A stretch of 64,000 nucleotides of DNA from Methyloceanibacter sp. wino2 (GTDB lineage: Bacteria; Pseudomonadota; Alphaproteobacteria; Rhizobiales; Methyloligellaceae). The position numbers were made by a program, and so were the translations under genes. Below, in pieces: positions 1 to 64,000 of the stretch (positions are counted from its first letter, which is position 1; each line of letters starts with the position of its first letter). A model generated the notes under the pieces. That model was not told the DNA's origin. It made no database searches and saw only the letters and a program-made list of their open reading frames with translations. The stretch lies in assembly GCF_003071365.1 (NCBI RefSeq), contig NZ_CP028960.1:372001-436000 (forward strand). The letters are read 5' to 3'.

Positions 1-182
1 ACGTTGTCGATGTCGATGAGGTTCTGCGGGTCCGAGCTCGTGCCCTGGCAGACATACGTCGTTGTCGATCCTTGCTGATCGCAGATCTGGTCGGCATGTG
101 CGCGTCGACCGTATCCCGTGATCGTCGCTGCCAACATCGTCGTGGAGAGCAAGAGCTGCCGCCTCAGGGCACCTTGCCGCAT
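1..182 (-). CDS. Autotransporter-type protein, N-terminal fragment (runs off left edge)
   Basis: Reading the minus strand from an ATG at 182 gives 60 codons open to the window edge. They encode a classic signal peptide (MRQGALRRQLLLSTTMLAAT, then a short stretch ending in AHA) and a mature start, DQICDQQGSTTTYVCQGTSS, followed by an acidic NLIDIDN segment. This resembles the start of the neighbouring autotransporter (DCTGTAPNFECSGGSAEQ, then IDTDN): two cysteines, then a short acidic segment where the beta-helix should begin. A ribosome-binding sequence GGGGGAC lies 4-10 bases upstream of the ATG. A 6-bp hairpin (208-213 with 221-226) sits further up the leader. It lies 140 bases downstream of the first autotransporter on the same strand, so the two may be a tandem duplication or an operon. 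The passenger and barrel are outside the window, so the family is inferred from the N-terminus only. Confidence 0.72.
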   Translation of the reverse strand, partial: MRQGALRRQLLLSTTMLAATITGYGRRAHADQICDQQGSTTTYVCQGTSSDPQNLIDIDN

Positions 183-313
183 GATGTCCCCCAAACGAGC
201 CTTGAACCCGGGCGCACCCTGCCCGGTGAGATCGTCAAGCTCTCAGGGTACGACCCTCACAGATTCGTGGGCGAACCGGCAAGTTGCAAGAGTGGCAATA
301 AGCGCGGCGAAAC

Positions 314-334
314 CTGTTCAAACTAGTTGAACAG
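314..334 (-). promoter_or_regulatory. Perfect palindrome across the autotransporter stop codon
   Basis: CTGTTCAA (314-321) and TTGAACAG (327-334) are perfect 8-base inverted arms with a 5-base centre that contains most of the stop codon of the upstream gene. On RNA it would fold as a hairpin at the end of the coding region, with no clear U-tract after it. On DNA it looks like an operator between the two tandem autotransporter genes. I cannot tell which role applies. Confidence 0.3.
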
Positions 335-3300
335 CCAGGTCAAACGGCCCTTGACGGCGTTGTCGGAAATGTCGTCCGCATACTGGCCCGAGTAGGATAC
401 ACCGGCGGAGAGCTGGTCGCTGATCGCGAAGTCGAGGCCCGCATCCAGGAGCGCTGAGTTTTCAGCCAGCGGCACGCCGGTCACGTCGAAGCCCCTGCCC
501 GTCGTAGCGAACGCGAGCGAGGCACCCGGCGTGACGTCGTTGAAGGCATGCAGCCAGGCCACTTCCGTATGCGGGGTCACTTCCATATCGCCCCACATCA
601 CGGTCTTCGCGGCGCGAATACCCAGCGTCGTGTAGCCCACGTCTTGAGAGAAATTCGTGCCGTGCAAGGACGCTTCCGCCCCGCCCTTCTCGGTGAAGCC
701 GCCACTCTCGACGGACACATAGGCGAGACCTGCAAAGGGCTCGAGATCGACGCCGTTCATTTGCGTCGGGTAGGCAACCTCGCCGAAGAGCTGGCCCGTG
801 TCCGCGTCGTAACTTGCGTTCTGGCGTTCGTAGAAGCCCGGGAAGACCACTGCGCGGGATGTCTCGACTTCGCTCCAGGCCCACAGGCCGCCGCCGCGTA
901 GCGCGAAGTCACCGGCCATGCCGCCGGCATAGCCGCCGAGATAGTAGCTCTGCACGTTGGCGGTGCTGTAACGCTGGTCCACGCTCACATCGGAGAAAGA
1001 CGCACCCGTCGCCACACCGACGCGCCAAGTGTCGTCGATGTTCGCATCCATGCCGGAGATGAAGCCGCCGAGATTGCGATCTGCCGAGGCTGCGTTCTTG
1101 TTGCCACCGAAGTCACCCCAGGCGCCGAAGCCTTGGGTCCAGAACGCCAGTGGCTGCGGCTGGTCGACAAGCGTCTTGCCGTCGTAATAGCCCGTCCCGC
1201 CGAGCATCATGTCTTGGTTGCCGTAACTGGCGACGAGCGGCCCGCTGGAGCCGAGCGCCCCGCCGCGGTGGTTCGCCTGCATCAAGCGGCCCATGACGGC
1301 GTCGCGCGCATAGCGGCTGTCGTCCACCAGCGTGCCCGCGACCGTCGCGTGGATCTCGCCCGACAGCGCATTGAAGGCTTCGCGCGCGCCCTCCTCGGTC
1401 TGAGTCAGGACGGAGTAGAAGAGCGCATTGTCGGCCGGAAACGCATCGAGCGCCTCCGCCACGTTGCATTGGTTCTTGGTCTCGGCCACCGAGCAAAAGC
1501 TGAGATAGCTGACGCCGCCCGTGCCGCTTCCGCCGGCGCCACTGCCGCTGCCCGTGGTCGGGACGACCGTCCGCAGGAGGGTCAGGACCACGTCGTTGCC
1601 GTCGCCGCCGTCATAGACGACGCTCGGGGTCAGGAACGCATAATTGGTTTCGAGCCGGGCGAACCTGCCGTTGACGGCGTCGGACCCGTCATTCTCGATG
1701 ATCGTGTAGTTGGTGCGCGTCTTGTAGCTGCCCTTCTGGGCCAGCACCCGCAACGTCGCGCCGGTGAGGTTCACGGAGCCGTTGACGATGGCCGTGTCGT
1801 TTCGACCATCCGCGTTTACTTCGACTTCGAACACGGAACCGCTGCGGAGGGTCAAGTCGCCGTTGATCGTCATGGTCCCGATCGAGTTGCCGAGAGAGAT
1901 CGTGCCGCCATTCGAAATCACCTCGCCGAACGTGCCGGTGCCCTTCAGTGTGCCGCCGTTGAGGGTGAAAGTGTATGGCGTGGTGCCGTCGAAGCTCCAC
2001 GTGCCGCTGTCGATCTGAAAAATCTCGAATTCCTGGAACTGCTTCGTCCGGTCGCCTGTGTCGATGTCGTCGAGATCGAATGTGCCGTGTCCTCCGCCGG
2101 CGAACGCCAGCGTGTCTATGCCGGGACCCGCCAGGACCTTGCCGGTTACGGCGGCGGTCGGATGCAGCTCCATCCGGTCGTTGAACGCGTTGACCTCGCT
2201 CCGATCGAACTTCGCCGCGCCGCCGGCACCGCCGTTCAGCGTGCCGCTGACGACAAGGTTCGTCCGGCCGCCCGAGGTCTCGATCGCGAAGTCGTCGGCG
2301 TTCGTACCGGAGCTCGAGACGATGCTGCCGTTGCCAATGTCGACATTGATCGCGCCGCCGCCGCCATGGCCCAGATAGACGCCGTCCGTCGTGCCGGAGA
2401 TATTTCCCGTCGTGTTCAGGGTGATCGCCTCCGAGCCGCTGCTGGTGGCGTAGAGACCTTCGCCGCCCAAACCCTCCACGGCGCCCGCGATATCCAAGGT
2501 CAACGCGCCGGCCCCTTCGTGAACGGTCCGCAGGCCGGTCGTTGCGCCGCGAACGCTCGCCCCGCTTTGCGTTGAGATCATCGACGTTGCGCCGCTGTTC
2601 GTGGCGGAGATGCCCTCGGCGGCGGTGCCCTCGATGTTGCCGGCGATATCGAGGTTCAGCGTGCCGCTGCCACCATTGTCCGCAGCTATACCAGTTTGTC
2701 CGCTCACGGTGGTTCCCGCGGCGGTCGAAACCGAAAGATCCGTGCCGGCCGTGTTCAACGCCTGAATGCCGGATCCGCTGGTCCCGGTGACGTCGCCCTG
2801 CGTGTCGATCGTCAAGGTGCCGGTCCCGTAATTCGTCGCGGCGATGCCTGTGCGCGCGCCTGTAACCGTATCCGTGGTGGTAACCGAAAGATCCGTGCCG
2901 TAGGTCTTGGCGGTGATGCCGTTGGAACTCGTGCCGGTGACCGTTCCGCCCGCATCGATCGACAGGGAACCTGCCCCCTCGCCGGCGGCATCGATGCCGG
3001 TCTCACCGCTGACGGAGCTGATCGTTTGCACGGTGAGCGGGCCCCTGCCGTGATTGACGGCGCTGATGCCTATCTGGCTGGCGGTCACGGCGCCTTTGGT
3101 AATAACGGTCAGGCTGTTCGAGTTTGCGTTCTCGTTGACCACCTCGATCCCGTGAGCGCTGAGCCCATCGACCGTGCCGCCGGTCTCGATCGTCGTCGAT
3201 CCAAGACCGAAATTGCTGGCCTTGATGCCTGTGATGGCGCCCGAGATGGCGTCCTCTGTCGTGATCGAAAGGTCGGTGCCGAAATTCGTCGCCGAAATGC

Positions 3301-3982
3301 CGTTGTACAGCGTGCCCGTGACGGGTCCGCGCGCGTCCACCGCGAGTGAACCGGCGCCGCGATTCACGGCCTCGATGCCGGTCTCGCCGGTGACGCCGGC
3401 GCTTGTGTCGATACTCAGAAGGCCGGTTCCGTAGTTGGTGGCGCTGATGCCGGTGCGCTTGGCCACCACCGTCTCTGTAGTGAGGATCGAGAGACCCCCG
3501 CCATTGGCATTCCTGTTGAGCGCGGTGATCGCGTTTCCGTTCGTGCCTTCGACTGCACCGAGGGCGTCGATACTCAGCGAGCCCGTTCCGTAGTTTGTCG
3601 CGTCGATGCCGATTGCACCGCTGAGCGTTCCGTTCGTGCTGACGTCAACGCCGCCCGGCGTCGAGCCGTCGTTGCCGGTGGAGGACACGGACAGTGCCGT
3701 CTCCAGCACTGAAGCAAGGGAGGAAGCATTCGCGTCCGTATAGGTGATTTGGCCCTTGCCCGAGATCGAAAGCGCGGCCTGGTCGGTCGCGGAGACGCTG
3801 AAGCCAGGGAGCGTGACGACTGTCGCATTGTCGGTGTCGATGGCCTGCTCCGCGCTGCCGCCGGAACATTCGAAGTTGGGGGCTGTGCCTGTGCAATCGG
3901 CATAGGCATGCTGGCTGCCGCCCGCGACCGCGGCCACGAGCAATGACAGCAGCACGGGCACCCGTGCTGACAGCTTGGACAT
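323..3982 (-). CDS. Autotransporter with beta-helical passenger and C-terminal outer-membrane barrel
   Basis: A 1219-residue type V secretion protein. Residues 1-28 form a signal peptide ending HAYA. From about 100 to 620 there are degenerate repeats of roughly 35-45 residues rich in Gly, Thr, Ser and Asn (recurring 'GISATN', 'GTGTLTIDT', 'GETGI' elements), the pattern of a beta-helix. Residues of about 690-790 (LTLRSGSVFEVEVNADG to NDVVLTL) resemble the conserved junction that folds against the barrel. A helical linker with two cysteines follows. The last 280 or so residues (from QPLAFWTQGFGAWGDF) are a typical autotransporter barrel with alternating aromatic and small residues, ending GRLTWLFN. 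The start ATG is preceded by AGGGGGA with good spacing. The likely role is a surface adhesin. Neighbouring genes give no hint of a ligand. Confidence 0.9.
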   Translation of the reverse strand: MSKLSARVPVLLSLLVAAVAGGSQHAYADCTGTAPNFECSGGSAEQAIDTDNATVVTLPGFSVSATDQAALSISGKGQITYTDANASSLASVLETALSVSSTGNDGSTPGGVDVSTNGTLSGAIGIDATNYGTGSLSIDALGAVEGTNGNAITALNRNANGGGLSILTTETVVAKRTGISATNYGTGLLSIDTSAGVTGETGIEAVNRGAGSLAVDARGPVTGTLYNGISATNFGTDLSITTEDAISGAITGIKASNFGLGSTTIETGGTVDGLSAHGIEVVNENANSNSLTVITKGAVTASQIGISAVNHGRGPLTVQTISSVSGETGIDAAGEGAGSLSIDAGGTVTGTSSNGITAKTYGTDLSVTTTDTVTGARTGIAATNYGTGTLTIDTQGDVTGTSGSGIQALNTAGTDLSVSTAAGTTVSGQTGIAADNGGSGTLNLDIAGNIEGTAAEGISATNSGATSMISTQSGASVRGATTGLRTVHEGAGALTLDIAGAVEGLGGEGLYATSSGSEAITLNTTGNISGTTDGVYLGHGGGGAINVDIGNGSIVSSSGTNADDFAIETSGGRTNLVVSGTLNGGAGGAAKFDRSEVNAFNDRMELHPTAAVTGKVLAGPGIDTLAFAGGGHGTFDLDDIDTGDRTKQFQEFEIFQIDSGTWSFDGTTPYTFTLNGGTLKGTGTFGEVISNGGTISLGNSIGTMTINGDLTLRSGSVFEVEVNADGRNDTAIVNGSVNLTGATLRVLAQKGSYKTRTNYTIIENDGSDAVNGRFARLETNYAFLTPSVVYDGGDGNDVVLTLLRTVVPTTGSGSGAGGSGTGGVSYLSFCSVAETKNQCNVAEALDAFPADNALFYSVLTQTEEGAREAFNALSGEIHATVAGTLVDDSRYARDAVMGRLMQANHRGGALGSSGPLVASYGNQDMMLGGTGYYDGKTLVDQPQPLAFWTQGFGAWGDFGGNKNAASADRNLGGFISGMDANIDDTWRVGVATGASFSDVSVDQRYSTANVQSYYLGGYAGGMAGDFALRGGGLWAWSEVETSRAVVFPGFYERQNASYDADTGQLFGEVAYPTQMNGVDLEPFAGLAYVSVESGGFTEKGGAEASLHGTNFSQDVGYTTLGIRAAKTVMWGDMEVTPHTEVAWLHAFNDVTPGASLAFATTGRGFDVTGVPLAENSALLDAGLDFAISDQLSAGVSYSGQYADDISDNAVKGRLTWLFN

Positions 3983-4332
3983 AGTTTCCCCCTAGACCCC
4001 AAGCCGGCGCTGCTCCCTATGCAGTTGCCGGACATCCGCTCCTGGGACGATACGGACGGGTGCAGACAAGACGAGCCCAACTTGCATACAAGTTGAATGG
4101 TTTGCGCCGAAGCGTGCCACCGTGAGACAGAACGGGTCTGCAAGGCGCTTTCGGGGTCCGAAGTCCTAACGACCGGTTACCGGGCCGGCTCGCTCCGTCG
4201 CTCGCGCACTGACGCCGATCGCGCGTTGTCATTCACGGCCGGGCGCTCTACTACGTTTGCGCGGATGCGCCGCGACTTTATCGGGCGCCCACGCAACACG
4301 GTTTGGCCGCGGAAGTTCCGGAGAGGATGAAC
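3983..4332. promoter_or_regulatory. Divergent control region with a 7-4-7 palindrome at 4078-4095
   Basis: This stretch separates two divergent genes and must hold both promoters. The clearest element is CAACTTG-CATA-CAAGTTG at 4078-4095, a perfect 7-base inverted repeat with a 4-base spacer, about 96 bases upstream of the autotransporter ATG. It looks like a dimeric repressor or activator site. I see no convincing consensus promoter hexamers and no small gene. Confidence 0.35.
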
Positions 4333-5484
4333 ATGACCGATCGCGACGAGCAGCCAAGCGCTCAGGCCACTGCCGGAGCCGGGCAGGACGCCGCGACGGA
4401 AGAGCCGAAAGCGCCGGAGCAGCCGCAGGTCAAATATTCGATGTCGCCGGGTTTTTCGGGGTTTCTCGGCAACAGCGGGATCGGGCTCGGGATCTCGTCC
4501 TATCAGTCGGGCAAGTTCTACCTGCTCGGCCAGAACACCGATGGCGGACTCCTCGTCGACGAACGGTTCTTCCGCAAGGCCATGGGTATCGCCGTCCCCG
4601 ACAAGGACACGATCCTGCTTGCGACGCTGTTTCAGATCATCCGCTTCAAGAACGTTCTGGGACCCCAGCAGCAGATCAACAATCTGTATGACGCCTGTTA
4701 TGTCCCGCGCGAACTGTTCGTAACAGGCGAGATCGACGCCCATGATGTCGGCCTGCTCAAGGACGGACGGATCGTGTTCGTCAACACACTCTTCAATTGT
4801 CTGGCGACGCCGTCGTCGCGTCACAGCTTCACGCCGCTCTGGAAGCCGCCGTTCATTTCGAAGATCGTGAAGGAAGACCGTTGCCATCTGAACGGCCTCG
4901 CCATGGAGGACGGCGTCCCCCGCTACGTCACGGCGGTCAGCAAGTCCGACACGATCGACGGCTGGCGCGACCGGCGCTATGACGGCGGCATCATCATCGA
5001 CGTCGCCACGGGCGAGATCGTCGTCGGCGGGCTTTCGATGCCGCACTCCCCGCGCATGTACAACGGCAGGCTCTATGTTCTGAACTCGGGCACCGGCGAG
5101 CTATGCTGGGTGGAGACCGCGGACAAGGCCGCCGACGCGAGACTTCACGTGGTCGCATTCTGCCCGGGCTTCGTGCGGGGCCTCGGCTTCCACGGCAAAT
5201 ACGCCTTCGTCGGCCTCTCCAAACCGCGCTACGAGCGATTTGAGGGCCTAGCGCTGGACAAGAAGCTCGCCGAAACGGACTCCGAACCATGGTGCGGCGT
5301 GCAGGTCATCGACCTGGAAACAGGCGCCGTCGTGCACTGGTTCCGTATCGATGGCGCCATCGGCGAGCTCTACGATGTCGCCGTGGTGGAAGGCGTCTTC
5401 CGGCCCATGTCACTGGGTTTCGCGTCCAATGAGATCCTGGCGCTCGTCACCCACGACGACCTCGACGAGGCGGCTTCGTTCTGA
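4333..5484 (+). CDS. TIGR03032 / DUF4915 family protein
   Basis: A 383-residue protein of the TIGR03032 family (DUF4915), whose function is unknown. It has a disordered Ala/Glu/Gln-rich N-terminus (about 1-45), then a body with repeated short strand-turn segments (SPGFSGFLGNSGIGLGISSY, RFFRKAMGIAVP, MPHSPRMYNGRLYVLNSGTG, PGFVRGLGFHGKYAFVGLS) typical of a beta-propeller-like fold. No signal peptide is visible, so it is probably cytoplasmic. I chose ATG 4333 because GGAGAGG lies 6 bases upstream; a TTG at 4303 and an ATG at 4327 are in frame but less well placed. It converges on a sulfotransferase gene. A functional link between the two is possible but unproven. Confidence 0.82.
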   Translation: MTDRDEQPSAQATAGAGQDAATEEPKAPEQPQVKYSMSPGFSGFLGNSGIGLGISSYQSGKFYLLGQNTDGGLLVDERFFRKAMGIAVPDKDTILLATLFQIIRFKNVLGPQQQINNLYDACYVPRELFVTGEIDAHDVGLLKDGRIVFVNTLFNCLATPSSRHSFTPLWKPPFISKIVKEDRCHLNGLAMEDGVPRYVTAVSKSDTIDGWRDRRYDGGIIIDVATGEIVVGGLSMPHSPRMYNGRLYVLNSGTGELCWVETADKAADARLHVVAFCPGFVRGLGFHGKYAFVGLSKPRYERFEGLALDKKLAETDSEPWCGVQVIDLETGAVVHWFRIDGAIGELYDVAVVEGVFRPMSLGFASNEILALVTHDDLDEAASF

Positions 5485-5517
5485 CCGGCTTTGTTGCGAG
5501 CAGCCACGCGCCGCGTT

Positions 5518-6783
5518 CTACGAAGTTGCCGTCTCCGGAACCTTCGGCTCGCCCTCGGCGTCCGGCTCAGCGAGCGCGGCGTCAACAACCTCGCGATAGC
5601 CGTGGGCGTCGATGAAGGGCTTCAGCCGATCCGCGATGCGCTTCGTGAGGTCCTTCGGCATCTTGTAGCTTGAGACTTTATGGTCCGAGCGGTCGGCGAG
5701 AAACGTGCGCATCGGACCTTCCGCCTCATCGAAGCTCTCTAGACGGAGCTTTTCGTAGATGTCCCGCATCGAATCGATCGGGTTCTTCACGAGATCCTCG
5801 TAGCGAATTTCGTAGAGGTTCTCCTTGGGGATCAGATGCTTGTCGCGCTCATAGACGGTTGTGACACGCTCCATGAGGTCCAAGACGTAGTCGTCGAGCC
5901 ATTCGTCGCACTGAGGCGGGTTGTGCAGGCCTTGCGCCGAATAGAGTGCGCGCCACAGCTTGACAGTGGACGGAAACACTTTCAGCGGACTGCGCGAGAT
6001 GTGCACCCAGCGCGCGTCCGGGAAAAGCTTCGTCAGCAGCTTGATCCGCGCGGTGTTCGGAGGCGTCTTCATCACGAGCGTCTTGCCATGCTTCACCATC
6101 AGACGCCGGTAGAACCACATATACGCGTCCGCCCAGCGCTGGACCTCCGCCTCGGGCACGCCGTCGAAGTCGATGAAGTCGGTGTCCTGGGGGCCGAGCC
6201 GCGGCCATGCCATCGTGATCAAGGGCGAGCCCTGCCCCAGCATCAGCATGGCGAACTCTTCCTCCTGGGGCCGGTCGAAGCCTACCGGCACGTCGTCCTG
6301 CGGCCGGCGCTTGGGCAGGAGGCCCTTGGCCAGGTGATCGAGCGTGCCTTCCGTCAGCAGGAAGTGGTGCGGAACGAAGCACTCATAGGTCGTCGGAAAG
6401 GCCAGGTTCGGATCTTCCGAGAAGAGGTCGTGCATCAGCGTGGTGCCGCTGCGCCAATGGCCGACGACGAAGATCGGCGGCGTGTCGAGCTTGAGGCTCT
6501 CGGCCTTCTTCTTGTAGATCGCCTCGGAGATCCAGGTGAGCGGTGTGTTCCACGGCACGAACAGGAAGAGCGCCAGCGTGTCGGGAATGCAATTCAGCGT
6601 GAAGGAGAAGCGGCCGCGCCAGAACAGCCGCATCAGCGTCATGAAGCGCATGCCGAACCACATATAAAGCAACCGGCCGCCATAGCGCTCGACGGTCAGC
6701 CCCATCTTTTTCTTCTTATGCCGTTTGCGGCGCTTGTTGTCGTCGCCGTCCTCGTCGGACGGCATGACCTCGTAGTCTGGCAC
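5518..6783 (-). CDS. PAPS-dependent sulfotransferase family protein
   Basis: A 421-residue sulfotransferase. The 5'-phosphosulfate-binding loop is GHWRSGTT (about 108-115). A 3'-phosphate-binding element follows in HISRSPLKVFPSTVKLW, and the C-terminal half has the usual EIRYEDLVKNP region. It would transfer sulfate from PAPS to a hydroxyl or amine acceptor. The N-terminus is very charged (KRRKRHKKKK), followed by hydrophobic stretches near 40-85 that may sit on or in the membrane. The start is GTG 6783, preceded by AGGAG; an in-frame ATG at 6765 has its GAGG too close. The acceptor substrate cannot be read from sequence. Confidence 0.87.
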   Translation of the reverse strand: MPDYEVMPSDEDGDDNKRRKRHKKKKMGLTVERYGGRLLYMWFGMRFMTLMRLFWRGRFSFTLNCIPDTLALFLFVPWNTPLTWISEAIYKKKAESLKLDTPPIFVVGHWRSGTTLMHDLFSEDPNLAFPTTYECFVPHHFLLTEGTLDHLAKGLLPKRRPQDDVPVGFDRPQEEEFAMLMLGQGSPLITMAWPRLGPQDTDFIDFDGVPEAEVQRWADAYMWFYRRLMVKHGKTLVMKTPPNTARIKLLTKLFPDARWVHISRSPLKVFPSTVKLWRALYSAQGLHNPPQCDEWLDDYVLDLMERVTTVYERDKHLIPKENLYEIRYEDLVKNPIDSMRDIYEKLRLESFDEAEGPMRTFLADRSDHKVSSYKMPKDLTKRIADRLKPFIDAHGYREVVDAALAEPDAEGEPKVPETATS

Positions 6784-6887
6784 GCTTGTCGTCTCCTAAA
6801 GGGATGGTTAGGGGGCGTCCTAGACGCGATTTCCGCCCAAGGGAACCCCCCTTGGGGCCGCAGAGCCCGGAGGACGGAGCCGCCGGA

Positions 6888-9446
6888 CTAGTCCTCAAGC
6901 GCGGATTTCACGGTCGCCGCCAGCGTTTTGAGATCGAAGGGCTTCTGCAGGAACCCGAACTCTTCATTTTCGTCGAGATTGCGCTTGAACGCATCCTCCG
7001 CATACCCCGACATGAAGATGATCTTGATGTCCGGGTCTCTCTGGCGGATCTCCTTCAGGAGCGTCGGGCCGTCCATTTCCGGCATCACCACGTCGCTCAC
7101 CACGAGGTCTACCTTGCCTTCGTGCTCCTCGAAGACTTCCAGCGCCTCGGCACCGGTCGAAGCCTCCAGCACTTCGTAGCCGCGGGTGCCGAGGGCCCGG
7201 GCCGCGAAGCTGCGCACCGCATCCTCGTCCTCGACGAGCAGCAGCGTACCGCGGCCGGTTAGATCCTTGGGCTTCTCGGGCTTGCGCTCCAGCTTGACCG
7301 GCTCCTGGTCGACCTCGGCGGCGCCTTCCACGTGGCGCGGCAGGTAGACGCGCATGGCCGTGCCCTTCCCGACCTCGCTGTCGACATACACGTAGCCGCC
7401 GGTCTGCTTGATGATGCCGTAGACGGTAGAAAGTCCGAGCCCGGTGCCGCGGCCGATCTCTTTGGTCGAGAAGAACGGCTCGAAGATCTTCTGCTTGACC
7501 TCCTCGCTCATGCCGGTGCCGGTGTCCCGGACCTCGATCATCACGTACTCGCCGGGCGGCATATGGCTGCCGCCGGACTCGCGGGACTGGGCTTCGTCCA
7601 CATTCGCAGTCCGGATCGCCAGCTTGCCGCCGTCGGGCATGGCATCGCGCGCGTTCACCGCAAGATTGATGATGACTTGCTCGAACTGATGCAGATCCGC
7701 CTTGACCGGCCAGAGGTCGCCAGCCGTATCCAGGCTGAGTTCGACGTTCTCGCCCAAGAGACGGTCGAGCAGAATGGAAAGGTCCGACAGCACATCGCCC
7801 AGCTGCAGCACTTGCGGACGCAGCGTCTGCTGCCGCGAGAAGGCGAGCAATTGACGAACGAGACCGGCGGCCCGGTTCGCGTTCTGCTTGATGTTCATGA
7901 TGTCCTGAAAGGCCGGGTCGGTCGGCCGGTGGTTCAGGAGCAGGAAGTCGGAAAAGCCGATGATCGCCGTCAGCATGTTGTTGAAGTCATGCGCGATACC
8001 GCCGGCGAGCTGCCCCACCGCCTGCATCTTCTGGCTCTGCGCGAATTGCGCTTCGAGCGCGCGCTGCTCGGTCGTGTCCAGCGCGTAAGCGATCACTGCT
8101 TCGCTCTTGTCGTCCTTGTCGGAGATGGCACTGAGGTAGATGCGGCCGCTGCGAGGCTCGGGGCCGGCAAACGTCACGTCGATCGCATCGATCAGGCCCT
8201 GGCCCGCAATGGCGGCCTCCAGTGCCGTGTGCAACGCCTGCCGGTTCGCGCCGTCGACAAGATCCTCGAGCTTCGTCTTGCCGGGATCGGCGTCCGCGTC
8301 AGTGCCGAACAGCCGCGAGAAAGCCGCGTTGGTTCCGCTGACGGCGCCCTCCGCATCCACCGTGGCAATGGCGAAGGGCGAGGACTGGAACATGCGGGTG
8401 AAGCGCAGCTCGGCGGAGCCGGCTTCCTGGGCCTCCCCGGGTCCCCTGCTCAGAATGAGGATATGGGCGAACTGATTGCCCCGCGGCAGACGGTGCAGCA
8501 CCCGAACCGGCATCGTGGTGCCGTCGGTGCGGAGAAGGTCAATGTCGAAGCGCCGGACGCCGCTCTGTGCGGTGCCTTGCGCATCGCCACGGCCCGCGCC
8601 GGCCAGGAGCGCGGCGTTGTCCTGAGACATGATGTCGGAGAGCTTCGGCGGCGCGGCGGCTATGTCGGTCAGGTCGAGCTTGAGCCACTGCGCGAGCGTG
8701 GCGTTGAGATACTCGATGCGGCCGTCCGAATCCGCCGTGAAGAACCCGGCCGGGGCGTTGTCGAGATAGTCGATGGCTGCCTGAACCTTTGCAAAGCTCG
8801 ACTCCTCGCGCACCCGATCCTGCGTCACCTCGTCGACCTGCCAGACCGTGAGTTGACCCTTCCGGCCCGAGCCTGCCTCCGGCGGCATGGGCTGCACCGA
8901 AATCCGGAACCAGCGGGGCTCGACGGCGGATTCGTCCTCGACCTCGCCGGGCGGGGGCAAACGGAACTCTTCTTTGCGCGCCCGTCCCTGCTGCGCCGCG
9001 CGGGCGAGCCGGAAGATCGGCTCGGCGAGATACGGATTGCCGCCAAAGGCGCGATCGGGTGCGGGAACCGGCGCCTCGGCGTCGAGGCCGAGAAGCTCCC
9101 GATAGGCCTGGTTCGCGTAGAACACACGGCCCGAGGCATCGCCGATGAGCGCGCCGTGAGGCAGGTTGTCGACGAAGTCCTTGGTAAGGTCGTTGCGCTC
9201 GTGACGCTGGCCGAAATGCAGGATCCCGACAGCGCCGGCAAATAGGCAGAACACGCCCACGACGGCGAGCGCCGCAAGGATCGCGAGCACGAAGGGCTCG
9301 GCAACTTCGCGGCTGAGCATGGCCAGACCGACCGCGGCGACGGCGAGCGCCAGCGCCAACAGAACCACGAGCGTAATACTGCCGTCGCGGCTGGTCCGGT
9401 CCGTCATGGGTTCAGCGTAGCGCATGGGCGCATCGATATCCGACAT
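6888..9446 (-). CDS. cckA: Cell-cycle hybrid histidine kinase CckA
   Basis: A membrane hybrid sensor kinase of about 852 residues. In order it has two N-terminal membrane segments (about 24-45 and 52-75), tandem PAS domains, a HisKA domain with the H-box [14 protein letters not shown], an ATPase domain with N- and G-boxes ([30 protein letters not shown]), and a C-terminal receiver with the acceptor Asp in [10 protein letters not shown]. This architecture is that of CckA, which in alphaproteobacteria feeds phosphate through ChpT to CtrA and CpdR and governs division and flagellar genes. The FliO-like neighbour fits that role. The start is uncertain: ATG 9446, GTG 9494 and ATG 9407 are in frame and none has a strong Shine-Dalgarno. 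Confidence 0.92.
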
Positions 9447-9611
9447 GGCATGAGAAAGTATCCGATTCGACTTGGCTTGACCGGAGATTGTCACGAAGGC
9501 CCAGTGCCAATCCGCGCTCCAGGAATGAACTAGGTTTCAACATGCGGCAATCGGGCTAAGGTGCGGTAAAGTTTGGCTTTCGTATGAAGCCAGCGCCAGG
9601 GAGCGACGGCC

Positions 9612-9971
9612 ATGGATTTCGACCTCAACACCGCCATCCTGGGCATTGCGGCACTCCTCTTCATCGTCGCCTTGCTCGTGCTGACGGTTTGGGCATTCAA
9701 AGCCTTGTTTGGCCAGGGAGAGGCCGGGACCACCAAGAAGGGCCGCGAACGGCGGCTGTCGGTGGTGGAGACGGCCCAGGTCGACCCGAACCGCAAGCTG
9801 TGTCTCGTGCGGCGGGACGATGTGGAGCACCTCCTCATCATCGGCGGACCAGTCGATCTCGTCGTCGAAACGGGAATCAAAGGCCGTCCCGCACCACTCC
9901 AGCCGCCGCACGGCGACGTGGTGATCGCAAAAACCGCCCCGAGGCCCGCACCCAAAATGGGCCAACCCTAG
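9612..9971 (+). CDS. FliO/MopB-like single-pass membrane protein
   Basis: A 119-residue protein with one N-terminal membrane helix (about 9-33, ILGIAALLFIVALLVLTVWAF) and then a small soluble domain reading RRLSVVETAQVDPNRKLCLV and HLLIIGGPVDLVVE. That pattern matches the FliO-type domain of flagellar export gate assembly factors, where a conserved Arg-Lys-containing strand is followed by an 'LLIIGG' strand. It is divergent from cckA, an arrangement I associate with alphaproteobacteria. No other flagellar gene lies in the window, so it may be a FliO paralogue and not the export-gate factor itself. The last 30 residues are proline-rich and probably disordered. Confidence 0.7.
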   Translation: MDFDLNTAILGIAALLFIVALLVLTVWAFKALFGQGEAGTTKKGRERRLSVVETAQVDPNRKLCLVRRDDVEHLLIIGGPVDLVVETGIKGRPAPLQPPHGDVVIAKTAPRPAPKMGQP

Positions 9972-10159
9972 GGTCCGAAAGGACATTTCGTATTGACTGT
10001 TGCTTTTGTGCAACGGCGGGTTTTCCTTGAGGTCCCCCCGCACTTGCGTTAGCGTTAATTCACGGTCTTACGGCGGCCCACCCGGGCAAGCGGATGAAGC
10101 AAACGCCGGTAACTTTGTTCGCCAACCGTGAGAACGCCGGCAGTTCCCTGCTAATGGTC

Positions 10160-10236
10160 CGACACCGACTGGTTATGCCAGTCATGTCAGTCCCCCAAAC
10201 ACTCTCCACTCCCCGCCTCACGCGGGGAGTTTTTTT
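10160..10236 (+). ncRNA. Candidate small RNA with C-rich single-stranded core and strong terminator
   Basis: The 307 bases between the FliO-like gene and the dipeptidase contain a 6-bp hairpin (GACTGG 10167-10172, CCAGTC 10178-10183), then a C-rich unpaired stretch including GTCCCCCAAAC (10190-10200), then a 9-bp terminator with seven Ts. This is the layout of a trans-acting sRNA with an anti-Shine-Dalgarno seed. The same 11-base core recurs in the tandem units at 33.4-33.9 kb. The 5' end is unknown; I see no convincing promoter, so the transcript may begin further up or be a processed 3' end of the FliO-like mRNA. Confidence 0.45.
10208..10236 (+). terminator. Rho-independent terminator
   Basis: ACTCCCCGC (10208-10216) pairs perfectly with GCGGGGAGT (10222-10230) around a CTCAC loop and runs into seven Ts ending at 10236. 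It ends plus-strand transcription before the dipeptidase gene. Confidence 0.9.
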
Positions 10237-10278
10237 GTGCGTGTTGACGCAGTCATACCCGGCTGGAATTCTCGGGCC

Positions 10279-11097
10279 ATGACCGTGCGCGACAGTTTGG
10301 CTTGGGCCGCCCTGATGGCGGCGGTCGTCCTCCTCGGGGCCTCGATGAGCACTGCCGGCACGCCGACCAAAAACGCGCCGAAGAGCACGATGCCCGACAG
10401 TTTCGTGTATCTGCGCGACGTGGACCCCACCATCCAACAAGACATGCGCTACGCGGGCAGCGACAACTTCACCGGACGCCGCGTGCCCGGCTACGACGCG
10501 CCGGAATGCATTCTGGTGCGCGAGGCAGCCGAAGCGCTGAAGGCGGCACAGGCCGATCTGAAGCCGCTCGGATACTCGATCAAGGTCTTCGATTGCTATC
10601 GTCCAGCGCAGGCTGTGGCCGCGTTCGTGGCGTGGTCGTCGAAACCGGACGATCCGGAGGCAAAACGGATGCATTACCCGAACCTGTCGAAGAAAGACCT
10701 GTTCCCGAACTACATCGCCACGCGATCCGGGCACTCGCGCGGCGCGACCCTCGACGTCACCATCGTGCCGACCGGCAGCAAGCCCTCGCCCGCGGAAGCC
10801 GATCCCGACAAGCCCGAGCCCTGCACCGAAGGCGATCCGGCCGACAACGGGCTCGACATGGGGACCGGGTTCGACTGTTTCGACACCAAGGCCAATACGG
10901 TCACAAAGGGCCTCACGCCGGACGAGGAGAAGCACCGCAAACTCCTTCTCGACGTCATGGGCCGTCACGGTTTTCAGAACTACCCGAAGGAGATCTGGCA
11001 CTTCACGTTCCAGCCGGAGCCCTTCCCCGATACCTATTTCGACTTCCCGGTCCTGCCGCGTCCCGGAAGCGGGCCGGACACGCTGGACGGCACGTGA
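10279..11097 (+). CDS. D-alanyl-D-alanine dipeptidase, VanX/DdpX-like (peptidase M15D)
   Basis: A 272-residue zinc dipeptidase of family M15D. A secretion signal or N-terminal membrane anchor is seen at about 7-26 (AWAALMAAVVLLGASMSTA). Family motifs are present: DCYRP near 105-109, the zinc motif SGHSRGATLD with H152 and D159, and EIWHF with the catalytic Glu near 238 and zinc His near 241. Such enzymes cleave D-Ala-D-Ala released from cell-wall turnover. In VanX the same chemistry supports vancomycin resistance, but there is no vanHA here, so a recycling role is more likely. I chose ATG 10279; the upstream GTG at 10237 abuts the terminator. The stop overlaps the next gene's start (GTGA), so the pair is cotranscribed. 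Confidence 0.88.
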   Translation: MTVRDSLAWAALMAAVVLLGASMSTAGTPTKNAPKSTMPDSFVYLRDVDPTIQQDMRYAGSDNFTGRRVPGYDAPECILVREAAEALKAAQADLKPLGYSIKVFDCYRPAQAVAAFVAWSSKPDDPEAKRMHYPNLSKKDLFPNYIATRSGHSRGATLDVTIVPTGSKPSPAEADPDKPEPCTEGDPADNGLDMGTGFDCFDTKANTVTKGLTPDEEKHRKLLLDVMGRHGFQNYPKEIWHFTFQPEPFPDTYFDFPVLPRPGSGPDTLDGT

Positions 11098-12533
11098 GCA
11101 ATTCGCCCCAGACCGGGATCGTCGAGACGTCCGTCCCGGGGCGCCTCGACCGCCTGCGCTGGGGCCGCTTCCATACGCTGATCGTTGTCGCTCTCGGCAT
11201 CACCTGGGTCCTCGACGGCCTCGAAGTGACTGTCGCCGGCGCCGTCGCCGGCGCCCTGAAAGAAAGCCCGGTTCTTCAACTCAGCAATGCGGAGGTCGGC
11301 CTCGCCTCGAGCTTCTATCTCGCGGGGGCCGTGCTCGGCGCGGTGCTGTTCGGCTGGCTCACAGACCGGCTGGGCCGCAAGCGGCTCTTCGTGATCACCC
11401 TCGGCGTCTATCTCGTCGCCACAGCCGCCACCGCGTTCTCCTGGAACTTCGCCAGCTTCGCTCTGTTTCGCTTCCTCACGGGCGCGGGGATCGGCGGCGA
11501 GTACACAGCAATTGCGTCGGCCATCCAGGAGTTCATCCCGGCGCGCTATCGCGGCCATACGGACCTTGCCATCAACGGCAGCTTCTGGATTGGGGCGGGC
11601 GCCGGTGCCGCCGGGTCGATCGTGCTGCTCGACCCCGCGTTTCTACCGCCCGACATTGGCTGGCGCGCCGCCTTCTTCATTGGATCAGTTTTGGGTCTCG
11701 GGATCCTGATCATCCGCCGATGGGTTCCGGAGTCGCCGCGCTGGCTGATGACCCATGGCCGCGCTGACGAAGCGCACGACATCCTCGACCAGATCGAGGA
11801 CCATCACCGCAATCGCGGCCATCATGTACCGGATCATGACGAGCCGGCCATTCGCATACAGACCCGGAGCCACACGCCCTTGCGCGAAGTTTGGCATGCG
11901 CTGTTCGATCTCCATCGGCAGCGCACGCTTGTGGGCCTCACCCTCATGGCTTCCCAGGCGTTCTTCTACAATGCGATCTTCTTCACCTATGCACTGGTCC
12001 TGACCGACTTCTATGGGATCGATGCCAGCCAGGTGGGCTGGTACCTCCTCCCCTTCGCGGCGGGAAATTTTCTCGGACCTTTGCTCCTCGGGCGCCTCTT
12101 CGACACGGTCGGGCGCCGCACCATGATCGCCCTTACCTATGCGATTTCCGGACTGCTGCTCGCGCTGACGGGCGCGCTCTTCGCCGCGGGCGTGCTCTCG
12201 GCCGCATGGCAAACGTTTGCCTGGACGGTGATCTTCTTCTTTGGCTCCGCGGCCGCGAGCTCGGCCTATCTCACGGTCAGCGAGACGTTCCCGCTGGAAG
12301 TCCGCGCGCTGGCGATCGCGTTCTTCTATGCGGTGGGCACGGGCGTCGGCGGCATCGGCGCACCGTTCCTGTTCGGCGCGCTGATCGACACCGGGTCGCG
12401 CTTCAGCCTGTTCGGCGGCTACCTATTTGGGGCCGGACTGATGCTCGCGGCAGCGGTCATCGTCGCGCGGTACGGGGTCGACGCCGAACGGAAGCCGCTC
12501 GAAAGCGTGGCCGCGCCCCTATCTGCAGTGTGA
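11094..12533 (+). CDS. MFS transporter, sugar-porter-like
   Basis: A 479-residue major facilitator with 12 predicted helices. The signature loop GWLTDRLGRKRLF between helices 2 and 3 and the PESPRWLM sequence after helix 6 place it near the sugar/metabolite:H+ symporter branch. A charged cytoplasmic loop (about 235-275) separates the two halves. The GTG start at 11094 overlaps the dipeptidase stop as GTGA and is in frame with the first helix. Because of the coupling it could import a dipeptide or D-alanine product, but the family mostly carries sugars or organic acids. The substrate is undetermined. Confidence 0.85.
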   Translation: MSNSPQTGIVETSVPGRLDRLRWGRFHTLIVVALGITWVLDGLEVTVAGAVAGALKESPVLQLSNAEVGLASSFYLAGAVLGAVLFGWLTDRLGRKRLFVITLGVYLVATAATAFSWNFASFALFRFLTGAGIGGEYTAIASAIQEFIPARYRGHTDLAINGSFWIGAGAGAAGSIVLLDPAFLPPDIGWRAAFFIGSVLGLGILIIRRWVPESPRWLMTHGRADEAHDILDQIEDHHRNRGHHVPDHDEPAIRIQTRSHTPLREVWHALFDLHRQRTLVGLTLMASQAFFYNAIFFTYALVLTDFYGIDASQVGWYLLPFAAGNFLGPLLLGRLFDTVGRRTMIALTYAISGLLLALTGALFAAGVLSAAWQTFAWTVIFFFGSAAASSAYLTVSETFPLEVRALAIAFFYAVGTGVGGIGAPFLFGALIDTGSRFSLFGGYLFGAGLMLAAAVIVARYGVDAERKPLESVAAPLSAV

Positions 12534-12537
12534 GAGT

Positions 12538-12978
12538 TTACTCGTCGCGGTAGACGCGCTCGCGGCGTTCGTGCCGCTCCTGCGCTTCGACGCTCAAGGT
12601 CGCGATCGGACGCGCATCGAGGCGCTTGAGGCTGATTGGCTCGCCCGTCTCTTCGCAGTAGCCGTAGGTGCCGTCGTCGATGCGCGCGAGCGCCTCGTCG
12701 ATCTTGGCGATCAGCTTGCGCTGGCGGTCGCGTGCGCGCAATTCAAGCGCACGTTCGGACTCGGACGTCGCCCGGTCGGCGATGTCGGCGTGCTGTTCGG
12801 AGTCGTTCTGCAAGTGCTCCAGAGTTTCTTTGGTCGAGCGCAGAATCTCGTCGCGCCAGTCCAGGAGCTTCCGCCGGAAATAGGCCCGTTGCAGATCGTT
12901 CATGAACGGTTCGTCTTCCGACGGCGTGTAGTCCTCGGGGAGAGTTTTGCTCTTTTTCGCAGTCGCCATCAGAGACAT
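12538..12978 (-). CDS. dksA: RNA polymerase-binding transcription factor DksA
   Basis: A 146-residue DksA/TraR protein that binds the RNA polymerase secondary channel and mediates ppGpp responses. A coiled-coil hairpin spans about 30-105 and carries the acidic tip region (ADIADRATSESE). The C-terminal finger reads YGYCEETGEPISLKRLDARP then ATLSVEAQERHE. Three of the four zinc cysteines of E. coli DksA are replaced (T, S and A), leaving one, as in other zinc-free alphaproteobacterial DksA proteins. Start choice is between ATG 12978, ATG 12969 and GTG 13017. Its stop lies 5 bases from that of the converging MFS gene. Confidence 0.93.
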   Translation of the reverse strand: MSLMATAKKSKTLPEDYTPSEDEPFMNDLQRAYFRRKLLDWRDEILRSTKETLEHLQNDSEQHADIADRATSESERALELRARDRQRKLIAKIDEALARIDDGTYGYCEETGEPISLKRLDARPIATLSVEAQERHERRERVYRDE

Positions 12979-13301
12979 TCCAAACGCGTTCCGTTCTTGT
13001 TGGCTCGGTGCCTGCACCGGCGTTCACTCGCCGTGTCGGCACCCCCCGTCGGACTGCCCCGTATTTACGGAACCGCGTTGGCAAGTCAAGACGCAGTCGC
13101 TGTTGACAGACACAGAAATTGATGAGCCATGCGCTCTTGCCTGGTCGTCACGCAGACAAAGCACCATGTACACTTCATCCGCACATTTGTTGTGCAGCGC
13201 GAACCCGCGCGATACCAAATATCCCGGTCCCTGCCACATTCTCCAGAAGCGGCCGCAGGCGTGGTCGGGCGGGGGTAGCGAGGAAAGGACAGAGCTGTAG
13301 C
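12979..13301. other. Intergenic region between dksA and ycjX
   Basis: These 323 bases separate divergent genes and must carry the dksA and ycjX promoters. Several overlapping frames are open, but none shows a motif or a coherent start. I see no hairpin-plus-T-tract, no tRNA and no repeat. Confidence 0.4.
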
Positions 13302-14760
13302 GTGCCACTCTCGACCTATACCGACGCCGCCGGCGATGCCGTTCGCAATATCGGCGACTACGCATCGAACCTGGTGACGCCGACCATCCGTCTCGGCGTG
13401 ACGGGTTTGGCGCGATCCGGCAAGACAGTCTTCATCTCCGCGCTGGTGCACAATCTCATGTCGGGGGGGCGCCTGCCCTTTTTCGATCCCGCGGCGGAGG
13501 GGCGCCTCTTGCGCGCCTATCTCGAACCGCAACCGGACGAGATTGTTCCGCGGTTCGAATATGAGAAGCACCTGGCCGACCTGACGGCGAACCCGCCGGA
13601 ATGGCCCGAGAGCACGCGACGCATCAGTCAGCTCCGGCTCACGCTCGAATACGAGTCCGCCAAGTTTTGGAAACGCCAGCTCGGCCGCGAGCGGCTGCAT
13701 ATCGACATTGTCGACTATCCCGGCGAATGGCTGCTCGACCTGCCGCTGCTCGATCTCAGTTACGCAGAGTGGTCGCGGGATGCGGTGAAGCGTAGCTACG
13801 ATGCCGCCCGCAACCCGGCGGCGAAGGCTTGGCAGGAAGCTCTCGCGCAGACCGATCCCGCCGGTCCCGCTGATGAGGCACACGCCGCGACCTTGTCGGA
13901 TTTGTTCAAGGCATATCTGCATGGGGTCCGCGCCGATCAGTATGCCTTGTCGACCATGCCGCCCGGGCGCTTCCTGATGCCGGGCGATCTCGAAGGCTCG
14001 CCAGCGCTGACCTTCGCGCCGCTCGATGCGAAGACCGAGACCGGCTTCTCACGGGATACACTATGGTCCCTGATGGAGCGGCGCTTCGAAGCCTATAAGC
14101 GCCACGTCATCCGCCCCTTTTTCCGCGATCATTTCGCACGGCTCGACCGGCAGATCGTTTTGATCGACGTGCTCTCCGCGCTCAATGGCGGACCGGCGGC
14201 GATGACGGACCTGGAACGAGCCATGCGCGAGATCTTGGAGTGCTACCGCACAGGGTCGAACAGCCTGTGGTCGAGCCTGTTCTCGCCGCGCATCGACCGC
14301 ATCGTTCTGGCCGCAACCAAGGCGGATCGCCTGCATCATGAGAGTCACGACCGGCTCGAAGCGATCCTGTCGCTGCTCGCCAAGAAGGCGATCGAGAAGG
14401 CGCAGCATCACGGCTCCGACGTCAAGGTGCTGGCGATGGCGGCGATCCGCGCGACGCGCGAGGCCGAAGCCAAGAGGGACGGCGAAAACGCTGCCCTGCA
14501 TTGTCGGCTATCCGCTGCCCGGGGAGAAAATTGGCCACCGCACATTCGACGGCACTGAAGCCTTCGCGATCTTTCCGGGTGACCTCCCGGCCGATCCGCA
14601 GGAAGCGATGTCGGGCTGGAAAACCAGCGACGCCGACGTGCGCTTCGTGCGCTTCCGGCCGCCGGATCCACAGCCTCTGCCGGCGGGCGGATTCGCACCC
14701 TTCCCGAATATCCGGCTGGACCGCGCCATGCAGGTGCTTCTCGGAGACCGTCTGACATGA
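13302..14760 (+). pseudogene. ycjX: YcjX-family P-loop protein, frameshifted near its C-terminus
   Basis: A YcjX (DUF463) GTPase-like protein with P-loop GLARSGKT at about 35-42 and the family's HIDIVDYPGEWLLDL segment. Reading stays in one frame to about 14480, then family residues continue one frame over: LPCIVGYPLPGEKIGHRTFD, AIFPGDLPADP and the ending NIRLDRAMQVLLGDRL. Removing one A from the AAAA run at 14485-14488 restores RDGETLPCIVG and a full-length product of about 485 residues. As written, the protein stops at 14558. The GTG 13302 start follows an AGGAAAGGA stretch. The restored stop overlaps ycjF by ATGA, the usual ycjX-ycjF pairing, which supports a sequence error over true loss. 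Its role is linked to envelope stress; the exact function is unknown. Confidence 0.85.
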
Positions 14761-15770
14761 CCAAAGCAGCATCCGGCAAGACCACATCGAACGGCGCCGA
14801 CACGTCACGGCGCAAACCGGCCTCGTTCCGGGTGGAGGACGTGGAGATCGTCATGGCGCCCGAGCCGGAACCGTTGCCGGGTACGCCGGAGACGGAGGCC
14901 GAGGTCGCGGGGCTGCCGAAGCTCGAGCGAGGCCTGCGCTGGGGCAGCATCTTCATCGGCGCGCTCGGCAGCCTGATCGGCCTCCTCGCGTCCCTGTGGC
15001 TGTACGACTATGTCCTCGCCCTGATCGCCCGCGACGACTGGATCGGCTGGGTCGCCGTCGTGCTGCTCGCGCTCGTATTGCTCGCGCTGCTCATGATCAT
15101 CTTGCGCGAACTCGCCGGCCTCATGCGCCTCGGCCGGCTCGACAAGATCCGTCACGAAGCGGACAGCGCCGCGCGTCAAAACGATAAGCCGCTCGCGATC
15201 GACGTGACCCGGCGCCTGAAGCGCTTCTATCGCGGCCGCGACGACCTCGCCTGGGGCATGCAGCGTCTCGCCGAGCATGAGAACGACATCATGAACGCCG
15301 AGGAGCTCTTGCGTCTCAGCGAGCGCACGCTGGTCGCGCCGCTCGATCCGGTTGCACGCAGCATCGTGGCCTCGTCCGCGAAGCGCGTCTCGGTCGTGAC
15401 CGCGGTCAGCCCCAATGCGCTCGTCGACATGATGTTCGTCGCCGCGCAGAACCTGCGCATGCTGCGGAAGCTCGCGACGCTCTACGGCGCGCGGCCTGGT
15501 TTCTTCTCGTTGATGAAGCTCGCGCGCATGGTGGTCACCCACATCGTGCTGACGGGAGGGATCGCCCTGGGCGACGACGTCATTCAGCAACTCGTCGGGC
15601 ACGGGCTCACGGCGCGGCTATCGAGGAAGCTCGGCGAGGGTGTTTTCAACGGAGCGCTGACGACGCGGATCGGGATCGCCACGATCGATGTCTGCCGTCC
15701 CCTGCCCTATATCGAGCAGCAGCGGCCGCGTTTTCGCGAACTCGTGGCGGAAGTGGCCGGGCTCAACTAA
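14757..15770 (+). CDS. ycjF: YcjF-family (TIGR01620, DUF697) inner-membrane protein
   Basis: A 337-residue partner of YcjX. A polar N-terminus of about 60 residues is followed by two membrane helices (about 63-86 and 95-118, LRWGSIFIGALGSLIGLLAS onwards), a helical cytoplasmic region, and the DUF697 domain (about 205-320) with VSPNALVDMMFVAAQNLRML and a small hydrophobic segment GGIALGDDVIQQLVGHG. The ATGA overlap with ycjX shows translational coupling. The family is found in envelope-stress regulons of proteobacteria; no biochemical activity is firmly assigned. Confidence 0.9.
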   Translation: MTKAASGKTTSNGADTSRRKPASFRVEDVEIVMAPEPEPLPGTPETEAEVAGLPKLERGLRWGSIFIGALGSLIGLLASLWLYDYVLALIARDDWIGWVAVVLLALVLLALLMIILRELAGLMRLGRLDKIRHEADSAARQNDKPLAIDVTRRLKRFYRGRDDLAWGMQRLAEHENDIMNAEELLRLSERTLVAPLDPVARSIVASSAKRVSVVTAVSPNALVDMMFVAAQNLRMLRKLATLYGARPGFFSLMKLARMVVTHIVLTGGIALGDDVIQQLVGHGLTARLSRKLGEGVFNGALTTRIGIATIDVCRPLPYIEQQRPRFRELVAEVAGLN

Positions 15771-15785
15771 GCCCGGGCCCGCTGC

Positions 15786-16835
15786 TCAGGCCTTGTTGAA
15801 CAGCTCGCAGCCGTCGATATGGGTCGTCTCGACCCGGCCGTCGTCGAAGCGCAGCGTCACGGTGATCTCGTCGGCGCACGCAAGTCCCGCCGCGTTGATC
15901 TTGAAACCGCTACCAGGGTCGCTGGAGGCCTGAGACTGGGGCTGCACGGCCGGCGAACTGAAGTCGTAGGACACGCCGGCCACGCGCGCTTGCATCGCCT
16001 TCGGCGGTTCGAGCCAGACGACGAAATGGTAGAGCGGCTTCGTGCGATCCGCGCCCATGATCTTGGTCGCCTTGCCCTTCGTCCATTTGCCGATGTCGGC
16101 ACTCGACACCTTGGTGATGCCCGGTGCCGGGCTTTGCGCCGGGGCAGTCCCCGACTTGTGCTGTTGGCCCGGCCCCATCGGCGTGAACACGACGGGTTCG
16201 ACTTCCTTCCAGGGCAAATTCTCTTGCGCCTCGGAAAAGGCCGCGAAGGACGCTTTGCGCGCGGACCCGGCTCCGTTGCGCTTGCCTTGTTTCGCCAGCA
16301 GCTCCGGCGGAATTTCGGCGAGGCCCGCGAGGTTCGGCTCTTGCGTCTGTGCCGGCTTTTCCGCCTGTTCCGGTTCTTCGGGCTGCGGCGCCGCGCTTGC
16401 GAGTTGCTGCTCTGGCGCATCCGTCGCCGGCGGGGTCGGGATGCTGCCGGTTGCTGCGAGCGTTTGCGGCGGCGGCGCGATCAGGATCTCGTCCGCGCGC
16501 GTGCCGGCGACGACGACGACGCCACTACCCCCAAGCGCCAACTCGACCGAGGCCAGCATCCGCCCATCGTTCCTGCCGGGCAGAGCGAGGGCGGCGAGTG
16601 TCAGCACAACAGCCGTGCTCGCGGCGATGAGCCGGACGGCAGGGCGCGGTAACCGCATGGCGCGTCCACGCAGCCATCGGGCGCGAACGGCAAGCTTTGG
16701 GAAGGTTTCGGCGGAGCGGCGGGCAACGTTGCGTCCGACGTTCGATGCGAACGCAAGCAGCGGCGACAGAGCAGCAAAAAGCGCTGCGCGCGATGCCGCC
16801 ATAAACGCCATTGCCTTGCCGACCAGCCTATTCAT
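15786..16835 (-). CDS. Membrane-anchored proline-rich protein with pYEATS-like C-terminal domain
   Basis: A 349-residue protein of no family I can name with confidence. It has a basic N-terminus, one strong membrane helix (about 72-90, LIAASTAVVLTLAALALPG), a Pro/Ala/Gln/Glu-rich linker (about 120-170), and a C-terminal domain from about 260. That domain reads YHFVVWLEPPKAMQARVAGV, then YDF, then ITVTLRFDDGRVETTHIDGCELF. The order of a VVWLE strand, an AGVSYDF strand and an ITVTLRFDDGR strand near the end resembles prokaryotic YEATS-like immunoglobulin domains. ATG 16835 is preceded by GGGGGA; an in-frame ATG at 16868 lacks one. Start and domain call are both tentative. Confidence 0.6.
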   Translation of the reverse strand: MNRLVGKAMAFMAASRAALFAALSPLLAFASNVGRNVARRSAETFPKLAVRARWLRGRAMRLPRPAVRLIAASTAVVLTLAALALPGRNDGRMLASVELALGGSGVVVVAGTRADEILIAPPPQTLAATGSIPTPPATDAPEQQLASAAPQPEEPEQAEKPAQTQEPNLAGLAEIPPELLAKQGKRNGAGSARKASFAAFSEAQENLPWKEVEPVVFTPMGPGQQHKSGTAPAQSPAPGITKVSSADIGKWTKGKATKIMGADRTKPLYHFVVWLEPPKAMQARVAGVSYDFSSPAVQPQSQASSDPGSGFKINAAGLACADEITVTLRFDDGRVETTHIDGCELFNKA

Positions 16836-17055
16836 CCGCTCGAAAATCCCCCTGCAGGACCCTAGCATACGCGCCGAACAGGGTCAGAAAAACGGCAGCG
16901 GCAACGGCTCGCCCGCGTTTTTCCGGGCACAAACGGGGCCTGCGGCAACCTGCCCGCCTGTGTATTATTAACACATTGATCTGATTGATTTTAATCGGCC
17001 TCCGGTGGATTGCGGGGATAAGCCTCACGCACCTGCTGCAACGAAAAACCAATCG

Positions 17056-17061
17056 TATAGT
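17056..17061 (+). promoter_or_regulatory. Possible -10 element (TATAGT)
   Basis: TATAGT at 17056-17061 is the best -10-like hexamer upstream of the hairpin-rich region that follows. The matching -35 position (17033-17038) is poor, so this is weak. Confidence 0.2.
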
Positions 17062-17067
17062 CTTGAT

Positions 17068-17525
17068 CTTGCGAGTTGGCCGGTTGTGGAAGGGGCTGAC
17101 GGAGAAATCTGGAGGCGCCGGGAAACGGCGGCAGACTCGTTAGGGCAAGGCAAGCCCGAGGTCATCCATGCCGTGGGTGGCTGAAGGCGGCGGGAAAAGT
17201 AGACGCGAAATTCTACGGTCTGGCGGTTGCGCCGCAGTACCGTGTGGTGAACCCGGCAGAGTGTTTCGCGCCACTGATCCCACCGCTGTCAGGCTTCTCG
17301 CTTGGCCAGAGCGGAAGCCGCGTCGTAGCAACGCGACGGAAAATAAGGGCCGTGGTCAGGTCGCGGCGCCGGCTCTCGGGAGCCCACTCGTGGGAGACCT
17401 TGCAGCCAAAACCGTGGCCAAGGGGCCGAAAGGTCCCGCGGCGCCGACCAGACGTCCCGAACGGGCGGGTGGTTCGACATCGCAACAGGGAGGCGGGGCC
17501 GACAAAGCTCCGCCTTTCTCTGTTT
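17068..17525 (+). ncRNA. Hairpin-rich gene-free region ending in a terminator; candidate structured RNA
   Basis: Between the pYEATS-like gene and the lipoprotein there are 745 bases without a convincing protein gene. The second half is rich in perfect short hairpins: 17199-17216 (GTAGA/TCTAC), 17321-17338 (CGTCG/CGACG), 17371-17384 (GGCTC, loop TCGG, GAGCC), 17422-17437 (GGGGCC, loop GAAA, GGTCCC). It ends in a terminator at 17492-17525. GNRA-type and TCGG loops favour a real folded RNA. It lacks the conserved cores of RNase P RNA, tmRNA and SRP RNA that I can recall. It may be a long leader of the lipoprotein mRNA or a stand-alone RNA. The 5' end is a guess. 16836-17067 holds nothing I can name. 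Confidence 0.35.
17492..17525 (+). terminator. Probable Rho-independent terminator
   Basis: GGCGGGGC (17492-17499) pairs with GCTCCGCC (17507-17514), one G-T wobble, loop CGACAAA, followed by the T-rich tract TTTCTCTGTTT. It lies 55 bases before the lipoprotein start, so it would end or attenuate a transcript coming from upstream. Confidence 0.65.
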
Positions 17526-17580
17526 CTGCAACCTGTCCCCCCTTTAGCTGGCCGCACCGCGCCGATAAGATCGCGCCGTC

Positions 17581-18075
17581 ATGCAATCGAAGTCCTCCAC
17601 ACGGTCCCGCCCCTACATCGCGGCCATCACCGCGCTCGGCGTTGTCGTGGTGCTCTCAGGCTGCGGTACGATGAGTTCGTTAGGCGGCGGCAACAATGCC
17701 AAAGCGCCGGGTGACGATAGCGCTATTGGCGGGCTTTGGAGCGGCGGGCTTCCGGCGGCTGACGGAATTCCTGGCTTCACGAAGAAGGCCAAGCCCAACG
17801 ATCGTCCGACCCGCGTGGGCTGGCTTTCGGCGCGTGCCTCCATTTGCGGCTTCGTATTCGACCCGGCACAGCTGCGCGCGCGCTACTTCGCGTTCGAACA
17901 ATCCTACGGCGCGGACGCCCGGCGGATGCAGGAAATCCAAAAAGCGTACGACTACTCGCTCGAATCCACGACCGCGCGCGCAAAGCAGGATGCGAAGTAC
18001 TGCACGCGCGAACGAGTCGACGAAATCCGTCCCGAGCTGAACCGGTATCTCGCCGGCGACTTCCGCACGTTCTAA
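17581..18075 (+). CDS. Small lipoprotein of unknown function
   Basis: A 164-residue protein with a lipobox: a hydrophobic helix (about 12-26, YIAAITALGVVVVLSGC) ends in LSGC, so Cys27 should be lipidated. The mature part has a Gly/Asn-rich linker, then an all-helical region (about 80-164) with FDPAQLRARYFAFEQSYGAD and an ending RPELNRYLAGDF. No enzyme motif is visible. It probably sits in the outer or inner membrane facing the periplasm. The preceding terminator suggests it has its own promoter or is attenuated. I do not recognise the family. Confidence 0.72.
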   Translation: MQSKSSTRSRPYIAAITALGVVVVLSGCGTMSSLGGGNNAKAPGDDSAIGGLWSGGLPAADGIPGFTKKAKPNDRPTRVGWLSARASICGFVFDPAQLRARYFAFEQSYGADARRMQEIQKAYDYSLESTTARAKQDAKYCTRERVDEIRPELNRYLAGDFRTF

Positions 18076-18086
18076 GGAATGGCAAG

Positions 18087-18512
18087 CTAAGGGGCGGTGG
18101 GTTCGGGCGCGACCTCGAGCTCGACCTGAGCTGCGGTGCCTGCGCCGGAGTCCGTCACGGCGCCGGGAGCCGATCCCATGCCGGGTTTGGCCAGCGGCCA
18201 GCCATAGCCGAGCATCGCGAGCGCCAGCGCAATCACGAGACCGGCCGAGGCCGCGGTGATCTTGAATGTGCGCCAGGGCACCCAGAACCCATCTTCCACC
18301 GGCGGCGCGGCCACCTCGGAAATGTCGGCCTCTTCCCCTGCAAGGATTGCCTCGAACGCCGCCTCGAGCCGAGCGTGGGCGTGCTTAAGCGCCGTGACGC
18401 GGGCGTCCAGTACATCGTCCTGTTCCAGCACCTTGTCGATAGCGCGGGTCTGCTTCCGCGCCAGTTGACCATCCACATACGCCACCAAGAGTTCATCTGA
18501 GAGTTCGGTCAT
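18087..18512 (-). CDS. Anti-sigma factor, membrane-anchored
   Basis: A 141-residue protein with an N-terminal helical domain of the zinc-finger/ASD anti-sigma type (LSDELLVAYVDGQLARKQTR, without the zinc His/Cys set), one membrane helix (about 85-105, TAASAGLVIALALAMLGYG) and a short acidic periplasmic tail. Its ATG overlaps the stop of the sigma-factor gene (ATGA at 18509-18512), the standard arrangement for a sigma and its membrane-bound inhibitor. The inducing signal is unknown. The periplasmic part is under 40 residues, so the signal is likely proteolytic or relayed by another protein. Confidence 0.82.
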   Translation of the reverse strand: MTELSDELLVAYVDGQLARKQTRAIDKVLEQDDVLDARVTALKHAHARLEAAFEAILAGEEADISEVAAPPVEDGFWVPWRTFKITAASAGLVIALALAMLGYGWPLAKPGMGSAPGAVTDSGAGTAAQVELEVAPEPTAP

Positions 18513-19072
18513 GGTGAAGCTCTGTGTCCCTCGGGATATAGTGTTTCGACAATCGCGGCGGCCTGTGCCGGCGGACGATCGCTCAGCCGGTCCGCCAATG
18601 ACGTACTCATACGGATGAGACGCGCGGCGATCATCTCGGACGACACATCGAGGATCCGTCCCGCATCCTCGTGTTCAAATCCCTCGCCGTAGACGAGAAG
18701 AAGCGTCAGACGCTGCTGCGGCGGCAATGCGACTAGAAAATCGATCACGGGCTCGTCGCGAAAGCCCGGCTCCTCTTCGAGGTCAAACAAGGCGCCGAAC
18801 GCCACATCGTCGATCTTTGCCTGCACCATCGGATCGGATTCGCCGCTCAGCTCGTAGCGCCATTGGCGATAGACCTCGCTGAAGGCCCACACATCCAGCG
18901 CCGTGCCACGCTGATAGCGATGCTGTTCGGCCAGCATGTACTGCAGCGCTCGCTGTAACAGGCCGCGGCCCGCGCCGCGCCCGCCAGCGAGCACATCGGC
19001 AAAGCGCTGCAGCCTCGGGAGCATCGCCACAAGGCCCGGTCTTACGGAATCGTACAAATCTCGTGCGTGCAC
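18509..19072 (-). CDS. ECF-type RNA polymerase sigma factor
   Basis: A 187-residue protein with a sigma-70 region 4 helix-turn-helix near the C-terminus (FLVALPPQQRLTLLLVYGEG, then AGRILDVSSEMIAARLIRMS). The N-terminal half has region-2-like helices (LLQRALQYMLAEQHRYQR, ALDVWAFSEVYRQWR), though they are divergent. It is translationally coupled to the anti-sigma gene. The start is GTG 19072. A 6-bp palindrome (CCGGCG-AAA-CGCCGG, 19101-19115) sits about 30 bases upstream and could be part of its control region. Its regulon is unknown. Confidence 0.8.
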   Translation of the reverse strand: MHARDLYDSVRPGLVAMLPRLQRFADVLAGGRGAGRGLLQRALQYMLAEQHRYQRGTALDVWAFSEVYRQWRYELSGESDPMVQAKIDDVAFGALFDLEEEPGFRDEPVIDFLVALPPQQRLTLLLVYGEGFEHEDAGRILDVSSEMIAARLIRMSTSLADRLSDRPPAQAAAIVETLYPEGHRASP

Positions 19073-19248
19073 GCCTTAATCCCCGCAGCTTGGGTCGATG
19101 CCGGCGAAACGCCGGAGTCTTCCCAGCGAATCAAGAGGATACCATATTTCTCTGGCAACTTGGACGGGCACCGTTAACCTAACCCCCTTAGGAATGCTTG
19201 CGTCGCATGCCACTCTGCCTAATCGTTGCGCAGAAGGGGGAATTGTCG

Positions 19249-20310
19249 ATGACGGCCATAACCCGCGGCTCACAACCGGCGGAGAATACTGTTGCTGCGT
19301 CTTCTAAGGACCGCGGCGCGGCGGCGGCTGTCGATCCTTCGGCTGCCCGCCCTTCAGCCGTCAGTGCACGGACCACTGCGGATGTGACTGCCTCGAGCAA
19401 GGTTGCGATCCGCGGGCGGCTCGCGGAGCGCATGGCGCAGATCGCGAACAAGGCGGCAACGCAGCCACAAGCACAGCCCCCGACACAGTCGCCTCCCCCG
19501 CAACAAGCCGCAGCACCCGTAGCGGCTGCGCCCGCGGCTGCCACTCCCGCACCGCAGCCTGCGCCCCAACAAGCCACCAAGACAAAGCCTGAGAAGAAGC
19601 CTGCGAAGAAGGCGCTGCCCACCGGCTCTTGGATGGACAGGCTGAAGGCCGAGCATCAGTCGCTCGTGCGCAAGCTCCACGAACGTGTGCTCGATGCATC
19701 GCGGGAGCAATTGTTCTTCGTGCCGACAAAGGATCCCCAAGCGCTGTCGACGCTGACGATCGACAGTCCCAACCGGGCCTTCGGGCACGACTACCGACCC
19801 GTCCCCTGCCAAGTCTTCGACTGGGCGCTGGCGCAAGTGACCGAGGACCTGTCCGAGTTCACCTTTGTGGATTATGGCGCCGGCAAGGGCCGCGCTATGC
19901 TTCTGGCGGCCGAGCATCCGTTTGCCGCTGTCGCCGGCGTCGAATTCGCAGCCGAACTGCACGACAACGCGGAGATGAACATCGCCCAGTATCCGCGTTC
20001 CAGCATGCGGTGCCGGAATGTCGAATGCGTTCTTGCGGACGCGGTAGAGGTGGGGCCGCCCGACGGCGCCTCCGTGCACTTCTTCTTCAATCCGTTCGCG
20101 CGCGAAGTGTTTGCCGAGGTGCTGAACAATATCGTGATGGCGTATCGGATGACGCCGCGGCGGCTCTATCTCATCCTGGTCGACCCGATCGCGGCCGACC
20201 TGGTGGAAGCCAGCGGCGTCTTCGCACGCGTCGAGCCCTCGCAGATCGATGAGTTCAAGCTGAAGCTGCTCAGCCCCCACACCGTGGCGGTCTACCGCTC
20301 CTTGGCGTAG
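19249..20310 (+). CDS. Class I SAM-dependent methyltransferase with disordered N-terminus
   Basis: A 353-residue protein. Residues 1-125 are Ala/Pro/Gln/Lys-rich and low-complexity. The catalytic domain begins near 135. Motif I reads FVDYGAGKGRAMLLAAEHPF, motif II has VAGVEFAAELHD, and the motif IV region is SVHFFFNPF, where an NPF sequence matches methyltransferases that act on nitrogen or small molecules. It ends AVYRSLA. ATG 19249 is preceded by AAGGGGGA; an in-frame TTG at 19198 is less likely. A CtrA-like half site TTAACC lies at 19174-19179. The substrate is unknown. Confidence 0.78.
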   Translation: MTAITRGSQPAENTVAASSKDRGAAAAVDPSAARPSAVSARTTADVTASSKVAIRGRLAERMAQIANKAATQPQAQPPTQSPPPQQAAAPVAAAPAAATPAPQPAPQQATKTKPEKKPAKKALPTGSWMDRLKAEHQSLVRKLHERVLDASREQLFFVPTKDPQALSTLTIDSPNRAFGHDYRPVPCQVFDWALAQVTEDLSEFTFVDYGAGKGRAMLLAAEHPFAAVAGVEFAAELHDNAEMNIAQYPRSSMRCRNVECVLADAVEVGPPDGASVHFFFNPFAREVFAEVLNNIVMAYRMTPRRLYLILVDPIAADLVEASGVFARVEPSQIDEFKLKLLSPHTVAVYRSLA

Positions 20311-20340
20311 CGGCTTCCCTCTCCGAACGACAAAGCGACG

Positions 20341-21375
<1,035 letters not shown>

Positions 21376-21696
21376 TCAGAATTGTTTTTCTGGAATCCGG
21401 ACCGTGAGCCCGTCGAGCTCTTCGGTCAGTCTGATCTGACAAGAAAGGCGGCTCGAAGGACGAACATCGAACGCAAAGTCTAGCATGTCCTCTTCCATCG
21501 CCTCAGGCTCGCCCGTGGCCTCGCGCCAAGCCTCTTCGACATACACGTGGCATGTCGCGCAGGAACAGGCGCCGCCGCACTCGGCCGCAATCCCGCGCAC
21601 CGAATTCTTCACGGCGGCTTCCATCAAGGTCATGCCCGGTTCGGCTTCGACCGTGTTTTCTATTCCATCCGGTTGAATGAAGGTGACTTTGAGCAT
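21376..21696 (-). CDS. 2Fe-2S ferredoxin, adrenodoxin type
   Basis: A 106-residue ferredoxin. The cluster ligands are Cys40, Cys46 and Cys49 ([12 protein letters not shown]) and Cys87 (LSCQIRL), the C-x5-C-x2-C...C spacing of vertebrate-type ferredoxins. The length is normal. It heads a two-gene unit with the FNR and is the likely electron carrier between that reductase and a cytochrome P450 or iron-sulfur assembly. No partner gene such as a P450 or isc genes is nearby. Confidence 0.95.
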
Positions 21697-21871
21697 GATG
21701 TAGGGAGGCTTGAAAACGGCTTTGCATTTCGGACTTCGGGCCTTCGGTGTCGATGATCACTGTGCCCGGCAGATTGCCCGATCCGGGATGTCCCTCCCGT
21801 AATCGGCCCGTGCTCTATAGGGCAATTGACCTGATGGCGCCAGAGCCATGCGACAAGAAGGCGTGGCACCT

Positions 21872-22273
21872 CTAAGGGCCGCGATCGTCACTCAGGTTCG
21901 CCACGAAGGCCGATGCTTCCTGGAGAGAGGCTTCCAGTTCCCCAATCTGCGCCGCGCGCACCTCGGGTGGAATATCCTCACGCAGCGCCTCGATATACTC
22001 GGCCGCCCGCGCCATGCGCCAAGCCCCGACCGCGCGGGCCGAGCCCTTGAGCGAATGGGCGGCATGGCACCAATCCTTGTGCGATGTGGCCGCGCGGAGT
22101 TGCTCCAGATACGACACCGACTGTGTGCAAAACAGCTCAAGGACCTCGCGCTCCAGCGCCTCATCCCCAAGCGTGTAGCGCGCCAAATGGGCCATATCGA
22201 CCGGCGCCTCCGACTCTTCACCGTCGACTGCCGATCCTACCGTACCGACCTGCTGCGCATGCTCACCAGCCAT
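21872..22273 (-). CDS. Hpt (histidine phosphotransfer) domain protein
   Basis: A 133-residue stand-alone Hpt protein. The phosphoacceptor is His73 in AAHSLKGSARAVGAW, inside a four-helix bundle that starts around residue 27 (HLARYTLGDEALEREVLELF) and ends with EASLQEASAFVANL. I chose ATG 22273, with GGAG 7 bases upstream. It would relay phosphate between a hybrid kinase and a response regulator. CckA in this window is a hybrid kinase, but its usual partner ChpT is a different fold, so a direct link is only a guess. Confidence 0.85.
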   Translation of the reverse strand: MAGEHAQQVGTVGSAVDGEESEAPVDMAHLARYTLGDEALEREVLELFCTQSVSYLEQLRAATSHKDWCHAAHSLKGSARAVGAWRMARAAEYIEALREDIPPEVRAAQIGELEASLQEASAFVANLSDDRGP

Positions 22274-22716
22274 AGCGGTGCTCCGTTGCGATGTTCCGCC
22301 TAAAATCCCGTTCTGCAACCGGACCTTGCCCCTGATTCCACGGCAAAACCAACAAGCGAGATGCAAATTTGTTGCATCAGGGCAACTGCTGTGTCCCTTG
22401 CGCAACTAAGAATTGATCCGCCCAAGGATCGGCAGGCACTTAACTATAGGCGATTCGCAGCACTGGCCTACGGAATTTTCTTTCTTTATAATGGGTTATT
22501 GGCCGTTAACCCAAGTAACCGATTCAGCTTTGTTTATCGCTAAGAATTCGTTAACGATGTTGGCATGAGGGGGAAAAAGCGTTGGGGACCTTCTGGTTAG
22601 ATAAGGCCAGATGAGAGGCGGTCCTCCCCGGACGCGATGCGCTGCCACTGGCGGTCTTTGTGTCGGACGGCAAAACTTCTCCTACTCTGAGTATCAAGTG
22701 GTGCGAGGAACGCGTA
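22274..22716. promoter_or_regulatory. Divergent control region upstream of the GPR-like gene
   Basis: These 443 bases contain a TATAAT hexamer (22488-22493), an inverted repeat GGGTTA / TAACCC around 22495-22513, and TTAAC motifs at 22506-22511 and 22551-22555 that resemble CtrA half sites. The region is AT-richer than its surroundings, as expected for promoters. No small gene is convincing. Confidence 0.35.
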
Positions 22717-25700
22717 ATGGCGCAGGAACAAGCGAAGTCGGCTCCGGAAAAGGAAGCATCCGACGAGAAGGATCAGACCAAGGGGCCGCTTGAGGCAATG
22801 ATGGGGGGCTCGTCCGACGACGATGTCGAGGACACGCCGACCCTGCCCCGACGCTCTTCTTTGGCGGACCGGCTCAAGGCCGAACAGCGTAGACGCGACG
22901 AGCCGCGCGGCGAAGCGGCTCAAAAGCGCGAAGAGCCGAAGGTCGAGTTCAAGGACCAGCCCAAGCCCCAGGCGACATCGCGGCCTCTCAAGACACCACA
23001 GGAGGACGCTGGCGCCGGAGACGCACCCGAGAGCGCAAGCACGGCCCCCTCGCCCAAGCATCTGGCCCGGACACGCCGGCCGGCCGGCCCGCCGCCGCAG
23101 CGCCGTCTGTCGGCCCCCGCCAATGACGACATCCCGTCCATCGGCGGTTTGATCTTCGCACTGCAGCAGCGTCCTGCCCGCACACCGTTTCTGATTGCGC
23201 TCGGCGCCTCGGTCGCTTGGTTCATCCTGGGCGGCTTCTTCGCCTTCGGCGTGATCTCCGATGCCAGCAGCACGGCCAGCGCGGTTCTTTCTTCGACGGC
23301 TGCCATCCTCGTCCCGATCATCATTTTCTGGTTCCTGGCCCTCCTCGTTTGGCGTGCCCAGGAACTGCGTCTCATGGCGTCCGCCATGACCGAGGTCGCC
23401 GTACGTCTGGCGGAGCCCGACAAGCTTGCGGAACAGTCCGTGGCCTCGGTCGGCCAGACCATCCGCCGCCAGGTCGCGGCGATGAACGACGCCATCTCGC
23501 GCGCCATCGGCCGCGCCTCCGAGCTCGAAGCCATGGTTCACAACGAGGTCGCCGCTCTTGAGCGCTCCTATGGCGAGAACGAGCTTCGGGTCCGGAATCT
23601 CATCAACGAACTGGCGACGGAGCGCGATGCGCTCACCAACAACAGCCAGCGCGTGAGCGAGGCCTTGAAGGGCGTGGGCGCGCAGATTTCCCGCGACATC
23701 GCCAATGCCAGCGGGTCGATCGACCAGCGCCTCTCCGAGCGCGGCACCCAGCTGACCGAACTCCTGGTCGCACGTTCCAACGAAGCCGCCGAGCAGGTCC
23801 ATCAGGCACAGACCAAGATCTCCGAGCAGGTGCCCGGCCTTATTGAGCGCATGACGAAGGAACAGGGCCGCCTCACCAAGATTATCGACGCCGCCACCAA
23901 GAACCTGACGTCGCTGGAAACCACCGTGACGGAAAAGACGACCCTTCTGGACAACACCATGAAGGACCGTACGGAAGCCCTTCAGACTTCGCTCTCGGAG
24001 CGCATCAAGGGGCTCGAGTCCACCGTCGCGGAAGGCGCCATCGTTCTCGACAAGACGATGAGCGAACGCACCGAAGCGTTGACCGCCGTCGTAGCCCAGA
24101 GCGCCGTCACGCTCGACAAGACGTTCGGCGACCACACCGAGACGTTCACCAATCTTGCTGCCGAAAGCGCCGTTGCGCTGGGACAGACATTTACCGACAA
24201 GACGAACGAACTGACGAACCTCTTGGCCCAAGGCGCCGTTGCGCTTGAGACGACCCTTGGTGAGAAGACCGAGGCTCTGTCCACGACCCTGACGGACAAG
24301 ACGCAAGCCTTCACGAACGTGGCTGCCGAGAGCGCCGTGACGCTCGACAAGATGCTCACGGACCGGACGGATACGCTGAATTCCGTCGTCGCCGAGAGCG
24401 CTGTCACGCTCGACAAGATGCTCACGGATCGGACGGATACGCTGAACTCCGTCATCGCCGAGAGCGCCGTTACGCTCGACCAGTCGCTGAGCGAGCGCAC
24501 CGCGGCCTTCACCAACGTGGTGGCCGAAAGCGCCGTCACCCTGGAGAAGACGCTTCAGGACAAGACCGACGGACTGACCAACATGGTCGCCGAGAGCGCG
24601 GTCACCTTCGAGAAGACGCTTGCCGATCGCACCGAGGCCCTGAACGCCACGGTCGCCGCCGGCACCGCGAAGCTCGGCGAGACGATCGCCCACCAGACAG
24701 AGGCCCTCACCGGCGTCGTCGCCCAAGGCGCGGTCAGCTTCGACCAGACGCTCCAGGAACGGACCGCCGGTCTTGCCGCTGCCGTCGAGGAGCAGACGTC
24801 GAAGGTCGACAAGACCCTCGCGGACCGCACGGCGCAGTTCACCTCCGCCGTCAATCAGGGCGCCATCGCGCTCGACAAGACGCTGGCGGAGCGCTCGGAC
24901 ACCTTCACCAAGCTGATCACCGGCCAGGCGGATGCCTTCACGCAGACGCTGCTCGACCGGGCGAAGGGCCTGGAAGCCTCGATCACCGAGCAGGCGCAGT
25001 CGTTCGACAAGGTCATGAACGAGCGCGCTCAGTACGTGATCAACGCCCTTGCGGAGCGTTTGAAGGTCATCGAGACCACGTTCGGCCAGAACACGGCCGA
25101 GACCGACAAGATGCTCGGCGAGCACACGCGCATGGTGGGTCAGGTCTTCTCGTCCCAGACCATGCAGCTCAACGAGGTCCTGGCGAACAACTCGCAGATG
25201 ATGCAGCAGACCGCCGAACAGGTCGGGGCGCAGTCCACCGAGGCTGTCAATATCCTGACCAATCAGACCGGCACGCTGCGTGAGGTCTCCCGCGGGCTGC
25301 TGGATCAGATCCATGGGCTGACTCAGCGTTTCGAGAGCCAGGGCCAGGCGATCCTCACGGCCGCCAAGGCGCTCGACTCGTCCAACGCCAAGATCGACTC
25401 GATCCTCGAGGGACGCCATCAGGCCATCATCTCGCTGCTCCATACGGTGAACACCAAGGCGACGGAACTCGACGGCATGATGCGGAACTACTCCGGCCTC
25501 ATGGAAAGCGCCCTCACCCAGGCGGAGGAACGGGCCAAGCAGATCACGACCTCCCTCGGCCACGAGACGGCCGGTCAGGTTCAGCAGACACTCGGCCAGA
25601 TCGAGAAGCTGCGCGAAGAGGCTCAGGCACATACCGCCCGCGCCGTCACCGACCTCAAGGGCAACTTCGAGACGGTCATCACGCAGGTCGGCCGCCAGCT

Positions 25701-26838
25701 CGAACAGATCCGTGGTCAGTTCGACAACACCTCGCGCGGCATGCGCGAACAGGCGCAGAAGACGGCGGTCGATCTCGACTCGCTCCGCCAGAACATGCAG
25801 GCGCGCTTGGACAGCATGCCCGAGCAGGCCGCGCAGGCGACCACGGCGATCCGCAAGGCACTCAACGATCAGCTGCGTGAAATCGAGTCGATGACGCCGA
25901 ACCTGACGCAAGCCGCATCGCAGGCCGCCGCCCAGGCTGCCACGGCGGCGGCAACGCAGGCGGCGAAAGAAGCTGCACGCCAAGCTGCAACGGAGGCCGC
26001 GACTCTCGCCGCTTCCGAGGCGGCAAGCCAGGCTGCAAAGGAAGCCGCATCCCGCGCGGCTTCCGAGGCGGCAAATCAGGCTGCTCAGTACGCCGCGACG
26101 CAGGCGGTTTCTCAGGCCAGCGCCCAGCCGGCTCCGTTTACAGCCGGTTCGTTTGCTGCGGCACCGACACCGACGCCTCCTGCGGCCGATCCGCTGGGTG
26201 CCGCGCCGCTTACGCTGAATCCCGACCCTTACGGTCAGCCTGCTCCGCAGCAGCCGGCCCCGCAGCAGCCCGCACCGGCTTCCTACGCGCCTCCCGCCGA
26301 GGAACCCCGGCCTGCGACTGACGACTACGGCCTGCCGCCAATGCCGCGCTTCGACGCTCACGGGCGCCAGGTGGCGGGCGGTCATGAAGCGACCGATCTG
26401 GACCAGGCCGCAGGCGGCTTGCCGCCGCAAATGTCAGGTGGTCAAAGCCGGCAGAGCTGGGCCCCGGCGGAACCCGAGCAGCGTGGCGGCTATGCCTCGA
26501 CGGGCGCCGGCCAGCTCCGCATCGACGAGCTCGCACGCTCGATCGATATCAGGACTGCTACGGAGGTCTGGTATCGCATGCGTGCCGGCGAACGGGGCGT
26601 GCTCGGACGGCACATCTACACCTACGAAGGCCAGGCTACGTTCGACGAGATCTCGAACCGCTACGATCGCGATCCCGAGTTCCGCAATACGGTCGACCGG
26701 TATGTCTCTGACTTCGAGCGGCTGCTGGCAGAAGCCGAGCAGTCCGATCCGGCCGGCAACATGCTGCAGAACTACCTGACGTCCGAGACCGGACGGGTCT
26801 ATCTCCTGCTTGCCCATGCGAGCGGCCGGCTGCGCTAG
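22717..26838 (+). CDS. Growth-pole-ring (GPR/RgsE)-like giant coiled-coil membrane protein
   Basis: A 1373-residue protein. Order: disordered charged N-terminus (1-150), two membrane helices (about 152-211), coiled coil (215-410), a run of 22-residue amphipathic repeats of apolipoprotein type (about 410-790, consensus near AESAVTLDKTLTDRTEALTN), more coiled coil, an Ala-rich helical segment (about 1063-1140), a Pro/Gln-rich linker, and a conserved C-terminal domain (about 1266-1373, LRIDELARSIDI to LTSETGRVYLLLAHASGRL). This architecture matches GPR of Agrobacterium and RgsE of Sinorhizobium, which form a ring at the growing pole and organise polar cell-wall synthesis. ATG 22717 has GAGGA 7 bases upstream. 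It is shorter than Agrobacterium GPR, mainly through fewer repeats. It implies polar or budding growth. Confidence 0.83.
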   Translation: MAQEQAKSAPEKEASDEKDQTKGPLEAMMGGSSDDDVEDTPTLPRRSSLADRLKAEQRRRDEPRGEAAQKREEPKVEFKDQPKPQATSRPLKTPQEDAGAGDAPESASTAPSPKHLARTRRPAGPPPQRRLSAPANDDIPSIGGLIFALQQRPARTPFLIALGASVAWFILGGFFAFGVISDASSTASAVLSSTAAILVPIIIFWFLALLVWRAQELRLMASAMTEVAVRLAEPDKLAEQSVASVGQTIRRQVAAMNDAISRAIGRASELEAMVHNEVAALERSYGENELRVRNLINELATERDALTNNSQRVSEALKGVGAQISRDIANASGSIDQRLSERGTQLTELLVARSNEAAEQVHQAQTKISEQVPGLIERMTKEQGRLTKIIDAATKNLTSLETTVTEKTTLLDNTMKDRTEALQTSLSERIKGLESTVAEGAIVLDKTMSERTEALTAVVAQSAVTLDKTFGDHTETFTNLAAESAVALGQTFTDKTNELTNLLAQGAVALETTLGEKTEALSTTLTDKTQAFTNVAAESAVTLDKMLTDRTDTLNSVVAESAVTLDKMLTDRTDTLNSVIAESAVTLDQSLSERTAAFTNVVAESAVTLEKTLQDKTDGLTNMVAESAVTFEKTLADRTEALNATVAAGTAKLGETIAHQTEALTGVVAQGAVSFDQTLQERTAGLAAAVEEQTSKVDKTLADRTAQFTSAVNQGAIALDKTLAERSDTFTKLITGQADAFTQTLLDRAKGLEASITEQAQSFDKVMNERAQYVINALAERLKVIETTFGQNTAETDKMLGEHTRMVGQVFSSQTMQLNEVLANNSQMMQQTAEQVGAQSTEAVNILTNQTGTLREVSRGLLDQIHGLTQRFESQGQAILTAAKALDSSNAKIDSILEGRHQAIISLLHTVNTKATELDGMMRNYSGLMESALTQAEERAKQITTSLGHETAGQVQQTLGQIEKLREEAQAHTARAVTDLKGNFETVITQVGRQLEQIRGQFDNTSRGMREQAQKTAVDLDSLRQNMQARLDSMPEQAAQATTAIRKALNDQLREIESMTPNLTQAASQAAAQAATAAATQAAKEAARQAATEAATLAASEAASQAAKEAASRAASEAANQAAQYAATQAVSQASAQPAPFTAGSFAAAPTPTPPAADPLGAAPLTLNPDPYGQPAPQQPAPQQPAPASYAPPAEEPRPATDDYGLPPMPRFDAHGRQVAGGHEATDLDQAAGGLPPQMSGGQSRQSWAPAEPEQRGGYASTGAGQLRIDELARSIDIRTATEVWYRMRAGERGVLGRHIYTYEGQATFDEISNRYDRDPEFRNTVDRYVSDFERLLAEAEQSDPAGNMLQNYLTSETGRVYLLLAHASGRLR
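23947..25080 (+). repeat. Tandem 66-bp (22-residue) coding repeats
   Basis: About 17 imperfect 66-base units encode 22-residue amphipathic helices with the pattern 'A.SAV.LDK.L.DRT..L..V'. The closest pair lies at about 24331-24462, where two units are nearly identical in DNA and protein. Such tracts can expand or contract by recombination, which would change the length of the protein's rod. Confidence 0.85.
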
Positions 26839-26896
26839 TCCCGCGCCACGACAAGATTAGCGGAGGCGAACCACACCGGTCCGGCTCCCCCAAAGG

Positions 26897-26938
26897 AAAA
26901 CCCCCTCCTCCATCTCCGGAGTGAGGGGGTTTTCTTTT
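26897..26938 (+). terminator. Strong Rho-independent terminator of the GPR-like gene
   Basis: CCCCCTC (26901-26907) pairs with GAGGGGG (26923-26929), an inner CTCC/GGAG stem continues past one bulged T, A-T pairs (AAAA/TTTT) flank the base, and the tract TTTTCTTTT follows. A TCCCCCAAA motif lies just upstream at 26886-26894. Confidence 0.93.
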
Positions 26939-27046
26939 GCCTTGCCTGCGTTGCACCTCTGGGCGCGGCCGCCGCAAACCTCGCGTGATCGGTGCGAGGC
27001 GGGGGGAACGCCCACGGGCCCGGCTACGTACTAGCCGGGTAACACG

Positions 27047-27865
27047 CTACCGGCGCTGAACGTTACCTTGCCGCGAGCCCCCGAACAGGAAGCTCGCCGG
27101 GTTGGCTTCGAACTTCTTGAGGACACGGTCCATGGTGGCCGCCGTCTGCCGGGCCTGCTGCATCGCAGCGCTGAAGTCCTGCATGCCCTTCTTTGCCTCG
27201 AGGGTCAGCTCGTCGAGGTTCTTGTCGAGCTTGGCGCTGATCTGCTTGAAGTCCTCCGCGCCGGATCGCAAATCGACGATCGCCTGCTCTATCTCCTGGT
27301 TCTTGCCTTCCAGCATGGAGGTGAACTCATCGACGTTCTTCATCGTATTGTTGATCTCTTGCTCGTTCGCGGCGATCAACGCGTCCAAGCGCTTGATAAA
27401 GGCATTCGCCGTATTGAGGGCAGCCGGCGCCGCGTCGAAGATACCAGCACCGGCCATCGGTGCCGCCTCGATCGTCGGGATGGGATGTTCATCGGTGGCC
27501 ACGAGCAGCGGCGAATCCGGGGAGCCCGGCGAAATCTCGACGCCGCTACCGCCGGCCAATCCCATGGACTTGATGGTCGCGAGCGAGTCCTCGCGGATCG
27601 GCGTGTTGTCGCTCACGCTGATCACCACACGGACTTTTCGTGCATCCTGCGGATCGAGCGCGAAGGACTGCACCTCACCGACCTTGATGCCGTTGAACCC
27701 GACGCGGGATCCCGTTGTCAGCCCAGCCACCGAGCTATCGAAGACGATCTGATAGCGGTTGCCGCCGCCGGCGATGTTCGCAACCCAGAACACAAAGATG
27801 AAGATGAGCGCGAGCGCGCCCAGGATGAAGCCGCCGATCATCAGGTAGTTGGCTCGAGTTTCCAT
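27047..27865 (-). CDS. mlaD: MlaD-family (MCE) lipid-transport protein
   Basis: A 272-residue substrate-binding component of an Mla-type lipid transporter. One N-terminal membrane helix (about 8-30) anchors it to the inner membrane; the MCE domain (about 38-120) contains FDSSVAGLTTGSRVGFNGIK, VGEVQSFALDP and SMGLAGGSGVEISPG. A long periplasmic helical tail follows (about 145-255). It is last in the order permease, ATPase, MCE protein, 30 bases after the ATPase gene. The complex moves phospholipids between inner and outer membranes. There is no mlaA, mlaB or mlaC here. Confidence 0.9.
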   Translation of the reverse strand: METRANYLMIGGFILGALALIFIFVFWVANIAGGGNRYQIVFDSSVAGLTTGSRVGFNGIKVGEVQSFALDPQDARKVRVVISVSDNTPIREDSLATIKSMGLAGGSGVEISPGSPDSPLLVATDEHPIPTIEAAPMAGAGIFDAAPAALNTANAFIKRLDALIAANEQEINNTMKNVDEFTSMLEGKNQEIEQAIVDLRSGAEDFKQISAKLDKNLDELTLEAKKGMQDFSAAMQQARQTAATMDRVLKKFEANPASFLFGGSRQGNVQRR

Positions 27866-27895
27866 CGGATCCTCTCAGAAAGAACCTGGCGCCGG

Positions 27896-28696
27896 TCAGC
27901 TGACCACCCGCCGCTCCTCGGTAGGGCTCGCGGCGCGCGCGCGTTCGCCACAGAAGTACTCTTCAATCCACGGATGATCGGGGGTGCTTTGTAGCTCTTC
28001 GGGCGATCCGGTCCGGACGATCTTCTTGTCGGCCAGAACCGCCACCCTGTCGCATACCGTGAAAATCGTATCAAGGTCGTGCGTGACCATATAGACCGTA
28101 AGCCCAAGTGTCTGTTGTAGCTTGCGAATAAGGTGATCGAACTCCGTGGCCCCGATCGGGTCGAGACCGGCCGTGGGCTCGTCGAGAAACACGATCTCAG
28201 GATCGAGCGCGAGCGCGCGGGCCAGCCCTGCGCGCTTACGCATACCACCGGACAGCTCGGATGGGTACTTGTGGGCCGCCTCGGGCGGCAGCCCCACCAT
28301 CGTTAGTTTGAGGAACGCGAGGTCGTCCATCATCGACTGCGACAGGTTCAGGTGCTCGCGCATGGGGACCTCGATGTTCTGCAACACCGTGAGAGACGAG
28401 AACAACGCGCCGTCCTGAAAGAGGATGCCCCAGCGCTGTTCGATCGCAAGCCGCGCCTCGGGCGACAGCGTGTGTTCTTCCTGTCCGAACAGCGTGACGA
28501 CCCCATTGTCGGGTCGCACCAGACCCGTGATCACCCGCATCAACACGGACTTGCCTTGGCCCGAGCCGCCGACGATGGCCAGGATTTCCCCCCGGTACAC
28601 ATCGAGGTTGAGCGACTCCCAGATCTGATGCGTGCCGAAGCTCTTGGCGAGCCCGCGCACGCGGATCAGGATTTCGCGTCCGTCCTCGACGATCAC
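27896..28696 (-). CDS. mlaF: MlaF-family ABC transporter ATPase
   Basis: A 266-residue ATPase. Walker A is GGSGQGKS (43-50), the signature is LSGGMRKRAGLARAL, and Walker B is EIVFLDEPTAGLDP, with the switch His in VTHD. The family-specific extension at the C-terminus (about 235-266) is present. It powers the permease encoded immediately upstream, with which it overlaps by ATGA. Confidence 0.93.
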   Translation of the reverse strand: MIVEDGREILIRVRGLAKSFGTHQIWESLNLDVYRGEILAIVGGSGQGKSVLMRVITGLVRPDNGVVTLFGQEEHTLSPEARLAIEQRWGILFQDGALFSSLTVLQNIEVPMREHLNLSQSMMDDLAFLKLTMVGLPPEAAHKYPSELSGGMRKRAGLARALALDPEIVFLDEPTAGLDPIGATEFDHLIRKLQQTLGLTVYMVTHDLDTIFTVCDRVAVLADKKIVRTGSPEELQSTPDHPWIEEYFCGERARAASPTEERRVVS

Positions 28697-29871
28697 TGGC
28701 CGATCCCCGCGAGGAACATGGCGAAGATGCCGTCGATGCAGATCACGAGGAAGATCGCCTTGACCACGGCGGAGGTCACGTGAACGCCCAAGGACTCGGC
28801 GCTGCCTTCAACCCGCAAGCCCTCGAGGCACCCAACGAGTGCGATGATCACGGCCGCAAACGGCGCCTTGATCATGCCGACCATGAAATGCCGGAAACTG
28901 ACGATCTCTTGGAGCTTGTCGATGTAGAGAGGCGGATCCAGTCCGAGCATCACCCATGCCATGACGCCGCCGCCAACGAGCGCGGCGATATCTCCCATGA
29001 AGGTGAGGAGCGGCAACGCCACAATGAGTGCGGCGACGCGCGGCAGGACAAGCGTGTCCATGGGATCGATGCCGAGCGTACGCATGGCGTCGATCTCTTC
29101 GCGCATCTTCATGGAGCCGATCTCCGCGGTGAAGGCCGAACCGGAACGGCCGGCCACCATGATCGACGTCAGCAGGATACCCACTTCCCGCAGCGAGAGG
29201 ATCGCGACCATGTTCACGGCCATGACCTCGGCCCCGAAGTAGGACAGCTGCACCACGCCTTGCTGCATGACCACCGCGCCGATCAGGAAGCAGATCAGAA
29301 AGATGATCGGCAATGCCCGCAGGCCCGCATGATCGAGATGATGGATGAAGGAGATCGGACGGAACCGCCAGGGTTCACGAACCACACGAACAGCGGCAAA
29401 CGTAACCTCGCCAAGAAACGCGGTCAGGGCGACCGTGTCTCGCCAGATGCTCGACGCGCTTGTCTTCATCGTGTCGACGAACTGCTGGAGCGGCGGGACC
29501 TCGTCGATCTCCGGCAGATCGGATTGCGCGCGGCGATGAACTTCTTCGATGAGAATACGGAAGCTATCCGTGGCGCCGGCGTAGCGCGTCTTCAAACCTC
29601 CGCGCTGCCATGCTGACGCGGTGCGCTGCAGGAGCCAGGCACCGGACGTGTCGATCTCGGCGATGCCCGAGATATCCATTTCGCCCGTGAACTCGGATGA
29701 CGGAGGGATGGGGACCTTCAGCCGCTTCAGTTCCTCGTCCAGAACCGCGACTTCGGAGATGGTCCAGGCGCCCGTGGCAACCAGGCGAAACGTCGTGCCA
29801 CGCAACTCGACCCGAAAGCCCGGGGCCTCGATTTCGGTCGAAAGGACGAATTGATTGTCACGCTTTAGCAT
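28693..29871 (-). CDS. mlaE: MlaE-family ABC permease with N-terminal STAS-like domain
   Basis: A 392-residue permease, longer than E. coli MlaE (260) because of an N-terminal domain (about 1-130, FRLVATGAWTISEVAVLDEE and IDTSGAWLLQR) that looks like a STAS domain. This fuses the role of MlaB to the permease, a common layout in alphaproteobacteria. The MlaE domain follows with five or six helices and the conserved AGRSGSAFTAEIGSMKMREE loop. It is first of the operon mlaE-mlaF-mlaD. Confidence 0.93.
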   Translation of the reverse strand: MLKRDNQFVLSTEIEAPGFRVELRGTTFRLVATGAWTISEVAVLDEELKRLKVPIPPSSEFTGEMDISGIAEIDTSGAWLLQRTASAWQRGGLKTRYAGATDSFRILIEEVHRRAQSDLPEIDEVPPLQQFVDTMKTSASSIWRDTVALTAFLGEVTFAAVRVVREPWRFRPISFIHHLDHAGLRALPIIFLICFLIGAVVMQQGVVQLSYFGAEVMAVNMVAILSLREVGILLTSIMVAGRSGSAFTAEIGSMKMREEIDAMRTLGIDPMDTLVLPRVAALIVALPLLTFMGDIAALVGGGVMAWVMLGLDPPLYIDKLQEIVSFRHFMVGMIKAPFAAVIIALVGCLEGLRVEGSAESLGVHVTSAVVKAIFLVICIDGIFAMFLAGIGQ

Positions 29872-29973
29872 GTAAGGGCTTGGCCTGGCTCAGAATCTAA
29901 GCTTCTTTGTGGCATTCGGCGCAAATGGCAGCGCAACCGTTTTGGCCGAAAACAACGGAGAAATAAAGCTGCG

Positions 29974-30993
29974 ATGGGAAGCGAACCCGCCGAGCGTATT
30001 GGCGACGGCAAGCCGCTGACCCTTTCGGTTCGCGTGCAACACTGGCCTATTCGCGGCAATTTTACCATCGCGCGCGGATCGAAGACCGAAGCGGTCGTGG
30101 TTGTGGCCGAGATGGGCGACGGCAGCGCGACCGGCCGGGGCGAGTGCGTTCCCTATGCCCGCTATGGTGAAAGCGTCGACGGCGTGGTCGCCGCGATGGA
30201 AAACCTGCGCCCTGAGCTCGGCCGCGGTCTCGATCGCTCCCGCCTCGAAGGGCTCCTGCCGCCTGGTGCCGCACGCAACGCGGTCGACTGCGCGCTGTGG
30301 GATCTTGAAGCCAAGCAGACGGGACGGACGGTTGCCGAGCGCATCGGGTTGGCGCCCCTCAAGGCGGTCCCGACGGCCTTTACGATCTCGCTGGGGGCGC
30401 CAGCGGTCATGGCCGCGCGGGCGCATGAAGCTTCCGCCCATCCGCTGTTAAAGCTCAAATTGGGCGGCGATGGCGATGCGGAGCGGATGCGGGCGGTCCG
30501 GGATGCGGTGCCCGATGCCCGTCTGATCGTCGATGCCAACGAGGCGTGGGGCGCGGACCAGCTTCAACCGCTTCTCGCCGTGGCGGACGAAACAGGGGTC
30601 GAGCTCGTCGAGCAACCGCTTCCGGCGGACCACGACGCGCTGCTTGCCGAGATCGCCCATGACGTTCCGATCTGCGCGGATGAATCGGCTCATGACAGCG
30701 CTTGCCTCGAACAGCTTGTCGGCCGCTACGACGCCGTCAACATCAAGCTCGAAAAGACGGGCGGGCTCACCGAAGCGCTGCGCATGTCCGAACACGCCCG
30801 TACGCACGGCCTCAAGATCATGGTCGGCTGCATGGTGGCGACGTCGCTTGCCATGGCGCCGGCCCTCCTCGTCGCGCAGACGGCGGACTGGGTCGACCTG
30901 GACGGGCCGCTGCTGCTCGCACGCGACCGGGGCGCCGCGCTTGCCTATGAGAACGGAGACGTCTACCCGCCCTCACCCGCGCTTTGGGGCTGA
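29974..30993 (+). CDS. Dipeptide epimerase (L-Ala-D/L-Glu epimerase-like), enolase superfamily
   Basis: A 339-residue enolase-superfamily enzyme of the muconate lactonizing subgroup. It shows the LKLKLGG motif (the general base Lys), metal ligands in LIVDANEAW, VEQPLP and CADES, and the second catalytic Lys in NIKLEKTGG, followed by the C-terminal GCMVATSLAMAPA. These fit an L-Ala-D/L-Glu epimerase that converts murein-derived dipeptides so that L-Glu can be reused. The start is ATG 29974. It overlaps the converging MFS gene by 31 bases. Other dipeptide specificities in this family cannot be excluded. Confidence 0.87.
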   Translation: MGSEPAERIGDGKPLTLSVRVQHWPIRGNFTIARGSKTEAVVVVAEMGDGSATGRGECVPYARYGESVDGVVAAMENLRPELGRGLDRSRLEGLLPPGAARNAVDCALWDLEAKQTGRTVAERIGLAPLKAVPTAFTISLGAPAVMAARAHEASAHPLLKLKLGGDGDAERMRAVRDAVPDARLIVDANEAWGADQLQPLLAVADETGVELVEQPLPADHDALLAEIAHDVPICADESAHDSACLEQLVGRYDAVNIKLEKTGGLTEALRMSEHARTHGLKIMVGCMVATSLAMAPALLVAQTADWVDLDGPLLLARDRGAALAYENGDVYPPSPALWG

Positions 30994-32252
30994 GCGTCCG
31001 AAGCTGGGTGCTCCGGCCTTGCGTGTTCGACGACGATGCCGCCATGCCAGTGCCTGCGCAGCAGCATCGCAGCGAGCGTCCCCACTGCGGCGATCGCCGC
31101 CATCACCGCGTAGGACTCCCCGCCAAGACTTGCGTAGAGCGGGCCGCACAGCAACGTGGCCGTTCCCATCACAAGGCCGGCGACCACCGCCGAGAACAGA
31201 CCCTGAGCCGTGGCGGAGCGATCCTCCGGGATCGCGTGAGTCAGAAAGTGAATGGCGGCGAGGTGCGCGGCGCCGAAGCTCATGGCGTGCAGCGTCTGCA
31301 GGATCGCCGTCGCCCACAGCGGCGGGTCGAACGCCATAAGGCTCCAGCGCAGCGCCGTCATGAAGCCGGCCAAGACCAGAAGGCGTGTCGAACCAATGCG
31401 CCCAACGATGCGGCCCGACACGGCGAACAGCAGGACTTCCGCGATGACGCCGATTGACCACAGCGCGCCGATCGTGCCGCCGGAGAATCCTTGCGCGCGC
31501 CAGTGGAGCGAGCCGAACGCATAGAGCATGGCATGGCTCCCGTGCACGAGACTGGTCGCGACGAGAAACAGCAGGAACAGCGGCGAGCGCATGAGTGCGG
31601 TGGCGTCGGACAAGCGAAGCCGCCGCGGGGGCGTCCCCTCGCCTGTAGGTTTGGCGCGGCGCGTCACCGCAAGGTCGTGCGGAATGAAATAGGTGCCCAC
31701 GATCATCAACGCGGCCGCGCCCACGAGCAGCGGCACGACGAGCCCGGCCCCGGCCTGCTGGATGACGACACCGACTCCGAGACTGGCCGCGACGAAGCTG
31801 AGCGAGCCCCAAAGCCTGACCTTGCCGTAGTCGAGCCGGGCGCGCCGTATACCGGTGATCGCGATCGTCTCGGTCAAGGGCATCAGCGCGGTCGAGGCCA
31901 AGGCAACGAGGACCATGGCGAAGAACATTTGCCAGAAGCCGCTCGAGACCCAGAGCGCGCCATAGGCGATCATTGATCCCCAGGCCGACAGGATGAGCAC
32001 GAAGCGTCTGTCTCCCAGCAGGTCGGCAACGAAGCTGATCGAAGGCGCGATGAGGATGCGGCCGAACAGCGGGGTCGCGAGCAGGATGGCGATCTGATCG
32101 GGCGTGAAGCCACGCCACTCCAACCACACGGGCAGGTAAGGCAGATAGCAGCCGATGATCAGGAACAGGACCGCGTAGAGAAAGCCCAGACGCCAAGCGA
32201 GAGCACGGCTCGTCGCCTGCGTGGCATTCTCAGGTGACGCGAAGCCGTCCAT
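30963..32252 (-). CDS. MFS transporter (MFS_1-like, HcaT/LacY-related group)
   Basis: A 429-residue transporter with about 12 helices and the early sequence GCYLPYLPVWLEWRGFTPDQ typical of the phenylpropionate/nucleoside-symporter-like MFS group (PF12832). The short loop after helix 6 carries the basic stretch RRAKPTGEGTPPRRLRL. It converges on the dipeptide epimerase with a 31-base overlap. A substrate cannot be inferred. Confidence 0.83.
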   Translation of the reverse strand: MDGFASPENATQATSRALAWRLGFLYAVLFLIIGCYLPYLPVWLEWRGFTPDQIAILLATPLFGRILIAPSISFVADLLGDRRFVLILSAWGSMIAYGALWVSSGFWQMFFAMVLVALASTALMPLTETIAITGIRRARLDYGKVRLWGSLSFVAASLGVGVVIQQAGAGLVVPLLVGAAALMIVGTYFIPHDLAVTRRAKPTGEGTPPRRLRLSDATALMRSPLFLLFLVATSLVHGSHAMLYAFGSLHWRAQGFSGGTIGALWSIGVIAEVLLFAVSGRIVGRIGSTRLLVLAGFMTALRWSLMAFDPPLWATAILQTLHAMSFGAAHLAAIHFLTHAIPEDRSATAQGLFSAVVAGLVMGTATLLCGPLYASLGGESYAVMAAIAAVGTLAAMLLRRHWHGGIVVEHARPEHPASDAQPQSAGEGG

Positions 32253-32257
32253 GTTCG

Positions 32258-32265
32258 TTAACCAT
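32258..32265 (+). promoter_or_regulatory. CtrA-like half site TTAACCAT
   Basis: TTAACCAT lies 61 bases upstream of the CheZ-like gene's ATG and 6 bases from the start of the divergent MFS gene. It matches the CtrA half-site consensus. The second half (TTAA after 7 bases) is only partly kept (CTTTA). Together with cckA in the window this is suggestive only. Confidence 0.35.
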
Positions 32266-32325
32266 TCCCTTTAGGACGATGACTACCTTCGAGTGCACCA
32301 TCGAATCAGATAGATTGGTTGCACC

Positions 32326-33345
32326 ATGCTGAACCGCGCAACTGGCGCCGCACAGGCTCTGTCTCGAAGCGACAGCGATCCGCAATCCAGCTCAGCCGAG
32401 CATGCGGAATATGCCGCGCTTGAGACGACGCTGAGAGGGTCCGAGCTTGGCCGCCGATTCTTGGCGGACTATGCGCGTCAGCACCCCACACCGGAAGTCA
32501 AATTGCTGTTGGACGCGCTCGTGCGGCTCGAGTCCGCTTCGGTCGCGCCGGAACGGACTCGTCAATCGCATGGCCTCGTGTCCGAGCTCGTTGCGATGAG
32601 CGAAACCATCGGCGAATTGCGGCGGGAGATCGGCGAACTCCAGCTCGTGGACATCCCGGTATCCGATCCGATTGCGGCACCGTGCGCCTTCGAGCAGATC
32701 GTCGAAGCCTCGGCCCGCGCGACGTCCGATGTGCTCGAGGCACTGGAAGAGATTCAAAGCGTTTCATGGGCGCTGCGCGAGCAGGGCGTCGCTCTCGACT
32801 GTTGCGACAGGCTGGATGAGCGCGCCGCCGACATCTACACGGCGTGTGCACGGCGGGAGATCGCGGGACAGCAGACAGCCGATGCCCTGAACCTGCTGCG
32901 CGACGTGGAGCGCCGCATCGATGCGTTGATCGAGGACTGGAGCGACCACGAAACGAAGAACCTTCTGGATGCTGCTAAGGCTCTCGACGTGAGCGGGGCC
33001 TTCGAAACGGAGCCGCAGCAGACACGCGCCGGCGCAGCGACCGTGGACGAGAGCGAACCCGCTCGCGACGAGCATCCTCATGCGGGTCTGGAACCAGTAT
33101 CTGAACCGACACCGCGGCGGACGAACCGTCTCGTGCCCGAAGAGGCCGTCCCAGTCCCTGCAAACGACGCGGCCCCGGCAGACGAGCCCGCGCTTGTTAA
33201 GCTGCCAGCATCTACAACCCTGCCCGCACCTACCGAGCCAACGGCGTCCGCCCTCCTCTCCGACGGACCGCGCCCTTTCGAGCGGCCCGAGCCTTTGACC
33301 CTCGAAGCGCTTGTCGCCGCACAACGCGCGGCGCTTTTCGGGTGA
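32326..33345 (+). CDS. CheZ-like helical protein with altered catalytic motif
   Basis: A 339-residue protein. A CheZ-type helical-hairpin region spans about 85-205: FEQIVEASARATSDVLEALE, then YTACARREIAGQQTADALNL and RRIDALIEDW. It resembles rhizobial CheZ-like proteins in which 'ACSFQDLTGQRT' carries the catalytic Asp and Gln of the phosphatase. Here the equivalent is E178-I-A-G-Q182, so Asp is Glu and Gln is kept. The C-terminal 110 residues are Pro/Ala/Glu-rich and disordered. No chemotaxis gene is near. The CtrA-like site upstream suggests cell-cycle or motility control. I call the fold with moderate confidence, and activity is doubtful. Confidence 0.68.
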   Translation: MLNRATGAAQALSRSDSDPQSSSAEHAEYAALETTLRGSELGRRFLADYARQHPTPEVKLLLDALVRLESASVAPERTRQSHGLVSELVAMSETIGELRREIGELQLVDIPVSDPIAAPCAFEQIVEASARATSDVLEALEEIQSVSWALREQGVALDCCDRLDERAADIYTACARREIAGQQTADALNLLRDVERRIDALIEDWSDHETKNLLDAAKALDVSGAFETEPQQTRAGAATVDESEPARDEHPHAGLEPVSEPTPRRTNRLVPEEAVPVPANDAAPADEPALVKLPASTTLPAPTEPTASALLSDGPRPFERPEPLTLEALVAAQRAALFG

Positions 33346-33405
33346 CGTTTAAGTCAATATTTTCAGTATCTTAAGCTCATATCGGAAAAAATCGTCTGTC
33401 GGGTC

Positions 33406-33434
33406 TTGAAAGCCTATAGGCCCTGCCCATTTCT
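33406..33434 (+). promoter_or_regulatory. Promoter-like element, sRNA copy 1
   Basis: TTGAAA (33406-33411), 16-17 bases of spacer, then CATTTC/ATTTCT (33428-33434). The TTGAAA-spacer-CAT(C/T)T arrangement is kept in all three copies at the same distance from the core. Confidence 0.5.
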
Positions 33435-33439
33435 GGGAG

Positions 33440-33522
33440 GACGCAAGATCCCCCAACGCGTCCCCCAAACTGACGCATGAAAATGCGAACGGCCCGGTCC
33501 CCCCACCGGGCCGTTTTCTTTT
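33440..33522 (+). ncRNA. Candidate small RNA, tandem copy 1
   Basis: About 83 nt with no coding potential. The 5' part reads GACGC (33440-33444), a C-rich stretch, GCGTC (33458-33462), a second C-rich stretch, GACGC (33472-33476). The central GCGTC can pair with either flanking GACGC, so two hairpins exclude each other; one shows loop AAGATCCCCCAAC, the other CCCCAAACT. Next is GCAT-GAAA-ATGC, a GNRA-capped hairpin, then a 9-bp terminator (33490-33513) and TTTTCTTTT. The C-rich loops look like seeds against Shine-Dalgarno sequences. I do not recognise an established family. Confidence 0.7.
33490..33522 (+). terminator. Rho-independent terminator, sRNA copy 1
   Basis: CGGCCCGGT (33490-33498) pairs with ACCGGGCCG (33505-33513) around a six-C loop, followed by TTTTCTTTT. 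Confidence 0.92.
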
Positions 33523-33569
33523 GTGGCTGGCCAAGCGTCGCCGGACCGAAAAATTAATTCGCCGCGCCC

Positions 33570-33598
33570 TTGAAAGCCCCATGGCGGCGAACCATCTC
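33570..33598 (+). promoter_or_regulatory. Promoter-like element, sRNA copy 2
   Basis: TTGAAA (33570-33575) and CCATCT (33592-33597) with a 16-base spacer, conserved with copies 1 and 3. Confidence 0.5.
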
Positions 33599-33604
33599 AT
33601 GGGA

Positions 33605-33687
33605 GACGCAAGATCCCCCAACGCGTCCCCCAAACTGACGCATGCGAATGCGAACGGCCCGGTCCCCCCACCGGGCCGTTTTCTTTT
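33605..33687 (+). ncRNA. Candidate small RNA, tandem copy 2
   Basis: The C-rich core through GACGCAT is identical to copy 1. The small hairpin is GCAT (33640-33643), loop GCGA, ATGC (33648-33651): relative to copy 1 the loop changes from GAAA to GCGA, but it stays a GNRA tetraloop and the stem is untouched. That is what selection on RNA structure would leave. The terminator is identical to that of copy 1. Confidence 0.7.
33655..33687 (+). terminator. Rho-independent terminator, sRNA copy 2
   Basis: CGGCCCGGT (33655-33663) with ACCGGGCCG (33670-33678), six-C loop, then TTTTCTTTT. Confidence 0.92.
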
Positions 33688-33734
33688 GTGGCTGGCCAAG
33701 CGCCGCCGGAGCAAAAAATCAATATGGCTCGCCC

Positions 33735-33763
33735 TTGAAAGCCCCGTGACGCGGAACCATCTG
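33735..33763 (+). promoter_or_regulatory. Promoter-like element, sRNA copy 3
   Basis: TTGAAA (33735-33740) and CCATCT (33757-33762) with a 16-base spacer, as in copy 2. Confidence 0.5.
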
Positions 33764-33769
33764 AAGGAA

Positions 33770-33853
33770 GACGCAAGATCCCCCAACGCGTCCCCCAAAC
33801 TGACGCATGACAATATGCACCGGCCCGGTTCCCCAACCGGGCCGTTTTCTTTT
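33770..33853 (+). ncRNA. Candidate small RNA, tandem copy 3 (diverged)
   Basis: The C-rich core is unchanged, but the small hairpin has a six-base loop (GCAT-GACAAT-ATGC) and the terminator has a compensated extra pair (GTT/AAC) with a four-C loop. Stems are preserved while loops vary, again pointing to RNA function. Its terminator lies 25 bases from the stop codon of the converging glycosyltransferase gene. Confidence 0.68.
33821..33853 (+). terminator. Rho-independent terminator, sRNA copy 3
   Basis: CGGCCCGGTT (33821-33830) pairs with AACCGGGCCG (33835-33844), a 10-bp stem with a CCCC loop, then TTTTCTTTT. Confidence 0.92.
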
Positions 33854-33877
33854 GGGGGGCGTTTTCGGAGAGGCTGC

Positions 33878-34951
33878 TTAGGCCGCTGTTTTCTTACGCA
33901 TCAAGCGGCTGGGGCGCAGGCGGGGCAAGAGACGCCGCCGCTCGGGCAGGCCGAGATTATGGGCCGCCAGCACATTATCCAGGAACTGCTGTGCCGAGTT
34001 TTCCCAGCTGAAGTTCAAGGCATGGGACCGGGCATCCTCGCCGTTGAGGTCCAGGGCCTGCAGCGCCGCCGTCTGCAGGTCGCTATGGAGCACGCCGGCG
34101 GTCGGGTCGGTCACGACGTCCTTGGGCCCGTGGACGGGATAGGCCGCCACCGGGACCCCGCATGCCAGGGCTTCCAGGAGCACCAGGCCGAACGTGTCCG
34201 TAAGGCTGGGAAAGACGAAGACATCGCCGGAGGCGTAGGCCGCGGCAAGCTCCTCGCCTTCCTTGGGACCGGTGAAGTGCACATCCGGGTAGGCGCGCTG
34301 GAGCTCGGTCAGCTGCGGGCCCCCGCCGACAACGACTTTGCGCCCGGGAAGATCGAGCTTCAGAAAAGCCTCGATATTCTTCTCGACGGACACGCGGCCC
34401 ACATACATGAAGACGGGGCCGTCGCCGTACAGCCGCACGTTTTGCGGCCGGAACAGATCCACGTCGACGCCGCGCGTCCAGCGCATCATGCGTTTGAACC
34501 CCTTGGCCCCGAGATCCTCCTCTACCGAAGGTGCGGCCACGAACATGCCGGCCCCGCTATTGTGGAAGCGGCGCTGGAAGCTGTAGCACCAGGATTCGGG
34601 CACAGGCAGGCGCGCCGAGACATATTCGGGGAAGCGGGTGTGATAGCTCGTGGTGAACGGCCGCTTGTTCTTGCGGCAATGGCGGCGCGCCAAAAGACCG
34701 AGCGGCCCTTCCGTCGCGATGTGAACGAAGTCCGCCCCGACGCTTTCGATGTAGCGGTCGACCATGCCCGGCGTCGCTAGCGCGAGCCGGATCTCAGGAT
34801 AGGTGGGGCAAGGAAGCGTGCGATACTGCGACGGAACGAGGAAGCTGATTTCCGCGCCAAAATTGGGAATTTCCTGCGCAAGCCGCTCGTAGGTGCGCAC
34901 AACTCCGTTGACCTGGGGGTACCAGGCGTCGGTGACGACGAGAACGTGCAT
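33878..34951 (-). CDS. GT4 glycosyltransferase, Agt-like (glycolipid synthesis)
   Basis: A 357-residue GT-B glycosyltransferase of family 4. The N-domain reads VVTDAWYPQVNGVVRTYERL; the C-domain has YVGRVSVEKNIEAFL, then FVFPSLTDTFGLVLLEALAC, the E-x7-E donor-binding element of GT4 enzymes. It overlaps by one base (TAATG) the metallophosphoesterase upstream. In rhizobia and marine alphaproteobacteria that pairing corresponds to PlcP and Agt, which degrade phospholipid and build glycosyl-diacylglycerol when phosphate is scarce. By sequence alone it could also be a mannosyltransferase of another pathway. Confidence 0.8.
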   Translation of the reverse strand: MHVLVVTDAWYPQVNGVVRTYERLAQEIPNFGAEISFLVPSQYRTLPCPTYPEIRLALATPGMVDRYIESVGADFVHIATEGPLGLLARRHCRKNKRPFTTSYHTRFPEYVSARLPVPESWCYSFQRRFHNSGAGMFVAAPSVEEDLGAKGFKRMMRWTRGVDVDLFRPQNVRLYGDGPVFMYVGRVSVEKNIEAFLKLDLPGRKVVVGGGPQLTELQRAYPDVHFTGPKEGEELAAAYASGDVFVFPSLTDTFGLVLLEALACGVPVAAYPVHGPKDVVTDPTAGVLHSDLQTAALQALDLNGEDARSHALNFSWENSAQQFLDNVLAAHNLGLPERRRLLPRLRPSRLMRKKTAA

Positions 34952-35781
34952 TAGGCGGCCGCCTCAAGCTCCTTGGAGGAAGTCTCGGGCTCACGCACAC
35001 CAGTATGAGGATTCCAACGGATGATCTGGAAGACTCCTTCTTCGGTCTCGACGACTGCCGTGCAGCTCTCGACCCAATCGCCCGTGTTGATATAAACCAC
35101 GTCTTCTACCTGACGCATAGCGGCATGGTGAATATGTCCGCAGATTACGCCTTGGGCGCCACTCCGGCGCGCTTCCTGTACCAACGCGTGCTCGAACTCA
35201 CCAATGAAATTCACGGCGCGCTTGACCTTGTACTTGAGATAGGCCGAAAGCGACCAATAAGGCATGCCGAACCACCGGCGTACCGCGTTCAGGTGGGTGT
35301 TGAACCACAGCGCGGTGACATAGCCCCAATCTCCAAGGAAGGCCAGCCATTTGGCGTAGCGCACCACGACATCGAACTCGTCGCCATGCATGATCAGATA
35401 GCGCCGCCCGTCCGCACCGGTATGGACGGTCTGCCGCTCGATGGCGATGCCGCCGAACTGGGACCCGCAATACTCGCGCATGGCTTCGTCGTGATTGCCG
35501 GGAATGTAGACGAGGTCAGTGCCCTTGCGGACCTCGCGGAGCAGCTTCTGCAGGACGTCGTTATGGGGCTGCGGCCAATAGACCCCGCGCCGGATGCGCC
35601 AGAAGTCTACGATGTCGCCGACAAGATAAATTTTCGGCGCCTTGTGCGTCTTCAGGAAGTCCAGAAACGCTTCTGCTTGGCAAGCCTTGGTGCCAAGGTG
35701 GATGTCCGAAATAAAAAGAGCACGATAACGCTGGACGCCAGCGTCGGACGGCTCCTCTTCTTCCCTGCGCGTGTCCAACAT
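34951..35781 (-). CDS. Metallophosphoesterase, PlcP-like (annotated elsewhere as UDP-2,3-diacylglucosamine diphosphatase-like)
   Basis: A 276-residue calcineurin-type phosphoesterase. All metal motifs are visible: FISDIHLGTK, LVGDIVDFW, IPGNHDE, MHGDEFD and CGHIHHA. It belongs with PlcP, the phosphate-starvation phospholipase C of Sinorhizobium, and is related to LpxH. Coupling to a GT4 gene favours PlcP. I chose ATG 35781 (MLDTRREEEEPSDAG); the frame stays open to 36060 but that part lies in the divergent gene. No clear Shine-Dalgarno is present. A weak Pho-box-like sequence lies 27-44 bases upstream. Confidence 0.82.
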   Translation of the reverse strand: MLDTRREEEEPSDAGVQRYRALFISDIHLGTKACQAEAFLDFLKTHKAPKIYLVGDIVDFWRIRRGVYWPQPHNDVLQKLLREVRKGTDLVYIPGNHDEAMREYCGSQFGGIAIERQTVHTGADGRRYLIMHGDEFDVVVRYAKWLAFLGDWGYVTALWFNTHLNAVRRWFGMPYWSLSAYLKYKVKRAVNFIGEFEHALVQEARRSGAQGVICGHIHHAAMRQVEDVVYINTGDWVESCTAVVETEEGVFQIIRWNPHTGVREPETSSKELEAAA

Positions 35782-35807
35782 AGTAAATCGGCGAATAAGC
35801 TGGTTTT

Positions 35808-35825
35808 GTATCAGCGTTGTGACAT
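35808..35825 (-). promoter_or_regulatory. Weak Pho-box-like sequence upstream of plcP-like gene
   Basis: On the minus strand ATGTCAC-AACG-CTGATAC resembles the PhoB site CTGTCAT-N4-CTGTCAT: 5 of 7 in the first half and 4 of 7 in the second, with correct spacing. The match is poor and is noted only because the gene pair is expected to be PhoB-controlled. Confidence 0.22.
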
Positions 35826-35863
35826 TGCATACGATCTGTGTACGACCAAAAATCGCAGTTGAA

Positions 35864-36742
35864 ATGGACGATCCCGACGCCCTGCTAAACCATCGCCTGG
35901 ACACGATTCTCGGTGCCCGCGTGGTGTCGCGCGCTCCCCTCTCGGCCGGCTTCGGTTTGACCGGATTGGTGGCCACACTGAGCGACGGGCGCCGGGTCGC
36001 CGTCAAAGCGCGCACGAGCGATTCGACACGCGGTCCCAGCCTTGCACTCGAAGGCGCCATGCTTGCCGATCTGGCGCGCCTGTCGGAGCTGCCCGTGCCG
36101 CACGTCTATGCGGCCGAAGCCGATCTCCTGGTGATGGACTTCATTGATAACGACGGCGGGTCCATTACGCCCGCTGTGGAACGCCATGCGGCGACGCTGG
36201 TGGCACAGCTCCATGCCACGCCGCGCGATCGGTTCGGGTTTGCCTACGACACACTGATCGGCCCGTTGCATCAGCCGAATCCGCTGAGTGAAAAGTGGGT
36301 GCCCTTCTTCCGCGATCATCGCCTGCTCCATATGGCGCAGGCCGCGCGCGATGAAGGCACCCTGCCCCTTCCCCTCTACGGCCGGATCGAGCGGCTGGCG
36401 GCCGTTCTCGGCGAGTATCTCGCCGAGCCCTCCCATCCCAGCCTTCTCCATGGCGACCTTTGGACAGGCAATGTGCTGGTCAAGGGCGATCGCATCGCCG
36501 GCTTCGTCGATCCGGCCATCTATTACGGTCATCCCGAGATCGAACTGGCCTTCACCACCATGTTCGGGACGTTCGGGCGCGCCTTCTTCGAGGCCTATGA
36601 AGAGATTTTGCCGCTAGAGCCCGGCTTTCACGATTTGCGGCGGGACATTTACAATCTGTATCCGACGCTCGTGCATGTGCGGCTGTTCGGCGGCAGTTAT
36701 ATCGGGGCTATCGAGCGGACCCTGGCGAAGCTCGGTGTATAG
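35864..36742 (+). CDS. Fructosamine kinase family protein
   Basis: A 292-residue kinase-fold protein of the fructosamine/ketosamine-3-kinase family. It has the catalytic loop LLHGDLWTGNVL (His-Gly-Asp), the metal-binding FVDPAIYYGHPEIELAF, and the N-lobe strand RRVAVKART with the ATP-binding Lys. These enzymes phosphorylate glycation adducts on proteins so that they fall off, repairing sugar damage. ATG 35864 is the first in frame after the divergent promoter region; the open frame upstream overlaps the plcP-like gene. The length is normal. Confidence 0.9.
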   Translation: MDDPDALLNHRLDTILGARVVSRAPLSAGFGLTGLVATLSDGRRVAVKARTSDSTRGPSLALEGAMLADLARLSELPVPHVYAAEADLLVMDFIDNDGGSITPAVERHAATLVAQLHATPRDRFGFAYDTLIGPLHQPNPLSEKWVPFFRDHRLLHMAQAARDEGTLPLPLYGRIERLAAVLGEYLAEPSHPSLLHGDLWTGNVLVKGDRIAGFVDPAIYYGHPEIELAFTTMFGTFGRAFFEAYEEILPLEPGFHDLRRDIYNLYPTLVHVRLFGGSYIGAIERTLAKLGV

Positions 36743-36778
36743 CATTGAGGGTTGCGGCGGCGACGATTGCGATTGGGC

Positions 36779-36812
36779 AAAAAAGAACCGGCCCGGGCAA
36801 AGCCGGGCCGGT
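36779..36812 (-). terminator. Rho-independent terminator (minus strand)
   Basis: ACCGGCCCGG (36787-36796) pairs with CCGGGCCGGT (36803-36812) around GCAAAG. On the minus strand the stem is followed by TTCTTTTTT. It faces away from the kinase gene, so it ends a minus-strand transcript from the gene-free region. Confidence 0.88.
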
Positions 36813-36973
36813 CTTCCCTGCGAACGAGCCGAAAGCTGAAGGCGTAAAGCCTTCATGAGGTCTCGACTCGCCCCCCATTTTGTTCCTGAGCCGTCGCTCA
36901 AATTCCTCGCGGTGTCACCCGCTTCGTTCTTCTTCGGGAGAAGAAGGCCCCCCAGCCCGTCCCCCGTGGTGTG
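36779..36973 (-). ncRNA. Candidate structured RNA, about 195 nt
   Basis: This minus-strand stretch has its own promoter-like element upstream and a strong terminator. In between are four perfect hairpins: 36929-36946 (7-bp CTTCTTC/GAAGAAG), 36909-36922 (GCGG/CCGC), 36888-36899 (GAGC/GCTC) and 36837-36855 (7-bp TGAAGGC/GCCTTCA). Between stems the minus strand carries purine-rich spacers with two AGGAA repeats. No believable protein is encoded. It does not match the 6S, RNase P, tmRNA or SRP RNA features that I know. The exact 5' end is inferred from the promoter. Confidence 0.6.
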
Positions 36974-36979
36974 ATGCAA

Positions 36980-37008
36980 AGCTATCCCAGGGCGGCGCGA
37001 CGCTTCAA
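36980..37008 (-). promoter_or_regulatory. Promoter-like element for the structured RNA
   Basis: On the minus strand TTGAAG (37008-37003), a 17-base spacer, and ATAGCT (36985-36980). The -35 is like the TTGAAA of the tandem sRNA units. The start would fall near 36973. Confidence 0.45.
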
Positions 37009-37396
37009 CAAAGCGAAGCACTATGAATGCACTTCGCTGTCGCAGTGTTGCGGAAATGCAAAAGGCGCCGTTCCCGCGTCCATCATGGCTCTATTAGTCC
37101 TTATAATTCAATGCTTTATGTATTCATTGCGAGCGAGGCCCCGGGGCGTCTCTGTCCGAATTTTGGTCGTGCCGGGGGCTCATGCATGCGCTCAAGGGGG
37201 AAATCTTTCGACGGTCTTGTGGCAAATGCGCAACGGCCTCCGACGAGACGGCCACGGAGAGCTTTTTGCGGACGTTTCGGCGTCCTTCAATCGTTCCTAT
37301 CGATGAGGCTCGTGGCGGCGAAGAAATTCGCGTTCCCGGCGTTGCACGGCTCAACGCCATGTGCATCATGCCCCAAACATTCTCGCGGGGGAGACG
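37009..37396. other. Gene-free stretch before the FAH-family gene
   Basis: AT-richer in its first half (37085-37130, including TTATAATTC), which may hold the promoter of the following gene. Short open frames on both strands lack motifs or sensible starts. I see nothing else that can be named. Confidence 0.35.
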
Positions 37397-38242
37397 ATGA
37401 GGCTCGTACGTTACGGTGAACTCGGGCAGGAGAAGCCCGGCATTCTGGATGCCAATGGCGCCATTCGTGACCTGTCCGGCGTCGTGGACGACATCGCGGA
37501 CGAGGTCCTCACGCCGGCGGGCCTGCAGCGCCTGCGCGAGATCGATCCCGCGTCCCTCCCGCTCGTCGACGGCAATCCCCGTCTCGGCGCACCGGTCGGC
37601 AATGTCCGCAAGTTCTTCGGCATCGGGCTGAACTACCGCGACCACGCCGAAGAGACCGGCCTGCCCATCCCCGAAGTGCCCATCGTCTTCGTGAAGGCGA
37701 CCTCTTCGATCTGCGGCCCGAACGATCAGGTCTTGGCGCCCGCGGACTTCAAACGCATGGACTACGAGGTGGAGCTCGGCTTCATCATCGGCAGCACCGC
37801 GAAACGCGTGCCCGTCGAGACCGCGCTCGACTATGTGGCCGGGTATTGCATCGGCAACGACGTGTCCGAGCGCAGCCTTCAGAAGGGCGGCCCCGGCGAA
37901 TGGATCAAGGCCAAAAGCTACGAGACGTTCGGTCCGCTCGGTCCGTGGCTTGTCACTTCGGATGAGATTCCCGATCCGCAGAATCTCGATCTCACCATGG
38001 ATCTCAACGGCGAGCGCATGCAGACGGGCAATACCTCGACCATGATCTTCTCCGTGGCCGAACTCGTCAGCTATATCAGCAAGTACATGACGCTGGTTCC
38101 CGGCGACGTCGTAGTCACGGGCACGCCGCCAGGCGTGGGCATGGCGCGGAACCCGCGCGTGTTCCTCAAGCCGGGCGACGACATGGTGCTGCGCATCTCA
38201 GGCCTCGGCGAACAGCACTCGGTCGTGGTCGCCGAAAGCTAG
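37397..38242 (+). CDS. Fumarylacetoacetate hydrolase family protein
   Basis: A 281-residue FAH-superfamily enzyme. It shows the N-terminal RLVRYGELGQEKPGILD and the catalytic domain with KFFGIGLNYRDHAEETG, the metal ligands in the MDYEVELGFIIG segment and an Asp in YCIGNDVSER, and the substrate-loop region GTPPGVGMARNP. Members cleave C-C bonds in aromatic catabolism (homoprotocatechuate, 2-keto-3-deoxy sugars, ureidoglycolate) and the exact substrate is not readable. ATG 37397 is preceded by GGGGGAG with 4-base spacing. It stands alone; no catabolic genes flank it. Confidence 0.9.
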   Translation: MRLVRYGELGQEKPGILDANGAIRDLSGVVDDIADEVLTPAGLQRLREIDPASLPLVDGNPRLGAPVGNVRKFFGIGLNYRDHAEETGLPIPEVPIVFVKATSSICGPNDQVLAPADFKRMDYEVELGFIIGSTAKRVPVETALDYVAGYCIGNDVSERSLQKGGPGEWIKAKSYETFGPLGPWLVTSDEIPDPQNLDLTMDLNGERMQTGNTSTMIFSVAELVSYISKYMTLVPGDVVVTGTPPGVGMARNPRVFLKPGDDMVLRISGLGEQHSVVVAES

Positions 38243-38250
38243 GCGGCACC

Positions 38251-39072
38251 CTACGACGGCTTCTGCCAGAAGGCGTGGAAGTGGTGCAGCGGCCCGGCGC
38301 CCTGCCCAACATGAATCTCGTCCGCGGCGATGATCGCCGCCGTGACATACATCTTGGCAAGCTTGACCGCCTTTTCGACGGTCTCGCCCTTGGCGAGCTC
38401 CGCGGCAATCGCCGAGGACAGCGTGCAGCCGGTGCCATGTGTATTTTGGGTCTCGTGGCGGGGCGCCTCGATCCTTTGAACGCCGTTCGCGTCGGCGAAA
38501 ATGTCGAGCGCCGTCTCGGCCATGGATTCGCCGCCGGTCAGTAGCACTGCGTCCGCCCCGAGGGCCCGCAGCCGCTCCGCACGGCCTTCCATCATCTGCT
38601 CCCGGCTTTCCGGCGGCTCTCCAAGCAAGGCCGCACATTCCGCGAGATTGGGCGTGGCGACGGTCGCGCGCGGCAGGAGCCGGTCCCGCAGCACGCCGAC
38701 CGCATCCTCATCGAGCAATAGATCGCCGCTGGTCGACACCATGACGGGATCGAGCACGACGGGGACGTCTTCGAACAGGTCGAGGCCAGTCGCCACCGCC
38801 TCAACTGTCTCGGCCGTGGCCAGCATCCCGATCTTGATGGCCCCGACATCGAGATCGCGCGCGACAGACTGCATCTGTGCCAGCACGAACTCCGGCGGCA
38901 CGGCCATGACATCGTCGACGCCCTGTGTGTTCTGCGCGGTCAGTGCCGTGATCGCGCTCGCGCCATAGACGCCGAGTGCGGAGAAAGTCTTCAGATCGGC
39001 TTGGATGCCCGCGCCGCCCGATGAATCCGAACCGGCCACGGTGAGTGCAATCAGGGTTCTGTCTGCTGTCAT
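38251..39072 (-). CDS. thiD: Bifunctional HMP kinase / HMP-phosphate kinase
   Basis: A 273-residue ribokinase-fold enzyme that phosphorylates hydroxymethylpyrimidine and its phosphate for thiamine synthesis. The N-terminus [20 protein letters not shown] is diagnostic. [11 protein letters not shown] and the catalytic-base loop [18 protein letters not shown] near the C-terminus are present. The length is normal. No other thiamine gene is nearby. Confidence 0.95.
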
Positions 39073-39163
39073 TTTGTTTTTGTTCCCCGGAAATCAGTGA
39101 GTGGCGCGCGCCGGCCTGGCGCAGGTATCGACCCTGCACGCCGGCGGCGTGCGCGCTGAAGGA

Positions 39164-39898
39164 TCAGCCAATCGTCGCCAAAGACGGGAAGGCCTGCAGG
39201 ATCCAGCCTGCGATGAGTGTCATGGAGTCCGTCAGGAAAAGGATGCCGGTCAAGACGAGAAGGCCGCCCATGATCTTCTCGACCTTGCCCAAGTGCTTCT
39301 TGAAGCGCCCGAGGGCCTTCATGAACGGCTTCACCGCCACGGCGGCCAAGATGAAGGGAATACCGAGCCCCAGCGAGTAGACGAACAGCAGGCTCACGCC
39401 TTTGCTGACGGTCGACTCGCCAGCCGCCACCGCCAGAATCGCGCCGAGCACGGGACCGATGCACGGTGTCCAGCCGAAAGCGAAGGCAAGGCCGATGACA
39501 TAGGCGCCGAACAGGCCCGCGGGACGCGTGTCGGCGTGGTAGCGCGCTTCGCGATGGAGAATGGGGATATGGATGACCCCGAGGAAATGCAGGCCGGCGA
39601 TGATGATCACGACGCCCGCGATCTTCGACAGGATCGGCAGGTTGGTCACCACGAGCGACCCCAAGGCCGTCGCCGTGGCGCCGAGAATCACGAAGACCGT
39701 GGTGAAGCCCAGCACGAACGCGACGGAGGACAAGACCACCGTCTGGTAGACATGGGCTGGGGTTTCGTCTTCGCCGGTGAGCTGGTCGAACGTGGTGCCG
39801 CCGAGGAAGCATAGATAAGGCGGAACCAGTGGCAGGACGCATGGGCTGAGGAAACTCAGAAAGCCTGCCAGAAGCGCGCCGTAATAGGTGACGTCCAT
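39164..39898 (-). CDS. ccdA: CcdA-family cytochrome c biogenesis / thiol transport protein
   Basis: A 244-residue membrane protein with about six helices. The two conserved motifs with reactive cysteines are visible: FLSPCVLPLVPPYLCFLGG near 18-36 and FGWTPCIGPVLGAILA in the second half. CcdA passes reducing equivalents from thioredoxin across the inner membrane for cytochrome c maturation. It ends 91 bases before thiD on the same strand and lies 9 bases after gph. Confidence 0.9.
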   Translation of the reverse strand: MDVTYYGALLAGFLSFLSPCVLPLVPPYLCFLGGTTFDQLTGEDETPAHVYQTVVLSSVAFVLGFTTVFVILGATATALGSLVVTNLPILSKIAGVVIIIAGLHFLGVIHIPILHREARYHADTRPAGLFGAYVIGLAFAFGWTPCIGPVLGAILAVAAGESTVSKGVSLLFVYSLGLGIPFILAAVAVKPFMKALGRFKKHLGKVEKIMGGLLVLTGILFLTDSMTLIAGWILQAFPSLATIG

Positions 39899-39907
39899 AG
39901 GCCTGTG

Positions 39908-40594
39908 CTAGTCCGCTTCCGGGGCAAGAGCAAGACCGCCCACCAAGTCGTGAAGATGGTTGATGACGGCGTCCGGTTCGAGCGTCGTAACCGGAACCGT
40001 GGAGTACCCATACGAGACCAGGACCGACCGTAGCCCGGCCGCACGCGCCGTTTTCAGATCGGTCTGGCTGTCGCCCACGAGGAGCGTCGTCTCAGGCTCC
40101 GTGCCGAGTACCTGAATGAGTTCGAGAGCGCTGGCGGGATCGGGTTTGCGCGGGCGCCCATCCTTTTCGCCATGCACCACCTTGAACAATCCGGCAATCC
40201 CGAGCCCCTCGAGGACATCGTGGGCGATTGGCTCCATCTTGTTGGTCAGCACCGCGCACTCGATATCCGCCGCGTTGAGCTGCTCCAGCGTCTCACGGAC
40301 GCCCGGGTACAGTTTCGAGTTCTCGAAGGGATCGTCGCTGTAGTGCACCAGCAGCCGCGCGAATGCCTTCTGGTGCTCCGCATCGTCGAGGGTCACGCCA
40401 TGCTCTGCGAAGGCGCGGTCGACCAGTTTCCTGAGGCCGTTTCCCACCATGCCCTGGACCACATCCTCAGGATGGGGCGGCAGGCCGAAATCGGCCAGTG
40501 TTCTCTCGATAGCCAGCGTAAGGTCCCCCACCGTGTCTGCAAGCGTGCCGTCGAGATCAAAGATGACGGCTTGGCACGGCTGGAGGTGTGACAT
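39908..40594 (-). CDS. gph: Phosphoglycolate phosphatase (HAD superfamily)
   Basis: A 228-residue HAD phosphatase. The nucleophile motif is IFDLDGTLADT, motif II is AVLTNKM, motif III Lys is in GRPRKPDP, and motif IV is LLVGDSQTDLKTARAAG. At the end of a Calvin-cycle gene block it is the CbbZ-type enzyme that removes 2-phosphoglycolate formed by RuBisCO oxygenation. Its start overlaps the rpe stop by one base (TGATG). Confidence 0.88.
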   Translation of the reverse strand: MSHLQPCQAVIFDLDGTLADTVGDLTLAIERTLADFGLPPHPEDVVQGMVGNGLRKLVDRAFAEHGVTLDDAEHQKAFARLLVHYSDDPFENSKLYPGVRETLEQLNAADIECAVLTNKMEPIAHDVLEGLGIAGLFKVVHGEKDGRPRKPDPASALELIQVLGTEPETTLLVGDSQTDLKTARAAGLRSVLVSYGYSTVPVTTLEPDAVINHLHDLVGGLALAPEAD

Positions 40595-41271
40595 CAGGCG
40601 GCGACGCCCGCTTTGGCGGCTGCGCGGATGGCGGCGATGTTCTTCGCGTAGTCGCCGTCCTTGAATACGGCGGAGCCCGCCACGAGCGCATCGGCGCCGG
40701 CCTCGGCGACGAGCCCGGCGGTGTCGACATTCACGCCGCCATCGACTTCCAGATGGATCGGGCGTTCGCCGATCATCTTGCGGATGGCGCGAATCTTTTC
40801 GAGCTGCGCCGGAATGAAAGTCTGGCCGCCGAAGCCCGGATTGACGGTCATCACCAGAACGAGGTCGAGCTTGTCAAGCACGTACTCGATGGCGCCCTCC
40901 GGCGTGGACGGCGTGAGGCTCACACCCGCCTTCTTGCCCAGGCTGCGGATGTGCTGCAGCGATCGGTCCAGATGGGGGCCCGCTTCCGCATGCACCGTGA
41001 TGATGTCGGAACCGGCCTTCGCGAACGCCTCGAGATAAGGATCGCACGGCGCGATCATCAGATGCGTGTCGAAGATTTTGTCCGAGTGCGGACGAAGCGC
41101 GGCGACTACATCCGGACCGAAGGTGATGTTCGGCACGAAGTGACCGTCCATCACATCGAGATGGACCCAGTCGCACCCGTCGCGGTCGATCGCCTCGACT
41201 TCCGCGCCGAGCTTGGCGAAATCAGCCGACAGGATCGACGGCGCGATGACGATCTCGCCCGGCATGGTCAC
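40594..41271 (-). CDS. rpe: Ribulose-phosphate 3-epimerase
   Basis: A 225-residue TIM-barrel enzyme that interconverts ribulose 5-phosphate and xylulose 5-phosphate. It has the N-terminal [19 protein letters not shown], the metal-binding [17 protein letters not shown], the [14 protein letters not shown] active-site segment, and the phosphate-binding region [10 protein letters not shown]. It overlaps pgk by ATGA. In this block it serves pentose regeneration in the Calvin cycle and the pentose phosphate pathway. Confidence 0.96.
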
Positions 41272-42506
41272 GCCACCGCCGACTGGGGCGGCGTTGCGCA
41301 GTCTGCCAGAACGGCGACGCCCGGCAATTGCTCACCGGCGAGCCACTCGAGGAAGGCCCCACCGGCCGTCGAGATATAGGTGAAGTTGTCCGCCGCGCCC
41401 GCCATGTTGAGCGCGCGCACCGTATCGCCGCCTCCGGCGACAGAAATGAGTTTTCCGGCTTTCGTCCGGGCGCCCGCCTCTGTCGCAAGCGCAAAGGTCG
41501 CCGCGCCAAAGGGTGCGATCTCGAACGCGCCGAGCGGGCCGTTCCAAAGAATTGTGTGAGCGCCTTCGAGCTTTTCAATCAGCAGCTCGACGCTCTTCGG
41601 TCCCTGATCCAGTGCCAGCGCGTCGTCCGGAATCTCATCGACACCGCACACGGATGTTTCGACATCCTCGGCCAGACTCTTCGCAACCACGACGTCGACC
41701 GGCAGCACGATCTCGCACCCGGATGCCTTGGCCTTCTCGGTGATCTCCTTGACGGTGTCGACGAAGTCCGGCTCGCACAGAGACTTGCCCACGTCGATAC
41801 CGTCGGCGAAGAGGAAGGTGTTGGCCATGCCGCCGCCAACCACGATCATGTCCATGCGCTGCGCCAAATTGGTCAGCACCTCGATCTTGGTGGAGACCTT
41901 GGCGCCACCGACCACGGCCATCACGGGACGCTTCGGGTTTTCCAGCGCGGCACTCAGGGCATTGATCTCGGCCATCATCGCCATCCCCGCATAAGCAGGC
42001 ATGAGACGCGCGATGGCCTCCACGGAGGCATGGGCGCGATGGGCGCAGGAAAACGCATCGTCCACATAGATGTCGCCGAGAGCGGCGAGTTGCTTGGCAA
42101 AGCCGATATCGTTCTTGGTCTCGCCGGCGTGGTAGCGCAAATTCTCGAGCAGCACGACATCACCGTCTTTGAGCGACGCGATCCCGGCCTCGACGTCGGG
42201 GCCGATGCAGTCATCGAGAAACGTGACGTCCGCACCCAGAAGCTCGGCGAGCTTCGTGGCGACCGGCTTGAGCGACGTCTCGGGTGAGCGCTCGCCCTTC
42301 GGGCGGCCGAAATGCGACATCAGAACGACTTTCGCTCCTGCTTTCCGCAGGGCTTCGATCGTCGGCAGGACACGCTCGATGCGCGTCGCGTCCGCGACGG
42401 CTCCATCTTCGACAGGCACGTTGAGATCGGCACGGACAAGGACACGCTTCCCCGCCACATCAAGCCCGTCGATGGTCTTGATGCTGGCGAGGTCGATGTC
42501 CGCCAT
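41268..42506 (-). CDS. pgk: Phosphoglycerate kinase
   Basis: A 412-residue two-domain kinase. The N-domain has [14 protein letters not shown] and [20 protein letters not shown]; the C-domain has [14 protein letters not shown] and the ADP-binding GGGDTVRAL near the end, with [10 protein letters not shown] in between. ATG 42506 ([10 protein letters not shown]) has AGGGA 6 bases upstream; ATG 42524, overlapping the gap stop as ATGA, is the alternative and would add six residues. It works in the Calvin cycle and in glycolysis. Confidence 0.95.
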
Positions 42507-42520
42507 GCCGTTCCCTGACG

Positions 42521-43534
42521 TCATAGCAAGCGTCCCATCGCGACGGCGGTGTCGCTCATGCGATTGGAGAAGCCCCATTCGTTGTCGTACCAGGCAACGA
42601 CACGGCAGAACGTGCCGTCGATCACCTGGGTGCCGGTCGCGTCGAACACGGAGCTGAGCGGGCTGTGATTGAAGTCCGACGACACGAGAGGCTTGTCGTT
42701 GATGCCGAGCACACCGAGCAGCGGCGCCTTGGAGGCAGCTTCCGCCATGGCTTCGTTGATCTCGTCCGCGCTGGTCTTGCGGCCCGCCTGGAACGTGAGG
42801 TCGACGAGACTCACATTCGGCACCGGCACGCGGATGGAGGCGCCATCAAGCTTGCCTTCGAGCTCAGGCAGGACAAGGCCGACTGCCTTCGCCGCGCCGG
42901 TCGAGGTCGGGATCAAATTCGCGGCGCTCGCGCGGGCCCGGCGCGGATCCTTGTGGAGCGTATCCACCGTCCGCTGATCGCCCGTGTAGGCATGGATCGT
43001 GGTCATGTAGCCGCGCTCGATGCCAACCAACTTGTGCAGGACTTCCGCCACGGGGGCGAGGCAGTTGGTGGTGCAGGACGCGTTGGACACCACGACGTCG
43101 GCCTCGGTGAGCTTCTGGTCGTTGACGCCATAGACGACGGTGAGATCGGCGCCCGAGCATGGCGCAGACACGAGCACGCGCTTCGCGCCTGCCTTCAGAT
43201 GCTGAGCGGCGGCTTCGCGCTTGGTGAAGCGGCCGGTGCATTCCATGACGATGTCGACGCCAAGCTCGTCCCACGGCAGTTGCTCGGGATCGGGCTCGGC
43301 CAGAACCGCAACGTCCTTGCCATTGACGCGGAGGCTGCTGCCGTCCACGGAGATCTCGCCCGGGAACTTGCCGTGCACGGTATCGTACTCGAGCAGCAAG
43401 GCGTTCATATCGGCCGAGCCGAGATCATTGATCGCCACGAAGTCGAGATCGTCGCGGCCGGCCTCCATGAAGGCCCGGAACGTCAAACGGCCGATCCGGC
43501 CAAATCCATTAATGGCAACGCGTGGTGTGGCCAT
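42521..43534 (-). CDS. gap: Type I glyceraldehyde-3-phosphate dehydrogenase
   Basis: A 337-residue dehydrogenase. The NAD(P) fold starts [17 protein letters not shown]; the catalytic Cys is in [17 protein letters not shown]; the sugar-phosphate sites include [19 protein letters not shown], and [14 protein letters not shown] ends the domain. Nearby prk and tkt suggest a CbbG-type role, though it may double as the glycolytic enzyme. Confidence 0.96.
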
Positions 43535-43563
43535 AACCTCCCTACCCTTTACGTATCTATGAC

Positions 43564-45560
43564 TTAAACAATGAGTTCGCGCGCCGCGGCCGCAACGGCC
43601 TCGGGCGTGATACCGAAATGCTTATAGAGTTCTCCAGCCGGGGCGGAAGCACCAAATCCGCGCATGCCGACGAAGGCCCCCTTCGGGCCCAGCCATTCCT
43701 GCCAGCCGAACTCGACAGCCGCCTCCACGCCCACGCGCGGCGCCGACCCCAGGACGGCGTCCTTGTAGGCCGCATCCTGGGCTTCGAACAGCTCCCAACA
43801 GGGCATGGATACGACCGCGGCCTTGACCCCCTCACCGTCTAGGAGCTTCGCCGCCTCGACGGCCAGCGAGACTTCCGATCCGGTTGCGAGCAAGGTGACG
43901 TCGCGTCCGCCGTCCGGCTCGATTAGGACGTACGCCCCCGGGCGCAGAGGTTCTCGTTGGTAGGCGCCGTCCGCAGCAGTGGCAGGCCTTGACGCGTCAG
44001 TGTCATGATCGCGGGCGAGGACTTGGACTTGAGCGCGATGTCCCAGCACTCGGCGCATTCCACCGAGTCGGCCGGGCGCATCACGTTGAGATTGGGAATG
44101 GCCCGGAGCGCGGCCAATTGCTCGACCGGCTGATGCGTCGGACCGTCCTCGCCGAGCCCGATGGAATCATGGGTCATCACATAGACCACACGCTGCTCCA
44201 TCAGCGCCGAAAGCCGGATCGCGGGACGGCAGTAGTCGGAGAACACCAGGAAGGTGCCGGCATAGGGCACGATCCCCCCGTGAAGGGCCATGCCGTTCAT
44301 CGCGGCGCCCATGGCGTGCTCGCGCACGCCGTAGTGAATGTAGTTCCCGGAAAAGTCGCCCGTCTTCACGATGCCGTGCTGTTTCGTCAGTGTACCGACG
44401 GAACCGGTGAGGTCCGCCGAACCGCCGACCAGGCCCGGCACGACGGGAACGAGGCGCTCGAGCACTTTCTGCGAAGACTGCCGCGTGGCCAGTTTCGCGC
44501 CTTCGGCGGCGAAATCGGCCTTGATGCCGGCAACGGCCTCGGAGATGGCCGCGGCCACCTTCGTATCCACGGGGTCGACGAGATGGGTGCGCTCGTCCGT
44601 ATCCAGTTTTGCGGCCGCTTCCGTCCAGCGCTCAAACGCGGCCCGGTTGCGCTGGCCCGCCTCGCGCCAAACGGCGAGGATCTCGTCCGGCACCACGAAC
44701 GGGGGATGCGGCCAGCCCAGCGCTTCGCGCGCGCCGGCAATCTCCTCATCGCCCAGCGGCGAGCCGTGGGTCGAGGACGTGCCTTGCTTGTTGGGCGCGC
44801 CGTAACCGATCACGGTGCGGCAGGCGATGATGGAGGGTTGATCGGTGACGTTGCGCGCATTCTCGATGGCGAGCGCCACCGCTTCCGCATCGTGACCGTC
44901 CACGGCCGCCGTGTGCCAACCGGAGGCGCCGAAGCGCTGCAGCTGATCGTCGCTGACGGCAAGGTCCGTCGAACCGTCGATCGAAATCTGGTTGTCGTCG
45001 AAGAGGACAATCAACCGGCCGAGCTTCAAATGCCCGGCGAACGAGATCGCCTCCTGGCTGATGCCTTCCATCAGGCAGCCGTCACCGGCCAGGCAATAGG
45101 TGAAGTGGCTGACGATGTCGTCGCCGTAATGGGCGTTCTGCAGACGCTCGGCGAGGGCCATGCCCACCGCATTGCCGATCCCCTGCCCCAGCGGGCCCGT
45201 CGTCGTCTCGATGCCGGGTGCATGGCCGTATTCGGGATGGCCGGCAGTGCGGGCGCCAAGCTGGCGGAAGCGCTCGATCTCGCCGATATCCATGTCCGGA
45301 TAGCCGGTCAGATAGAGCAGCGCATAGAGCAGCATCGAGCCATGGCCCGCCGAGAGCACGAACCGGTCCCGGTCCGGCCAGTCGGGGTGAGCGGCGTCGA
45401 ACTTCAGGAACTGCGTGAAAAGGACCGTGGCGACATCGGCCATGCCCATCGGCATGCCGGGGTGGCCGGAATTCGCCTTCTGCACCGCGTCCATGGCAAG
45501 CGCCCGGATAGCGTTCGCCATATCCTTATGTGTCACATCCGCCACTGCCTGATCCTGCAT
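43564..45560 (-). pseudogene. tkt: Transketolase, split by a single-base frameshift
   Basis: A transketolase of about 665 residues when repaired. The thiamine-diphosphate region [20 protein letters not shown], the [16 protein letters not shown] segment and the [15 protein letters not shown] domain are all in the first frame. The frame ends at [11 protein letters not shown] with a stop near 43923, but [20 protein letters not shown] and the rest of the C-terminal domain follow in the next frame. The break is at a run of five Cs on the plus strand (43935-43939); a sixth base restores [17 protein letters not shown]. Loss of the C-terminal domain in a central gene within an intact operon suggests a sequence error. 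Confidence 0.9.
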
Positions 45561-45601
45561 CGATGGCCCCTAGCCCCGTGTTGTTGTGACGCGTCCAACG
45601 C

Positions 45602-46540
45602 CTAGTAAGCGCGAACGCCCATCGCCGCCTTGACCGCGTGATAGCCCACGAGAAGCTGGGTCAGCGCCAGCGGGTGGCTCTTACGCGCGCCATTGGCTCC
45701 GTTGGCGATATCGATACGACCGACCTGGTCGCGCAAGTGACCCGCCTCCGGGATGAGATTCCAGAGCAGATCCTCGATCCGCTCGGCTCTCTTGTCGGAG
45801 ATATTGCCGTTGATCTCAAGTACGTCGACGGGTTTTCCATCCCTATCGCGCGCGAGCTCGAGATGCAGGCCCGCATTGCTGCTGCCGTCGAACAGCGGCG
45901 AGAAGTCCGGGTGCGGCAATGTGGGCCGCAAAAGATGCCGCACGCTGAGATGGGTATCAGTGTCGTCCAGCTCCTGAGGCGGCAGGAACCGGATGACGAT
46001 ATCGGCGAACGTGCGCTGCGGATGAATGAATTTCGAGCTGTCACGCTTTCGCCGTTCGAGAGAGGCGACAACGTCCTCCAGCTTGTAGTTCCGCTTCGTC
46101 GTGTCCCGGTGGATCTTCCACTTGATCCTCAGGTCGTCGACCGGATCGAGGTAGATTTTCACGTCGTAGCAGTCCCGCATGGCGCGCGTGCTGTAGCCGA
46201 GCAGGCCTTCCACAATCACGAACTCGGTCGGTCTGAAATAGCGCGGACGCCCCAGAGTCCCGTTGTGGTGGCAATAGACGGGCTTCAGGACCGGCTCGCC
46301 TTTGCGCAAGAGCCGCAGGTGCTGCTCGAGGACGTCGATGTAATTCGCGCGCGGGTCGAGGGCGGAGAGACCGGCGTCGTTCCGCTCCTTCCGCTCAAAG
46401 CAGTGGTAATCGTCCGTGCAAAAGACCGAGCAATGCTCCTCGCCCAGAATCTGTGCGACTCCGGCCGACAAGGTCGTCTTTCCAGACGCAGAATCACCCA
46501 CGATTCCGAGGATGATCGGATGATCTACTCGCTTGGGCAT
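45602..46540 (-). CDS. prk: Phosphoribulokinase
   Basis: A 312-residue kinase that makes ribulose 1,5-bisphosphate, the committed Calvin-cycle substrate. The P-loop is GDSASGKT (15-22), followed by FCTDDYHCFERKERND with catalytic Asp, then YCHHNGTLGRPRYFRPTEFV and VIVEGLLGYST (Walker B). It is of the proteobacterial type rather than plant type. It lies 41 bases upstream of tkt and 35 downstream of glpX. It is the strongest evidence that this organism can run the Calvin cycle. Confidence 0.95.
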   Translation of the reverse strand: MPKRVDHPIILGIVGDSASGKTTLSAGVAQILGEEHCSVFCTDDYHCFERKERNDAGLSALDPRANYIDVLEQHLRLLRKGEPVLKPVYCHHNGTLGRPRYFRPTEFVIVEGLLGYSTRAMRDCYDVKIYLDPVDDLRIKWKIHRDTTKRNYKLEDVVASLERRKRDSSKFIHPQRTFADIVIRFLPPQELDDTDTHLSVRHLLRPTLPHPDFSPLFDGSSNAGLHLELARDRDGKPVDVLEINGNISDKRAERIEDLLWNLIPEAGHLRDQVGRIDIANGANGARKSHPLALTQLLVGYHAVKAAMGVRAY

Positions 46541-46575
46541 ATCCCTTCCCAGGCGTCTCCAACCGTTATGGCTTA

Positions 46576-47571
46576 TTAGGCGACGTCGCGAGCCGCCACA
46601 CTCGCAAGGCGGTCGGTCGGCAGATAGCTCGTCATGATCTGCCGTTCGCCCGTCGCACCGGTTATCATCATTGTCTGCACTTTATAGTGCGATTTTCCGC
46701 GCTCCACGCCTTCGAGCATAAGGCCCGTGGTGATGCCCGTCGCGCAAAAGAACACATCGTCCGAGGTTATGAGTTCGTCGCGCTGGTACCAGCGCGTGGT
46801 GTCGATGCCGGCATCGTGCACGGCCTGTGTCTCCGTCTGGAGCTGAGGATCGAAGCGGGCCAGGAACTCACCGCCGATGGCGCGAACGGCGCAGGCGGAC
46901 ATGATGCCTTCCGGCGTACCACCCGTTCCCATCAGCGCATCGATCGACGAACCCGGAACGGCCGCCATAAGTGCGCCGGCCACGTCGCCTGCCGGATACA
47001 TCGCCACACGGGCGCCCGCGGCCAGGATCTCGTTTACAAGCTCGCGGTGGCGGGGTTTTTCCAGAACGAAGACGTTCAGATCGTAGATATCCTTGCCCAG
47101 GACCTTCGCAAGTTCCTCGAGCTTCTTTGCCGTTGGCCAGGACGGGTCGATCTTGCCGCGCGCGGGCGCCGCGGCCACGAACTTCTCCATGTAGAAGGCG
47201 GGCCCCGGGTCCATCATGGCGCCGCGCGGCGCGACAGCCAAAACCGCCAGGGCATTGGTGAGGCCGCGCACGAGGTAGCTGGTGCCCTCGACCGGATCGA
47301 CGGCGATATCGGCCTTGAAGGCCGCGGTGGGGCGCCCCAAGCGCTCGCCGCGATGCGGCTGCGGGGCCTCGCCTGCCGTGGCCTCGCCGATGACGACCAC
47401 CGCGTCGACTTCGATCTCCGCGAGCGCGGCCCGCATGGCTTCCAGCGCCGCATTACCGCCGTCATCCGCGTCGCCTCGGCCGATCCAGTTGAAGGCCGCG
47501 CAGGCTGCGCTCTCGGTCACACGGCGCAAAGCAAAGATGAGATCCGGATTGGCCGGGCTCGGGGTCTCCAT
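46576..47571 (-). CDS. glpX: Class II fructose-1,6-bisphosphatase (GlpX type)
   Basis: A 331-residue phosphatase, first gene of the carbon block. It carries the class II metal site IAVDPVEGTSYLV (aligned with the family 'DPxEGT'), the substrate-binding SSIDALMGTGGTPEGIMSAC and the tail region DDVFFCATGITTGLMLEGV. In a Calvin-cycle setting class II enzymes often also hydrolyse sedoheptulose 1,7-bisphosphate, so it could serve as both FBPase and SBPase. Upstream (47572-47783) is the likely promoter region of the operon; no CbbR gene is found. Confidence 0.93.
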   Translation of the reverse strand: METPSPANPDLIFALRRVTESAACAAFNWIGRGDADDGGNAALEAMRAALAEIEVDAVVVIGEATAGEAPQPHRGERLGRPTAAFKADIAVDPVEGTSYLVRGLTNALAVLAVAPRGAMMDPGPAFYMEKFVAAAPARGKIDPSWPTAKKLEELAKVLGKDIYDLNVFVLEKPRHRELVNEILAAGARVAMYPAGDVAGALMAAVPGSSIDALMGTGGTPEGIMSACAVRAIGGEFLARFDPQLQTETQAVHDAGIDTTRWYQRDELITSDDVFFCATGITTGLMLEGVERGKSHYKVQTMMITGATGERQIMTSYLPTDRLASVAARDVA

Positions 47572-47783
47572 GACGTCTCCTCCGCGGTGCCTTCGAGGCT
47601 CTGCTCTCAGGGCTCAGCTTTTTGGGGATTTCTGCCGTTCGCAGGCCGGCCGGACGCATATCCGGGCCGCCCCATGGCGCCACTCCCCGGGCGACTAGGC
47701 TCGCGCCCCTGTATATCTTATGGGTCGCCGTAGCCCAAATTATCAAGCGCTTTGGCCGTTTAGGGCGCCATTTCGGCGGAGGA

Positions 47784-48704
47784 TCAGCCCGAATGGCGGC
47801 GCGGATCCAGCCAATCGCGTAAGCCGTCCCCCAGGACGTTGATCGAGATCAGCACGGCGATGAGAACCAGGCCGGGTAGAACCGTGACCCACCAGCTCCC
47901 CGCGAACATGAGGTCGTAGCCGGAGCGAATCAGCGTGCCGAGCGACGGCTTCGTGACCGGCATGCCGAGCCCGAGAAAGGACAAGGCCGCCTCGGCCATG
48001 ATCGCGCCGGCCACCTGCGTTGTCGCCACGATGATCAAGGGCGAGAGGCTGTTGGGGAGGATGTGGCGGCGCAAGATGGTCCAATCGGTGTCGCCCACCG
48101 CCCGGGCCGCACGCACATAATCCTTGGTGGCCTCGACCAGCACCGCTGCGCGGGTGGTGCGGGCGAAAATGGGCCATTCCGCGAGGCCGATCACGACGAC
48201 CAGCAGCGGTACGGCGAACAGGTTGAGCGCCTCACCGCCGAGGCCGGCGCGCACCAGCGCCATGGCGACGATCGCCATCATGAGGGTCGACAGCGCGAGC
48301 TGGATATCCGCCAGGCGGGTGACGACGGCATCGACACGCCCCCCGAAATAGCCCGCGAGCAGCCCCAAGGTCACGCCGATCGCGGCCTGGATCAGAACCG
48401 CCAGTATCCCGATCAGGAGCGAGATGCGGGCGCCATAGAGGATGGCGCTGAGGAGGTCGCGGCCTTGCGCGTCGGTCCCCAGCGGAAAGCGCGCTTCGCC
48501 CCCTTCCTGCCAGGCCGGGGGCAGTTCGGCATCCAGAATGTCGAACCCCGCAAGATCGAATGGGTCCTGCGGCGCGATCACCGGCGCCAACAAGGCCGCC
48601 ACTGCGATGACGACCAGCACGATGAAGGCAAGGCCGACGCCCGGCCGCCCGCGCGTGAAGGCGATCACACCATTCGGCCCGGCGGCTGTGGAAGACGCGC
48701 TCAT
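47784..48704 (-). CDS. dppC: ABC transporter permease, DppC/OppC type
   Basis: A 306-residue inner-membrane permease of a peptide/nickel-type importer. It has an N-terminal helix and a periplasmic loop with PLGTDAQGRDLLSAILYGAR, the hallmark of the DppC family, then the EAA loop EATKDYVRAARAVGDTDW and LPNSLSPLIIVATTQVAGAI. ATG 48704 overlaps the stop of the DppB gene as ATGA; the longer frame upstream is inside that gene. Confidence 0.9.
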   Translation of the reverse strand: MSASSTAAGPNGVIAFTRGRPGVGLAFIVLVVIAVAALLAPVIAPQDPFDLAGFDILDAELPPAWQEGGEARFPLGTDAQGRDLLSAILYGARISLLIGILAVLIQAAIGVTLGLLAGYFGGRVDAVVTRLADIQLALSTLMMAIVAMALVRAGLGGEALNLFAVPLLVVVIGLAEWPIFARTTRAAVLVEATKDYVRAARAVGDTDWTILRRHILPNSLSPLIIVATTQVAGAIMAEAALSFLGLGMPVTKPSLGTLIRSGYDLMFAGSWWVTVLPGLVLIAVLISINVLGDGLRDWLDPRRHSG

Positions 48705-49693
48705 CGTGCCCCCTCCAGGCTGACGCGGGGGTCGAGCGCCAGGCTCAAAAGGTCGACCAGCGTATTCACCACCACGAACAGCAGCCCGACGAGCACGAGA
48801 TAGGTCGTGATCAGGGGAATGTCGGAGCGCGTCACCGCCTCCAGAAACAGAAAGCCCATGCCGGGCCACTGGAATACGGTCTCCGTCAGAAGGGTATAGG
48901 CGACCAGCGTGCCGACCTGCAGGCCGCCAACCGCCACGAGCGGAAGCAGCGCGTTGCGTAGCGCGTGGACGATCCAGACGCGCAAGGGCGATGCTCCTTT
49001 TGCCCAGGCGGTGCGCACATAGTCATGGCCCAGCTCGCCGAGCATGGCGCTGCGCACCAGCCGGACGAAGAGCGGCAGCATGATCGAGGAGAGCGTGAGC
49101 GCCGGCAGTAGAAGGTGCTCCAGGCCGTCGCGGGTGAGGAGCCCTGTAGTCCAGGGCCCGATGGCGACGGTCTCACCGCGTCCGAACGCCGGCAGCCACC
49201 CGAGCCAGACGGAGAACACCGTGATGAGCACGATGCCGGTGAGAAACACGGGGATCGAGATCCCGAGCACGCTTAAGCCCAAAACCAGCCTTGCGCCGAG
49301 CCGGTTGGGCCGGACGGCGCAGTAGACGCCTGCCGGGACGCAAAAGAGCAGCACGATGAGGCTCGCGCCCAGCACCAATTCGAAGCTCGCCGGAAACTTG
49401 GCCAGCACCACATCGACGGTCGGCTTCTTGTAAATGAAGGACGTGCCGAGATCCCCGTGGGCGGCCCGGCCGAGATAGTCGGCAAACTGGACGGGCCACG
49501 GGCGGTCGAGACCTAACTCCTTGCGCAACTCGGCACGCTCCGACTCCGAAACGACCTGCCCCGTGAACTCGCGGATCGGATCGCCAAGGCTCTCGCGTAC
49601 CGCAAAGGCGATGACCAGGATCGCCAGCATGACGAGCAGCGCCTGAACGAGCCGCCGCGCGAGGAAGGCAAGAGCGGAAAGCAAACTATCCAT
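48701..49693 (-). CDS. dppB: ABC transporter permease, DppB/OppB type
   Basis: A 330-residue permease with the DppB signature: N-terminal helix, a periplasmic loop with ESERAELRKELGLDRPWPVQ, YLGRAAHGDLGTSFIYKKPT, and an EAA loop near MLGELGHDYVRTAWAKGAS. It pairs with the DppC gene. The ATPase subunits (DppD and DppF) are missing from the window. The substrate-binding protein lies 1.4 kb upstream on the same strand with two unrelated genes between. Confidence 0.9.
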   Translation of the reverse strand: MDSLLSALAFLARRLVQALLVMLAILVIAFAVRESLGDPIREFTGQVVSESERAELRKELGLDRPWPVQFADYLGRAAHGDLGTSFIYKKPTVDVVLAKFPASFELVLGASLIVLLFCVPAGVYCAVRPNRLGARLVLGLSVLGISIPVFLTGIVLITVFSVWLGWLPAFGRGETVAIGPWTTGLLTRDGLEHLLLPALTLSSIMLPLFVRLVRSAMLGELGHDYVRTAWAKGASPLRVWIVHALRNALLPLVAVGGLQVGTLVAYTLLTETVFQWPGMGFLFLEAVTRSDIPLITTYLVLVGLLFVVVNTLVDLLSLALDPRVSLEGAR

Positions 49694-49738
49694 TGCGCCG
49701 CGTCCCCGGATCGAGGCGCCGCGCCGGGCCGAAGCCGC

Positions 49739-50365
49739 TCAACGCCGCGTCAAACCAAAGCCGATGGACGCCGCCACCAAGGCTTGCCACGGCACGAACA
49801 TCACATGCGGCATGCGCAGCACGGCCGCCGGGTACAGCATGATGCCCGCCACCGCGCCCGCAAGCACGATCAGCCCCCAGTTTTGCGGCCGGCGGATCGC
49901 CGCTGCCGGAATTCCGGCGCCGAAAGCCGACAGGCCCGCCCCGACAGCACCGGCCACCACGCCCCCGATAATGAGTCCGGAAGCTTCGCGTGTCGCCTTC
50001 GCACCAGTCTCGGAGCCGAACGCACCCGAACCGATCAGAAATTGATAGAGGTCGTTGGCCGTGTTCACGGCTGCCAGCCAGCCGAGGAAGACCAGCACGG
50101 CCGTCAGCAGGCACTTGCTCGCCTCGCGCGACACCCAGGCCCACATGCAGGCAGCGATACCAATCGCGAACGCGAGGCCCGCATGGAGCGGGCTGCTGGC
50201 GGCGTTGAGGATCAGCCCGTCTTCTTCGAGGCGGATCGACGGCAAGGGCGACGGCAGGCTCGAGATCAGACCTGTCAGGATTCCAACCAAGGCCATGGTC
50301 AGAACGACGCGCGCGCGATTGGGCAACCGCGGCTGGGTGTCGTCCTTCAGGAAATCCCAAACCAT
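49739..50365 (-). CDS. Predicted membrane protein of unknown function
   Basis: A 208-residue protein with about five or six helices (ARVVLTMALVGILTGLISSL, LHAGLAFAIGIAACMWAWVS, LLTAVLVFLGWLAAVNTAND, GLIIGGVVAGAVGAGLSAFG, GLIVLAGAVAGIMLYPAAVL). No motif is recognisable. I chose ATG 50365 (MVWDFLKDDTQPRLPNRA). It lies between the permease genes and an SRPBCC gene, all on the same strand, so it may be cotranscribed with the importer, but nothing shows it is a subunit. Confidence 0.6.
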   Translation of the reverse strand: MVWDFLKDDTQPRLPNRARVVLTMALVGILTGLISSLPSPLPSIRLEEDGLILNAASSPLHAGLAFAIGIAACMWAWVSREASKCLLTAVLVFLGWLAAVNTANDLYQFLIGSGAFGSETGAKATREASGLIIGGVVAGAVGAGLSAFGAGIPAAAIRRPQNWGLIVLAGAVAGIMLYPAAVLRMPHVMFVPWQALVAASIGFGLTRR

Positions 50366-50536
50366 TACCTTTAGCGGGCAATGCCAATGTCGCTGCCGCG
50401 CCCCCCTAAGCCGTTGCCGCTCATAGCCGCCCGCGCGGGGATGCGCGCTTCGGCGAACCACATGATGCAACTATAGCCTAGGCGCCGATATCAGACCAAT
50501 TGACCTGGACCACGGCGGCCACAGTCGAACTCTGGT

Positions 50537-51082
50537 TCAGGACTGCTCCGAGACGGACTTCAGCCGGGACAGGCCCTTGTCGATGTCGTTGCCCATCATG
50601 CCGAGGCCGTTAAAGACGACACAGAACGCCTTCTCCACGAAGTTGTGCGTCCCATGCATCGCCCAGGTGACCTCGGTTTGCTCGCTCCCTGTCGGGTCGG
50701 CTTTGGGCGTGAAGCTGAAATCCGAGTTGGTGCCGCCTTCAAACGGCCTGGTGAAGGTCACCTCGATGTTGACGGCCTTATCGGGATCGCTTTCGACGAT
50801 GGTCATCTTGCCGGCCCCGACATTGTCGTCGCCGTCCCAGGTCATCGCGGCGCCCTTCCCTGCCTCGGGTCCTTCGAATGCGACCTTGGCATCGGGGTCG
50901 AGCTTCGCCCAAGGCGACCACGCCTCCCATTTGCGCAAATTGTCGACGTTTCCGAAGACGGTGCCCGCGGGTGCGGCGACGGTCACCGAGCGTTCGACCC
51001 TGTACTCGTCGGGCTGGAGTGCGACGTAAATCGCGAAGGCGCCGATCAGCACCAAGAGCACGAGCAGAATTTTCTTGAACAT
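50537..51082 (-). CDS. SRPBCC family (polyketide cyclase/dehydratase-like) protein
   Basis: A 181-residue protein with one N-terminal helix (about 5-21, ILLVLLVLIGAFAIYVALQ), then a START/SRPBCC domain (about 28-175) whose beginning is ERSVTVAAPAGTVFGNVDNLRKWEAWSPWA, a common hydrophobic-ligand-binding fold. The middle holds KMTIVESDPDKAVNIEVTF. ATG 51082 is preceded by GGGGAGGA with good spacing. The helix should keep it membrane-bound with the ligand domain in the periplasm. Ligand unknown. Confidence 0.83.
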   Translation of the reverse strand: MFKKILLVLLVLIGAFAIYVALQPDEYRVERSVTVAAPAGTVFGNVDNLRKWEAWSPWAKLDPDAKVAFEGPEAGKGAAMTWDGDDNVGAGKMTIVESDPDKAVNIEVTFTRPFEGGTNSDFSFTPKADPTGSEQTEVTWAMHGTHNFVEKAFCVVFNGLGMMGNDIDKGLSRLKSVSEQS

Positions 51083-51108
51083 GGCCAATCCTCCCCAGAA
51101 GGCGCGAC

Positions 51109-52662
51109 CTAGTCGATCACGAGGTCGGCAAGATAGGGCATGTCTATGGCATTCACGATGGGCTCGATATTCACATTCTTGCGTGCGGCCCAGGCCAGGT
51201 GCTGCCACTGAATGGGCAGCAGCGCCGCATCGTCGGCGAGGATGCGCTCGATCTGCCTAAGGACCTCGGCGCGAGCTTCAGGATCCATCATCGTCTGCGT
51301 CTGCATTGTCAGCCGGTCCACTTCCGGGTTCGAGTAGTCACCCGCGTTGTACTGGCCGTACCCGGTCTTGGCATCCGGCGTCATGGCCAGGAACTCATAG
51401 AAATTCGCCGAGTCCTGCGTGTCTGACTGCCAGCCGATCATCAGGATATCGCCATCGCGCTGATCGAAGCGCTGCCAATACTGGGCCTTCGGCATGGTCT
51501 GCAGATCGACCTTGATGTTGATCTTTGCCAGCATGGCGGCCACCGCCTCGGCGATACGGGCATCCCCCACGTAACGATTGTTGGGCGCGATCATGGTCAC
51601 CGAGAAGCCGTCCTCGTACCCGGCCTCCTTCATCAGCGCCTTGGCCTTCTCTATGTCGTAAGGGGGCGTCAGATCCGGATCATGCCCAGCGTAGCCTTCG
51701 GGACTGAGTTGCCCGGCGGGCGTCGCAAAGCCCCGCATGATCTTCTTCGCGATCCCCTCGCGGTTGATGGCATAGCTCATGGCCTTGCGGACGCGAGGAT
51801 CCTGGAAGGCCTCGACGCGATCCTGATTCAACTCGAAGGTCAAAATCCGCGTCGACGGCATGGTGACGAGCGTGCAGCAGGACGCTGCCTCCAGGCGCTT
51901 GAAGTCCGTGGGCGGAACGGGTGCGATGAAGTCCACGTCGCCGGCGAGCAGCGCGGCCACCCGGGTCGCAGGCTCCTTGATCGGTGTGAGGATGATCTTC
52001 TCGACATTGCCGGGCGAGTCCTTGTCCCAGTAGTCGTCGACGCGCTCCAGCTCGAGCCGGATACCTTGCTCGCGCTTCGACACGCGGAACGGCCCCGTCC
52101 CACTGATGTGGGACGACGCGAAAGACGACCCGTGTTTCACTACCGCATCTTTCGGCCGGCCGTTCTCGTCCATGCCTGAATAGAACTCGCGGTCCATGGG
52201 GAAGATGTAGGTGGCCAGATTGAGCGTGAGCGGATACGGCGCCTTGGTGACGATGTCGACCGTGTGCGCGTCCACTGCCTTCGCCGATTCAAATGGCTCG
52301 TACAAGGCTTTGAAATCTGGACTCTTCTTGAGGCGCTCGAAAGTCCAGACCACGTCGTCCGCCGTCAGTTCCCGTCCCGAGTGAAACGTGACGCCCTCCC
52401 GCAAATGAAAGCGCAAGGTGACGTCGTCGACCTGCTCCCAGCTTTCCGCCAGGCGCGGCTCGAACGAGTTGTCCTGTCGCCGGCGGACCAGCGGATCGAA
52501 CACCAGATGCGAGAGCTGCAGCGTCGCGCTGGCGAGCTGCTCATGGGGGTCGAGCGAGGTCGGATCGGCGTCGTAGGCCATCCGAAGCGTCTTGCCGTCG
52601 GCAGTCGCGATCGAGGCGCAACCAAAGAACGCCACGAGAAAGATCGTCAGAAATCGGCTCAT
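51109..52662 (-). CDS. dppA: ABC transporter substrate-binding protein, family 5 (peptide type)
   Basis: A 517-residue solute-binding protein. A signal peptide (MSRFLTIFLVAFFGCASIATA) is followed by TLRMAYDADPTSLDPHEQ, the family-5 start, and FHLREGVTFHSGRELTADDV. The rest of the length has the usual DppA layout up to LPIQWQHLAWAARKNVNIEP. These proteins bind di-, oligo- or other small peptides. ATG 52662 is the natural start; the upstream frame runs into the divergent bioD region. No lipobox is seen, so it is periplasmic. Confidence 0.88.
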   Translation of the reverse strand: MSRFLTIFLVAFFGCASIATADGKTLRMAYDADPTSLDPHEQLASATLQLSHLVFDPLVRRRQDNSFEPRLAESWEQVDDVTLRFHLREGVTFHSGRELTADDVVWTFERLKKSPDFKALYEPFESAKAVDAHTVDIVTKAPYPLTLNLATYIFPMDREFYSGMDENGRPKDAVVKHGSSFASSHISGTGPFRVSKREQGIRLELERVDDYWDKDSPGNVEKIILTPIKEPATRVAALLAGDVDFIAPVPPTDFKRLEAASCCTLVTMPSTRILTFELNQDRVEAFQDPRVRKAMSYAINREGIAKKIMRGFATPAGQLSPEGYAGHDPDLTPPYDIEKAKALMKEAGYEDGFSVTMIAPNNRYVGDARIAEAVAAMLAKINIKVDLQTMPKAQYWQRFDQRDGDILMIGWQSDTQDSANFYEFLAMTPDAKTGYGQYNAGDYSNPEVDRLTMQTQTMMDPEARAEVLRQIERILADDAALLPIQWQHLAWAARKNVNIEPIVNAIDMPYLADLVID

Positions 52663-52819
52663 GGATGCGATTTTTCGCCCAACTCGGCGCTTGCCGTCTA
52701 GACGAAAACGATGTGAGCGGCATTTTGGCCGCCAAAGGTCGTACCCTGGCACTCTTGCCTCCCGGTCCCGGGCCGATAAAGTCCCCCACCCGCGCCCGAA
52801 CAACGCTAGGAGTGCCGCA

Positions 52820-53452
52820 TTGTCCGGCTTTTTCGTTACAGGCACCGACACCGAGGTCGGCAAGACGCTGGTGTCCGCCTGGCTGCTCACCCAACTCGAC
52901 GGCGCCTATTGGAAGCCGATCCAGGCCGGCACCGTTCCAACCACGGACTCGGCGACCGTTCAGCAACTGGCCGAGCTCCCCGTCAGCCGCGTCCTGCCCG
53001 AGGCCTATCTCCTGCCCGAGCCCATGGCGCCGCACGAATCCGCGCGCCGGGCCAACATCGCGCTGGACATGGAGAAGATCAAACTGCCGCCGCACGACGG
53101 GCTCGTCGTGGTCGAGGGCGCGGGCGGCCTGATGGTGCCGATTGCGGACGGTGCCTACATGATCGATCTTGCGGACGCGCTTGATCTTCCCATTCTCCTC
53201 GTCGCCCGCTCGACGCTCGGGACCATCAACCATACGCTTCTTTCGCTGGAAGCCATCCGACGGCGCGGGCTACCGCTCGCCGGTGTCGTCATCAGCGGGC
53301 CCGAAACGCCGCATAACCGGGCGGCCATCGAACGCTTCGGCAAGGTCGAAGTGATCGCCGAGATTCCACAGCTTGAGACGGTCAACCGCGACACGCTGAA
53401 GGCTATCGAGCCGGAACTCGATCTTCTCAAACTTGCAACGGTAAGGCCGTGA
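52820..53452 (+). CDS. bioD: Dethiobiotin synthetase
   Basis: A 210-residue ATP-dependent carboxylase-like enzyme that closes the ureido ring of dethiobiotin. The P-loop is GTDTEVGKT (8-16); VVEGAGGLMVPI and VARSTLGTINHTLLSLEAIR follow, and VVISG carries the nucleotide-base site. The start is TTG 52820, with AGGAG 7 bases upstream; no ATG is suitably placed. It is translationally coupled to bioA (GTGA overlap at 53449-53452). Confidence 0.92.
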   Translation: MSGFFVTGTDTEVGKTLVSAWLLTQLDGAYWKPIQAGTVPTTDSATVQQLAELPVSRVLPEAYLLPEPMAPHESARRANIALDMEKIKLPPHDGLVVVEGAGGLMVPIADGAYMIDLADALDLPILLVARSTLGTINHTLLSLEAIRRRGLPLAGVVISGPETPHNRAAIERFGKVEVIAEIPQLETVNRDTLKAIEPELDLLKLATVRP

Positions 53453-54798
53453 ACGAACACTCGAATCTACAGGGCTCGCAGTCCGCAGAAGAGATCATCG
53501 CGCTCGACAAGCGCCATGTCTGGCACCCCTACACGCAGCACGGTATCGAAGTCGAACCGCCCGTGATCGCGCGCGCCAAGGGCGCCTCGCTGTTCGACGC
53601 GGACGGGCGCGAGATTCTGGACATGATCTCGTCCTGGTGGACGTGCACGCATGGGCATGCCCATCCCAAGATCAACGCGGCGCTCGCCCGCCAGGCTGAC
53701 ACGTTGGAACACATCATGTTCGCCGGCTTCACCCATGCGCCGGCGGTCAATCTCGCCAAGGCGCTCTCCGAGCTGTTACCCGGCGATCTGAACCGGGTGT
53801 TCTTCACCGATGACGGCTCCACCGCCGTCGAGACCGCCATCAAGGTCGCCTACAAATCCTGGGTCAATCGCGGCCAAACCCGTCGGACGTTGATCGCCTT
53901 CGACGGCGGCTATCACGGCGACACGCTCGGCGCGATGTCGGTCGGCCGCAGTTCCCAGATGTTCGGCGCCTTCAAGGATTTGATGTGCGACGTCCGGGTC
54001 GTGCCCTACCCCGCCACGTTCGAAGGCGACGATGCGGTCGAGGAGCGCGAGGCCGGAGCCCTGTCCGCGCTCGAGGCACTTTTGGCAAACCACAAGCAAA
54101 ACATCGCGGCGATGATCATCGAGCCGATGATGCAGGGCGCGGCCGGCATCCGCATTTGCCGCCCGAGCTTTCTCAAGCGCATGGTGGCCATGGCGCGCGA
54201 GGCCAAGGTGCTGGTGATCTTCGACGAGGTCGCGACCGGCTTCGGGCGTACCGGCAAGCTCTTCGCCATGGAGCATGCGGAGGTCACGCCCGATATCGTC
54301 TGCCTGTCCAAGGGTCTGACGGGCGGATACATGGCGCTCGCGGCCACGGTCGTGCGCGATCAGCTGTTCGATATCTTTCTCGGACACGATTTCGACCGGG
54401 CCCTACCGCACGGCCATTCGTTCACCGGCAATCCGCTGGCCTGCGCGGTGGCGCTGGCCTCACTCGGCCTCTACGAAGAAGAGCAGACGATGGCGCGGAT
54501 CGCCGAGATCAATGCGCATCACCGCACGATGCTCGACGTCCTGGCGGCACGTACCGACGTGATGCGGCCCCGGACGCTCGGATCGGCGCTCGCCTTCGAT
54601 TTCGGCAGCGACACCCAGTACCAGTCGGAGGCGAGCCTAAAACTTCGGGCTTGGTATCTGGCGAACGGGCTCAACATTCGGCCCATCGGCTCGACGGTCT
54701 ATCTGATGCCACCCTACTGCATCACGGACGAGGAACTCGCCCGCGCCTACGCCACCATGATCGAAGGCATGGACCGGCTGGCTTCAGGGTCGCTCTAG
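53449..54798 (+). CDS. bioA: Adenosylmethionine--8-amino-7-oxononanoate aminotransferase
   Basis: A 449-residue PLP class III aminotransferase that makes 7,8-diaminononanoate. The family signature ISSWWTCTHGHAHPKINAAL (two Trp near the active site) identifies BioA. FTDDGSTAVETAIKVAYKSW binds the cofactor phosphate, IFDEVATGFGRTGKLFA is the Asp that contacts PLP nitrogen, and SKGLTGGYMALA has the Schiff-base Lys. The start is GTG 53449. The last 15 bases overlap the converging bioC gene. Confidence 0.95.
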   Translation: MNEHSNLQGSQSAEEIIALDKRHVWHPYTQHGIEVEPPVIARAKGASLFDADGREILDMISSWWTCTHGHAHPKINAALARQADTLEHIMFAGFTHAPAVNLAKALSELLPGDLNRVFFTDDGSTAVETAIKVAYKSWVNRGQTRRTLIAFDGGYHGDTLGAMSVGRSSQMFGAFKDLMCDVRVVPYPATFEGDDAVEEREAGALSALEALLANHKQNIAAMIIEPMMQGAAGIRICRPSFLKRMVAMAREAKVLVIFDEVATGFGRTGKLFAMEHAEVTPDIVCLSKGLTGGYMALAATVVRDQLFDIFLGHDFDRALPHGHSFTGNPLACAVALASLGLYEEEQTMARIAEINAHHRTMLDVLAARTDVMRPRTLGSALAFDFGSDTQYQSEASLKLRAWYLANGLNIRPIGSTVYLMPPYCITDEELARAYATMIEGMDRLASGSL

Positions 54799-55530
54799 AC
54801 GCCCATAGACGATGTGCCAGGTCACGCGGCCGCCGAAGCGGATATTGGTCGCGCGGATGGCCCTGCGCAGCGCGCCCGGCGAGAGCGGGTCGTACCCGTC
54901 GCGGGGATGAAGACCGCCCACGGCCTGCATGCGCCGGAGGAAGGAATGTGAATCCTTATCGGGCGTTAGATGCTCTTCTTCGACCACGCCGGGCAGTTCC
55001 GGCAGATACGGTGTGCCGCTCGGCAGACCTTCGGTGGCGAGCACGGTGCGCCATTCCGCGAAGCTGTCGGGGCCTAAGGTCGCGAACAGGAGCACGCCGC
55101 CCGGTGCCAGCCGGCGCCGCAGTCCCGTCAGCACGGCGACCGGGCCGTTCAGCCAGTGGAGCATCATGCTGGTGACGATCAGGTCGAGATTCTCGTAGGC
55201 GATGGGTGCGGCTGCATCCATGACCTCGTAAGAGACGTTCGCGCCCGCGCCGTCCAAATTGTTGCGGCAGGCTCCAATCATGCCGGGAGCGGCATCGGTC
55301 AGATGGAACTCGCCTTCGGGATAGCGCGCCACGAGATGACGGCTCAGCAGTCCGGTCCCGCAACCGAGCTCCAGCACCTTCGGTGTCTTGAGATCGGGAA
55401 GGTGTTTCGCGAGCTTTGCCGCGACATCGGCCTGCAGCCCGGCATGCGCTTCGTACACGTCCGCCTTCGCGCCGAACCGGGCCGCGATGGCGGCGCTACG
55501 GCGAGACAGAATTGGCGAATTCAACGACAT
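54784..55530 (-). CDS. bioC: Malonyl-ACP O-methyltransferase BioC-like
   Basis: A 248-residue SAM methyltransferase. Motif I is VLELGCGTGLLSRHLV; motif post-I is EFHLTDAAPGMIGACRNN; LDLIVTSMMLHWLNGP is the BioC-like motif IV (a two-residue LHW core), and GGVLLFATLGPDSFAEWR follows. It methylates malonyl-ACP so the pimeloyl chain can be built by fatty-acid synthase. The start ATG 55530 lies 35 bases inside the upstream bioH gene. Confidence 0.86.
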   Translation of the reverse strand: MSLNSPILSRRSAAIAARFGAKADVYEAHAGLQADVAAKLAKHLPDLKTPKVLELGCGTGLLSRHLVARYPEGEFHLTDAAPGMIGACRNNLDGAGANVSYEVMDAAAPIAYENLDLIVTSMMLHWLNGPVAVLTGLRRRLAPGGVLLFATLGPDSFAEWRTVLATEGLPSGTPYLPELPGVVEEEHLTPDKDSHSFLRRMQAVGGLHPRDGYDPLSPGALRRAIRATNIRFGGRVTWHIVYGRLERP

Positions 55531-56125
55531 GCTTGGCACACCACTCCGGAAACTTGATCGGCAGGACATGGCCGCCTTCGGCCCGCCAAACCACATTCTC
55601 CTCGCCCCAAATGGCCTCGGTCATCGCCGGCGGGACGATGAGGTCGTCTCGGGTTGCAAGGCTAAGAACTGGACATCTAAGGCTTTTCCGAATGTCCTCT
55701 GCGTCCCACTGTATTAGCCAATCGAGCCCTTCGCGCAAGCGGTCGGCGTTCAAAGCCGCCGCCGGCGCAAAGCCGGGCGCCCCGCATGATCCCCAAAAGG
55801 CCTCCATCGTACCGGCCGGATCGCGATCGATGCCCCGCTTCAACGCGACGACACGGGACTTCGGCACATGGGGGCAATAGCGGTCGAAACCCTGGATGGA
55901 CACCAGCCCCCGGAACCGGGCGCCCCCGTTCTTGAGCAGCCACAGCACGCCGAGCGAATGTCCGATCGCGATCGCATCCTCGGGCCAGTCTGGATCGACA
56001 GAACTCTCAGCGCCTTCGACGAAGCCCAGGTCGACCACAGTCGTTTCGGCGCCCCCGAGTTGCGCGATCAGGGGTGCCCAGATGGACGCGTTGAATCCCC
56101 AGCCGTGAACGAGAACAAAATGCAT
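55496..56125 (-). CDS. bioH: Pimeloyl-ACP methyl ester esterase BioH-like (alpha/beta hydrolase)
   Basis: A 209-residue alpha/beta hydrolase. The oxyanion region is FVLVHGWGFNASIW, the nucleophile is Ser57 in AIGHSLGVL, the acid is in ATRDDLIVPP and the His in EGGHVLPI. It follows bioF by one intergenic base and precedes bioC with overlap, so it is the esterase that ends the BioC-started pimeloyl cycle. It is shorter than E. coli BioH (256 residues) mainly in the lid. Confidence 0.82.
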   Translation of the reverse strand: MHFVLVHGWGFNASIWAPLIAQLGGAETTVVDLGFVEGAESSVDPDWPEDAIAIGHSLGVLWLLKNGGARFRGLVSIQGFDRYCPHVPKSRVVALKRGIDRDPAGTMEAFWGSCGAPGFAPAAALNADRLREGLDWLIQWDAEDIRKSLRCPVLSLATRDDLIVPPAMTEAIWGEENVVWRAEGGHVLPIKFPEWCAKHVVEFANSVSP

Positions 56126-56126
56126 C

Positions 56127-57314
56127 TCAGTTCGACGCCGCCTCGGCCAAGCGGCTCGCGGAAGCCTCCAAGGCCGCCAATAGCTCGTCCACATCCTCCG
56201 GCCCGTGGGCGGCCGTGAACACGCAGCGGACACGGGACGTCCCCTGCGGCACCGTCGGGGGGCGGATGGCGGTCGCCCAGAACCCGGCTTCGCGTAAGGC
56301 CTCGCTCATTCGAAGGGCGTCTTCGGCCGTGCCGGCGACCACGGGCACGATCTGGGTCGAGGACCCCGCCGTGTCGTATCCAAGGCCGTGGGCCTCGCGG
56401 CGGAAATGGGCCGAAAGATCCGCCACGCGAGCGCGCTCCGCATCGAGCGTCGGCAGGAGGTCGAGCGCCGCATCGATCGCGCCCAGGACCTGCGGCGGGA
56501 GTGCCGTCGAATAGATCAGCGCGCCGCAGCGGTTCACGAGGTAATCGCGCATGGTGTCCGAGCAGGCGACATAGGCGCCGAAACTCCCCAGCGCCTTCGA
56601 GAAGGTGCCGATCACCACGTCGGCGCCCTGGGACAGCCCGCGGCCGCCCTCCCCGAGGATGCCGGTGGCGTGGGCGTCGTCGACCACCAGCATCGCGCCA
56701 TGCTCGCGCGCGAGCTTCGCGATTTGGGGGATCGGCGCAATATCGCCGTCCATGGAGAACACGCTCTCGGTCAGAATGAATTTAGGGCGCTGGTGCGTGG
56801 CGTGCCGGTCCAGCAGGTCAGCGAGATGACCTGCGTCCAGATGCCGGTACCGGATTTGGGCGACGCCCGCGGCCTGACAGCCGAAATGCATGCTGGCGTG
56901 GTTGAGGCGGTCGGAAAAGACCAGCGGGTCGGCGCCGAGGACCTGCTTGTCGAACAGCGCCTTCAAGACGCCCGCATTGGCCTGGAAGCCCGAGGCCATC
57001 ACCAGCGCCGCCGGCTTATTTTTGAGCGCAGCGACCTTCTGCTCGATCTGCCTGAAGAGTTCCAGATTGCCGGTGACGAGGCGCGAAGCCCCCGAGCCCG
57101 TTCCAAACTCCCTCGCCCAGGCGCAGGCGCGCTCGATCAGGGCCTCGTGGAAGCGCAAGGCCAGATAGTCGTTGCTGGCCAGATTGACATAGGTCCGGCC
57201 GCACACCTCCAGCGTCCGCGCCTCGCGCGCGGCGATCTCGGTCAGATCCCGCCGTAGCCGCTCCCGGCTCAGCTTCTCGAGGAAGGCTTCATATCGGCTT
57301 TCGCTTGCCTGCAT
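56127..57314 (-). CDS. bioF: 8-amino-7-oxononanoate synthase
   Basis: A 395-residue PLP alpha-oxoamine synthase that condenses pimeloyl-ACP with L-alanine. The PLP Lys is in GTFSKALGSFGAYVA; VDDAHATGILGEGGRGL holds the Asp and His that contact the cofactor, and YLALRFHEALIERA is the N-terminal substrate loop. It starts a three-gene minus-strand operon (bioF-bioH-bioC). Only 38 bases separate it from the divergent bioB. Confidence 0.95.
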   Translation of the reverse strand: MQASESRYEAFLEKLSRERLRRDLTEIAAREARTLEVCGRTYVNLASNDYLALRFHEALIERACAWAREFGTGSGASRLVTGNLELFRQIEQKVAALKNKPAALVMASGFQANAGVLKALFDKQVLGADPLVFSDRLNHASMHFGCQAAGVAQIRYRHLDAGHLADLLDRHATHQRPKFILTESVFSMDGDIAPIPQIAKLAREHGAMLVVDDAHATGILGEGGRGLSQGADVVIGTFSKALGSFGAYVACSDTMRDYLVNRCGALIYSTALPPQVLGAIDAALDLLPTLDAERARVADLSAHFRREAHGLGYDTAGSSTQIVPVVAGTAEDALRMSEALREAGFWATAIRPPTVPQGTSRVRCVFTAAHGPEDVDELLAALEASASRLAEAASN

Positions 57315-57352
57315 GATCCTGTATTAGCGTTAGGTCTTATCCCCAGCAATCA

Positions 57353-58408
57353 ATGGCTTGGAGTCCCGTGACAGAAACGTTGGAAAGCTTGAATCCTTTC
57401 AAGGGTCTAATTCGCCAGGCGGAACGAGAGGGCGAGCCCCGCCCTGCCATACGCCATGACTGGCAAACCTTCGAAATCGTGGACCTGCTTCAGGCGCCGC
57501 TGTTTGAGTTGCTGGACGAAGCGCGCGCCGTCAACCGCCGGTTCCATGCGGACGGGCAGGTTCAGCTCGCGAGCTTGCTTTCCATCAAGACCGGCGCTTG
57601 CCCCGAGGATTGCAAATACTGTCCGCAGTCCGCGCACTACGCCAAGAAGACGGGCCTGGAGCGTGAGTCCCTGCTCGACGTGGACGACGTCCTCTCCAAG
57701 GCGAAGCTCGCCAAGGACGCCGGGGCCTCCCGCTTCTGCATGGGCGCAGCCTGGCGCCAGGTGAAAGACGGGCCCGAGTTCGACAAGGTCCTCGACATGG
57801 TGCGCGGTGTGCGGGACCTCGAAATGGAAGCCTGCGTCACGCTGGGCATGGTCACGAAGGATCAGGCGGACCGCCTCGCCGAGGCGGGACTCACCGCCTA
57901 CAACCACAACCTCGATACCTCGCCCGAGTTCTACGAAGAGATCATCACCACGCGGACCTATGAGGACCGGCTGGAGACAATTGCCAATGTGCGTAGCGCC
58001 GGTGTCGAAGTCTGCAGCGGCGGCATCATCGGCATGGGCGAGACCATCGAGGACCGCGCGCGCCTGCTCCAGGAACTGGCCACGCTGGACCCGCACCCGG
58101 AAAGCGTGCCGATCAACGCCCTGGTGCCCGTACCCGGAACCCCCCTCGAAAGCCAGACCAAGGTCGAGCCGCTCGAACTCGTCCGCATGGTGGCGACGGC
58201 GCGCATCCTGATGCCGACCTCGTTCGTACGGTTGTCGGCGGGGCGTGAGGCGCTGAACCGCGAGGCGCAGATCCTGTGTTTCCTCGCCGGCGCCAACTCG
58301 ATCTTCTACGGCGAGAAGCTGCTGACCACCGCCAACAACGACGCAGCCGACGACCGCGCGCTGATCGAAGAGGCGGGGCTAAGGATCAAGCCCGTCTGCG
58401 CTTCCTGA
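57353..58408 (+). CDS. bioB: Biotin synthase
   Basis: A 351-residue radical-SAM enzyme that inserts sulfur into dethiobiotin. The 4Fe-4S motif is CPEDCKYC (Cys83, Cys87, Cys90); [15 protein letters not shown] and [13 protein letters not shown] are family segments, and [20 protein letters not shown] has the Arg that ligates the 2Fe-2S cluster. The start could be ATG 57353 or GTG 57368; the GTG has GGAG 4 bases upstream. It diverges from bioF over 38 bases. Confidence 0.95.
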
Positions 58409-58424
58409 GGTTTCCGACCCGCCA

Positions 58425-59312
58425 ATGTCCCGCATCGTCTATGTGAACGGCGCATTCGAGCCCGAGGAAGAGGCGAAAGTCTCCGTATTCGACCGGGGAT
58501 TCCTTTTCGGCGACGCCGTCTACGAGGTGACGGCGGTCCTGGATGGGCGGCTTGTGGACTTCAAAGGGCATCTCGCGCGCCTCGACCGGTCGCTCGGCGA
58601 GATCGAGATTCCCCGCCCCATGCCGGACGAGGGTCTGCGCGAAGTGCACGAGACCCTTATCGCCGAGAACCAGGTGGACGAAGGGGTCGTTTATCTCCAG
58701 ATCAGCCGCGGCTCCGCCGAGCGAGACTTCGCCTATCCCCCCTCGCCTCTCCCGACCGTTGTCGCCTTTACCCAGACGCGCCCGCTTGTGAACACACCCC
58801 AAGCCGAGACCGGCGTGGACGTGATCACCATTCCCGACATTCGCTGGAAGCGGCGGGACATCAAGTCGACCTCCATGCTGGCTCAGGCCATGGGCAAGCA
58901 GGAAGCGAAAGCCCGCGGCGCCTATGAAGCGTGGATGGTCGAGGACGGCGCCGTGACCGAGGGGACGTCATCCTCGGCCTTCATCGTGGATGCGCAGGGC
59001 GTGCTCCGCACCCAGCCCCTGGGACCGCAAATCCTGCCGGGCGTCACGCGGCGCGCGATCCTGCGGCTGGCCGAGGTCGACGGCGTGTCCTTCGAGGAGC
59101 GCCCGTTCAGCGTGGAGGAGGCCTACGGCGCACGCGAAGCCTTCCTGACGGCGGCGTCAGCCTTCGTGCTCCCGATCGTGACGATCGACGGCCGCGCCAT
59201 CGGCACCGGTGAACCGGGGCCGATCGCCCGCGCCTTCCGAGCGCACTACATCGCCGAGGCCCGCGCCGCGTCCGCCTCAACTAAGCGCGTATCGGGCGGC
59301 AACGCCGAGTAG
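58425..59312 (+). CDS. D-amino-acid aminotransferase (class IV PLP enzyme)
   Basis: A 295-residue fold-type IV aminotransferase. FDRGFLFGDAVYEVT is the class IV N-terminal signature; WKRRDIKSTSMLAQAM carries the PLP Lys, and VTEGTSSSAFIVDAQG the phosphate contacts. The RRDIKS context favours D-amino-acid transaminase over branched-chain or 4-amino-4-deoxychorismate enzymes. It lies 16 bases after bioB, so it may share that transcript. It could supply D-glutamate or degrade D-alanine. Confidence 0.84.
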   Translation: MSRIVYVNGAFEPEEEAKVSVFDRGFLFGDAVYEVTAVLDGRLVDFKGHLARLDRSLGEIEIPRPMPDEGLREVHETLIAENQVDEGVVYLQISRGSAERDFAYPPSPLPTVVAFTQTRPLVNTPQAETGVDVITIPDIRWKRRDIKSTSMLAQAMGKQEAKARGAYEAWMVEDGAVTEGTSSSAFIVDAQGVLRTQPLGPQILPGVTRRAILRLAEVDGVSFEERPFSVEEAYGAREAFLTAASAFVLPIVTIDGRAIGTGEPGPIARAFRAHYIAEARAASASTKRVSGGNAE

Positions 59313-59440
59313 TACTCCTTCTTCGTGTTGTCGACGACACACGAGAGCCAGTTGTCGTCCCCGAACTTGCAGCCGTGCCGCTTGCTCTGCACCAAGGCCA
59401 GGATCGCGATGGCCACGATCACCAAAAGCAGAAATCTCAT
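59246..59440 (-). CDS. Small single-helix membrane protein
   Basis: A 64-residue protein with an N-terminal helix (MRFLLLVIVAIAILALVQSK) and a short hydrophilic tail containing two cysteines (HGCKFGDDNWLSCVVDNTKK). ATG 59440 has GGAGGGA 7 bases upstream, an excellent site for such a short gene. Its last 67 bases overlap the end of the aminotransferase gene on the other strand. The two cysteines in the periplasmic tail may form a disulfide. Function unknown. Confidence 0.62.
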   Translation of the reverse strand: MRFLLLVIVAIAILALVQSKRHGCKFGDDNWLSCVVDNTKKEYYSALPPDTRLVEADAARASAM

Positions 59441-59706
59441 CGATAAGTCCCTCCACGCACCGAAGCCATCATAGTGCAAGACGGGCCGGCCCAAGGCAAA
59501 GGCCGCGGATCGGTGGCATGCCGCGGCGGCCTGCCGGGTGGTCAAGACTCCATTCGCGGGCCTTGGAGAAGTGGCGGTCGTAACCAGAACTCTGGACGGC
59601 CGCCGTTTGAAAAAGGCTCATGCTTTCAGTGCATTGATGACGCCTCTTCTGCCACTCGCCCGCGACCGCGCCATGGTAATTTCGAGACCCTACCTAAGGA
59701 GGCCAC

Positions 59707-60543
59707 ATGCGCGCTGCCACCCCCCTTGCCCTGCTCGCCTTGGCGACGATTTTGGCGTGGCCCATGGCCGCTCCCCAACCGGCCATGGCCGGCGAAGCCG
59801 ATTTGCCGGACGTCTGGACGGCCTTGCGGGCACAAACCTTCGGCGACCGCGCCATCGCCGAAGAGGACGGCATGGTCACGCTCGATGCGCCCGTGACCGC
59901 ACTGGATGCCGCGGTCGTTCCCCTAACCGTGCACATTCCCGCCTCTGTCGAGGGTCGGCCGAAATCGCTGACGCTCTTCATCGATCAGAACCCGGACCCG
60001 AAGGTGGCAACGCTGACATTTGGGCCGGCAGCAGGCGCCGAGGGAGAGCGCTTCTTCAACACCCGCGTCCGCATCGAGCGATTCTCCCATGTGCGTGCCG
60101 TCCTCGAGACGGAAGACGGCACGCTGCACATGGCGACGAAATACGTGCAGGCGGCCGGCGGGTGCGCGGCCATGAATGCGAAAGACCCCGATGAAGAGCG
60201 CAAAGGGCTCGGCCGCATCCAGGTGAAGGCCGTCCCGCCGGAGCAGGTCGGCAGCCCGAACTGGACCGGCCAGGTGATGATCAAGCACCCGAACAGCAAC
60301 GGCATGCAGATGGACATCGATAGCGGCGGTTACATTCCGATGCGCTACGTCAAGGATGTCTCGGTGTCGCGCGACGGAGAGGAAGTCTTCTCCCTCGACG
60401 CCACGTTCTCGATCTCGACAAATCCCAACTTCCGCTTCTCCTTCGGCAAGGGCGACGAGAACGCGCTCGAGGTTACGATCGTCGACACGGACGGAGAGAC
60501 GTTCGAAGGTAAGACCGGGCCGGAAGCTTCCAAGGACTCGTGA
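59707..60543 (+). CDS. Quinoprotein dehydrogenase-associated SoxYZ-like carrier protein
   Basis: A 278-residue exported protein (signal peptide ending AMA, about residue 27). It fuses a SoxY-like domain (about 45-155: SLTLFIDQNPDPKVATLTFG, then MATKYVQAAGGC) with a SoxZ-like domain (about 175-265: VMIKHPNSNGMQMDIDSGGY to VTIVDTDGETFEGK). The GGC element matches the site where SoxY carries its cofactor-like thiol, here followed by AAM instead of GG. This fused family is usually found next to PQQ-dependent methanol or alcohol dehydrogenases in methylotrophs. No such dehydrogenase is in the window. Confidence 0.82.
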   Translation: MRAATPLALLALATILAWPMAAPQPAMAGEADLPDVWTALRAQTFGDRAIAEEDGMVTLDAPVTALDAAVVPLTVHIPASVEGRPKSLTLFIDQNPDPKVATLTFGPAAGAEGERFFNTRVRIERFSHVRAVLETEDGTLHMATKYVQAAGGCAAMNAKDPDEERKGLGRIQVKAVPPEQVGSPNWTGQVMIKHPNSNGMQMDIDSGGYIPMRYVKDVSVSRDGEEVFSLDATFSISTNPNFRFSFGKGDENALEVTIVDTDGETFEGKTGPEASKDS

Positions 60544-60636
60544 GCGGCAACTCCCGGGTCAACGTCGATGCGCATCCGGTGACTGCTTCTGATCCTATCG
60601 GACTTCGGTCTTGCCTACCTTCAGGGTCTCGTCACC

Positions 60637-61427
60637 TCAGTACTCCAGGGCAACCGTTGCGCGGAGAGCCACGTCGTTCGAATTATCGGTCAAACCAAAA
60701 AGTGCACCGACCCCCATGACCCATTCGGCGTCGTTGCCGGGGCTCTCCATCTCGTTAGCTTCGGCGTAGGGCTTGGAGAACCAGTACACACCTGAGCCAA
60801 ACAGATGCTCTTGCTCTCTGGCGGGGCCAGCGTTCGCGAGGTCTTCAATCTCTCCAAAGCCAAGCGCGGCGACTGACCAATGCGGGGCGAAGCGATATTG
60901 AAGCTGCGCGGCGTATTCCAGGCCGAGAGCCTCCTGATCGGCGTCGTCTATTTGTTCGACCAGCACCGGATTGAGCGTGGCGAGCCACCTGCCTTGGGAA
61001 AGCTCCACCACCGGACCGAACTCGAACTCGTCGGGCTCGCCGCCGTCCACGAACTGAGAAAAAGGTCCATAGCCGAGCATCAGCGCGAGACCGAAAGAGC
61101 CGCCATCGCGTGGCACGAGTACAAACTGCGTCTCGAACCCGACCGACACAAACTCGATGTCGCCGCCAAACTGCTGCTCGACATTTGGCGTGACTCTCAC
61201 CATCCACCAGTCGGAAACGGCATACTGGAACTCGACTTCATGGCTTTGCCGAATCGCATCGTCAGTGGTCGAGGGCGACCCCCAGTGCTGCGCGCCGCGA
61301 TATTCGACCTCGATCTCGCCTTCTCTCCGTCAACTTACGGGATCTCAAACTCTGCCCACGCGAGTGAATCGGCCAACATCATCCCAACGAACGTGCCGAG
61401 CGCGGCTATTCTAGCCGTCTTGTCCAT
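60637..61427 (-). pseudogene. Outer-membrane barrel-type protein, disrupted by a stop and a frameshift
   Basis: An open signal peptide begins at ATG 61427 (MDKTARIAALGTFVGMMLAD then SLAWAEFEIP) and stops at TAA (61335-61337). Reading past that stop gives VDGEK, and adding one G at the GG on the minus strand (61319-61320) leads into GEIEVEYRGAQHWGSPSTTD, continuing in the frame that is open to the stop at 60637. The restored product is about 263 residues with a periodic aromatic/Gly strand pattern (ATLNPVLVEQI, AALGFGEIED, VALRATVALEY at the end) typical of a small outer-membrane barrel. Two separate lesions make this likely a real pseudogene. Confidence 0.72.
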
Positions 61428-61801
61428 AGGCTCCCCCCTGTTTTGGGAAAAGTCTATTGGGACGAGACTGACAATCCACTGATAGAGCAGGAACTACACT
61501 GGCAGACTTGCGGGAAGTCTTGGCATGATCTCGCGGGAGAATTTCCCGGATGCCTTAGTGCACCAGGTGTCGCGATTGGCGAAACGGTCCAAACCCTAGC
61601 GAGGATGAGCGACCAAGGAGATTTTGGCCGCTTTTCAGCCGCTTTCGGCACCTCGCCTCCCTACCATTCTCGCCGGCCAGACGCCTCCTCATGAGCCCAA
61701 ACAGGCACGCCCAGCTGTGACCGCCTCCACAAGTGGTCCTTGTTTGTAGTATGGCTCTCCTGCCGCAACGGCAATTTCAACAACAATCAAGCGGGGCAAA
61801 A
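61428..61801. other. Gene-free stretch before asnB
   Basis: An 83-codon frame starting TTG at 61443 has no motif, no Shine-Dalgarno and an unusual composition. The region should contain the asnB promoter. I see no terminator or RNA gene. Confidence 0.35.
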
Positions 61802-63298
61802 ATGTGTGGCTTTGTCTGTCTTTGGAAAATCGATGATCTGGACCTGGCACGGAGGATGATCGACAAGATCGCCCATCGCGGACCTGATGAGGTGCGTGTG
61901 AGCCAGGTCCCTAACGTGCCCGCAGTGATGGCCCACTGCCGGCTATCGATCATTGGTTTGGAGACGGGAGCCCAACCGATCTATTGCGCCGACAATCTGC
62001 TCGTAGCCAACGGTGAAATATACAACTACGCAGACTTGCGGGCCATTCTTGGTGAGAGTGCCTTTGAGACCCTTAGCGACAGTGAGACGATTTTGCGTCT
62101 GTTCCGCTCGGATGCCGCGCGATGGATCTCAAGGCTCGACGGCATGTTTGCGTTCGTCTTGGCGACGCCGGATCGAATCATCGCCGCGCGCGATCCCCTG
62201 GGGATCAAACCGCTCTACATGGCCCGCATAGGCGACGGTTTGGCTCTTGCCTCGGAGTTGAAGGCGTTCGATGGGCTTGGCCTGAGCAATGTCGAGACCA
62301 TTGACCCGGGCGCAATGTTCGACAGCGTGGACGGTTTTCGCGAGTGGTATCGCGTGCCACAAGGTGCCGCCGAGTTGGAGCCCGGTGAGAAACCGGAACC
62401 GATCTGGCGTGAGTTGCGTCTCGTCCTCGAAGCTGCAGTGCAAAAATGGATGGTGGCCGACGTCGAGGTGGGTGCATTTCTGTCCGGCGGGCTGGATTCC
62501 TCAGTCATCGCGGCGCTCGCGGCACGCGCTATCGACCGTCCGCTAAAGACCTTTTCCGTCGGCACCGAAGGAAGTCCTGATCTTGCGGCCGCACGCGCGG
62601 TCGCCGAACATATCGGCTCAGACCATTACGAGCACGTGTTCACCCCCGACGACCTCGTTCAGATCCTGCCGCATGTGATCTACCACCTTGAGAGCGCCGA
62701 TGTTGACGTCGTGCCGAGTGCCCTGCCAACACATTTCGTGACGAAATTGGCCCGTCGCCATGTGAAGGCGGTGTTGACCGGCGAGGGCGCGGACGAGTTA
62801 TTCGCTGGCTATGCGTACCACCACGCCTACGCTCGAAAGCCCAGAGCCCTCGCGGACGAACTCACGCGGTCGCTTGGCGCCATGCACAATATCAACCTGC
62901 AACGAGTAGACAGAATAACGATGGCTCAAGGCTTGGAGGCAAGGACGCCGTTTCTTGATCGGGACCTGATCGACTTCGCTCAATCGATTCCCGCCTCTCT
63001 GAAGATCAGGGTTGACGAGCGGACGCACGAGACGACGGAAAAATGGATCCTGCGCAAGGCATGCGAGGATCTGCTCCCGGCCGAATTGGTCTGGCGCAAG
63101 AAAGCTCAATTTGACGAGGGAAGCGGAACAGCCGCCGCCCTTGACGAGGCGCTTTCTCGACTGGTCGGCAAGACGCCCCCCATCGATAGCGCGAGCGAAG
63201 GCAAACTTTACGAGCGTCTGCTGCGCGAGCAGTACAAGGATCCCGACCTCATTCTCGACAATGCCGGAATGTGGAGTGCCGAACGGATCGTTGCCTAA
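61802..63298 (+). CDS. asnB: Asparagine synthetase, glutamine-hydrolysing (AsnB-like)
   Basis: A 498-residue two-domain enzyme. The start must be ATG 61802, because the glutaminase nucleophile is Cys2 (MCGFVCLW). HRGPDEVRV, NGEIYNYADLR and DGMFAFVLATP belong to the N-terminal amidotransferase. The synthetase domain has the ATP pyrophosphatase loop FLSGGLDSSVIAAL and TGEGADELFAGYAYHH. It is about 50 residues shorter than E. coli AsnB, mainly at the C-terminus, and could serve amide transfer on another acceptor. No neighbouring biosynthetic genes clarify this. Confidence 0.87.
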   Translation: MCGFVCLWKIDDLDLARRMIDKIAHRGPDEVRVSQVPNVPAVMAHCRLSIIGLETGAQPIYCADNLLVANGEIYNYADLRAILGESAFETLSDSETILRLFRSDAARWISRLDGMFAFVLATPDRIIAARDPLGIKPLYMARIGDGLALASELKAFDGLGLSNVETIDPGAMFDSVDGFREWYRVPQGAAELEPGEKPEPIWRELRLVLEAAVQKWMVADVEVGAFLSGGLDSSVIAALAARAIDRPLKTFSVGTEGSPDLAAARAVAEHIGSDHYEHVFTPDDLVQILPHVIYHLESADVDVVPSALPTHFVTKLARRHVKAVLTGEGADELFAGYAYHHAYARKPRALADELTRSLGAMHNINLQRVDRITMAQGLEARTPFLDRDLIDFAQSIPASLKIRVDERTHETTEKWILRKACEDLLPAELVWRKKAQFDEGSGTAAALDEALSRLVGKTPPIDSASEGKLYERLLREQYKDPDLILDNAGMWSAERIVA

Positions 63299-63369
63299 TA
63301 TGCCCCGCCGCCCAAATGGACGGAGCATCGCTGCAAGGGGTCACCGGGGAAATGCGTTTCCCGAAATGG

Positions 63370-63445
<76 letters not shown>

Positions 63446-63573
63446 TCAGAGCTTTCAACGTCACGTGGCGTGACCGCTCTGGTCTGGCGCTTGTCGAAGC
63501 GCCAAGGGAGGAGCCTTTAGCACCGAGACAGGCGGGCTGTCCAGGTCGGTCGCGCCAAAAAATGCGGTTTGGC

Positions 63574-64000
63574 CTACCAGAGGCCGCCGAGCTCAGATTG
63601 CCGGAATGTCACCCGCCGGTTGACATGGGCATTCAGCACGAAGCCGAAGCCGATCATCATGGTCAGCATGGATGTGCCGCCATAGGAGACGAGCGGCAGA
63701 GGCACCCCGACCACGGGCACGAGGCCGGTCACCATGGCCACGTTGATGAACACATACGCGAACAGTGTCAGCCCCATGCCGCCCGCGATGAGCTTTGCGA
63801 ACATGCTGCGGCAGCGCAGCGCCATGAAGGTGATGAACACCAGTGCCAGCAGATAGAGCGCCAGCAGGATGACGGCGCCGACAAATCCCATCTCTTCCGA
63901 GAACATCGTGAAGATGAAGTCGGTGTGCTTCTCGGGCAGGAAGTTCAGCTGGGCCTGGGTGCCGTGCATGAACCCCTTCCCGCTGAACCCGCCGGAGCCG
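63574..64000 (-). CDS. rodA: Rod-shape-determining protein RodA, C-terminal part (runs off right edge)
   Basis: About 141 residues of a SEDS-family glycan polymerase. The visible part starts GSGGFSGKGFMHGTQAQLNF, then LPEKHTDFIFTMFSEEMGF, the most conserved loop of RodA/FtsW, and ends with helices containing VVGVPLPLVSYGGTSMLTMM. The internal Met at 63969 is not the start; the frame is open to the edge at 64000. With a GPR-like protein in the window this fits polar or rod growth control. FtsW is less likely because the LPEKHTDFIF and VPLPLVSYGG forms are RodA-like. Confidence 0.9.
   Translation of the reverse strand, partial: GSGGFSGKGFMHGTQAQLNFLPEKHTDFIFTMFSEEMGFVGAVILLALYLLALVFITFMALRCRSMFAKLIAGGMGLTLFAYVFINVAMVTGLVPVVGVPLPLVSYGGTSMLTMMIGFGFVLNAHVNRRVTFRQSELGGLW

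Follow-up and report, generated by a model that had tools for sequence, protein, structure and literature searches.

Three tandem putative small RNA genes with heat-shock-type promoter elements and alternative hairpin arms in Methyloceanibacter

The analyzed window, a stretch of 64,000 nucleotides from Methyloceanibacter sp. wino2, contains three putative small RNA (sRNA) units that repeat with a period of 165 bases and share 100, 93, and 77% identity over 96 nt. They lie between two protein-coding genes of a methylotroph; both Methyloceanibacter and the related genus Methyloligella are methylotrophic. The predicted start of each unit is the base just 5' of its first GACGC (33439, 33604, and 33769). 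The features of the locus are as follows.

32326..33345, + strand: upstream flanking gene, 339 aa, no matches in Pfam or NCBIfam
33405..33432, + strand: RpoH-like promoter of unit 1, CTTGAA-N16-CCATTT
33439..33522, + strand: sRNA unit 1, 84 nt, from the predicted start to the end of the terminator T-run
33440..33462, + strand: 5' hairpin GACGC...GCGTC of unit 1 with a C-rich loop, the dominant predicted state in the window genome (units 2 and 3: 33605-33627 and 33770-33792)
33458..33476, + strand: alternative middle–3' hairpin of unit 1, GCGTC CCCCAAACT GACGC, the form retained by distant homologues (units 2 and 3: 33623-33641 and 33788-33806)
33488..33515, + strand: intrinsic terminator hairpin of unit 1 with a C-rich loop, before the T-run (units 2 and 3: 33653-33680 and 33821-33844)
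33569..33597, + strand: RpoH-like promoter of unit 2, CTTGAA-N17-CCATCT
33604..33687, + strand: sRNA unit 2, 84 nt
33734..33762, + strand: RpoH-like promoter of unit 3, CTTGAA-N17-CCATCT
33769..33853, + strand: sRNA unit 3, 85 nt
33878..34951, - strand: downstream flanking gene, convergent, GT4-type glycosyltransferase

This arrangement agrees with the first-pass annotation, which had described three units at exactly 165 bases, each with TTGAAA and CCAT(C/T)T at promoter spacing, a body, and a terminator, and had likened their C-rich stretches to anti-Shine-Dalgarno sequences; runs of UCCCCC are indeed present. No fourth copy is found elsewhere in the 3.21-Mb genome by DNA search, by pattern search with up to three mismatches, or by the covariance model. 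The fold z-scores against shuffled sequences are −5.7, −5.6, and −4.3 for units 1, 2, and 3, respectively. The period itself has no meaning of its own, since the spacing of units among relatives is 166, 168, 182, or 188 bases. Relatives of the upstream 339-aa gene contain a QDITGQ stretch, which we take to be a CheZ-like motif, as it recalls CheZ phosphatases.

The DNA search for the units yields matches in 18 of the 30 genomes of the family; one genome (G029), with a match to the terminator only, was dropped, leaving 24 units in 17 genomes. Units are present, in one to three copies per genome, in 15 of the 17 Methyloceanibacter genomes and in both Methyloligella (genus g5) genomes. G014 has no canonical unit, its 31-bit hit in the full-model search being a different C-rich hairpin without a promoter, and G015 has neither a unit nor a match in the full-model search. 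A GT4 gene adjoins the units in 17/17 loci, and a CheZ-like gene in 16/17 (the exception is L013). Comparison with the sister genome G004 shows 99, 94, and 91% identity for the unit bodies; 93, 86, and 83% for the promoters; 65 and 63% for the spacers; and 79 and 93% for the flanking coding ends. The number of units and genomes, and the excess of identity in the bodies over the spacers, support the reading of these units as conserved sRNA genes. Among 297 genomes of the order, the DNA search retrieves outside the family only short pieces (27–45 bases), mainly of the terminator. At E ≤ 0.001, the covariance model has hits in 97/397 genomes of the order and 49/385 genomes of the class, with canonical units in the two genera scoring at least 71.9 bits and everything else at most 41.5 bits.

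All 24 units, from 17 genomes of the two genera, share the pattern CTTGA-N17-CCATYT-N7-GACGC. The seven bases between CCATYT and GACGC are kept in 24/24 units, and the 17-base spacer in 23/24; the exception is window copy 1, with N16, whose spacer has one C fewer than that of the near relative G018. Given the shorter spacer, the promoter of this copy may differ in strength from the others. The −35 element of the sRNA promoters is identical to that of the Sinorhizobium meliloti RpoH1 consensus, given as CTTGAA-N15-16-CCTATAT (PMC4843759), and the −10 element is similar. The pattern CTTGA-N17-19-CCATNT has 14 matches in the window genome, versus six for the reversed control; three of the 14 are the sRNA promoters, one is located 72 nt upstream of an Hsp20 gene, and one 7 nt upstream of an Fe-S cluster assembly gene. 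Since the Hsp20 gene of the same genome has this upstream pattern, the best reading of the elements is that the sRNAs would be under heat-shock-type (RpoH) control. The heat-shock type of the TTGAAA/CCATYT promoter had gone unnoticed in the first-pass annotation.

The arms of each unit follow the order GACGC, GCGTC, GACGC, and the middle arm can pair with either neighbor: all 23 distinct A1 sequences allow complementary pairing on both sides, a single G-U pair included. The arm order is as described in the first-pass annotation. Both helices are nearly invariant in A1, and hence provide no covariation, while the terminator has two pairs changed on both sides. In the window genome, the 5' hairpin GACGC/GCGUC is predicted to be more stable than the middle–3' hairpin GCGUC/GACGC by 6.1, 2.8, and 3.1 kcal/mol (copies 1, 2, and 3, respectively), because the small hairpin that follows takes part of the 3' arm. 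The predicted probability of the 5' hairpin is 0.97–1.00 at 37°C (alternative, at most 0.03) and at least 0.94 up to 42°C (alternative, at most 0.06 at 42°C); the alternative fold reaches 0.2 only at 50°C in copy 3 and at 60°C in copy 2. A heat-melting switch at 20–42°C in the window genome was rejected on these predictions. For transcripts of 42 nt, the alternative fold is predicted to be preferred in copies 2 and 3.

Across the 24 units, the difference between the 5' and middle–3' preferences ranges from +7.3 to −4.8 kcal/mol. The two folds are at most 1 kcal/mol apart in seven units (L010, L011, L013, L015, L016, L017, and L019), and the middle–3' form is favored by 2.1–4.8 kcal/mol in L018 and both Methyloligella units. 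The three-arm topology itself is confirmed; in the window genome, the folding predictions indicate that it is not a balanced switch. Hence, the two-state switch suggested earlier stands as far as both pairings are possible, but not as an equilibrium in this genome, where the 5' hairpin dominates. As the relatives are near-balanced or oppositely biased, an exchange of pairing partners in the course of evolution is a better description of the arms than an established switch.

Two smaller claims of the first-pass annotation hold in part. The small GCAT/ATGC hairpin, said to be kept, is paired in 67% of cells over A1; this hairpin can do without the G and A of the third GACGC, which nevertheless do not vary. 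The copy-3 terminator has gained an inner U-A pair, as claimed, but has lost outer pairs, so that it has 10 bp versus 11. The first UCCCCC run has an unpaired probability of 0.96–0.97 and the second, whose first bases sit in the stem, of 0.59–0.79; for the terminator-loop C-run of copies 1 and 2 this probability is 1.0.

Beyond the two genera, nine distant homologous genomes were kept: five of f12 (another family, represented by uncultured MAGs), three of g6, and one of g3. They were selected by promoter-like sites and the GUUCCCC...AAGCG core, those of g3 and g6 by sequence likeness alone; at the g3 and g6 loci read, the window's flanking genes have no match. The promoter and C-run pattern is seen in 5/5 sampled f12 genomes, and similar RNAs in 3/8 g6 genomes and the single g3 genome. 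The weak-hit loci L066–L111, 46 among the matches listed, contributed four of the homologues; the remaining ones resembled other C-rich or terminator-like elements, had no promoter, and were rejected. The covariance scores of the nine homologues (31–41 bits) are no better than those of unrelated C-rich elements and do not separate them, and hence their homology rests on promoter spacing and the core sequence. The RNA of the five f12 genomes is followed, on its own strand, by a fructosamine kinase gene, whose window homologue is separated from the units upstream of it by about 1.9 kb containing other genes.

In all nine homologues, the 5' arm (GAACC, GGAACC, GGAACU, or GGACCA) is unable to pair with the middle arm; the middle–3' hairpin has 7–8 bp and a predicted probability of 0.99–1.00; and UCCCC 5' of the middle arm is retained. 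A2, comprising 22 sequences and built before the last two homologues turned up, shows 105/105 paired cells and one compensatory change (UA to CG, in two sequences) for the middle–3' helix, versus pairing in 86% of 93 cells and no compensatory change for the 5'–middle helix. Arm use is middle–3' only in f12, g3, and g6, mixed in part of Methyloceanibacter, biased to middle–3' in Methyloligella, and 5'–middle in the window species. The simplest reading is that the middle–3' hairpin came first and that the Methyloceanibacter–Methyloligella line would have gained the 5' GACGC arm.

Comparison with 4227 Rfam families gives none over the gathering cut-off, also at a relaxed threshold, in line with the first-pass annotation, which had recognized no family; the top match is RF01723 (Rhizobiales-2), with 25.1 vs. 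40 bits and E = 0.77. No description of the sRNA was found in the literature searched, which excluded most subscription papers, and a full-text search found no small-RNA paper on Methyloceanibacter. The units form an apparently new sRNA family that resembles the cuckoo and CcsR RNAs and fails some defining features of each.

The alpha-r14 or "cuckoo" RNAs, such as NfeR1, are likewise short alphaproteobacterial RNAs with several unpaired C-rich anti-Shine-Dalgarno stretches. They are described as having three hairpins with CCUCCUCCC in each, and the stretches of NfeR1 as silencing ntrBC (PMC10746234), whereas the window units carry UCCCCC, and CCUCCUCCC is absent from 33339–33860. The Rfam ar14 model (gathering cut-off 58.8 bits) has no hits over the cut-off in 8 genomes and no weak match at the window units. 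Elsewhere in the same genome (G000:C1:1664466-1664556; L215, 1501-1591), a hairpin with a CCTCCTCCC loop is followed by a terminator-like hairpin; with an ar14 score of 27.8 bits, below the cut-off, this is a possible cuckoo-type RNA. L319 (G011:C250:2868-2952), outside the window family, has a series of three C-rich-loop hairpins ending in a terminator-like one, and by eye is cuckoo-like. L083, L088, L092, L104, L109, and L111, from other alphaproteobacterial groups, combine a C-rich-loop hairpin with a C-rich terminator loop, and are possibly further sRNA families.

CcsR1–4 of Rhodobacter sphaeroides are also tandem homologous sRNAs, under an RpoHI/RpoHII promoter; they are reported to be cut by RNase E from one ccaF1 (DUF1127)–CcsR transcript (PMC10253847, PMC8307010), while every window unit comes with a separate promoter-like site and terminator. 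Of the features of CcsR and CIN1, the RpoH-type promoter has a possible counterpart, judging by sequence, in the RpoH-like elements 5' of each window unit; as for DUF1127 upstream, the 339-aa gene scanned has no Pfam match. In regulation, being tandem and apparently RpoH-driven, CcsR is the nearest system. Effects of CcsR on C1 metabolism and FlhR have been reported (PMC10253847, PMC8307010), and the parallel with a methylotrophic host is suggestive only. SisA–D (alpha-r8) of Caulobacter are, similarly, sibling sRNAs with a common anti-Shine-Dalgarno core; this core is given as UUUCCUCCCU, and the siblings are described as having no common promoter motif (PMC12559287). The core UUUCCUCCCU is not found in 33339–33860. 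GsrN of Caulobacter is similar in having a C-rich loop that pairs with mRNA G-tracts and in belonging to a stress regulon; it is grouped with sigma-EcfG-regulated sRNAs, its BLASTn matches being reported only from Caulobacteraceae (PMC5869019).

Just 5' of the ompW start codon stands UGGGGGACG, to which CGUCCCCCA of the sRNA is complementary, and ompW is a candidate target. TGGGGGA is found just 5' of the start in 8/8 Methyloceanibacter ompW genes with a readable start from sRNA-bearing genomes (excluding two partial matches and one weak second match); in the two Methyloligella genes the sequence is UUGGGGA or GGGGGAC, and ompW of G014, a genome without a canonical sRNA, lacks TGGGGGA. The idea that the site occurs only where the sRNA is present was rejected, as GGGGG precedes the start in G003, G022, G028, and G029 too, genomes with no recognized copy. 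In the ompW start regions L219–L226, TGGGGGA is kept while the adjoining upstream bases vary.

Genes with GGGGG before the start encode exported proteins in 7/18 cases vs. 40/391 in the first sample of the window genome, which prompted the idea, and in 5/12 vs. 36/326 in the second sample, which served as the test (p = 0.0086; GGAGG control in this sample, p = 0.51); with the two samples taken together, none of 742 5-mers ranks above GGGGG for exported proteins. Gene starts and signal peptides here were called by simple rules of our own. The excess is absent from the sister genome G004 (2/17 GGGGG genes); among genomes without the sRNA, G001 shows 3/5 (p = 0.0076) and G048 1/5, and in G048 it is the ordinary GGAGG that has an exported-protein excess (7/20). 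Duplex energies at translation starts are no better than those of the reversed-sRNA control. Within the window, a gene for an apparently exported protein of 1219 aa (323-3982, - strand) has AGGGGGA before the called start, with which the sRNA could pair.

We consider it reasonably probable that the three tandem paralogues encode a trans-acting, RpoH-driven sRNA that covers G-rich ribosome-binding sites. Each paralogue would be read from a separate promoter by RpoH, the heat-shock sigma factor, and end at its own terminator, and proteotoxic stress would cause a burst of RNAs of about 84 nt, possibly dependent on Hfq, whose body contains UCCCCC twice; the terminator loop of copies 1 and 2 adds a third C-run. 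The C-runs would pair with GGGGGA-type ribosome-binding sites and block the translation of chosen mRNAs, possibly encoding envelope proteins, e.g., OmpW; a short helix would frame the C-rich stretches, using the 5' arm in the window species and the 3' arm in distant relatives. The C-runs need not mean repression, because GsrN and PmaR mostly activate: mutational tests are reported to show that the C-rich loops of both act on mRNAs, with katG activated by GsrN (PMC5869019), and PmaR mostly activating its targets and reportedly not being an anti-Shine-Dalgarno RNA (PMC6234868).

Other readings of the same data deserve weighing. A bistable RNA switch, where a signal (temperature, a target, or a protein) moves the middle arm between the 5' and 3' arms and changes the looped C-rich stretch, is unlikely: it agrees with the double complementarity throughout A1, the near-equal folds of 7/24 units, the invariant G and A of the third GACGC, and the preference of copies 2 and 3 at 42 nt, but the alternative is predicted to be rare in the window genome at both 37 and 42°C, and the 5' arm cannot pair in 9/9 outgroup homologues. 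Moreover, inspection shows that either fold leaves both C-runs largely exposed, so that a switch would have little output. It is quite unlikely that the RNAs are decoys, i.e., sponges of another RNA, or C-rich repeats titrating a factor, rather than mRNA-pairing repressors. The reported action of C-rich loops on mRNAs in related bacteria speaks against decoys, although dosage titration would agree with the triplication and the repeated C-runs, Caulobacter is reported to have a sponge RNA for anti-Shine-Dalgarno sRNAs (PMC12559287), and the duplex energies are no better than those of the control.

The promoters might also be read by a housekeeping sigma factor, with constitutive expression and an accidental likeness to RpoH sites. 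This is improbable, as the elements and their spacing are kept across two genera and a distant MAG family and one match precedes the Hsp20 gene, even though the pattern also occurs by chance, as the six control matches against 14 (three of them sRNAs) demonstrate. That the RNA is a cis-acting leader regulating a downstream gene on the same strand, as the position of the fructosamine kinase gene in the five f12 genomes might suggest, is hardly credible: downstream, the window units face the 3' end of a gene on the opposite strand, and the same GT4 neighbor is seen in the 17 loci of the core genera.

For the trans-acting, RpoH-driven sRNA, a broader interpretation is possible but doubtful, namely, a stress-driven family whose hairpin has been handed between partner arms in evolution, with bistable intermediates persisting, and which would act as a heat-shock-sigma brake on outer-membrane protein synthesis. 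The sRNA family of the genus Methyloceanibacter is apparently undescribed, and it offers a traceable case of an RNA that swaps helix partners but retains the C-rich stretches and the promoter, with some species predicted to be at the ambivalent intermediate.
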